In this document: piece by piece, positions 1-28,814 of the stretch
Layout of the letters: each line of letters begins with the position of its first letter
How positions within the stretch are numbered: position 1 is the first letter of the stretch
IMG/VR virus record: IMGVR_UViG_3300035698_002724
Coordinates: 1-28,814 of that record
DNA: 28,814 nt
Strand: one strand, 5' to 3'
From: a virus
Translations under genes and position numbers: made by a program
The notes under the pieces: generated by a model
What the model saw: only the letters and a program-made list of their open reading frames with translations
Database searches by the model: none
Told to the model about the DNA's origin: nothing

Positions 1-5
1 CCATT

Positions 6-36
6 TTTGTCAGTCGGCTGACAAAGTTTGTCAGTC
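6..36. promoter_or_regulatory. Palindromic operator-like cluster (TGACAAA/TTTGTCA half-sites)
   Basis: Three half-sites are packed here: TTTGTCAG at 6-13, CTGACAAA at 18-25 and TTTGTCA at 27-33. The first two form a perfect inverted repeat around TCGG. The last two form a perfect 15-bp palindrome with one central G (19-33). TTTGTCAGTC occurs twice, exactly 21 bp apart (6 and 27). The same palindrome recurs at 9982-9996 before the late promoter. I read it as a binding site for a dimeric regulator, which is not identifiable in the window. Confidence 0.65.
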
Positions 37-138
37 TGGGTGGGGTGCTCATAGGTGCGATTCAATGATTTCGGGAGGTTACGGGTTGGCATGAGATTTG
101 CGTTAGGTTGGGCAACAACAATAAAAAGGAGAGTGATT

Positions 139-498
139 ATGGAAGTATGCCTACGAGTACCAGCTGGGGCGGATATAGGCGTTGTTGAGCGTGAATATCC
201 AGACCTGTGCCACGACGAAAAAGATTATGAAGGCGAAGACCTTTTGTCTATCGGTTATAATGATGATGATGAATGGCTGGATTATGAAGCTGCTGTACAG
301 TTTTGTGGTTTTGCTGAGGGCGCGATCCCAGACGCAGAAACGCTTATTGACGGCAATGGTGGGTGGGCGCAAAGCATGCTGCGAGAAAAAGATTTTTCGC
401 GCTTTGCAATGACAGACACCGAAAAAGCTGAAAGAAAAAGGGTGTCTGGTTTATTTTGGGCGTCACACAAGCGAGGGAAAAATGCGATCACAGCATAG
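139..498 (+). CDS. Hypothetical acidic phage protein, 119 aa
   Basis: I do not recognise this protein. The frame is open back to a GTG at 55, but ATG 139 is the better start because AAGGAGAG lies 7 bases upstream, whereas nothing resembling an RBS precedes 55. The N-terminal half is rich in Asp and Glu, with a D/E/Y-rich stretch at roughly residues 35-55; the C-terminus is basic. No membrane segment or known motif is visible. It is the first gene after the operator-like cluster and so may be an early gene under that control. Its stop overlaps a possible Cys-rich micro-gene at 482. Confidence 0.7.
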   Translation: MEVCLRVPAGADIGVVEREYPDLCHDEKDYEGEDLLSIGYNDDDEWLDYEAAVQFCGFAEGAIPDAETLIDGNGGWAQSMLREKDFSRFAMTDTEKAERKRVSGLFWASHKRGKNAITA

Positions 499-565
499 GT
501 GTGGTTGTCCATGTATTTGCAGCGCTGGGGACGTTTACAGGGTTGAAGGAAATAATAAAACATAA
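482..565 (+). CDS. Possible 27-aa cysteine-rich micropeptide
   Basis: The frame begins inside the end of the preceding gene. It carries four alternating cysteines (CGCPCIC) near its N-terminus and stops within the leader of the gene at 581. GAGGG at 473-477 could act as an RBS, with short spacing. The Cys cluster resembles half of a zinc-binding knuckle, and several other zinc-ribbon miniproteins occur in this genome. At this length it could be chance. Confidence 0.3.
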   Translation: MRSQHRCGCPCICSAGDVYRVEGNNKT

Positions 566-580
566 CGAGGAGTAAACAAT
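564..580 (+). repeat. Repeated RBS leader, copy 1
   Basis: The 17-bp leader AACGAGGAGTAAACAAT directly precedes ATG 581. It recurs identically at 1246-1262, and its first 14 bases recur at 1097-1110. Confidence 0.75.
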
Positions 581-1084
581 ATGAAAGATGGCGATATTTT
601 TAATTGGGGTTACAACGAAGAAGCCTTGGAAAAGAAAAACCATGGAAATAACGGAGGTACAACTTATTGGTGTGATTCTCGGATAGCGATCTGGAACGAA
701 AAAAGTGGTAAGCTTGTGGATACTTATTGTGTTGGCAACAACAACACTTGGTTCTCAAAGGAAGATATTGAGAGCAGGCTGGTGTTAAAATTCATTGCTA
801 ATATAAACGATCTAATACCATGCCAAAAATACAACTTTAATGATTATGACTCTTCAGACTGTGTGGATATATCGCACCCAAATATGTCACGAGGTGGGTT
901 TTTCATTAAGGATGGTGCTAAAAAGAGCATTAAGAAAAAGAAAGCTGTAATAGATGCACATATCAGCCACTATGAATATGAATTGATATATTACACAAAC
1001 CAGATTAAGTCATTAAAAGAGAGTCTTCTTGATTTATCAGAGGACACTTATGTTCCTTGCGATAAAGATGTGTATATTCCGTAA
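581..1084 (+). CDS. Hypothetical protein, 167 aa
   Basis: I do not recognise this protein. It starts at ATG 581 behind the strong RBS GAGGAG in the repeated leader. The N-terminal ~60 residues are rich in aromatic residues, Asn and Gly (for example NWGYNEEA and GNNGGTTYW), as in a small beta-rich domain. A lysine patch (KKSIKKKK) sits near residues 113-120, followed by a Leu-rich probable helix or coiled coil to about residue 155. There is no signal peptide or membrane span. It belongs to a run of small genes behind duplicated leaders, a layout typical of phage early accessory genes that act on the host. That role is inference only. Confidence 0.75.
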   Translation: MKDGDIFNWGYNEEALEKKNHGNNGGTTYWCDSRIAIWNEKSGKLVDTYCVGNNNTWFSKEDIESRLVLKFIANINDLIPCQKYNFNDYDSSDCVDISHPNMSRGGFFIKDGAKKSIKKKKAVIDAHISHYEYELIYYTNQIKSLKESLLDLSEDTYVPCDKDVYIP

Positions 1085-1096
1085 ATAATAAAATAC

Positions 1097-1110
1097 AACG
1101 AGGAGTAAAC
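1097..1110 (+). repeat. Repeated RBS leader, copy 2
   Basis: AACGAGGAGTAAAC immediately precedes ATG 1111. It matches the first 14 bases of the copies at 564 and 1246. Confidence 0.7.
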
Positions 1111-1257
1111 ATGAAGTGTAAGAAATGTAAATCAGAAATGTTTATCGACGAATGGGATGGATGGGTATGGCGATGCCCCTGTTGCGACTTTACCGGGCGT
1201 AAATCTACACCCGACGAAATTAAAAAAAATGAGGAAATAAACAATAACGAGGAGTAA
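1111..1257 (+). CDS. Zinc-ribbon miniprotein, 48 aa
   Basis: This frame is too short for usual gene-size cutoffs but has a strong RBS (GAGGAG) in the repeated leader. The protein begins with C3-x2-C6 and has CPCC with C22-x2-C25, giving a two-knuckle zinc ribbon over the first 27 residues, followed by a charged tail. The stop codon lies inside the leader of the next gene, so its final codons also encode that gene's RBS. Such ribbons bind nucleic acid or protein partners; its target is unknown. Confidence 0.65.
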   Translation: MKCKKCKSEMFIDEWDGWVWRCPCCDFTGRKSTPDEIKKNEEINNNEE

Positions 1258-1262
1258 ACAAT
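1246..1262 (+). repeat. Repeated RBS leader, copy 3
   Basis: This copy is identical to 564-580 and directly precedes ATG 1263. It overlaps the end of the 48-aa zinc-ribbon gene. Confidence 0.75.
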
Positions 1263-1454
1263 ATGGATTTTTCTAAACATGGTCAGTGTATTGGCGACTG
1301 GTATGGAGAACTAAGAAATAACTCTGAAATTATAGCAGAGTTAAAAGATATATATTCCAACCACTCAACACACTCAATGAGTGACTACACGTTATTTTTA
1401 CAGGGCCAGAAGGATGCTTTGGGAAAAGTAATAGAATATCTGGAACGGGTATAA
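1263..1454 (+). CDS. Hypothetical protein, 63 aa
   Basis: I do not recognise this protein. It follows the third copy of the GAGGAG leader. The small acidic protein appears mostly helical, especially the last 25 residues (GQKDALGKVIEYLERV). No membrane span or cysteine motif is visible. It is the last gene of the first run and is followed by a 177-bp intergenic region with a promoter-like sequence and a large hairpin. Confidence 0.65.
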   Translation: MDFSKHGQCIGDWYGELRNNSEIIAELKDIYSNHSTHSMSDYTLFLQGQKDALGKVIEYLERV

Positions 1455-1459
1455 ATAGC

Positions 1460-1488
1460 TTGACAACGCTTAGGCGAGGGTGTATTGT
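1460..1488 (+). promoter_or_regulatory. Predicted sigma70-type promoter, TTGACA-N17-TATTGT
   Basis: A perfect -35 hexamer lies at 1460-1465 and TATTGT at 1483-1488, with 17 bp between them. Transcription would start near 1495 and run into the stem-loop at 1539-1610 and the replication genes. Confidence 0.5.
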
Positions 1489-1538
1489 TTAGATGCTGGT
1501 AATATTTATTATGATAAACTTAACTTTTAACATAGAAC

Positions 1539-1610
1539 ACTCGCCCTTGAATACGGTGCATTCCTTTTTTCATAATTGGTATTGCCAGCAAGCCGTATTC
1601 TTGGGCGAGT
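1539..1610 (+). terminator. Long stem-loop: terminator, attenuator or structured leader
   Basis: ACTCGCCC-TT-GAATACGG (1539-1556) pairs with CCGTATTC-TT-GGGCGAGT (1593-1610). This gives two 8-bp helices around a symmetric TT/TT internal loop, with a 36-nt apical loop. TTTTGT follows the 3' arm, so intrinsic termination of the upstream run is possible. The structure ends 21 bases before ATG 1632 and could instead control the initiator gene. TGCTGGTAAT (1494-1503) could pair with ATTGCCAGCA in the loop (1581-1590), offering an alternative fold. Confidence 0.55.
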
Positions 1611-1631
1611 TTTGTACTTTAAAGGTGACCC

Positions 1632-2396
1632 ATGGAATGGTATAAACACTCAACCGGATCCCACGAAGATCCAGATATAAATGAAATATGGGATGAGTTT
1701 GGCGACTCTGGGTATGTCATGTTTTTTGTCATACTTGAGATATACGGAAGGGAATTTAATAGTCGTGATGATGATGATTTTTTATGGTTAAACATAAATT
1801 ATATCGCACGAAAGTGCCGTAAAAGTTCCGCCAAAGTTAAGAAATTTCTCCGTTTTGGTGAAGAAATTTCTCGGTTTTCTTTAAAAATCTCAAACCAGAG
1901 TGACAAAAAGATAGGGTTGAAAATACCTAAATTCATAGAGATTTCAAGTAATTGGACTAAAAGGCCAAAGGTACAACCTACAGAGGTACCTACAGAGACC
2001 CCTACAGCTAAAGAAGTAGAAGTAGAAGTAAAAGATATATACCCTCAAGACATTATTTCTTTTGTTAATGAATTTATAGATTATATCTGTAATACACATA
2101 AAAATCTTTCACCAGACAAAACAGATTCCTTAATAAAAAATTCGTGTGACAGTATTGATAAATTAATAAGGCTGGATAGTTTTAATCTTGATTACATACG
2201 CCTTGTTTTAGGGTGGGCTGTTAAGGATAACTTTTGGGGAAACAATATATTATCTCTGGCAGGGTTAAGAACTAAATCTAAAAATGGGTTAAAGAAGTTT
2301 CAAAACATTGCGGTTGCGTATGAGAATAAGGATGGAGAAAAAGAAAAACCAAAAGAAAAGGTTTATATAACAGGAGAACTTGGCCTTGCGAACTAA
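1632..2396 (+). CDS. Phage replication initiator / replisome organiser, DUF4373-DnaD-like
   Basis: The N-terminus (residues ~1-85) has the WYKHSTGSHEDPDI...GDSGYVMFFVILEIYGRE pattern of the DUF4373 (Lin1244/Lin1753) winged-helix domain of phage replication proteins. A low-complexity Pro/Thr/Glu/Val linker follows (~112-135). The C-terminal part contains WAVKDNFWGNNILSLAGLR, the signature often seen at the end of phage DnaD-like or O-like initiators. RBS AAAGGTGA precedes ATG 1632. It sits directly upstream of a methyltransferase and a helicase, as expected for an origin-binding or helicase-recruiting factor. The family match is from memory; origin binding is inference. Confidence 0.7.
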   Translation: MEWYKHSTGSHEDPDINEIWDEFGDSGYVMFFVILEIYGREFNSRDDDDFLWLNINYIARKCRKSSAKVKKFLRFGEEISRFSLKISNQSDKKIGLKIPKFIEISSNWTKRPKVQPTEVPTETPTAKEVEVEVKDIYPQDIISFVNEFIDYICNTHKNLSPDKTDSLIKNSCDSIDKLIRLDSFNLDYIRLVLGWAVKDNFWGNNILSLAGLRTKSKNGLKKFQNIAVAYENKDGEKEKPKEKVYITGELGLAN

Positions 2397-3180
2397 ACCA
2401 TACTTTGAAACAGAAAACGGCGTTTTGTATCATGGTGATTGTCTTAATATTATACCGGAGCTTGAGCCTGTTGATTTGGTTTTGACTGATCCTCCGTACG
2501 GAACGACCGCTTGCAAGTGGGACTCAATAATACCATTAGAGCCGATGTGGGAGGGGCTAAAGAGGGTTATCAAGCCGAATGGTGCTATTGTGATGACAGC
2601 AGCACAGCCTTTCACAACCACATTGATCTCCTCAAACACGAAGATGTTTAAATATTGTTGGGTGTGGGATAAGAAGCTTTCTGGTGGATTCGCCCAGGCT
2701 AAAAACATGCCCCTAAAATGCCATGAAGATGTAGTTATATTCTCTAATGGTGCTACAATCCATAAAAACCAAAGTAATAGGCGTATGCCGTATAATCCAC
2801 AAGGGCTTAAACGCATTGATAAGATCGCTAAGAATAAACCAAGGCATAGTCAAGAGAGTGCTTTTGGAAACAGGCCGTCACACAAGGATGAGTATGTTCA
2901 GGAGTATACTAACTATCCAAAAAGCATACTCATTATATCTGCAATAAGGGGAGTCCACCCCACCCAAAAGCCAGTAGCTCTCATGGAATACCTGATAAAA
3001 ACGTACACCAACGAAGGTGAGACGGTTCTGGACTTCGCTGCCGGTTCAGGGACAACAGCTATTGCGTCTGAATTAAATAATAGGAAGTGGATATTAATAG
3101 AGAAGGAAGAAGAATTTTGCGAAATCACAGTAAAACGCATTGAAAAAGAAACCAGACAGATGAAAATACCGGGGTGTTAA
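2386..3180 (+). CDS. DNA methyltransferase, beta-class (N6-adenine or N4-cytosine)
   Basis: The DPPYG catalytic motif IV comes early (~residue 35). The SAM-binding motif DFAAGSGTT (~216-224) comes near the C-terminus after HPTQKPVALMEYLI. This is the motif order of the beta class (D12/N6_N4_Mtase family). The enzyme methylates adenine N6 or cytosine N4 in phage DNA, commonly to evade host restriction. The frame opens at TTG 2380, but AGGAG at 2372-2376 is better spaced for TTG 2386; there is no ATG near. It overlaps the end of the initiator gene and abuts the helicase (TAA then ATG). No restriction nuclease is adjacent, so it is probably an orphan protective enzyme. Recognition sequence unknown. 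Confidence 0.9.
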   Translation: MRTKPYFETENGVLYHGDCLNIIPELEPVDLVLTDPPYGTTACKWDSIIPLEPMWEGLKRVIKPNGAIVMTAAQPFTTTLISSNTKMFKYCWVWDKKLSGGFAQAKNMPLKCHEDVVIFSNGATIHKNQSNRRMPYNPQGLKRIDKIAKNKPRHSQESAFGNRPSHKDEYVQEYTNYPKSILIISAIRGVHPTQKPVALMEYLIKTYTNEGETVLDFAAGSGTTAIASELNNRKWILIEKEEEFCEITVKRIEKETRQMKIPGC

Positions 3181-4485
3181 ATGGATAAACTACCACCACA
3201 GGCAATAGAGGTTGAAGAGTCCCTGATCGTTTCTCTTCTTATAGATAAAGAGGCTATTCACACCATCATAGAAAAATTAAACCCTGAAGATTTTTACAAA
3301 CAGGCACACAGGGAAATATATTCCTGCATTATAGATATCCACGAAGAAGGAAACAAAATAGACCTGCCTACAGTTTGCGAAAAGCTGAACGAAACCGGAA
3401 AACTTGAAGCCTGTGGAGGAGCGTCAGGAATTGCAAAAATTACCGAGGAAATACCCATTGCTGTAAATATAGGCCAGTACGCGGACATAGTGGCGGAGAA
3501 GGCCGCATTGAGGAATTTTATATCAAAGGCTAACGATTCTATTAACGCATGCTATACAGCGAATGGTTCAGCCTGTGAAGTGATTGACACGGCAAAAGAA
3601 AGTATGTCGCAGGTGTATATTTCCAAGGAACAATCTTTTGAGCAGAAATACAAGAAGATCGCAAAGTGGATCGAGCTATCTCCGGGTGAATTTAACGTGG
3701 TGCATGTAGACCGTGACCTCAACTTCAAAACATTCTACGAAAACATTGAGCGCACCAAAGTTTTGGAGAAAATGGTTGAGCTTGGGGAATTATCCAGGGG
3801 CGGGAAAAACCGTGGAACATATAGGCCTGTAAATACCGATCTGGTGGAAATGAACTTTAAGGATTCAAAGAAAATTACAGAAAAGCTATGGCTTCCATTT
3901 AACATTCATAAAATGGTAAAGATTTTTCCAGGAAATATTATCCAGATATCAGGTGAGAAGAACGCGGGGAAGACAGCTTTTATTTTAAACATAATTCAGG
4001 GGAACCGGAAAGGCTATAAAATAAACTATTTCAACTCGGAAATGGGAGAAGATGAACTTTCGGAAAGGCTTGGTCTGTTTAAAGATATGACGATGGATAT
4101 GTGGAACTTTAACGCCTATGAGAGGTCTGTTGATTTTGCGAGTGTTATAAAGCCCGGGAAAGGAAACCTGAACATTATAGATTTCCTGGAAGTACACGAA
4201 GAGTTTTACAAGATGGGTCAATTCGTTAGAGATATTCACGACAGGCTTGACGGTGCGCTTGCCATAATCGCGGTACAGAAGAACCCCGGGAATGACATGG
4301 GGCTTGGAGGGGCGAGAACAGAGGAAAAACCAAGGCTTATCTTAACCATTGCTCCGGGAAAGATTAAGGTCAAGATGGCTAAAAACTGGCATGGTGATAC
4401 GAACCCAAACGGTCTTTGTGTAGATTTCAAGCTTGTTTCAGGGTGTAATTTTATTCAAACAAATAACTGGTATAGGGAGGTTTAA
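3181..4485 (+). CDS. Chimeric replicative helicase: DnaB N-domain + winged helix + RecA-like ATPase
   Basis: Residues ~3-150 match the DnaB N-terminal domain (PPQAIEVEESLIVSLL; KLNPEDFYKQAHREIY). Residues ~155-218 look like a winged-helix domain (IAKWIELSPGEFNV... ending RGGKNRGTYRPV), which normal DnaB lacks here. Residues ~240-434 form a RecA-type ATPase with Walker A GEKNAGKT (258-265), Walker B-like NIIDFLEVHE (331-340) and a polar sensor in VQKNPG (365-370). The ATPase plus winged-helix part resembles a phage family known to me only as uncharacterised RecA-like NTPases. At 434 aa it is near DnaB length. The likely role is the replicative helicase loaded by the gene at 1632. Helicase activity is inferred; domains are read from sequence. 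Confidence 0.8.
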   Translation: MDKLPPQAIEVEESLIVSLLIDKEAIHTIIEKLNPEDFYKQAHREIYSCIIDIHEEGNKIDLPTVCEKLNETGKLEACGGASGIAKITEEIPIAVNIGQYADIVAEKAALRNFISKANDSINACYTANGSACEVIDTAKESMSQVYISKEQSFEQKYKKIAKWIELSPGEFNVVHVDRDLNFKTFYENIERTKVLEKMVELGELSRGGKNRGTYRPVNTDLVEMNFKDSKKITEKLWLPFNIHKMVKIFPGNIIQISGEKNAGKTAFILNIIQGNRKGYKINYFNSEMGEDELSERLGLFKDMTMDMWNFNAYERSVDFASVIKPGKGNLNIIDFLEVHEEFYKMGQFVRDIHDRLDGALAIIAVQKNPGNDMGLGGARTEEKPRLILTIAPGKIKVKMAKNWHGDTNPNGLCVDFKLVSGCNFIQTNNWYREV

Positions 4486-4488
4486 ACA

Positions 4489-5379
4489 ATGTTCAGAAAG
4501 TATATGCATGTTGAGAGGTTCGGAAATGATGAAGTTCAAGGGATTGAGCTTGGCGGATGTCATGTTTTCCCTAAGCTTGATGGAACAAACGCCTCTGTGT
4601 GGTATGAAGCTGGCGAATTATGTGCTGGTAGTAGAAGGCGCGAGCTATCTGAAGAAGATGATAACGCAGGGTTTTGCAAGTGGGTTATGGGGCAGGAGAG
4701 TATAAGGGATTTTCTCACCCTACATTCATGGTTGCGAATTTACGGCGAGTGGCTTGTTCCTCATTCTCTCAAAACATACCGGGACGATGCTTGGAGAAAG
4801 TTTTATGTATTTGATGTGTGGGATGACAACGAAGAAAGGTATTTGAGTTTTGACGAATACAAAATACCACTTGAGGGGTTCGGTATTGATTTAATAGCCC
4901 CGATATGTGTAATGAACAATGCAACTTATGACAATCTGCTTGTTGAGCTTGAAAATAACAAATATCTTATAAACGATGGTGACGGCTGCGGTGAGGGAAT
5001 TGTCATTAAGAACTACGACTACCAAAACAGATTTGGTAGAACGTGTTGGGCAAAAATGATAACAAATCGGTTTAAAGAAAAGCATGTTTCTGAAATGGGC
5101 GCAACAGTTAAGAATATGAAGCAGATGGTTGAACAGGAAATATGTGATAATTATTTATCACAACACTTTATTGATAAGGTTTACGCAAAAATTGTAAATG
5201 AAAATGGCGGGTGGAGCAGTAAATATATCCCACGGCTTTTACAAACTATATTTTACGATCTGGTAAACGAAGAAACATGGAATATTGTGAAGAAAATGAA
5301 GAACCCAACTATTAACTTTAAGACGCTGTACTCTCTGTGTATAATATCAATAAAAAAACTACGGCCTGAATTATTTTAA
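4489..5379 (+). CDS. RNA ligase, T4 Rnl2-like family
   Basis: The nucleotidyltransferase motifs appear in order: motif I KLDGTN with adenylated Lys29, Ia SRRRE (48-52), III LRIYGEWL (82-89), IIIa FYVFDVW (105-111), IV GEGIVIKN (168-175) and V WAKM with Lys189. This matches Rnl2-type RNA ligases, which use ATP to seal 3'-OH/5'-phosphate nicks in RNA. The C-terminal ~90 residues are helical, as in Rnl2. At 296 aa it is somewhat shorter than T4 Rnl2. RBS GGGAGG lies 8 bases before ATG 4489. No polynucleotide kinase/phosphatase is visible, so the enzyme would need clean ends or a partner elsewhere. Probable role: repair of host tRNA or phage RNA cut by defence nucleases. Confidence 0.88.
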   Translation: MFRKYMHVERFGNDEVQGIELGGCHVFPKLDGTNASVWYEAGELCAGSRRRELSEEDDNAGFCKWVMGQESIRDFLTLHSWLRIYGEWLVPHSLKTYRDDAWRKFYVFDVWDDNEERYLSFDEYKIPLEGFGIDLIAPICVMNNATYDNLLVELENNKYLINDGDGCGEGIVIKNYDYQNRFGRTCWAKMITNRFKEKHVSEMGATVKNMKQMVEQEICDNYLSQHFIDKVYAKIVNENGGWSSKYIPRLLQTIFYDLVNEETWNIVKKMKNPTINFKTLYSLCIISIKKLRPELF

Positions 5380-5399
5380 CAGGTATAGGGAGGTGTAAC

Positions 5400-5540
5400 A
5401 TGGCAAAGAAATACATTTACAGAAAGAAAATATACGAAGTCAACGAGCAGAAACAATGCAAACGCTGCGGAATGGATATCACAGACCGGGAATATGTTTT
5501 AAACGAGTATCTGTGTGATAAATGTATGCAGGAGGTGTGA
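5400..5540 (+). CDS. Zinc-ribbon miniprotein, 46 aa
   Basis: The frame is short but has the strong RBS GGGAGGTG before ATG 5400. It contains C20-x2-C23 and C39-x2-C42, a compact zinc ribbon preceded by a basic N-terminus (AKKYIYRKK). The TGA stop shares its A with the next gene's ATG (5540), indicating translational coupling. A nucleic-acid-binding role is plausible, but the function is unknown. Confidence 0.7.
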   Translation: MAKKYIYRKKIYEVNEQKQCKRCGMDITDREYVLNEYLCDKCMQEV

Positions 5541-5764
5541 TGGAACATATATTAAAAATAGGTAAAGAATATCTGGAAAATATTTTAGAGTTTAAAAAGA
5601 AGAGTGAAATCAGGTACAATGACAGAGATTACCAAGTTGATGATATTCTTGTTTTCTGGTCTGGCGGCAACCTTAAGAAATACAAGTTTAAGATCACACA
5701 CATCCACAGTGGATTAGGGTTAATGAATGGCTACGTTGTTCTTTCTATTGAAAGGATTCACTAA
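5540..5764 (+). CDS. DUF3850 / ASCH-like RNA-binding domain protein, 74 aa
   Basis: The protein shows the DUF3850 pattern: an early helix with YLENILEFKKKSEIR, then YNDRDYQVDDILVF and a C-terminal GLGLMNGYVVLSIERI strand. DUF3850 is an ASCH-superfamily (PUA-like) fold suspected to bind RNA or modified nucleotides; no enzymatic role is established. GGAGGTG (5531-5537) supports ATG 5540 rather than an in-frame ATG at 5522. It overlaps the neighbour on both sides by one base (TGATG and TAATG). Confidence 0.8.
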   Translation: MEHILKIGKEYLENILEFKKKSEIRYNDRDYQVDDILVFWSGGNLKKYKFKITHIHSGLGLMNGYVVLSIERIH

Positions 5765-5922
5765 TGAAATCACTACTAACGAAGCTCGAAAAAATAGCAT
5801 ACAAAAAGAGATACCCTGATCAGATTGAACAAATCAGGACGCTTGTCGGAATCATAATTACCAAAAACACAAAGGCAAACAAGCAGCTTGCGGAATATTT
5901 GAAGCTGAAGGGGAGAAGATGA
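5764..5922 (+). CDS. Small basic hypothetical protein, 52 aa
   Basis: It starts at ATG 5764 in a TAATG overlap with the DUF3850 gene and ends in an ATGA overlap with the next frame. It is strongly basic (many Lys, ending KLKGRR) with probable amphipathic helices. There are no cysteines and no membrane span. Function unknown; the charge suggests a nucleic-acid partner. Confidence 0.55.
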   Translation: MKSLLTKLEKIAYKKRYPDQIEQIRTLVGIIITKNTKANKQLAEYLKLKGRR

Positions 5923-6110
5923 AACCAACAAAAAGAAAATGTATATGGTGCGGCAAAGACCCGTGGCCCAACATGTTTTATTGTCCGGACACATGACACG
6001 CAAAAGTATCAAGCCAGGTTGGTTTAATTGACGAACACGGCGAAGGTAAAACAAATCACAGAGTTTTAGGCGGAAAACTACTGTCAGAAATGGCGAAGGG
6101 GTGTTATTAG
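5919..6110 (+). pseudogene. Zinc-finger-like gene interrupted by in-frame TGA at codon 26
   Basis: From ATG 5919 the frame runs 63 codons to TAG 6110 with a single internal TGA (5994-5996). The first 25 residues contain C8-x2-C11 and C22, half to three-quarters of a zinc ribbon. The part after TGA (HAKVSSQVGLIDEHGEGK and on to residue 63) is compositionally normal and ends exactly at the junction with the next gene (TAGTG). The simplest reading is a nonsense mutation, for example from CGA, TGC/TGT or TGG. A cysteine at this codon would give a fourth zinc ligand. Readthrough or selenocysteine insertion is a remote alternative (see findings). Confidence 0.6.
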
Positions 6111-6505
6111 TGGATATTCTTGACGAAATGACAAAAGAAGAGCTTGTTTTGTGGATTCGTGGTAAGGCAGCATATTTTTTAAGGCCAGCGCCAAAGAAAA
6201 GTTCTATTTTATGGCTTCGGTACGAGAGTGCGGCGAAAATAGCTGCCAATAACAGGACTGAACACTTGGAAAAAAATAAGTTGCTGGATTTTTCCAAGCG
6301 TGATGAATACGCAAGGCGGTTTAACGAAACACAAGACAATACTGAACGGCTTGAGTTGATAAAAAAGATGGAGCCATACGAGAGAAAATTGAAAAAATAT
6401 CTTGATGAAGGCAAGGCTCTTCGTGCCGAAGACGATAAGGTTGATCGGATGTATAAAAAAATGGAAGCTGAAAGGGAAAAGGAGGCCAAGCAATGTCAAG
6501 TGTAA
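6110..6505 (+). CDS. Hypothetical charged helical protein, 131 aa
   Basis: AAGGGG at 6096-6101 favours GTG 6110, which overlaps the preceding TAG; an in-frame GTG at 6101 is less likely. The protein is rich in Lys, Glu and Arg with long predicted helices, ending in a coiled-coil-like stretch ([18 protein letters not shown]). There is no recognised domain. It overlaps the start of ssb by 13 bases, so it may be co-translated with and act alongside SSB in replication or recombination. The positional argument is inference. Confidence 0.7.
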
Positions 6506-6906
6506 ACAAAGCGATAATCATCGGCAATCTTGGAAAGGATCCTGATATCCGCAACACTCAGGACGGTAAAACGGTTACATCTTTTACAATCGCAACATCG
6601 GAAGAGTGGAAGGACAAGAACACCGGCGAAAAGAAATCAAAAACAGAGTGGCACCGGATTGTGTCGTTCGGCAAGCTGGCTGAAATCTGCGGAGAATATC
6701 TGGTGAAGGGGAAGCAGGTTTATGTGGAGGGTCGTATTCAGACTCGCTCATGGGAGAAAGACGGCGTAACCCGGTACACTACCGAAATCGTAGCAGACCA
6801 AATGCGGATGTTGGGGAGTCGTGGTGATTCTCACGATACAGGCGGAAACCAGTCGCCGCAGAGCGCGCCGGCACAAAGCCCACCGGAGGACGATATTCCA
6901 TTTTAA
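6493..6906 (+). CDS. ssb: Single-stranded DNA-binding protein
   Basis: The OB-fold of bacterial/phage SSB is clear: [16 protein letters not shown] at the N-terminus, [54 protein letters not shown] and [14 protein letters not shown] through ~residue 112. A Gly/Gln/Pro-rich linker follows, then the acidic tip DDIPF that recruits partner proteins. At 137 aa it is shorter than E. coli SSB mainly in the linker. The RBS is AAAAGGAGG at 6477-6485. It coats single-stranded DNA at the replication fork. Confidence 0.97.
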
Positions 6907-6916
6907 GGGGGAAACA

Positions 6917-7204
6917 ATGAAAACTATGGCATTTGCACTTATGGTTACTGGTATTTTTTTTATTTGTTTTAGTATAGCCTTAATTAAAGACTCTATTAAA
7001 GCAGCTGTTTTACCTGATGGGTATTCAATCCTCTGTTCAGTCCCTCCAGGTAAGTTTTCAATTATAGATCCGGACGGATATACTTTCCCGAGCGTTTGGG
7101 GTAGCGAAAAGGGTGCCAAGGATTTTGCTGTATATTACGAATCAAGGAATTACGAACCTATTGTCAGGGATGTTGAAAAATACACATGGGAGGCTTGCGA
7201 GTGA
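6917..7204 (+). CDS. Small membrane-anchored protein, 95 aa
   Basis: ATG 6917 follows AAGGGGGAAACA. The N-terminus has one hydrophobic segment (~residues 4-24, FALMVTGIFFICFSIALI), either a signal anchor or an uncleaved signal peptide. The remaining ~65 residues are polar with several aromatics. Its stop overlaps the GTG of a lipoprotein gene, so an inner-membrane plus lipoprotein pair is possible, as in lysis or superinfection-exclusion modules. No family is recognised. Confidence 0.7.
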   Translation: MKTMAFALMVTGIFFICFSIALIKDSIKAAVLPDGYSILCSVPPGKFSIIDPDGYTFPSVWGSEKGAKDFAVYYESRNYEPIVRDVEKYTWEACE

Positions 7205-7440
7205 AAACAATTATTATACTGATATTATTATTATCCGGATGTGCTGTAACGACAACGATCACGCCCGGCGAAAACGGAAGCATCGTAATTAAATCAAAGT
7301 CTGACTCGATTGTGACGTATAAGACCGCTGCAATTGAAGCATCCGTGAACAACCAGGGTAAGACACCGATCGCGGAAACCATATTAACCGGGACACTGGC
7401 AAGGGTTGTATCTAATCCCGTGACGGTGGAGCCTGAATAG
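7201..7440 (+). CDS. Small lipoprotein, 79 aa
   Basis: The N-terminus is a type II signal peptide: M-K, a run of Ile/Leu, then the lipobox LSGC with the lipidated Cys at residue 14. The mature part is Thr/Val/Ile-rich and would be periplasmic or outer-membrane associated. GGGAGG at 7188-7193 supports GTG 7201; an ATG at 7186 would put the RBS inside the gene and lengthen the signal. It could be an Rz1-like spanin partner or a superinfection-exclusion lipoprotein, but no endolysin is nearby, so neither is assigned. It ends immediately before a promoter-like -35 box. Confidence 0.75.
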   Translation: MKTIIILILLLSGCAVTTTITPGENGSIVIKSKSDSIVTYKTAAIEASVNNQGKTPIAETILTGTLARVVSNPVTVEPE

Positions 7441-7469
7441 TTGACACTGCAACCGGAATAATATATACA
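7441..7469 (+). promoter_or_regulatory. Predicted promoter TTGACA-N17-TATACA giving a leaderless message
   Basis: A consensus -35 (7441-7446) directly follows the lipoprotein stop and is spaced 17 bp from TATACA (7464-7469), with alternative overlapping -10 boxes in an AT-rich run. The expected start is near 7476, which is the A of the next ATG. No RBS precedes that ATG. Confidence 0.5.
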
Positions 7470-7475
7470 ATAACC

Positions 7476-7697
7476 ATGGAAATACTGGACATAATACGCG
7501 CATGGATTTTAACTGTATCGCTGGACAAATATATCCTGGCATTTGTCAAAAACAACCTGATAACCCTAACCGCATCCGGGGCAGTCCTCAAAGGGCTTGC
7601 GGTAATCCATCCAGAATCCAAGGACAACAAAATAATTGAGATGCTTCTGCTTGTTGGCGGGAGCCTGAAGAGTGCGATACCGGGGAGGAAGAAATGA
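7476..7697 (+). CDS. Small hydrophobic protein, possibly holin-like, 73 aa
   Basis: It has two to three moderately hydrophobic segments (about residues 8-25, 29-46 and 55-65) and a basic C-terminus (IPGRKK). That pattern fits a small phage membrane protein such as a holin, but no signature proves it. ATG 7476 lacks a Shine-Dalgarno sequence and coincides with the predicted start of transcription, so translation may be leaderless. The stop overlaps the next ATG (ATGA). Confidence 0.65.
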   Translation: MEILDIIRAWILTVSLDKYILAFVKNNLITLTASGAVLKGLAVIHPESKDNKIIEMLLLVGGSLKSAIPGRKK

Positions 7698-7894
7698 GCG
7701 AAATAAAAAAATGTCCGTTTTGTGGCGGAGATTCTGAATTAATACAAGATGTAAAGACAAAAGTAAACCACGGTAGCCATAGAAACGAAACAACATCAAC
7801 CTTTTGGGTAAAGTGTAGCGTGTGTCAGGTATCATCTTGGGCGTTTTCGAGCTTTATTGATGCCTCTAACCACTGGAATAGGCGGGTACAATAA
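7694..7894 (+). CDS. Lar-like zinc-ribbon protein (restriction alleviation family), 66 aa
   Basis: The N-terminal CPFCGG, central WVKCSVC and C-terminal ASNHWNRR give the layout of the Lar (restriction alleviation protein) family: a zinc ribbon with C-x2-C twice and a final WNRR. In Rac prophage, Lar stimulates host modification by type I systems and so alleviates restriction; many phage homologues are untested. RBS GGGAGGA precedes ATG 7694. With the orphan methyltransferase at 2386 it may help evade restriction; this combination is inference. Confidence 0.75.
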   Translation: MSEIKKCPFCGGDSELIQDVKTKVNHGSHRNETTSTFWVKCSVCQVSSWAFSSFIDASNHWNRRVQ

Positions 7895-8095
7895 ATGCCA
7901 TACGAATCCATAAAAATCCAAGTATATGAGATACCCGGCAAGACTAACCCTGATATAGTCCTAAACGTGGTAGACGGATCTGACTTGCTGGATTGCGTCA
8001 AAATAATGACACCATCAAACTATGACCGGAAACACGCCTTGACGCATGCTCGGAAGAGGGTTGAGGCGTTTGAAAAGGAGATTAGAGAGCTATGA
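7895..8095 (+). CDS. Hypothetical protein, 66 aa
   Basis: It starts directly after the preceding TAA (TAAATG), with no obvious RBS, implying coupled translation. The first 40 residues are predicted beta-rich (ESIKIQVYEI, PDIVLNVVDGSD) and the rest is a basic helix (HARKRVEAFEKEIREL). No family is recognised. The stop overlaps the next ATG. Confidence 0.65.
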   Translation: MPYESIKIQVYEIPGKTNPDIVLNVVDGSDLLDCVKIMTPSNYDRKHALTHARKRVEAFEKEIREL

Positions 8096-8625
8096 ATAAA
8101 TATAAATGCAAGTGGTACAATTCAATAAAAAAGGAGTGTACTGTAATAGGAAGGCACCCCTTGTGCGTTTTAGATATCACTATTGGGCAGAGATGTAAAT
8201 TGTTTACTCCGGATCATGTACCAAAAGAAGGGAAAGACACCTCCGCTAAAATAAAAGAACTCTCTGACCGGGTTGATAAGCTGGTCGAAGAAAACAAGCG
8301 ACTGTGGCAGGAGTTGAGTGCTGGGTGGTATCAAAAGACAAAGGAAGGCGCAGAAAATGCGGAATGGGATAAGCTGAAAGCCAAACACGAGGCATATTTA
8401 AAGCGCAGACGGGAAGAGGCCGAAGAAAGCGCAAGAGAACTCGGTAAGATAATGGCTGAGTTTTACGGTAAGGCATGGCCCAAACTACGGAAGACTTGCC
8501 TGGATTGTGACAACACAGAATGGGTTTGGCCGCAGGAGTTTATTTGCAAGAAAGGAGGGCGGGTTGATCGTGATACAGAGGCTTGCCGTATGTTTAACCC
8601 CAGGAAACCGACAACCGAATTTTAG
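8092..8625 (+). CDS. Coiled-coil protein flanked by two cysteine clusters, 177 aa
   Basis: The N-terminal cluster has C6, C16, C25 and C35 followed by KLFTP. The C-terminal cluster has C136, C139, C152 and C165 followed by RMFNP. The similar endings suggest a duplicated Cys module. Between them a highly charged region (~50-125) has heptad-like Leu/Val spacing (IKELSDRVDKLVEENKRL), a likely coiled coil. Each cluster could bind one zinc. I know no named family. It is the last gene of the forward block and faces the reverse-strand genes tail to tail, 6 bp apart. Confidence 0.75.
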   Translation: MNKYKCKWYNSIKKECTVIGRHPLCVLDITIGQRCKLFTPDHVPKEGKDTSAKIKELSDRVDKLVEENKRLWQELSAGWYQKTKEGAENAEWDKLKAKHEAYLKRRREEAEESARELGKIMAEFYGKAWPKLRKTCLDCDNTEWVWPQEFICKKGGRVDRDTEACRMFNPRKPTTEF

Positions 8626-8631
8626 CTACGT

Positions 8632-8799
8632 TCAACCGATTTTCCGCTCAAACCATTCCCGGCCTTCAACATAGTTGCCGATTTGGGAAACGAGCCGAAG
8701 CAGGTCTGAATTGCTATTTTTTAGAAAAGTATTGTCCCAGGTATCTTGATCCAGTTTATCCAGTTTTTCAAATGCTTCTGAAATTATTTTGTGTACCAT
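8632..8799 (-). CDS. Hypothetical acidic helical protein, 55 aa
   Basis: The ATG at 8799 is preceded on the reverse strand by GGAGGG with good spacing; the frame stays open further upstream, but that part is Pro/Arg-rich and reads as the antisense of the neighbouring gene. The protein is mostly helical and charged. It has no cysteine or membrane motif. It is the last gene of the reverse-strand island. Confidence 0.6.
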   Translation of the reverse strand: MVHKIISEAFEKLDKLDQDTWDNTFLKNSNSDLLRLVSQIGNYVEGREWFERKIG

Positions 8800-8921
8800 G
8801 TTGCCCTCCAATAATTTATCCAAACGATAGCAGCCAGAACCTTTGACACCTCCCCGCCACACATTAATTCTGCGGGGCGGGTGTCGAGGCAAAGCTGGAA
8901 AAAGTGGTCAAATGCTGTCAC
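8784..8921 (-). CDS. Hypothetical protein, 45 aa
   Basis: On the reverse strand GGAGG lies 7 bases before GTG 8921, and the frame runs 45 codons to TAA at 8784. It overlaps the next gene by 16 bases and contains that gene's RBS. The sequence is aromatic and hydrophobic near the C-terminus (VLAAIVWINYWRATWY), so a membrane or interfacial helix is possible. The short length lowers confidence. Confidence 0.45.
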   Translation of the reverse strand: MTAFDHFFQLCLDTRPAELMCGGEVSKVLAAIVWINYWRATWYTK

Positions 8922-8925
8922 GCTG

Positions 8926-9072
8926 TTACCTCCAGAACCTAAATTTTTCAAGCTCTTCAAATGCTTGTTTAGGCGTGCAGCCAGTAATATGGGAATATAT
9001 TATAGCAGCCTCAACCTGTTTACAGTTTAAAAGCAGGTGCTCAATTGTTTTTCTTTCAGCATCATCTATCAT
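8926..9072 (-). CDS. Hypothetical helical protein, 48 aa
   Basis: A perfect AGGAGG lies 6 bases before ATG 9072 on the reverse strand. The protein looks all-helical (DDAERKTIEHLLLNCKQVEA...; PKQAFEELEKF) with two Cys residues that do not form a zinc motif. The antisense forward frame here is its shadow. Its stop lies close before GTG 8921 of the following gene. Confidence 0.6.
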   Translation of the reverse strand: MIDDAERKTIEHLLLNCKQVEAAIIYSHITGCTPKQAFEELEKFRFWR

Positions 9073-9142
9073 GTAAAACCTCCTGTTAAGTGTTTAACTC
9101 TCCACTCCCGACCACGACCGGAGCCGTGGGAAGGGTGAGGGG

Positions 9143-9265
9143 TTAAGCTATTTTGTATCTTGTCCATGCTGTCCCAGTGCTGTTCATTAAGTCAATCGCG
9201 CCGGATATTGTGATTGCCATTACACTATACACTTTTTTACGCCCGTTATAAAATTTTACTTCCAT
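9143..9265 (-). CDS. Hypothetical 40-aa protein
   Basis: AAGGAG lies 7 bases before ATG 9265 on the reverse strand. The 40 residues are basic at the N-terminus (KFYNGRKKVYS) and then mildly hydrophobic. Below the usual size cutoff; accepted because of the RBS and its place in a row of similarly small reverse-strand genes. The ~70 bp after its stop contain only a weak hairpin (stems 9102-9108 and 9120-9129) and the next RBS. Confidence 0.5.
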   Translation of the reverse strand: MEVKFYNGRKKVYSVMAITISGAIDLMNSTGTAWTRYKIA

Positions 9266-9276
9266 TTTTTAGCTCC

Positions 9277-9519
9277 TTACGCGTTTAAGTTATCGCCTTT
9301 TTGCCATGGCGTGGTATCTATTAAGATTGTCGGGTCTACAGTTAACCACTCGTGGAGATCATCAGACTCATTACCATCAGAGTCAAAGCCCTCGCAATTC
9401 TGGAATTTTATAGCCTCTTCCCCGAGTTTTTTTGGAGTGAGGCCGTAAGCTGTTGCTATTTCAGCCCATGTTTTGTTTGTCCAGTCGTATTTTGTTCCGG
9501 GATTTTTAGTTGCTTTCAT
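9277..9519 (-). CDS. Hypothetical acidic protein with HTH-like segment, 80 aa
   Basis: AAGGAG lies 9 bases before ATG 9519 on the reverse strand, inside a leader repeated before the gene at 9788. Residues ~15-42 (NKTWAEIATAYGLTPKKLGEEAIKF) look like a short helix-turn-helix-style segment, in which an Ala-x3-Gly-Leu turn separates two helices. The C-terminal half is very acidic. If the HTH is real it is a candidate regulator encoded beside the divergent control region; this is tentative. Confidence 0.65.
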   Translation of the reverse strand: MKATKNPGTKYDWTNKTWAEIATAYGLTPKKLGEEAIKFQNCEGFDSDGNESDDLHEWLTVDPTILIDTTPWQKGDNLNA

Positions 9520-9528
9520 GTTTTATTT

Positions 9529-9554
9529 CTCCTTGTTTGTTTGTGTTATCATAC
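9529..9554 (-). repeat. Reverse-strand leader repeat, copy 2
   Basis: Read on the reverse strand, GTATGATAACACAAAC then AAACAAGGAG precedes ATG 9519. A close copy (GTATGAAACACACAAAC then AACAAACAAGGAG) at 9798-9827 precedes ATG 9788. Confidence 0.6.
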
Positions 9555-9577
9555 TTAATAGCCCGTCATTTTTCCAA
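9548..9577 (-). promoter_or_regulatory. Possible internal reverse promoter, TTGGAA-N18-TATGAT
   Basis: On the reverse strand TTGGAA (9577-9572) and TATGAT (9553-9548) are 18 bp apart, overlapping the end of the upstream gene. Transcription would begin just before the gene at 9519. Confidence 0.35.
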
Positions 9578-9788
9578 TAGTTCGAGAAAGTTCCATAACA
9601 TCTTTTAATGTAACATCTTCTTTTAACCGTTTATTATTTTCAAACTCGATGGTGAAGTGAGGATCGTGACCATGCATAATTGATTTAGTAAATAAATTTA
9701 CAGATATATTACCCTTGATCCACCAGTTGCCCGACCGCCTGAATCCTGCTTCTGCTAAATCTTCAAAATGTATGTTTAGTCTACTCAT
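9555..9788 (-). CDS. Toxin-HicA-like small protein (tentative), 77 aa
   Basis: RBS AAGGAG sits within the repeated leader before ATG 9788 on the reverse strand. The composition (LAEAGFRRSGNWWIKGN..., then ...HDPHFTIEFENNKRLKEDVTL) is a small alpha/beta domain. The early GFRRSGNWWIKG hairpin recalls HicA-type double-stranded-RBD folds, but the catalytic GSHH-like His is not evident, so no toxin function is claimed. No antitoxin partner is recognised. It is the first gene of the reverse island. Confidence 0.6.
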   Translation of the reverse strand: MSRLNIHFEDLAEAGFRRSGNWWIKGNISVNLFTKSIMHGHDPHFTIEFENNKRLKEDVTLKDVMELSRTIGKMTGY

Positions 9789-9797
9789 TGCTTAAAA

Positions 9798-9827
9798 CTC
9801 CTTGTTTGTTGTTTGTGTGTTTCATAC
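9798..9827 (-). repeat. Reverse-strand leader repeat, copy 1
   Basis: This is the homologue of the leader at 9529-9554. Both copies carry a GTATGA start, an ACACAAAC-type A/C run and end in ACAAACAAGGAG. Confidence 0.6.
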
Positions 9828-9853
9828 CATAACTAATACACTATCCATGCCAA
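9826..9853 (-). promoter_or_regulatory. Predicted promoter of the reverse island, TTGGCA-N16-TATGGT
   Basis: On the reverse strand TTGGCA (9853-9848) and TATGGT (9831-9826) are separated by 16 bp. Transcription would start near 9818 and read the six small reverse genes. The -10 is imperfect. Confidence 0.4.
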
Positions 9854-9960
9854 GGCGCAACAAATCGCAAACTATTTCATAAGTCGCTGAAAGTACAAGC
9901 AATATTTGCAATATGCTAGGATATCACGAAAACACAGGAAACAGCCAAATTGCCGAATCT

Positions 9961-9999
9961 TGACAAAAAAAAGTAAACGGGTGACAAACTTTGTCAGTC
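9961..9999. promoter_or_regulatory. Operator/activator site upstream of the late promoter
   Basis: TGACAAA-C-TTTGTCA (9982-9996) is a perfect palindrome with one central base, the reverse complement of the one at 19-33. Its right arm continues as TTTGTCAGTCGG, which is also found at 6-17. A further TGACAAA at 9961-9967 lies exactly 21 bp upstream of the left arm, the same offset as between half-sites at 6 and 27. The palindrome centre (9989) is about 61 bp upstream of the predicted start of the late message, a distance typical of class I activators. Confidence 0.65.
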
Positions 10000-10013
10000 G
10001 GACTCTTTTTTAC

Positions 10014-10042
10014 TTGACAGGGCGGAATAAATAATATATAAA
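10014..10042 (+). promoter_or_regulatory. Predicted late/morphogenesis promoter, TTGACA-N17-TATAAA
   Basis: A perfect -35 (10014-10019), 17-bp spacer and TATAAA -10 (10037-10042) form the strongest promoter-like sequence in the window. Transcription would begin near 10050. All genes from there to the window end are on the + strand with no clear terminator, so this may drive the whole morphogenesis block. Confidence 0.7.
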
Positions 10043-10049
10043 ATTAAGT

Positions 10050-10085
10050 ATGGACACCACATCCTTTTACCAGCCGGGGGAATAA
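10050..10085 (+). CDS. Possible leaderless 11-aa leader peptide
   Basis: ATG 10050 coincides with the expected transcription start. The frame encodes MDTTSFYQPGE and stops at TAA directly adjacent to ATG 10086. Its last codons overlap the GGGGGA RBS of that gene. It may couple translation or may be chance. Confidence 0.25.
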   Translation: MDTTSFYQPGE

Positions 10086-10313
10086 ATGAAACTATCAACA
10101 GCATCCAAACTCCTTTTTACAGCCGCCTTGTTAGTTGGCACATACACTGAAACTGGAGTTTTTACAACGATATCCATGGCATTAGTTTTTGTGTCGGGAT
10201 GCGGAAGAATCAATGGCAGAGACAATATCACAGATAAGGGTTACAAAGGTCGGGAACAAACAGACAAATACGGCGGGACTGAATGTTCCTCGTGTAGGGG
10301 CGTGGACCTGTGA
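10086..10313 (+). CDS. Small membrane protein, 75 aa
   Basis: It follows GGGGGA and starts at ATG 10086. Residues ~8-40 are hydrophobic (LLFTAALLVGTY; VFTTISMALVFVSG), giving one or two membrane spans; the remaining half is polar with C-x2-C near the end. An alternative frame from ATG 10213 (55 aa, ending at 10380) competes for the second half, so the C-terminal part is uncertain. It is first in the late transcript; a holin-like role is possible but unproven. Confidence 0.5.
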   Translation: MKLSTASKLLFTAALLVGTYTETGVFTTISMALVFVSGCGRINGRDNITDKGYKGREQTDKYGGTECSSCRGVDL

Positions 10314-10444
10314 TAATAGAAACAGCCTTCCTTTTCCCGAAATACGAAATATACTACATATATCAAATGATCGGGTATAAACACATTGAATGCTATTCTG
10401 ACATGGTTAAGCGGTGGGATTATGAAGACAGCCAGAAAGGATAA
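10310..10444 (+). CDS. Hypothetical 44-aa protein
   Basis: GTG 10310 overlaps the preceding TGA (GTGA) and AGGGG lies 8 bases upstream. The product is unusually rich in Tyr and aromatic residues (FLFPKYEIYYIYQMIGYKH) and ends in an acidic/basic tail. It fills the gap before the gene at 10448. No family is recognised. Confidence 0.45.
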   Translation: MIIETAFLFPKYEIYYIYQMIGYKHIECYSDMVKRWDYEDSQKG

Positions 10445-10447
10445 CAA

Positions 10448-10657
10448 ATGAGAACATTCCCAAACCCGGTGCTAAGTGTCAGTGATATCCCAACAAATTC
10501 AATCACAATGACAGGAGATGACGGCAAACAAGCCACTATTAATTTCTCAGGGGATAGCGTAACATATTCAGGAAACCTTCCCGTAGACGAATCAGCAAGA
10601 ATATTCTTCAACGCTATACTTTCACGTTTCCAAACAGCGGCCGGAATGCTGAAATGA
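10448..10657 (+). CDS. Hypothetical protein, 69 aa
   Basis: AAAGGA precedes ATG 10448. The first half is predicted beta-strand and turn rich (SITMTGDDGKQATINFSGDSVTYSG) and the second half is a helix (ESARIFFNAILSRFQTAAGML). It lies directly upstream of the small terminase; no family is recognised. The stop overlaps an ATG at 10654. Confidence 0.65.
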   Translation: MRTFPNPVLSVSDIPTNSITMTGDDGKQATINFSGDSVTYSGNLPVDESARIFFNAILSRFQTAAGMLK

Positions 10658-10674
10658 GAAACAAGGGAGCTGAT

Positions 10675-11133
10675 ATGATGGCCCTGGAGTATGACGTTTC
10701 TAATGTATCCCCAAACCCCGCAGTTATAAATGATCCAAATGCCGAAAAAGAAGACCTCCTAATAGAATACCTGTCTATGTATCAAAACCCAAAGGATGCA
10801 GCCCTTGCAGCGGGGTACGCAGAGGCCACAGCTGGTAACATATACAGCCTAAAGCTTAAAAAGCCTAAGTTCCAAGATAAACTAAGAGCCAAGTATACTC
10901 AACGGGCATTAGGACTCATCCCAAGGATTGCCAAGATAGAATCGGACATTATTGACCGAATAAGCTTAAATGTCGAGGAAGCACCTAAATTCAAAGACAC
11001 ACTCAAACAGATAAAGCAATCCGCCGGCGTCATCGGTCAAGATGCTGTTCCGGGGCAAAATACCATTAATATCGCTAACATGCAGTGCCTGGTGACTCAA
11101 ATCCATAATGATAAGGAGGGTAAGAGTGGGTGA
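10675..11133 (+). CDS. terS: Terminase small subunit
   Basis: The core EDLLIEYLSMYQNPKDAALAAGYAEATAGNIYSLKLKKPKFQDKLRAKY is the typical small-terminase DNA-binding region (helix-turn-helix with an AA-x-AAGY motif, then a tandem helix). A central helical oligomerisation region follows, and the C-terminal tail probably contacts the large subunit. An ATG at 10654 is in frame, but AAGGGAG at 10663-10669 suits ATG 10675 or 10678. It recognises the packaging site and forms the ring that recruits the large subunit. Unusually, that subunit lies about 4.3 kb downstream. Confidence 0.8.
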   Translation: MMALEYDVSNVSPNPAVINDPNAEKEDLLIEYLSMYQNPKDAALAAGYAEATAGNIYSLKLKKPKFQDKLRAKYTQRALGLIPRIAKIESDIIDRISLNVEEAPKFKDTLKQIKQSAGVIGQDAVPGQNTINIANMQCLVTQIHNDKEGKSG

Positions 11134-11323
11134 TTATACTTATATCATACCTGACGATGAGCAACCAGAGGCTTGTTCTTCTGGCTGGCTTAGGGAGGAT
11201 GCTTTAACCAAGGCTAACGAGCAGTTAGAGGCATTATGTTGGGTTATGCTCGGGTCTCCAAACGCAAGCACTAGCGATAGGCATCATGATAGTTTAAAGG
11301 CTATCCTTAAGGAGTCAAAGTAA
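11126..11323 (+). CDS. Hypothetical protein, 65 aa
   Basis: AAGGAGGG (11113-11120) favours GTG 11126 over the in-frame ATG 11108. It overlaps the terminase tail by 8 bases. An early DYTYIIPDDEQP segment is followed by helices (LREDALTKANEQLEALCWVML). The TAATG overlap with the next gene suggests coupling. Function unknown. Confidence 0.6.
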   Translation: MGDYTYIIPDDEQPEACSSGWLREDALTKANEQLEALCWVMLGSPNASTSDRHHDSLKAILKESK

Positions 11324-11487
11324 TGACACAGCAGGTATCAGTAGCTATACAGCAGGGCGTGGTAAGAATGGTTAGTGATAACCTACAGTTACATCAGTCA
11401 TGTAATCAGGAAACAACGTCTGATAAGAGGTATTATGTAAACTATCAGGGTGTTGGGGTGAGATACCCAGGTAAAAGGACAAAATAA
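11323..11487 (+). CDS. Hypothetical Gln-rich basic protein, 54 aa
   Basis: AAGGAG lies 8 bases before ATG 11323, which overlaps the previous TAA. The product is Gln/Val-rich at the N-terminus and Tyr/Gly/basic at the C-terminus (YQGVGVRYPGKRTK). It lacks cysteine clusters and membrane spans. The stop overlaps an ATG at 11487. Confidence 0.5.
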   Translation: MTQQVSVAIQQGVVRMVSDNLQLHQSCNQETTSDKRYYVNYQGVGVRYPGKRTK

Positions 11488-11582
11488 TGGCGGATAGGGG
11501 GGGTGGGGGTATGCCAAGGTTCAACCCCTCTTTAGTATATAGTAACTCGTCACACAATTTTTTTGAATTTTTAGGGGCCTAA
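11487..11582 (+). CDS. Possible 31-aa protein containing a poly-G tract
   Basis: AAAAGGA precedes ATG 11487 in a TAATG overlap. The coding sequence contains seven Gs, a T and five Gs (11497-11509), encoding RGGGGM. Homopolymeric G runs are slip-prone in replication and sequencing, so frame integrity is uncertain. The remainder is Asn/Ser/Phe-rich. Weakly supported. Confidence 0.3.
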   Translation: MADRGGGGMPRFNPSLVYSNSSHNFFEFLGA

Positions 11583-11777
11583 ATGGAAACCGGAGAAACA
11601 GTACTTGACAAGTTTATTGCGCCTACGGATGGTTTGTATAGAATCTCAACGGGTTACGGAGATTTTTCTGTTCGCCTCGATGCTGGTCAGCGCGTATGTA
11701 TAACCCGTTTAAGTGAACCTGCCTACACTGGGCATGATAAGCCAAAGAATAGGCAAACAACCACGAGTCTGGCATAA
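11583..11777 (+). CDS. Hypothetical protein, 64 aa
   Basis: It starts right after the preceding TAA, with AGGGG at 11573-11577 as a possible RBS. The product is Gly/Thr/Arg-rich and predicted mainly beta (VLDKFIAPTDGLYRISTGYGDFSVRL). It looks like a small structural or head-associated domain, but no family is recognised. Confidence 0.5.
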   Translation: METGETVLDKFIAPTDGLYRISTGYGDFSVRLDAGQRVCITRLSEPAYTGHDKPKNRQTTTSLA

Positions 11778-11788
11778 AATAGGTGATT

Positions 11789-11848
11789 TTGCAACATCCT
11801 GAATTAACAACGATTCGTTTCAAACCCTCACAGGCGGGAGACTTATGA
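11789..11848 (+). CDS. Possible 19-aa micro-ORF
   Basis: AGGTGA precedes TTG 11789, and the frame stops in an ATGA overlap with the next micro-ORF. The overlap and RBS are the only support. Confidence 0.25.
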   Translation: MQHPELTTIRFKPSQAGDL

Positions 11849-11925
11849 AAGTCAAGATACGCGAGCCACAGACACTTGATAACCAGATGTGGAGGAGCGA
11901 TGTACAAATTAAGATTCTACTGTGA
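11845..11925 (+). CDS. Possible 26-aa micro-ORF
   Basis: CGGGAG precedes ATG 11845. The basic peptide (KVKIREPQ...) overlaps the start of the gene at 11900 and contains its RBS. It may serve mainly to couple translation. Confidence 0.3.
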   Translation: MKVKIREPQTLDNQMWRSDVQIKILL

Positions 11926-12082
11926 TGTTTGCGAAGAGATACGACCTGTAATCATTGAGCCTATAGCAAAAGATAATCGTAATGAGCATCCGTGGGGGGA
12001 TATTATATGCAGTCTGTGCAGAAACGTTATAGCAACAGTAGAGTCTGATACAGAGGGTACTTTGGAGTTCAGGGAAAAATGA
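11900..12082 (+). CDS. Zinc-ribbon miniprotein, 60 aa
   Basis: GGAGG at 11891-11895 supports ATG 11900 rather than an upstream in-frame ATG at 11876. It has C-x2-C in YCDVCEE near the N-terminus and C-x2-C in IICSLCRN about 30 residues later, a classic zinc ribbon, with an acidic C-terminal tail. The stop overlaps the start of the phospholipase-like gene (ATGA). Function unknown. Confidence 0.65.
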   Translation: MYKLRFYCDVCEEIRPVIIEPIAKDNRNEHPWGDIICSLCRNVIATVESDTEGTLEFREK

Positions 12083-12444
12083 TATACTCAGACCTAACCC
12101 CAAATCAAAAGCGAATAATCTGCAACGGATGCGGCGGCAAGGGTTCAGGTGTCCCGATCCCGGAGTTTCTATTCACAGCTTCCTGCAACCACCACGACTT
12201 CAAATATTGGCGAGGCTGTACCAAGTCAGACCGGAAGAAGGCAGACCGTCAATTTTATGACGCTATGGTTCAAGACGCAAACGAGGCTGTATGGTGGAAG
12301 CGGCCGCATTATCGTATTTGGGCGAGGGTGTATTATCAGGCGGTTAGAATGTTTGGCGGGAAGTATTTCCATTATTCTGTGTTGCCGCTGGATGAGGTTG
12401 ACGCAGGGCGGGAGGAGGAGCGGTGGAATCCAGATACGCATTAA
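12079..12444 (+). CDS. Phospholipase A2-like protein, 121 aa
   Basis: The core CNGCGGKGSGVPIPEF...SC-x2-HD-x2-Y-x-G (C36, H39, D40, Y43) followed by DRKKADRQFYDAM (51-63) matches the C-x2-HD active-site helix and downstream helix of small bacterial and phage phospholipase A2-like proteins. His39-Asp40 would be the catalytic dyad with a calcium-binding glycine-rich loop before it. PLA2 enzymes cleave the sn-2 ester of phospholipids. There is no signal peptide, so it would act in the cytoplasm, be packaged in the virion or exit by lysis. It lies among micro-genes upstream of the packaging genes. Activity is unproven. Confidence 0.75.
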   Translation: MIYSDLTPNQKRIICNGCGGKGSGVPIPEFLFTASCNHHDFKYWRGCTKSDRKKADRQFYDAMVQDANEAVWWKRPHYRIWARVYYQAVRMFGGKYFHYSVLPLDEVDAGREEERWNPDTH

Positions 12445-12602
12445 TCAACAACGACACACTGAAGGTTCATAAATTCAGACATAAAGACGATTTCAAGGTA
12501 GCCATTATCACGATAGTAGCCAGTGGTTGTGAGATTACATCATTCCGGTATTATAAAGACCTCGACAAGTGGGTGGCGTATGAGACTTGTGAGGAGATAT
12601 AG
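12423..12602 (+). CDS. Hypothetical protein, 59 aa
   Basis: A strong GGAGGAGGAG precedes GTG 12423 inside the end of the PLA2-like gene. The small protein appears alpha/beta (VHKFRHKDDFKVAIITIVASGCEITSFRYYKDL) with an acidic C-terminus (YETCEEI). No family is recognised. It fills an otherwise empty interval of about 165 bases. Confidence 0.6.
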   Translation: MESRYALINNDTLKVHKFRHKDDFKVAIITIVASGCEITSFRYYKDLDKWVAYETCEEI

Positions 12603-12608
12603 GTCGAT

Positions 12609-12818
12609 ATGTGTTCAAATAGCAAAGCAACAATAAGAGATGAGCAGGTATCTATCTACCTTGGGTATAACGGTGGGAAGATAGCAATAGGCGACTTTAA
12701 ATATTCAGAGTATGGAACAGAATCAACCAGAGACGAGCTTATTTCCCGCTTGTCTGTATTTGACAAGGAAGAATTAGCAGCTTTGATTGCAGATTTAATA
12801 AACAATTCATGGGAGTAG
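12609..12818 (+). CDS. Hypothetical protein, 69 aa
   Basis: AGGTCG and GGAG lie upstream of ATG 12609. The N-terminal half is predicted beta (EQVSIYLGYNGGKIAIGDFKYSEYG) and the C-terminal half helical and acidic (RDELISRLSVFDKEELAALIADLINN). The fold resembles small host-takeover proteins, but there is no family match. Confidence 0.6.
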   Translation: MCSNSKATIRDEQVSIYLGYNGGKIAIGDFKYSEYGTESTRDELISRLSVFDKEELAALIADLINNSWE

Positions 12819-12826
12819 GAGGCAAT

Positions 12827-13132
12827 ATGAGGTTATTTGATAAGATTCGGGCATACCGTAATAGGAATGGCTTGCCAGTTAACCACGAAGAGTCAGTTCG
12901 TGAGCTATATAGACGAGAATATCGACACGAGGCGGCTGTAGATGTTTGGAATGAGAAGCGCGGCAAACTGTCTGACATTAACGAGAATATTGCCATGGGT
13001 AAACGGCGCCTTTCCGCGCTTACCTTCGAGATCGCCAAGGCAGAGGTCAAGGTTGAGTCCGATGAGCTTAAATTTCTTTCTCGCGAGAACATATGGCTTC
13101 GTGAGCTTGTTGAGAGCATTACGGAGAAATGA
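12827..13132 (+). CDS. Coiled-coil protein, 101 aa
   Basis: AGGAGG (12817-12822) supports ATG 12827 over GTG or ATG codons upstream. The product is highly charged with long heptad-like helices (RGKLSDINENIAMGKRRL, FEIAKAEVKVESDELKFL) and a basic N-terminus. It is likely a dimeric coiled coil. No family is recognised. Confidence 0.65.
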   Translation: MRLFDKIRAYRNRNGLPVNHEESVRELYRREYRHEAAVDVWNEKRGKLSDINENIAMGKRRLSALTFEIAKAEVKVESDELKFLSRENIWLRELVESITEK

Positions 13133-13133
13133 T

Positions 13134-13358
13134 ATGACAGCCATAGAATCCAGCGTCAGGTGCAAGTCTCAAATTAAGCGAATCCGCGCCCAAATGAGCG
13201 AGGTATCGTTCCTGTCTGTCCATTGTGCAGACGAGTATTCTAGGATAACGGTAGTATACGAAATTCTTGAGAAGGAGCGCAACGGGAAGGTTGGCGGGCC
13301 GGTTGACAATGATTTATTAATTGAGGCAATTACGCGAGTCCGGAGGGGCGATGACTGA
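13134..13358 (+). CDS. Hypothetical basic helical protein, 74 aa
   Basis: GGAG at 13122-13125 precedes ATG 13134. The frame is open far upstream, but that part is the shadow of the coiled-coil gene. Arg/Lys-rich helices (SSVRCKSQIKRIRAQMSEV) are followed by a short acidic end. The TGA overlaps the next small gene. Confidence 0.6.
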   Translation: MTAIESSVRCKSQIKRIRAQMSEVSFLSVHCADEYSRITVVYEILEKERNGKVGGPVDNDLLIEAITRVRRGDD

Positions 13359-13416
13359 TCTTGCGGTCATAGCAGCATTCATAATAACAGTAATTTGCAT
13401 GTATTTGGGGGCGTGA
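13351..13416 (+). CDS. Single-span membrane micropeptide, 21 aa
   Basis: GGAGGGG directly precedes ATG 13351. Nearly the entire product is a hydrophobic helix (LAVIAAFIITVICMYLGA), enough to cross a membrane once. It overlaps the preceding TGA and shares its own TGA with the next ATG. The RBS, the two overlaps and the hydrophobicity together support it. Possible roles are lysis regulator, pinholin-like peptide or a membrane-protein modulator. Confidence 0.5.
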   Translation: MTDLAVIAAFIITVICMYLGA

Positions 13417-13628
13417 TGCAATTCTCCCAAGACATAGAAGAATGCTTGCGGAACCCAATGTTAATCCGCAAGCTTGATAAGAAGAGGCGTATCGAGGTTG
13501 TTGAATTTATGCACATATTCAGGCGTATGTGGCACGAACTAAGGTGTGGAATATACAAAGAAAGCCGTGATTGGCTGAGGAGGCGTGATGGCAATAACAA
13601 AAATACAAATAACACACCAACCGGATGA
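13416..13628 (+). CDS. Hypothetical basic protein, 70 aa
   Basis: GGGGGCG precedes ATG 13416 in a TGATG overlap. The product is helical and basic (LDKKRRIEVVEFMHIFRRMWHEL; SRDWLRRRDG), suggesting nucleic-acid contact. Its Asn/Thr-rich tail overlaps the next gene by 41 bases. Confidence 0.55.
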   Translation: MQFSQDIEECLRNPMLIRKLDKKRRIEVVEFMHIFRRMWHELRCGIYKESRDWLRRRDGNNKNTNNTPTG

Positions 13629-13878
13629 AGAAGATAAGGTTTTCTGTGATTCAGTGACAATAATTGGTTATGCTCGTACAGATACAGGAGGGCTATCAAA
13701 ATCAACAATAAAAGAACTACGTATATCATGTGATATTATTGCAAAACGCATAAACGAAAATATCGATATGCACGCAAAATATGGAATTAAAAAGACAGGA
13801 GGTGACTGTCTGGCGCCAGGAATGCAAGAAATAAGAATACTGCTCCGGGAAGCATTATCCGTAACACGGCAGAGCTAA
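13588..13878 (+). CDS. Hypothetical protein, 96 aa
   Basis: GAGGAGGCG precedes ATG 13588 (a GTG one codon earlier is also possible). The N-terminal ~35 residues are beta-like (AITKIQITHQPDEEDKVF) and the rest helical. The last 25 codons overlap, in another frame, a possible coiled-coil ORF (13806-13946). No family is recognised. Confidence 0.6.
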   Translation: MAITKIQITHQPDEEDKVFCDSVTIIGYARTDTGGLSKSTIKELRISCDIIAKRINENIDMHAKYGIKKTGGDCLAPGMQEIRILLREALSVTRQS

Positions 13879-13946
13879 ACAAGATACTGATTGAGCGCGT
13901 TGAACTTCTTGAGAAAGAGGTTGAGCGCTTGAAGGAGGAGGCGTGA
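13806..13946 (+). other. Open frame for a leucine-zipper-like peptide lacking a standard start
   Basis: After an in-frame TGA at 13803, the frame is open for 46 codons to TGA 13946, which overlaps the next ATG (TGATG) as at other gene junctions here. The end encodes a clean heptad pattern (LNKILIERVELLEKEVERL). No ATG, GTG or TTG starts it early enough. Non-standard ATT or CTG initiation, a frameshift from the 13588 gene, or a mutated start could explain it. Confidence 0.35.
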
Positions 13947-14227
13947 TGCACAAAGAAATAAGAGACGAGTTGCTGAATAAGGTAAAAGCCGGGCTTGACG
14001 GCCCCGCCAAAGACTTAGAGCAACTGGTTCATAATTACAAGGATTTTATCGAGGCGTGTGATATTGATAACCTTCTTGGAGATTGCAACTTTTGGGATAT
14101 TGTCGAGCCAGCTACAACTACCAACATAAAACCATATAGCATAGTTCCTGTCGAAAGCTTTAGTAAAGAAGCCGTTGACAATGCTATATACGCTGCTGAG
14201 AAGATTGCCGAAGAATCTGATGTTTAG
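13946..14227 (+). CDS. Hypothetical acidic protein, 93 aa
   Basis: GGAGGAGG precedes ATG 13946 in a TGATG overlap. The product is helical at both ends with a central DNLLGDCNFWDIVEP segment. It is acidic overall, with no cysteine motif or membrane span. Unknown function. Confidence 0.65.
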   Translation: MHKEIRDELLNKVKAGLDGPAKDLEQLVHNYKDFIEACDIDNLLGDCNFWDIVEPATTTNIKPYSIVPVESFSKEAVDNAIYAAEKIAEESDV

Positions 14228-14233
14228 CTGAAA

Positions 14234-14449
14234 ATGAAAACTATGGATCGACTTGACTACGAGCGGAAATATTCTGAAAAAACCGGGCTGTCAATGATGG
14301 CACTATATGAGATGGGCTTGATAGCTATTACGTGCAGATGTGGTGGAGATTCACACGAAGACGGATGCGAGGGGTGGAATATGGTCAGTGTAGACAGCCT
14401 TGCATACCAACAGTGGTTATTTGAATCAACACTTTACATGCTGCCTTAA
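14234..14449 (+). CDS. Hypothetical Cys-containing protein, 71 aa
   Basis: Two ATGs (14234 and 14243) could start it; neither has a clear RBS. A central C-x-C-GGDSHEDGC segment could bind a metal. The surrounding sequence (DYERKYSEKTGLSMMALYEMG) is helical. The next ~70 bases hold no gene I can support. Confidence 0.55.
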   Translation: MKTMDRLDYERKYSEKTGLSMMALYEMGLIAITCRCGGDSHEDGCEGWNMVSVDSLAYQQWLFESTLYMLP

Positions 14450-14522
14450 ACATGATACAATTCAGATTGAAAGGGTTGTTTCATTTTGAAATGGTGTCTC
14501 TTAAATGAGACAGGAGGTGTAT

Positions 14523-14693
14523 ATGGATATAGTCGATGTTCTTGTGGCTATGGAGAAAAAAGACCTCGAGTTGTATCAGAAGCGTGTGTGGAACGAGCTT
14601 ATAGTTAAGAGTGGTTATTCAAAACCAACGGTAGCAGATCAAATTAAAGCAAGAAAAGAATCTCACGGTGATGTATTCGGACATTTCATATGA
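14523..14693 (+). CDS. Hypothetical basic helical protein, 56 aa
   Basis: AGGAGGTG sits at 14512-14519, four bases before ATG 14523. Two helices with mixed charge are followed by KPTVADQIKARKESHG. The TGA overlaps the start of the KdsB-like gene, so the two may be co-translated. No family is recognised. Confidence 0.55.
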   Translation: MDIVDVLVAMEKKDLELYQKRVWNELIVKSGYSKPTVADQIKARKESHGDVFGHFI

Positions 14694-15403
14694 ATATTGT
14701 AGCAATCATACCAACGCGGCTTGACTCAGAGCGGTTTCCCGGAAAGGCGTTGCATCTCATTAACGGTATTCCGATGATTCAGCGTGTGTACGGTCAAGTT
14801 CGGAAGTCTAATATTGTGGATCAGGTCTTTATTGCAACATCAGACGAAGAAATACAGAAAGCCGTAACAGATGTTGGGTACAGGTGCATACTGACCAGTA
14901 AGGACAACAAGACGGGTACGGATAGGGTAGCTGACGCATGTAACAGGCTTGAGCTTCCAAGTGACACGATAGTTTTGAACGTACAGGGCGATCAGCCAAT
15001 GGTTGACCCTGCCTGTTTAGAGTATGCCACAATTCCATTTGAGTTTGATAAAAGAATCGGCATGTGTACCCTGGCAACCCTGATAAGTGACGAGAAAGAA
15101 ATAAACAATCCAAATAACGTAAAGGTGGTTTTTGACGAGAATGGTGACGCACTGTACTTTTCAAGATCCGCTATTCCATACGGACAAAAGGAAGTTTACA
15201 AGCATCTTGGGATATACACATACACCGTTGATTTTTTAAAGGAATTTCATCTGCTTCAGGAGGGATTTCTTGAAAAACAGGAGGGGCTCGAACAACTTCG
15301 TGCGCTCGAGGCTGGACACAAGATAAGGGTGATAGCTACAGATTATGATTCTCCATCAGTGGATGCACCAGCAGACATAGCAAAGATTGAGAGGCTGTTA
15401 TAA
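14690..15403 (+). CDS. kdsB: CMP-Kdo synthetase (3-deoxy-manno-octulosonate cytidylyltransferase) homologue
   Basis: At 237 aa it is close to KdsB length. Diagnostic motifs are present: IIPTRLDSERFPGKAL (6-21, nucleotide-binding loop), KTGTDRVADA (74-83), LNVQGDQPMV (96-105), LYFSRSAIPYG (155-165), KHLGIYTY (171-178), EQLRALEAGHKIRV (201-214) and VDAPADIAKIE (224-234). KdsB joins Kdo to CMP from CTP in the cytoplasm of Gram-negative bacteria, for LPS core synthesis. The usual DEP metal-site triad reads DQP here, which may alter kinetics or substrate (for example Kdo8N). It is embedded in phage genes directly before the large terminase. It could supply CMP-sugar for LPS remodelling or for virion glycosylation by the Maf-like protein at 25159. 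Confidence 0.9.
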   Translation: MNIVAIIPTRLDSERFPGKALHLINGIPMIQRVYGQVRKSNIVDQVFIATSDEEIQKAVTDVGYRCILTSKDNKTGTDRVADACNRLELPSDTIVLNVQGDQPMVDPACLEYATIPFEFDKRIGMCTLATLISDEKEINNPNNVKVVFDENGDALYFSRSAIPYGQKEVYKHLGIYTYTVDFLKEFHLLQEGFLEKQEGLEQLRALEAGHKIRVIATDYDSPSVDAPADIAKIERLL

Positions 15404-15423
15404 CAGACATACCGCAGGAACTA

Positions 15424-17103
15424 ATGCCGTTGTTTATCTGGATGGAGCGATGGCACTACAGTAAGCAAGATGAGTTCGTTCGTGCGCTTAAAGACCACTG
15501 GGAGGTCTTGTTTTGTGCCGGGAATGGATCTGGTAAGACGGCTATATTTTACTGGAACATAATCATGTATGCGGTAGGCATACACCCGCATCAATTTGCA
15601 AAGACTCCTTTAAAGATAAAAATACTTGTTAACGATTTTGAACATGGGTACGGGAAGATATTCAAAGAAACAGTGCTTGAACCGCACCATATGCCTGAGC
15701 GGTTTGAGATATGGTCAGAGTCAGCCAAGAACAAGAATAGACCAATTTCGTTCTTTACAGAGGCGCACAAGGCCGAGGCGGAGCTTAAAAGGCTTTTAAA
15801 GAAGTATCCTGACGCAGAGATAAAGAACCAGCCTGAGAGCACCATAGGCCCCATGCTTCACGAAAGCTATATCGAAAAGCTTCCGTCAAGGGATGACAGA
15901 ACCCTGAAGCTGAAGAATGTGAGCAACAGCCTTATATTCTTCCAAACGTCTGAGCAGAAGAAAAAGCTTCATAGTGGAACAAACTTTGACGTTCTTGGCT
16001 GTGACGAGGAAGCAGAGTATCAGGTTTATGATGAATCAAAGCGTGGGTTAAGAACAGCGAAGGGTGGCGGTAAGATACTACACGCCTTCACGCCTCCATT
16101 TGACGAAGAGGTAAAGCATAAAGGCCCAAGCTGGACAAAGTTTAAATTAATAGATCCGTTCGAGAAGGGTGAGGACGATGACGTATATGTTGTAAGGGCG
16201 GCAATGGCTGACAACCCTTCTATTACAGATGCTTATATAAGGCGCTTTAGCAAAGGGAAGACCGAGCAACAGTTAAGGATTCAGCTATATGGCGACTACC
16301 CAACATGGGGCGAAATGATTCATCCTGACTTTCAGGACTTCTTGTGGGATGCTCAGAAAAGATTAGGCCATCTGTTGCCGTACGATTTTGAAATTCCGTT
16401 TGACGATCCGGATGTTAAGTTTGAAACAGCCATTGACTGGCACTCGTCTAAACCGCCTGCGATAGTGTGGACTTTTGAATACATGGAGGGGCCGAATAAG
16501 GGTGACATAGTTGTATGGGACGAACTATCTCCACAGGCAGGCATAGGGTTGACTATAACGCAAACCGCCAATGCAATCAAGGAAATAGAAGGACATAGGT
16601 TTAGTTCTGATAGAAGGCGAATAGTAAGATACGGCGACCCTAAGATGCGAGATAAGGATAATAGTCTTATAACAGGATTTAACGCATGGGAAGAGTTCAG
16701 GCATAACGGGATCAGGATGACAGAGGGCTGGAATAGAAACCCTGATGTTGGCATATCAACTGTGAACGATTTCCTTCGAGGAAAGTCTGAATCTCACAAG
16801 GAACACCCAAGGATTTTCATTAAGGAAGATTGCAAGACCACCAGGCACAATATGAAAAACCATTATTGGGTACGACAAAAAGACGGAACCGGGACACCAG
16901 ACCCTAAGTTTTCTGATTACTGTGTGTCTTTAAGATATATCCTGCAACGGAAAAGCAGGAAGATAAAGAAGGGAATGGTCAGAGAAAAAAGCAAGTGGCC
17001 TCTGAATAGTTACGAGGGAAATTCAACTTTTGGGCCGTATGGCGGAAACTATGTAGAAGACTACAGTAAATTCATAGACCCATCGGCATATTCAAGGAGA
17101 TAG
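15424..17103 (+). CDS. terL: Terminase large subunit (packaging ATPase/nuclease)
   Basis: The N-terminal ATPase has Walker A CAGNGSGKT (31-39), Walker B FDVLGCDEE (188-196) and the coupling-like motif FTPP (222-225). The C-terminal RNase-H-like nuclease begins at TAIDWHSSKPP (335-345, acidic D338), continues through VVWDELSP (363-370) and has a late KFSDYCVSLRY acidic site. At 559 aa it is a full-length large terminase. It cuts concatemeric DNA and pumps it through the portal encoded at 20227. AGGA precedes ATG 15424. Its small subunit is about 4.3 kb upstream. Confidence 0.95.
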   Translation: MPLFIWMERWHYSKQDEFVRALKDHWEVLFCAGNGSGKTAIFYWNIIMYAVGIHPHQFAKTPLKIKILVNDFEHGYGKIFKETVLEPHHMPERFEIWSESAKNKNRPISFFTEAHKAEAELKRLLKKYPDAEIKNQPESTIGPMLHESYIEKLPSRDDRTLKLKNVSNSLIFFQTSEQKKKLHSGTNFDVLGCDEEAEYQVYDESKRGLRTAKGGGKILHAFTPPFDEEVKHKGPSWTKFKLIDPFEKGEDDDVYVVRAAMADNPSITDAYIRRFSKGKTEQQLRIQLYGDYPTWGEMIHPDFQDFLWDAQKRLGHLLPYDFEIPFDDPDVKFETAIDWHSSKPPAIVWTFEYMEGPNKGDIVVWDELSPQAGIGLTITQTANAIKEIEGHRFSSDRRRIVRYGDPKMRDKDNSLITGFNAWEEFRHNGIRMTEGWNRNPDVGISTVNDFLRGKSESHKEHPRIFIKEDCKTTRHNMKNHYWVRQKDGTGTPDPKFSDYCVSLRYILQRKSRKIKKGMVREKSKWPLNSYEGNSTFGPYGGNYVEDYSKFIDPSAYSRR

Positions 17104-17106
17104 ATA

Positions 17107-17472
17107 ATGGCATTTTTAAAACCAGTACAGGTCGGAACCACAAACAAATGGTCTTATTTCGCTACGGGCGCGAGTCATATAGCCGAGTCGTTGTCAGTTT
17201 TCAGCAATGACGTTCCGTTTGTTCTTGTTGAGATCAGGATTCACCTATCTAAGGCTGGTGCGGCAAACGACTTAACGGCTACCGTGGACTCAAACGCAGG
17301 TACAGCATACGATACAATCATTCTTACTCAGGACATGAGCCTTGTTGTAGACTTGCAGGAGGTCTATGACGATAACGAGAAGTGTTTCCAGAGCGGGGAT
17401 CAGCTTGACTTTGCATGGACAAATGGCGGATCTGCTACATGGGGCCTTGAAGTAATAGTTGAACCGAAATAA
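17107..17472 (+). CDS. Probable small virion protein, beta-rich, 121 aa
   Basis: AAGGAGAT precedes ATG 17107. The product appears all-beta with alternating hydrophobics (FVLVEIRIHLSKAG, TIILTQDMSLVVDL, WGLEVIVEPK). This suggests a jelly-roll-like or decoration domain. It lies between the large terminase and a fibre/spike gene, so a structural role is likely. No family assigned. Confidence 0.65.
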   Translation: MAFLKPVQVGTTNKWSYFATGASHIAESLSVFSNDVPFVLVEIRIHLSKAGAANDLTATVDSNAGTAYDTIILTQDMSLVVDLQEVYDDNEKCFQSGDQLDFAWTNGGSATWGLEVIVEPK

Positions 17473-17481
17473 GGAGCTACA

Positions 17482-20193
17482 ATGTCTAAACGATATATAA
17501 ACGGTGTATTCAGCTTCGTTGACACTACGTTTGATAGCATAACAGTCTCAGGGTTAACCGCTTCAGAGATAACCGCTACCGATGCGAGTAAAAAGCTTCA
17601 GTCCTTGGCGGTTGCTACCTATCCAAGCCTGACCGAACTCAGCTATGTAAAAGGATTAGCCTCTTCTGCACAGACTCAGTTAAATGGTAAAGAAGTATTT
17701 CATGGCATTTCTGCAAGTGGGGCGTTGACCTTTGATAACTCTACCCACATACTGACAATGGCGGCAGGAGCTAATACATACTGGTACAAAGGTGTTCAGT
17801 ACACTACAGCAAGTGCAATTACTTGTGACATTGATACTTATGAAACCCTGACAACTAACACTCTTTATTACTTTTACTTTGACGCAGCAGCAGGACTTCT
17901 TAAATGTTCAGATACTTATTGGAATTTTAAAAATGTTGTTTTTGTAGCTACTCTGTTTTGGAATGGTACTGCCGGAGCAACTCAGCAGGAAACACATAAT
18001 GCTACAAGAGATGTAGATTGGCATGAATGGGCGCATGATACTATTGGAACAAGATACGAGAGTGGTTCAACGCTGACCTATCCAGATGCTTCACATGATG
18101 ATGACTTACAGATTGAAACAGGAACCTATGCTGATGAAGACTTAGAGTTTATTACTGGTCAGGAAACTACCATGAGAGGCTGGTATCAGGTTAGCTCTGG
18201 TGTTTATACCTATGCAGATTATGCAACCCCTTATCTCGGAACATCAGGACAACCTCAATGGCTTGATACGGACGACTATACGTTAAAGGATGTTGGATCT
18301 TCTGACTTTGTTTCCTACTGGGTATATGCCTCTAATGATATTGCTCGGAGCATTTATGTAATTCCTACTCAGGCGGCTACAGCCTATAATACTATTCGTT
18401 TAGCGAGAGCGGCTGATGTTCCAGAAGTAATTAACCTGAACATTAATCCAGAATTTAAACTGATTTATAAGCTTATCTACAAGGGTGACGGTGAGTTCCG
18501 GGAAAGTGTGGACTATAGAAGCTCTGGTGCAATACCCGGTGGAGGACTGAATACTGTCTCTGCTGGTTCTGTTTCATTTACTCCATCTGGAACTATCTCT
18601 GCTACAGACGTTCAAACAATGGGTGAGGAGCTGGATTCTGAGAAAGCTATCATAGGTGCAAACAACGATATTACAAGCCTGACAGCCCTTGACGGCTCAG
18701 ACCTTGACCTTGGTGGCGGATATCTGACAGACACACAGAACATTCCCGACCTGTTAGCGAATGGGCCGGGGTACTGGTTTGATGGGACTGATGACGTTAT
18801 TACAGTTGCAGACGATGCAGATATTGATTTAGGAACAACTGATGATTTTTATCTTTCTGCTATTATCAAGCCCACAGATGTCACAAGAACAACTGACTAT
18901 ATAATTAACAAGGAAGCTGGCGGGATCGGCTATGGGCTATACCTCAACGAAGATGATTTATACATCAGGCTTGATGACGGAACACATGACGTTTCTGCAA
19001 TAATCGGAACGGCTGTTTTTACCAGTGGCAAAATATCAATTATCTGTGTCACTTTTGATAGGTCTGGTAATGCAACTGCGTACATAAACGGAAATTCTGT
19101 TGGAACTGTTGATATCTCAAGCGTTACCGATACACTCGCAAATGCTGGAAATCTACACATCGGGCAGGATTCCGCAGGGACAAATGAATTTTTAGGTGAG
19201 ATATTTGAACATAGAATAGGCAATCTCACTCTTGATAACACAGACGCAGTTGACAAGGCTATAATAAATGGCGGTGCGCTGCCGTATAAGTACATCGGTG
19301 CGAGCCAGACAGCCAAGCAAGAAACCACTTTTGTGGCTGACGTTGGTGACTGGACGTTAATTTCTGGTGCTGAAACATCCACATGGGCATTTGATACAGA
19401 TCATGGCGTTCTTGCTGTAACATCAGTGGGAAGTATTACTAAACCGTTGTTACAAGATACTTCAAACACATGGGTTGAACCCGGTAAAAAATACAGGGTA
19501 GATGTTTCTTACACTGTTAATTCTGGGTCTGCAAGACTCACGGCAGTTTCTCTTGGAGGCTCTACAGTTTATCCAGATGATGTTATATTATCTGGGTCTG
19601 GTATTTTTTCTATAGATATTGTTGCTGGAAGTTCCACCGATGACTTTAATATTTCTTTTGATGGCAGGTATGAATTTAATTTAAGTATTTTTAACATTAA
19701 GACAACACAGATTGGATGTGTGCTGGATCTCAATCCAGAAGGTGTAACCGCTGGAACATGGGTAGATAACAGCGGAAACAAACTACACGGAGCATTAAGC
19801 GGAGCAATTCCGACAGGCCTGCAAACAGGAAAACAACAGCTTCTTAGTATTACAAATGTAGCCTTTAATTCTGATGCAGATACAGCACTTTTGACTATTC
19901 CTGTCGGGTATTCAGCAACCCTTGATTATGCCAGAATCGTAGCTGGAGCAGATGCCGCTTCAACAGATATTTCAATCGGCCAGAATGGTGCAACGACAGA
20001 CTTTATTCCAACCAATCAGATGGATAATCTTGACGCAGCTAATGATGTTGTTATTGTCCAGCCGATTCCGAACACGACACCCTTGCAGCTTCAGACGTAT
20101 GCCGCCGGGACTGTGATCGAAATGACTGTAGCTAATCAGGCTGGTGGGGCTACGAATACTGTTTACCTTTATGGCACGCCGGTAGCAGAGTAA
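17482..20193 (+). CDS. Tail fibre or spike with LamG/concanavalin-like domain, 903 aa
   Basis: AAGGAG precedes ATG 17482. The N-terminus (~20-70) has the TASEI-x-ATDASKKLQSLAVATYPSL pattern common at the head of phage fibre proteins. Residues ~80-345 are a long beta region. Residues ~430-585 form a LamG/concanavalin-like lectin (YWFDGTDDVITVADDADIDL, then ATAYINGNSVGTV and LHIGQDSAG). A second possible carbohydrate-binding sandwich lies at ~615-735, and a C-terminal beta module follows. Likely a receptor-binding or host-glycan-binding virion protein; no catalytic residues are recognised. Its place between terminase and portal is unusual for a fibre. It could alternatively be a head fibre. Confidence 0.75.
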   Translation: MSKRYINGVFSFVDTTFDSITVSGLTASEITATDASKKLQSLAVATYPSLTELSYVKGLASSAQTQLNGKEVFHGISASGALTFDNSTHILTMAAGANTYWYKGVQYTTASAITCDIDTYETLTTNTLYYFYFDAAAGLLKCSDTYWNFKNVVFVATLFWNGTAGATQQETHNATRDVDWHEWAHDTIGTRYESGSTLTYPDASHDDDLQIETGTYADEDLEFITGQETTMRGWYQVSSGVYTYADYATPYLGTSGQPQWLDTDDYTLKDVGSSDFVSYWVYASNDIARSIYVIPTQAATAYNTIRLARAADVPEVINLNINPEFKLIYKLIYKGDGEFRESVDYRSSGAIPGGGLNTVSAGSVSFTPSGTISATDVQTMGEELDSEKAIIGANNDITSLTALDGSDLDLGGGYLTDTQNIPDLLANGPGYWFDGTDDVITVADDADIDLGTTDDFYLSAIIKPTDVTRTTDYIINKEAGGIGYGLYLNEDDLYIRLDDGTHDVSAIIGTAVFTSGKISIICVTFDRSGNATAYINGNSVGTVDISSVTDTLANAGNLHIGQDSAGTNEFLGEIFEHRIGNLTLDNTDAVDKAIINGGALPYKYIGASQTAKQETTFVADVGDWTLISGAETSTWAFDTDHGVLAVTSVGSITKPLLQDTSNTWVEPGKKYRVDVSYTVNSGSARLTAVSLGGSTVYPDDVILSGSGIFSIDIVAGSSTDDFNISFDGRYEFNLSIFNIKTTQIGCVLDLNPEGVTAGTWVDNSGNKLHGALSGAIPTGLQTGKQQLLSITNVAFNSDADTALLTIPVGYSATLDYARIVAGADAASTDISIGQNGATTDFIPTNQMDNLDAANDVVIVQPIPNTTPLQLQTYAAGTVIEMTVANQAGGATNTVYLYGTPVAE

Positions 20194-20226
20194 GACACGA
20201 ATAATAGAAGACAGGGGTAACAACAG

Positions 20227-22158
20227 ATGCTCACAGATGGAATGAATGATAAAGACCTAAAGTGCTTTAAGACCTTTATAAAGGCATACGACCATCAATA
20301 CAAGCTGAACTCTTACGCATACGAGAACTACGATGAGGATCTGGAATATTACACAGGGTATCGTAATGAGAACAAATATCCTCTACCGTACAGCATGTTC
20401 TTTAATAAGCTTCTTCCGAGGGTTCAGAACGTGCTTGCAAGATTCATGGAGCATCTTTACCAGGGTGGGACGAATAATCTCGTAAGCGTAAACCCAAGAA
20501 ATGCAGACGATGTTTTGAGAGCTCCAAAGGTTGAGGGACTGTTAAATTCACAGCTTGAGAACCTTAACAATATAGATGTAAATGGCGGGGCATACGTTCA
20601 CAACTTTGCATGGATGTTTAACGCTCTGACATGGGGTAAGGGTATTACAAAGATGTACTGGCGCAAGGAGGATAGAATAACTCCAAGGCGTGTGTCTGTT
20701 CCAACGGTGGGGCCAAATGGTCAGATCCAGTATGTTGACGTAGTGACCGAGCAGAACCAGACAGTGTATGACGCTCCGTACTCAGAAGTGTTACACAACA
20801 AGATGTTCGTACCACACCCGTTCTACAAGAGCATAGAGAAAATGCCCTTCGTGTTTTGCGTGTATAGTCGGTCGCTTGACTACATAAAGAAGATGGCTGA
20901 CAAGGGTGTGTTTAACAAGAAAGCCGTAAAGAATATCGGGTGGAGCGGTACGAGACAAAATGAGACTTATTCTACTGGAACCACATATCAGGACGCAGGT
21001 GAAGCATACTCCAAGAGCTTAGAGCTTGAGGGAGTATATTACGAAGACTTTAACGATGACAGGGTTTCTCCTGAAGTCGATGTGATAGAAGGGTACGGAA
21101 GGTATATATTTCCAGAGGACGAAGCACCGTACGAAGTCGGAAGCGGGATTAAGATTAAAGGCCCGGAGTCTGACGCAATCGTTCATATCGGAAACTACAA
21201 AACGCTTTTGAGTGTTAAGAAGTGGCGATACGGTAAGAAACCGTTCTTTGACATATCCGGTTATTACCATCCTGAGCTTTTTTGGGACATAGGTATGATT
21301 CGACTTGGAAAGGCCGTTCAGGAGCAATACAACACCCTTGGCAACGCAAGATTCAGCAATGCAATAATGCTCGTAAACCAGATGATAAAGGTTAAGAAGG
21401 ATGCAGACATTGATCCGGCACATCTTGTTTGGCGACCATACGGTATAGTTCCAGTTGATGAAATGACAGACATTGAGCCAATCGTAACTCCTGACGCTTC
21501 TCAAAGCAGGGTGTTCAGCGAGCAAGAGCAGTTCTTTGAAGGGATCCTTTCCGAGATGACCGGGGAAACACCGTACAATCTTGGGCAGACCCCCGACCGG
21601 CAGGAATTTGTAGGCACAATGTACTCTCTTCAGCAGGTAGGTCAGGCAAGGGCGAAACTCTTACTGATGACAATGGATTATCAGGGATTCAAGCCATTCC
21701 TTGAGTACATGATGCTTCTAAACACATACCACCTTCCCCAAGACCAGTTTGCCAAGATAGTCGGTGAGGATGGTGACGTAAAGTTCAATCAGTTATTTGC
21801 ACCTGACATTCATCCAAACTACGACTTCACGGTTAGATACACGAGTATGGAGCCTGCGCTTGGAAAACAGTTTAAAATGCAACAGCTTATACAGTATGCT
21901 CAAATGTGGGAGGGAAATCCGCATTTACAGCAATACCAGTTTATGAAATCAATCCTTGAAATGATGGACTTCCCTGCTCCGGAAAGGTTCTTGAATACAC
22001 CACAGCAGGTTCAGCAACAGGGACAGCAGGCACAGCAGGCACAGACACAGCAGAATGAACAGGTTCAAATGGCAGGGGCGGCTATTCAGGACAACCTTGC
22101 TGAAAATAATGCTAAGAGAGAAATGGCAAGAGATATGGTTAAGGGCTTATTAAAATAA
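20227..22158 (+). CDS. Portal protein
   Basis: The length (643 aa), position between terminase/fibre and scaffold/capsid, and sequence features support a portal. They include an N-terminal wing helix (YKLNSYAYENYDEDLEYYTGY), central alpha/beta wing with WRKEDRITP, a long stem/crown region (FWDIGMIRLGKAVQEQYNTLGNAR) and a helical C-terminus. A Gln-rich stretch (~597-625, QQVQQQGQQAQQAQ) near the end is low complexity. Twelve copies form the vertex through which TerL packages DNA. The family is assigned by synteny and general pattern more than by a single motif. Confidence 0.85.
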   Translation: MLTDGMNDKDLKCFKTFIKAYDHQYKLNSYAYENYDEDLEYYTGYRNENKYPLPYSMFFNKLLPRVQNVLARFMEHLYQGGTNNLVSVNPRNADDVLRAPKVEGLLNSQLENLNNIDVNGGAYVHNFAWMFNALTWGKGITKMYWRKEDRITPRRVSVPTVGPNGQIQYVDVVTEQNQTVYDAPYSEVLHNKMFVPHPFYKSIEKMPFVFCVYSRSLDYIKKMADKGVFNKKAVKNIGWSGTRQNETYSTGTTYQDAGEAYSKSLELEGVYYEDFNDDRVSPEVDVIEGYGRYIFPEDEAPYEVGSGIKIKGPESDAIVHIGNYKTLLSVKKWRYGKKPFFDISGYYHPELFWDIGMIRLGKAVQEQYNTLGNARFSNAIMLVNQMIKVKKDADIDPAHLVWRPYGIVPVDEMTDIEPIVTPDASQSRVFSEQEQFFEGILSEMTGETPYNLGQTPDRQEFVGTMYSLQQVGQARAKLLLMTMDYQGFKPFLEYMMLLNTYHLPQDQFAKIVGEDGDVKFNQLFAPDIHPNYDFTVRYTSMEPALGKQFKMQQLIQYAQMWEGNPHLQQYQFMKSILEMMDFPAPERFLNTPQQVQQQGQQAQQAQTQQNEQVQMAGAAIQDNLAENNAKREMARDMVKGLLK

Positions 22159-22173
22159 TACCGGGGGCGGATT

Positions 22174-22758
22174 ATGATGGAAAATGCTGAAAGAGAAAAG
22201 TACGAGAAGATTTGGGAGTCACAGGAGTACAGGAGGAGCAATTCTCCAGGGGAGATGCTTCTAAGAAGACTCCCTATTCTTCAGTGGCTTAAAGACCAAG
22301 AAGTTGAAACAGTTCTTGACGCAGGGTGTGGAGAAGGCAGGCTTTTGATGGGGCTTAAAAAAGCCAATCCAGAATGGGAGGTGAGCGGAATTGATATCGC
22401 AAAAAACGCAATTGATTTCAGGCTTAAAGATATTTTTACACAAGGTTGCTTGTGGGAAGAAGGCGCATATGACGATGGCGGCTACGATGCTATCACATGC
22501 ACAGACGTTCTTGAGCATATACCGCCCGACCATGTTATGGATGTGCTTCGTTTATTTAGGAAGTATTCAAACAAGTGCGTTTTTCTAAGCGTTTGTTTGA
22601 TTGATGATATATTCGGTGCCAAGTTAATTGGCGAACCACTTCATTTAACTGTAAGGAAATACTACTGGTGGCTGGAGAAGATAAGAATGGTTGGGTTTGA
22701 AGTTAAACACGCAATGATTCAGCCCGGACTCTTCGACTGCTTTCTGGTGAAATTATGA
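22174..22758 (+). CDS. SAM-dependent class I methyltransferase, 194 aa
   Basis: The SAM-binding motif I VLDAGCGEGRLL (46-57), motif II GIDIAKNAIDF and the CTDVLEHIPPDH segment (about 109-120) define a class I methyltransferase of the Methyltransf_11/23 type. The C-terminal GEPLHLTVRKYYWWLEKI resembles small-molecule and sugar methyltransferases. It lacks DPPY, so it is not a DNA N-methyltransferase. It lies between portal and scaffold, inside the head operon. Substrate unknown; a glycan or capsid residue is plausible in view of the KdsB and Maf-like genes (inference). Confidence 0.85.
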   Translation: MMENAEREKYEKIWESQEYRRSNSPGEMLLRRLPILQWLKDQEVETVLDAGCGEGRLLMGLKKANPEWEVSGIDIAKNAIDFRLKDIFTQGCLWEEGAYDDGGYDAITCTDVLEHIPPDHVMDVLRLFRKYSNKCVFLSVCLIDDIFGAKLIGEPLHLTVRKYYWWLEKIRMVGFEVKHAMIQPGLFDCFLVKL

Positions 22759-23135
22759 GTGGAAATGGCATAAAGCCACTATTAAAGAGACTTACGAAAT
22801 TAGCTCGTTCGAGTGAAGAGAGTATGCAATGTGTTGAAAGGTATGCGCTTCTCATAAGAGAGCCAGATGGGGATATTAAGTTTCTTTACGACTCTCTGGT
22901 GATGTTACAGGGGTTAGCCGCACAGACAATATTGTCGGACAAGTTCACGAATCTTTCTCCGGAAGAGAAGGACTTGGAGCAGCGAGTCTTAAAAGCGGTT
23001 ATGGAATTATGTGATTTCTTGTTAAATCCGGTACAGCAAAACGCTACCGGAACCGATAAAATGATGGAGTCAACCAAACATCTTGGCAACATCGACAATG
23101 GGAAGCGCAGGCGACCCGAAGGAGCACCAGCATGA
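22755..23135 (+). CDS. Hypothetical head-operon protein, 126 aa
   Basis: It overlaps the methyltransferase stop (ATGA) and the next gene start. The product is helical, with a basic N-terminus (KPLLKRLTKLARSSEE), a central acidic-to-neutral helix region and a basic Arg-rich end (NGKRRRPEG). It sits between methyltransferase and scaffold; a head-assembly accessory role is inferred from position only. Confidence 0.65.
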   Translation: MSGNGIKPLLKRLTKLARSSEESMQCVERYALLIREPDGDIKFLYDSLVMLQGLAAQTILSDKFTNLSPEEKDLEQRVLKAVMELCDFLLNPVQQNATGTDKMMESTKHLGNIDNGKRRRPEGAPA

Positions 23136-23929
23136 CACAGCCAGCAGTTAGCGACATTGCAGTACAGGAACCATTTCAGACAGAGGAACCTACAGAGCAG
23201 ACAACAGGTGTACCAAGCGAGACGCAAACACCGGCAGTTGACGTTGAAGCGTTGAGCACAGAGTTGGCAAAGTTTAATATTGATACTCCAGCAGCGATAG
23301 AGGGCATGGTAACAGCTTCTAAGCAGGCTGGTAATTCGGCAAGGTTACTCGGAGATGAAAGAAACAGAAACACGGCACTTGAGCAACAGCTTGCAAAAGT
23401 ACAGGCGCAGGTTGATAAGCTTTCAAGTTCTCAGGATTTATCACATTATGACGCGAACGATGGAGAGGTTGATTTAAAGGATGTCATTAAAACTTCTGTA
23501 AGGGAAGTAATCCAGACAGACATCCGTGGGCCACAGCAGGAATATATTGCAGAACGAAATGCAATCATGGCCGATCCGGATTATAGTCCGGTAGCCGAGG
23601 TGTTTGAGGCTCACATAAACTCACCACAGGTTCAAAACCTGTTAGCTGCAAGACAGACTACGCAGATAGCAGAGTACAACAAGGTCAAGACTGCTCAGTA
23701 TAAAGCACTTCTTGGTCAGGCGTCAGAGGTTATAAATCAGATGAAAGAGAATCCGGTAGTTACGCCTCCGCACGTGGAGACGAACGGACAGAGTGCCACT
23801 TTCGATCCGAGTGTTGATGATGAGGATTCAGCATCACTTAAAAAAATGGTTGACCCGGAGAGATATACAGGCTCGAACGATGATTTAACAGAATTGGTGG
23901 CTAAACGGCTTTCATTCGCAAATCGGTAG
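23132..23929 (+). CDS. Capsid scaffold protein
   Basis: The N-terminal ~45 residues are acidic and low complexity (Gln/Glu/Thr/Pro). The middle contains a coiled-coil stretch (TALEQQLAKVQAQVDKLSSS, ~83-105), and the C-terminus is helical and charged (VDDEDSASLKKM...). Length (265 aa), composition and the position directly before the capsid gene are typical of podovirus-like scaffolds. It would chaperone prohead assembly and leave before or during packaging. Assignment rests on synteny and composition. Confidence 0.75.
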   Translation: MTQPAVSDIAVQEPFQTEEPTEQTTGVPSETQTPAVDVEALSTELAKFNIDTPAAIEGMVTASKQAGNSARLLGDERNRNTALEQQLAKVQAQVDKLSSSQDLSHYDANDGEVDLKDVIKTSVREVIQTDIRGPQQEYIAERNAIMADPDYSPVAEVFEAHINSPQVQNLLAARQTTQIAEYNKVKTAQYKALLGQASEVINQMKENPVVTPPHVETNGQSATFDPSVDDEDSASLKKMVDPERYTGSNDDLTELVAKRLSFANR

Positions 23930-23932
23930 GAG

Positions 23933-23955
23933 CCTCCATTCGGGTAACATGGAGG
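23933..23955 (+). promoter_or_regulatory. RBS-sequestering hairpin in the capsid gene leader
   Basis: CCTCCAT (23933-23939) pairs perfectly with ATGGAGG (23949-23955) around a 9-nt loop. The 3' arm contains the GGAGG RBS, 9 bases before ATG 23965. The hairpin could lower or regulate translation initiation. Confidence 0.55.
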
Positions 23956-23964
23956 AAATAGAAA

Positions 23965-25146
23965 ATGGCAGTTGGAGAACATGCAATACCGACAAGTTAC
24001 TCTACACAGAGTATCACGGCAAACACAAACGTAAGGGACGTTTCGGATCTACTGGATCTCTGGGCGCATAAAGACACGCCCATTCTTAACAGGGTTGAGT
24101 GGGGCGCGGAAACAGGTGGACTCGTAATCGAGTGGGTATCTGAACATCTTGGGTTCAGGTACGTTGTTAACTCAGCACAGGTAGCATCGGCGGGTTCGTC
24201 TCTCGTTATCGTAAGCGGAGTTGCGGGTCTTAGCCTCGCAAACCAGATGAAGCAGATTCAGGAAGGCACAATGCTTATGGCTCATAAAACAGGAGGTACA
24301 CACGTATTCTGGATTGTGTCTTCTGCGCCGGCTACAGGCACGATCACCTTTTCTGTTCTGGCTAACACTTCAGCCGTTCTTACGGCATCCAGCAAGGTTT
24401 ATATTGTTGGTCACTTTGCGAACGAGGGAAGCTCTCAGTTTGATGACAGAAGTAGAGCAAGGGCGTTGCTGTCCAATAAGTTCACGATTCTGCGTCAGGA
24501 CATTAAAATCACTGGCTCAGAGGCAAGCACTGATATGTACGCAGTGAACAACGAGGAAAGCCATCAGGTGGCAATGAGGCTGCTTGAGCTTCAGAAAGAC
24601 AGGGAGTGGAGTCTTCTGTACACCAAAGGCCAGTCACGGTCATCTACTGTTGCCTCATACGCACAGGGTGTATTTGACTTCCTTGACGGATATTCCGCAG
24701 ATGACTGGGTTGATACGTCATCCGCAGCAATAACCGAAACCCTGGTAAACGACATGGCTTCGGAAATATGGGAAAATGGCGGGGCGAAGATGCTTACGCT
24801 TGCCGGGAATAAAACCCATATCAGGAAATTTACCCAGTGGGATCAGGCGAGGGTAAGGACTGTGCCTGATGGGAAATTGGGCGGTCATCATGTCACACGG
24901 TATCTGACCGATTGCGGTATTGAGCTTGAGCTTGTGCCCATGAAGAAAGTACCTGTGTCAGTTCTGTTTATGCTTGACTGTAGCGAGATTCGGCTTCGGG
25001 CCAAAAAGCGCAGAAAGCTTATTCTTAACACTATCGCTGATACTGGCGTTGATGCGATTCAGAAATACTTGCTTTCAGAGTATTCTCTGGAAGTGAGAGG
25101 TTACGACAAGGGCTACCACGGTATGTTTATGGCTCTTACATCGTAG
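23965..25146 (+). CDS. Major capsid protein, SU10-like (DUF5309) type
   Basis: The 393-aa protein follows scaffold. Its N-terminus (TANTNVRDVSDLLDLWAHKDTPILNRVEWG), central beta insertion, conserved YAQGVFDFLDGYSAD, and C-terminal RYLTDCGIELELVPMKKV...RKLILNTIADTGVDAIQKYLLSEYSLEVR match the DUF5309/SU10 capsid family: an HK97 fold with an E-loop and a Ser/Thr-rich surface region (~75-150). It builds the icosahedral shell. RBS GGAGG lies inside a hairpin. The Maf-like gene follows after 12 bases, making this protein a candidate acceptor for glycosylation. Confidence 0.82.
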   Translation: MAVGEHAIPTSYSTQSITANTNVRDVSDLLDLWAHKDTPILNRVEWGAETGGLVIEWVSEHLGFRYVVNSAQVASAGSSLVIVSGVAGLSLANQMKQIQEGTMLMAHKTGGTHVFWIVSSAPATGTITFSVLANTSAVLTASSKVYIVGHFANEGSSQFDDRSRARALLSNKFTILRQDIKITGSEASTDMYAVNNEESHQVAMRLLELQKDREWSLLYTKGQSRSSTVASYAQGVFDFLDGYSADDWVDTSSAAITETLVNDMASEIWENGGAKMLTLAGNKTHIRKFTQWDQARVRTVPDGKLGGHHVTRYLTDCGIELELVPMKKVPVSVLFMLDCSEIRLRAKKRRKLILNTIADTGVDAIQKYLLSEYSLEVRGYDKGYHGMFMALTS

Positions 25147-25158
25147 AAGGGATATGTT

Positions 25159-26373
25159 ATGACGATAGGGTACGAAGAGTTCAAAAGTATTAACGGAACC
25201 ACATCCAAGATAATGCCTGACTATGCTTACGATTATATCTTTAAATGCAGTGAGCATACGGGTAATGTTTTGGAGGTTAAGTGGGCAAAGAACATCAAAA
25301 AGAACGCTTCCCTGTTGTCTAAGCATGGCGGAATTAAACGTTTAGAGGGGTTCGGTGCTGGTAAGGCTATGGTAGGTGTCGGTGCTGGCCCCTCTTACAA
25401 CACGAATAAATCCGTGTTGAAAAACATGTTTGATTTCAATTCAAGATACGAACTTCGTGACCAATCGTTTCTGATTGTAGCGACAAACCATCAGTTCAAA
25501 CCGTTGCTGAAAGAGGGGATTTATCCTCACTTTGTTTTACTTTTGGACGCAACGGAACATGCTTACGAACAGTTGTGTGTAAAGATTCCAAAGCTTGGCA
25601 GAAAGAGCATATTGATTGCTTCAATCTTCGCTGACCACAAAACGTTGAAGGAGTGGGATAAGCAGGGTGGCAAGATATATTTCTATCTTCCGGAGTCAGA
25701 GCAGGCAACATCAAGCTTCAAAAAGGTGTGCAAGAAAGATGTAAAAGAGTTTTCCATGCCGTCATGCGGTAACGTATTGAACATGGCGTGGATGATGAGC
25801 TTGCAGATATTCGGCAACACGGTCTTTATGGCTGTAGGTGCTGACTACTCCTTTGACTATGGAGACATAGAGAGGCGCAGGAAAAGCATGTACGCTGATG
25901 GAAATGCAAGTGTGGATAGTGAGCGCCTTCAGATAAAGGATGACATGGTTTGGCAGGGGTTTAAGTTCGAGAGGGCCGATTCAGTAATAATGGACAGGCC
26001 CATAATTAACCTCGAACTTGTTGGAACCTCTCGTCAGATGTTTCTCTACAAATTATGGACTGAGATGCAGATGGCGATCTGGCAAAACATGGAACAATCA
26101 TTCAGCTATATAAACTGTTCTGAGCAGGGTGTTCTTGGCGTGATGGCTCATAGTTGGGATATTGCCGACCTGTACGATAAAAGCAATTGGTATCTTTTGG
26201 ATGAAATACTTCCAAATTATCATACGATGCGTTTAGATAACGCAGTTACATTATTTCAAAGGAGTAGAGCATGTCTGGAACCAGAAAAAAGCCTGCCATG
26301 TGCAGAAAATGCCGGGCTAGTTTTGCCGCTGAGGATGGGTTCTGCAAGAACTGCCGGCCAGTTGTCGATATAA
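25159..26373 (+). CDS. Maf/DUF115-like glycosyltransferase candidate, 404 aa
   Basis: GAAGGGA precedes ATG 25159. The Rossmann-like DUF115 (MAF_flag10) core is recognisable: VGAGPSY (about 74-80), FLIVATNHQF (104-113), HFVLLLDAT (124-132) and SCGNVLNMAWMMSLQIFG (202-219) followed by VFMAVGADYS (222-231). Maf proteins transfer CMP-activated nonulosonic sugars (sialic, pseudaminic, and reportedly Kdo) onto Ser/Thr of flagellin. Its place next to the capsid gene and the KdsB homologue at 14690 suggest virion protein glycosylation. The last ~35 codons overlap the zinc-ribbon gene at 26271 and look like secondary coding, so the ancestral protein may have ended earlier. Family from pattern recognition; acceptor inferred. 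Confidence 0.75.
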   Translation: MTIGYEEFKSINGTTSKIMPDYAYDYIFKCSEHTGNVLEVKWAKNIKKNASLLSKHGGIKRLEGFGAGKAMVGVGAGPSYNTNKSVLKNMFDFNSRYELRDQSFLIVATNHQFKPLLKEGIYPHFVLLLDATEHAYEQLCVKIPKLGRKSILIASIFADHKTLKEWDKQGGKIYFYLPESEQATSSFKKVCKKDVKEFSMPSCGNVLNMAWMMSLQIFGNTVFMAVGADYSFDYGDIERRRKSMYADGNASVDSERLQIKDDMVWQGFKFERADSVIMDRPIINLELVGTSRQMFLYKLWTEMQMAIWQNMEQSFSYINCSEQGVLGVMAHSWDIADLYDKSNWYLLDEILPNYHTMRLDNAVTLFQRSRACLEPEKSLPCAENAGLVLPLRMGSARTAGQLSI

Positions 26374-26498
26374 ACAGACACGTTAGCAATGGTTCAGTTT
26401 ACAGCGGAGCAGGAACGTTCGGAAAGGCTGAGTGGCATACTTCAGAATTTGGAGCTATGTGTAATGAATTTCCAATATCAAAGAGGGGGCGTAGATGA
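26271..26498 (+). CDS. Zinc-ribbon protein overlapping the Maf-like gene, 75 aa
   Basis: AAAGGAG lies 5 bases before ATG 26271, 103 bases inside the Maf-like frame. C-x2-C (CRKC) and C-x2-C (CKNC) in the first ~30 residues form a zinc ribbon; the rest is Gly/Ser/Phe-rich with a basic end (SKRGRR). It overlaps the next gene (ATGA). Real zinc-ribbon sequence and RBS make this the better reading in the overlap. Role unknown; it may partner the glycosyltransferase. Confidence 0.65.
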   Translation: MSGTRKKPAMCRKCRASFAAEDGFCKNCRPVVDINRHVSNGSVYSGAGTFGKAEWHTSEFGAMCNEFPISKRGRR

Positions 26499-26695
26499 GT
26501 ATAGATTTAATAAACAGCGGGATTTGTCAACTTTGCGGGACGTTTACTACCAACGTAGCGGATGGAAAGTTTAGACCATTCTGTGCGACATGCGAGAGAT
26601 CGATGAACGAAAAAATCGCACAAACAAAAGTTGGTAAGAAGTTTCCAAATGCAAGCTTGCAATTCCCTTCGGCTGAACAAAAAGAGGGAGAATAA
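26495..26695 (+). CDS. Zinc-ribbon protein, 66 aa
   Basis: It starts in an ATGA overlap and has CQLC and CATC separated by ~15 residues, a second zinc ribbon in tandem with the preceding one. A basic C-terminal tail follows (TKVGKKFPNAS). It may be a structural stabiliser or nucleic-acid-binding factor in the head operon. Two adjacent zinc-ribbon genes between Maf-like and beta-structured genes are unusual. Confidence 0.65.
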   Translation: MSIDLINSGICQLCGTFTTNVADGKFRPFCATCERSMNEKIAQTKVGKKFPNASLQFPSAEQKEGE

Positions 26696-26698
26696 AAA

Positions 26699-27346
26699 AT
26701 GGCTGGAAGTAATAATAAAGGATTTTTCAAAACATGTAACGCCAACGGGGTTGGTACTGAAACCTCCGGAACTGAGGTGGAGCTTGATTTCTCCACTATC
26801 ACTACCGGAACCGGTATGAGTATGAGCTTTGCTGGTCTTACTACAGGTACTGGCCTTGAGATAGCCGTTGACAGTGATGTAGTCACTACCGGAAAGGCTA
26901 TCGAGGTTCTGTCCGGTTCTGCGATGACTACAAGCGTGTTCTCGGTAAACGAGGATGGTGACGTTGTGGCGGCTGGAACAATAGGTGGAAGCAATGCTGT
27001 TTCTGCTGCGTTTACTGTAGCTACTGAGACAGGAAACACTATAACGGTTTCAGTCCAGCTAAATGATGCGGCTGGTACTGCCTGTGCAAAATCACAGGGT
27101 TTGTACGGATATATCGCAAGCGACACTGGTGGTATGGCTCTCGATACTGCACCGTCTGGTGGGGTAGCGGCTGGTACTGACGGAATGATTATAGAAACAC
27201 TGGCAGATCAGGGCTTCTGGTGTGTTTCGGAAGCTGACGGAGATATCGACATTGTACTTACGGAAACAGGAACAGGGGCAACGTACCTTGCGCTTATTCT
27301 TCCGAATGGCGACATCACTGTAAGTGGAGCAATTACTTTTACATAA
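26699..27346 (+). CDS. Repetitive beta-structured virion protein (decoration or head fibre), 215 aa
   Basis: AGGGAGA precedes ATG 26699. The product is rich in Gly, Thr, Ser, Ala and Val with repeated TTGTGxxxxF/L and TTGKAIEV-type units (STITTGTGMSMSFAGLTTGT, VVTTGKAIEVLSGS), ending in a beta-rich domain (NGDITVSGAITFT). Such repeats build beta-helices or beta-solenoids in phage fibres and head decoration proteins. Few charged residues and many Thr/Ser make it an attractive substrate for the neighbouring Maf-like enzyme (inference). Function is by composition and position. Confidence 0.65.
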   Translation: MAGSNNKGFFKTCNANGVGTETSGTEVELDFSTITTGTGMSMSFAGLTTGTGLEIAVDSDVVTTGKAIEVLSGSAMTTSVFSVNEDGDVVAAGTIGGSNAVSAAFTVATETGNTITVSVQLNDAAGTACAKSQGLYGYIASDTGGMALDTAPSGGVAAGTDGMIIETLADQGFWCVSEADGDIDIVLTETGTGATYLALILPNGDITVSGAITFT

Positions 27347-27370
27347 ACCTTTAAAAAACTGGAGGCGGTT

Positions 27371-28306
27371 TTGAAAGAAGTTCATATTATAGGGAAAGGC
27401 CCCGGATGGGACTTAGCACCTGATGAGGGTGAAACATGGGGAGCCAATGATTTATTGGCGTGGAGAAACGGCAACGTGAAACTTACGTTTTATATTGATC
27501 GGCACTTGCATTTAAAAGAAGACTCCGGGGATCTTTCCCTTATGAATGATGTTGTCACTGAACGGTGCAATAAACATCATGTCCCTGTATTTTGCACACA
27601 GAAATACGATGATATTCCAACAAGCATGGAGTTTCCTATTTACGATATAATAGATGCTTTTGGTGGAATAGATTATTTCGGCAACAGCATAGATTACATG
27701 ATTGCTTACGCTATTTACATGGGGTTCGAGCATATTCACCTGTATGGCGTGAACATGAAATACGGTACAGTTTATATTTGGGAGAAGCCGGTTACATCAT
27801 TCTGGCTTGGCGTAGCGATTGGGCATGGAGTAGAGGTGTCGGTACATGGAGCTAATTCAGAGATGCTGTTCACTGCTGACAGGAACCTTTATTCATACGG
27901 AACAGCACAGAACATGGATAGAGAGAACATAAAAATAAACAAAGCCTTACTAAAGGGCGCAGGACAAACGGGGGCAACCGATATGAACCTGACTTCAAAA
28001 GACAGAATTATTATACCAGCTATATTACCAACAAATGGTACGGCAGAAGAGATGGAAGCAAGGGACGATCTTATAAACTTAATTGACCTTAGTGACGATG
28101 AAAAAGAACAGCTTAAAGTAAGAAACCACCAGGACAAGCCTAGTGTGATTGTCTTTGACGAGACTGTTTCTACCACCAAAGACTTCGATATCCCGGCTGA
28201 CTGTATGAGCCTTTTGGTAAAAACAATGGAAGGGCTTAGTCTTGAAAAGAAGATTACACCACACACATTACCTCTTTATAAAAAGGTTATGGAAAAATGT
28301 CAATAA
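27371..28306 (+). CDS. Second DUF115/Maf-like Rossmann protein, 311 aa
   Basis: GGAGG (27361-27365) lies before TTG 27371. Residues ~4-165 look like a shorter DUF115-type fold: IIGKGPGWDLAP, LTFYIDRHLH, YFGNSIDYMIAYAIYMGFEHI and LYGVNMKYG, the last two matching the GN...A...G...G-D/N block of the gene at 25159. The C-terminal ~130 residues form a separate helical/beta domain (DRIIIPAILPTNGTAEEMEA...). It could be a second transferase or a non-catalytic relative. The ancestral family is common in phages but uncharacterised to my knowledge. Confidence 0.65.
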   Translation: MKEVHIIGKGPGWDLAPDEGETWGANDLLAWRNGNVKLTFYIDRHLHLKEDSGDLSLMNDVVTERCNKHHVPVFCTQKYDDIPTSMEFPIYDIIDAFGGIDYFGNSIDYMIAYAIYMGFEHIHLYGVNMKYGTVYIWEKPVTSFWLGVAIGHGVEVSVHGANSEMLFTADRNLYSYGTAQNMDRENIKINKALLKGAGQTGATDMNLTSKDRIIIPAILPTNGTAEEMEARDDLINLIDLSDDEKEQLKVRNHQDKPSVIVFDETVSTTKDFDIPADCMSLLVKTMEGLSLEKKITPHTLPLYKKVMEKCQ

Positions 28307-28814
28307 CAGACGCGACAACAAGTCTTAATACAGTATATACAGAGCAAAGCACCGTTGCCTTTACATCTGGAACTCTTTCTACGATAGCTGACTGCGTTAC
28401 GGAGGTTGAGTCAAAGCTTAAACGTGGGACGCTTTCAGCAAGCACCAAGCCTACAAGCACTCAGGTACAGAACTGGATCATCAGGGCAAAACAGGAGTTG
28501 GTTAGCATTCGCAACTTTCGATACGATAGAAGGTATGCGAGTGTTTCAACTGTGGCTTCCCAGTATAGATATTCCATGCCTCCGGACTATGCTGGGGGCC
28601 ACACTTCCTTTCGTGACGTTACGAGCAATCATCCGATAGAGATTGTATCACGGGATTTGTACGATATGCGCTATCCGGATCCTTCTTCAGTGGCAGAAGA
28701 CGAACCAATGCTGTGCTGTATAAAGGACAGGGAGCTTTGGATATTACCGCCTGACGCAGTATATTCGATTGAGATTTCATACGGTAGAACTGGCGAGGAC
28801 AACACAGCTACCGA
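28297..28814 (+). CDS. Head-tail adaptor/connector protein, 3' truncated by window end
   Basis: ATG 28297 overlaps the previous TAA. At least 172 codons remain open to the window end. The helix VQNWIIRAKQELVSIRNF and RYDRRYASVSTVASQYRYSMPPDYAGG resemble phage adaptors of podoviruses, which form a ring below the portal and lead to the tail tube. SFRDVTSNHPIEIVSRDLYDM and ELWILPPDAVYSIEISYGRT continue a beta-rich fold. Assignment is by pattern and position after the head genes; the C-terminus is not in view. Confidence 0.7.
   Translation, partial: MSITDATTSLNTVYTEQSTVAFTSGTLSTIADCVTEVESKLKRGTLSASTKPTSTQVQNWIIRAKQELVSIRNFRYDRRYASVSTVASQYRYSMPPDYAGGHTSFRDVTSNHPIEIVSRDLYDMRYPDPSSVAEDEPMLCCIKDRELWILPPDAVYSIEISYGRTGEDNTAT

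Follow-up and report, generated by a model that had tools for sequence, protein, structure and literature searches.

A Maf-like gene next to the capsid gene in a phage lineage undescribed in GenBank: candidate acidic-sugar modification of the virion and a possible contribution of phage-encoded KdsB

Does a phage with a homolog of the CMP-Kdo synthetase gene kdsB and a Maf-like gene in one late gene run use both to decorate its own particle? The preliminary description had proposed this as a dedicated pathway. The window, that is, the whole stretch of DNA analyzed here (28,814 bases, an entire IMG/VR virus record), carries replication genes in its left part and, from about 14.7 kb, a run of genes on a single strand in the following order:

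14690..15403, + strand: kdsB, 3-deoxy-manno-octulosonate cytidylyltransferase homolog, 237 aa; ends 20 bp before the terminase gene
15424..17103, + strand: terminase large subunit (phrog_2, 8.5e-12; 65% identity to relative L007)
17482..20193, + strand: LamG-domain virion or fibre-like protein (Laminin_G_3, 9.7e-17)
20227..22158, + strand: portal protein, SU10 type (SU10_portal, 5.6e-24); the query for relatives
22174..22758, + strand: class I SAM methyltransferase (Methyltransf_23, 1.9e-11)
23132..23929, + strand: scaffold-like protein, a putative name; precedes the capsid gene, a position kept in most relatives
23965..25146, + strand: major capsid protein SU10_MCP (PF17236, 5.5e-40)
25159..26373, + strand: Maf-like (PF01973/DUF115) protein, candidate CMP-sugar glycosyltransferase, 404 aa (PF01973, 1.4e-14)
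26495..26695, + strand: small zinc-ribbon-like protein, CxxC...CxxC in its sequence; homologs in L007, L066 and L095
26699..27346, + strand: Ser/Thr/Gly-rich protein of presumed virion type, judged by composition; possible acceptor
27371..28306, + strand: GKGxGW...WGxND protein; homologs in L066 and L083
28297..28814, + strand: SU10 adaptor protein, cut by the window end (SU10_adaptor, 3.8e-8)

The capsid, portal and adaptor proteins match SU10 families of Pfam. No DNA-level relative of the window was found among GenBank phages, and the terminase and portal proteins had no TBLASTN match there; the lineage is thus undescribed among these phages. TBLASTN with the LamG protein (903 aa), encoded between terminase and portal, gave no match in the relatives covered by that search, and this region is occupied in relatives by other fibre or sugar genes.

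The Maf-like gene starts 12 bp past the stop of the capsid gene, as the preliminary description had it. PF01973 covers residues 44-233 of the product (54.7 bits, cut-off 34.6) and is its only domain at E up to 1; the Maf N-terminal domain Maf_flag10_N (PF20157) is absent, and we therefore call the protein Maf-like rather than Maf. Among reference Maf-type proteins of Desulfobacterota, which carry PF01973, two of the three tested also match PF20157 (one above the cut-off), and the bacterial Maf L057 has both domains. Since the phage protein has 404 aa and lacks this domain, its recognition of an acceptor must differ. A single-sequence search revealed no close relatives in viral contigs or phages, and a two-sequence profile found none in bacterial genomes and nothing in the PDB. 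The closest solved chain by sequence alone was the pterin kinase MptE, at a non-significant E of 0.041.

Homologs for a deeper profile came from a portal-based scan followed by a profile scan. A profile of 13 phage sequences aligned with six Desulfobacterota Maf-type proteins at 99.1% probability over 265 columns (hhalign; 98.1-99.1% across the profile comparisons), while reversed and unrelated control profiles reached 0.1-0.3% at most. The alignment extends beyond the PF01973 core through a W-E...N-x-(T/S)-E-x-G segment, which reads N-A-T-E-G-G in bacterial Maf; N-C-S/T-E-x-G of the phage family is aligned there, with N319, C320, E322 and G324 nearly invariant.

An AlphaFold model predicted with 13 sequences (pLDDT 80.3, pTM 0.83) is, among solved structures, most similar to Maf 5MU5 (Foldseek 5.9e-8; Z 21.6 over 250 residues with rmsd 3.3). 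MptE (8SD5) follows at Z 14.6, then two SteA proteins at Z 10-11 and the CMP-sialyltransferases ST8SiaIII, CstII and ST6Gal1 at Z 8.1-8.5, although values of about 8 are close to what common folds score. D130 of the phage protein, present in 13 of 13 sequences, aligns with E324 of 5MU5, and D229, present in at least 90% of the 13, aligns with D415. We take E324 and D415 to be the putative catalytic residues of Maf. The Maf/DUF115 assignment of the preliminary description is thus upheld by the Pfam match, by profile-profile alignment with bacterial Maf (99.1%) and by structure comparison, in which Maf is the best match (Z 21.6).

The same data bear on the alternative that the protein is an MptE-like pterin pyrophosphokinase, or a relative that serves in packaging and has no catalytic activity. 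PF01973 is named after MptE in Pfam, and MptE ranks second by structure and first by sequence in the PDB. Maf is clearly closer, however: the model alignment reaches residue 371 with Maf and 322 with MptE, and the Maf profile match takes in the segment after the core. Moreover, MptE 8SD5 has an SDLDG-type acidic stretch following its IIPD segment (IIPDIIVSDLDGD), whereas the phage family lacks SDLDGD: at this place all 13 sequences read D130-A/G-x, and none has D-x-D. We regard the MptE alternative as highly improbable, and the Maf-like protein is probably a CMP-sugar transferase.

The identification of the product of 14690-15403 as a KdsB homolog, also made in the preliminary description, was borne out by curated models and by full-length structure alignments. 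It passes TIGR00466 (195.5 bits, cut-off 155.2) and NF003952 (278.3, cut-off 193), stays below the cut-off of NF003948 (217 versus 281) and matches CTP_transf_3 of Pfam at 3.6e-50. Alignments with solved KdsB structures cover its full length, with E from 1e-31 down to 9e-46. Stretches QGD, YFSR, HxGxY, EQLR and VD-x-P, seen in the alignment to solved KdsB, are present, and the sequence thus points to a genuine, intact and functional-looking homolog of CMP-Kdo synthetase. Its closest cellular relatives are KdsBs of Desulfobacterota (49-53% identity), which share with it QGDQP in place of QGDEP, and in the maximum-likelihood tree it is sister to four of them (L010-L013; support 100/95). This affinity suggests a desulfobacterotal host for the phage. 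In L010-L013 the kdsB genes adjoin housekeeping genes and not glycosylation islands, as read from the sequence. The GC content of the phage kdsB (44.2%) is in line with that of the window (42.9%).

Twelve distinct relatives were identified in IMG/VR (L007, L066, L068, L070, L071, L072, L083, L085, L086, L089, L094 and L095); with the near-copies L067, L069 and L093 they make 15 records, all of them fragments, several of 46-50 kb. PF01973 is above the cut-off in the window and in every relative. All twelve distinct relatives encode the Maf-like homolog on the strand of the capsid gene and downstream of it, directly in ten and behind a short insertion in two (L083 and L095); the gap in the direct cases is 4-71 bp where measured, and 12 bp in L071. 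The insertions are L083:9360-9881, which by eye looks like a LAGLIDADG-type homing endonuclease, and L095:9627-9983. The recurrent order of capsid gene and Maf-like gene is more than chance. Maf-like and portal proteins diverge in parallel (Spearman 0.67, Mantel p 0.001), as would be expected for an inherited core gene. Because it is kept after the capsid gene in all relatives, we consider the Maf-like gene a core gene of this lineage with its SU10-type capsid and portal.

The kdsB gene behaves differently. None of the 15 relative records contains a CMP-sugar synthetase (CTP_transf_3, PF02348); among the phages seen, kdsB is hence private to the window phage, and it is not conserved together with the Maf-like gene. 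Conversely, among eight other kdsB-bearing virus records, PF01973 exceeded the cut-off in one, a jumbo phage. Co-occurrence was therefore rejected as support, and the dedicated kdsB plus Maf-like pathway of the preliminary description fails in that form, the relatives keeping the Maf-like gene without kdsB, an outcome which that description had itself named as refuting. Nor can a fair probability be attached to the presence of kdsB beside the Maf-like gene, since the window was picked for having kdsB. In the 462-kb uncultured jumbo phage LR756500.1, the kdsB homolog and a short PF01973-type protein gene (about 130143-130814 and 212289-212699, respectively) are some 82 kb apart.

Gram-negative hosts make CMP-Kdo of their own. 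The missing kdsB in relatives is hence not fatal to the broader idea, as the host may supply the donor in the way that the E. coli cell supplies CMP-Kdo to CbMaf of C. botulinum (PMC11339370).

The distribution of kdsB also agrees with a second explanation, in which the gene is a stand-alone auxiliary metabolic gene acting on the LPS of the host, by Kdo supply or to control superinfection, and is unrelated to the Maf-like gene, whose product would use host CMP-sugars or another donor. It would account for a fixed Maf-like gene in a lineage whose other members, all those seen, lack kdsB; other viral kdsB genes adjoin HAD-phosphatase-like or kdsA genes, and an LPS function has previously been assigned to viral kdsB (PMC9529941). 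On the other hand, no further LPS gene was recognized in the window, kdsB lies 20 bp before the terminase gene within the packaging and head gene run, and the relatives L070, L086 and L089 have other sugar genes in the terminase-portal region. We consider a stand-alone role of kdsB possible, at about one chance in three. In the T4-like marine virus contigs L003:9390-10690 and L002:4678-5978, a HAD-phosphatase-like gene stands just before kdsB, which suggests a kdsC-kdsB-like pair in virus genomes. A GNGPS-type protein of L003 looked by eye like the product of 27371-28306, but BLAST gave only E 0.031, and the T4-like kdsB viruses were dropped with it as a parallel to the window.

Further genes of sugar type surround the head genes. 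The methyltransferase of the window (22174-22758) is found at the same place in L007 (55% identity) and weakly matches, at 22-30% identity, methyltransferases that L068, L083, L085 and L089 encode downstream of the Maf-like gene. Its earlier description as a sugar or small-molecule methyltransferase stands as regards the class I SAM fold but not the type of substrate, the match to the pseudaminic-acid-associated methylase model TIGR03587 being weak and below the cut-off. Relatives have, around the Maf-like gene, methyltransferases, sulfotransferases (L066 and L083), C-methyltransferase-type genes, a hexapeptide transferase and GT2 transferases; L089 has a GDP-mannose 4,6-dehydratase above the curated cut-off, and L070 and L086 have GDP-fucose-synthase-like enzymes below the cut-off of that model. 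A radical SAM/SPASM protein is encoded in 11 of the 14 relative records searched and is absent from the window. In nearly every relative it lies between the Maf-like gene and the adaptor gene (L066:11822-12784, L068:16806-17624, L070:17598-18536, L072:17052-17957, L083:13224-14132, L085:9306-10238, L089:15704-16618, L094:12254-13165 and L095:12336-13250).

A small cupin gene directly precedes the portal gene in L066, L068, L070-L072, L085, L086, L089 and L094 (coordinates L066:4399-4836, L068:9571-10011, L070:9670-10005, L072:9672-9998, L085:2172-2498 and L094:5250-5585), but not in the window or L007; it resembles sugar-isomerase cupins. This exchangeable set fits tailoring of a glycan on some product of the head module, with modification of DNA or of a cofactor as a possible alternative, and the sugar, methyl, sulfo and radical-SAM genes of the relatives strengthen the theme of glycan modification around the head genes.

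Two proteins encoded downstream had been linked to the pathway. The product of 26699-27346 is indeed rich in Ser and Thr (23.7% together) and Gly (14.9%), as claimed in the preliminary description, and its role in the virion is presumed; its C-terminal half has 46% identity to a protein of L083, and it has no match among GenBank phages. The product of 27371-28306, by contrast, had been called a second DUF115-like protein, and this reading was rejected: it matches PF01973 over 25 residues at E 0.021, below the cut-off, and its three-member profile aligns with the Maf-like family of the window at 0.1% probability and with bacterial Maf at 0.3% (hhalign). By eye, the protein has an apparent Rossmann-like N-terminal part and a C-terminal domain that occurs alone in L095:14218-14529, near the adaptor gene.

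Taken together, the reading we prefer is that a late CMP-sugar transferase glycosylates a virion protein, with CMP-Kdo boosted by KdsB in the window phage; we give it a probability of about 0.4. On this view, the Maf-like protein is a short O-glycosyltransferase of the Maf type that depends on a CMP-sugar and is expressed from the late operon together with the capsid. It would most likely transfer an acidic sugar, either Kdo or a nonulosonate of the host, to Ser/Thr residues in the virion; the capsid and the adjacent Ser/Thr/Gly-rich protein are the first candidates for the acceptor. The acquired KdsB may increase CMP-Kdo from host Kdo, while relatives would use host CMP-sugars together with other sugar-tailoring enzymes of their own. 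The catalytic activity of the Maf-like protein, its sugar donor, its acceptor and its metabolic coupling to KdsB are inferred. If the Maf-like protein is a CMP-sugar transferase, a virion protein is its somewhat favored target; that KdsB feeds it is a nearly even matter, tilting slightly against. Rather unlikely, in our view, is the wider proposition that the whole lineage has a capsid-linked Maf-type acidic-sugar coat with exchangeable tailoring (methyl, sulfo, deoxy-sugar, radical SAM), which in the window phage would put Kdo, a sugar of lipopolysaccharide, on a virus particle via KdsB.

The target could instead be the host surface (flagellin, pilus or LPS), modified against superinfection. 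Bacterial Maf proteins modify flagellin (PMC4065374, PMC11339370), and Maf-type proteins are present in Desulfobacterota, the group suggested by KdsB; yet each of the twelve distinct relatives keeps the gene with the capsid gene, in a late structural position, and its product lacks the Maf N-terminal domain. A host-surface target seems quite unlikely to us.

If the proposed virion glycosylation is correct, Maf-type O-glycosylation would occur outside flagella and a phage would encode an acidic-sugar coat. The capsid gene with its adjacent transferase gene would offer a simple system for studying recognition by Maf, and a phage protein family labelled only "MptE-like" in databases would gain a testable role; uncultured phages do carry proteins annotated in this way. 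Even without Kdo, a transferase gene after the capsid gene across a phage lineage would be an unusual core gene. No account of Maf-type modification of virions was found in the open-access literature searched; phage capsid glycosylation and Kdo transfer by Maf both exist.

The phage KdsB resembles known CMP-Kdo synthetases (KdsB/CKS) in its full-length match over curated cut-offs, with a Desulfobacterota-like sequence, and differs in its setting, a phage packaging region with no other recognized genes of the Kdo pathway. With Maf (Magnetospirillum 5MU5, CbMaf, Aeromonas Maf1) the Maf-like protein shares the central Rossmann-like PF01973 domain with its GxGPS motif, acidic residues at the E324/D415 positions and then the W-E...N-x-(T/S)-E-x-G segment. 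It has, however, 404 aa against about 640 and no Maf_flag10_N domain, its gene is linked to the capsid gene and not to flagellin or nonulosonate genes, and its activity is predicted. As to the sugar, the earlier remark that Maf accepts Kdo has a published precedent in CbMaf, which transfers Kdo onto Ser/Thr (+220 Da; PMC11339370). MptE, the 6-hydroxymethylpterin diphosphokinase (8SD5), shares Pfam family and core fold with the phage protein (Z 14.6), which, however, is without SDLDGD and whose extra C-terminal elements match Maf instead. CMP-sialyltransferases of GT29/GT42 (ST8SiaIII, CstII and ST6Gal1) use CMP-sugars, as proposed for the phage protein, and have a similar core fold (Z 8.1-8.5, near the general background), with no sequence relation to it at the levels tested. 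Finally, capsids of the mycobacteriophages Che8 and Rita are, by the account given in a later paper, glycosylated by phage-encoded transferases (Freeman et al. 2023, cited in PMC11256854), whereas the candidate described here is of the Maf type, would use an acidic CMP-sugar and is encoded directly after the capsid gene.
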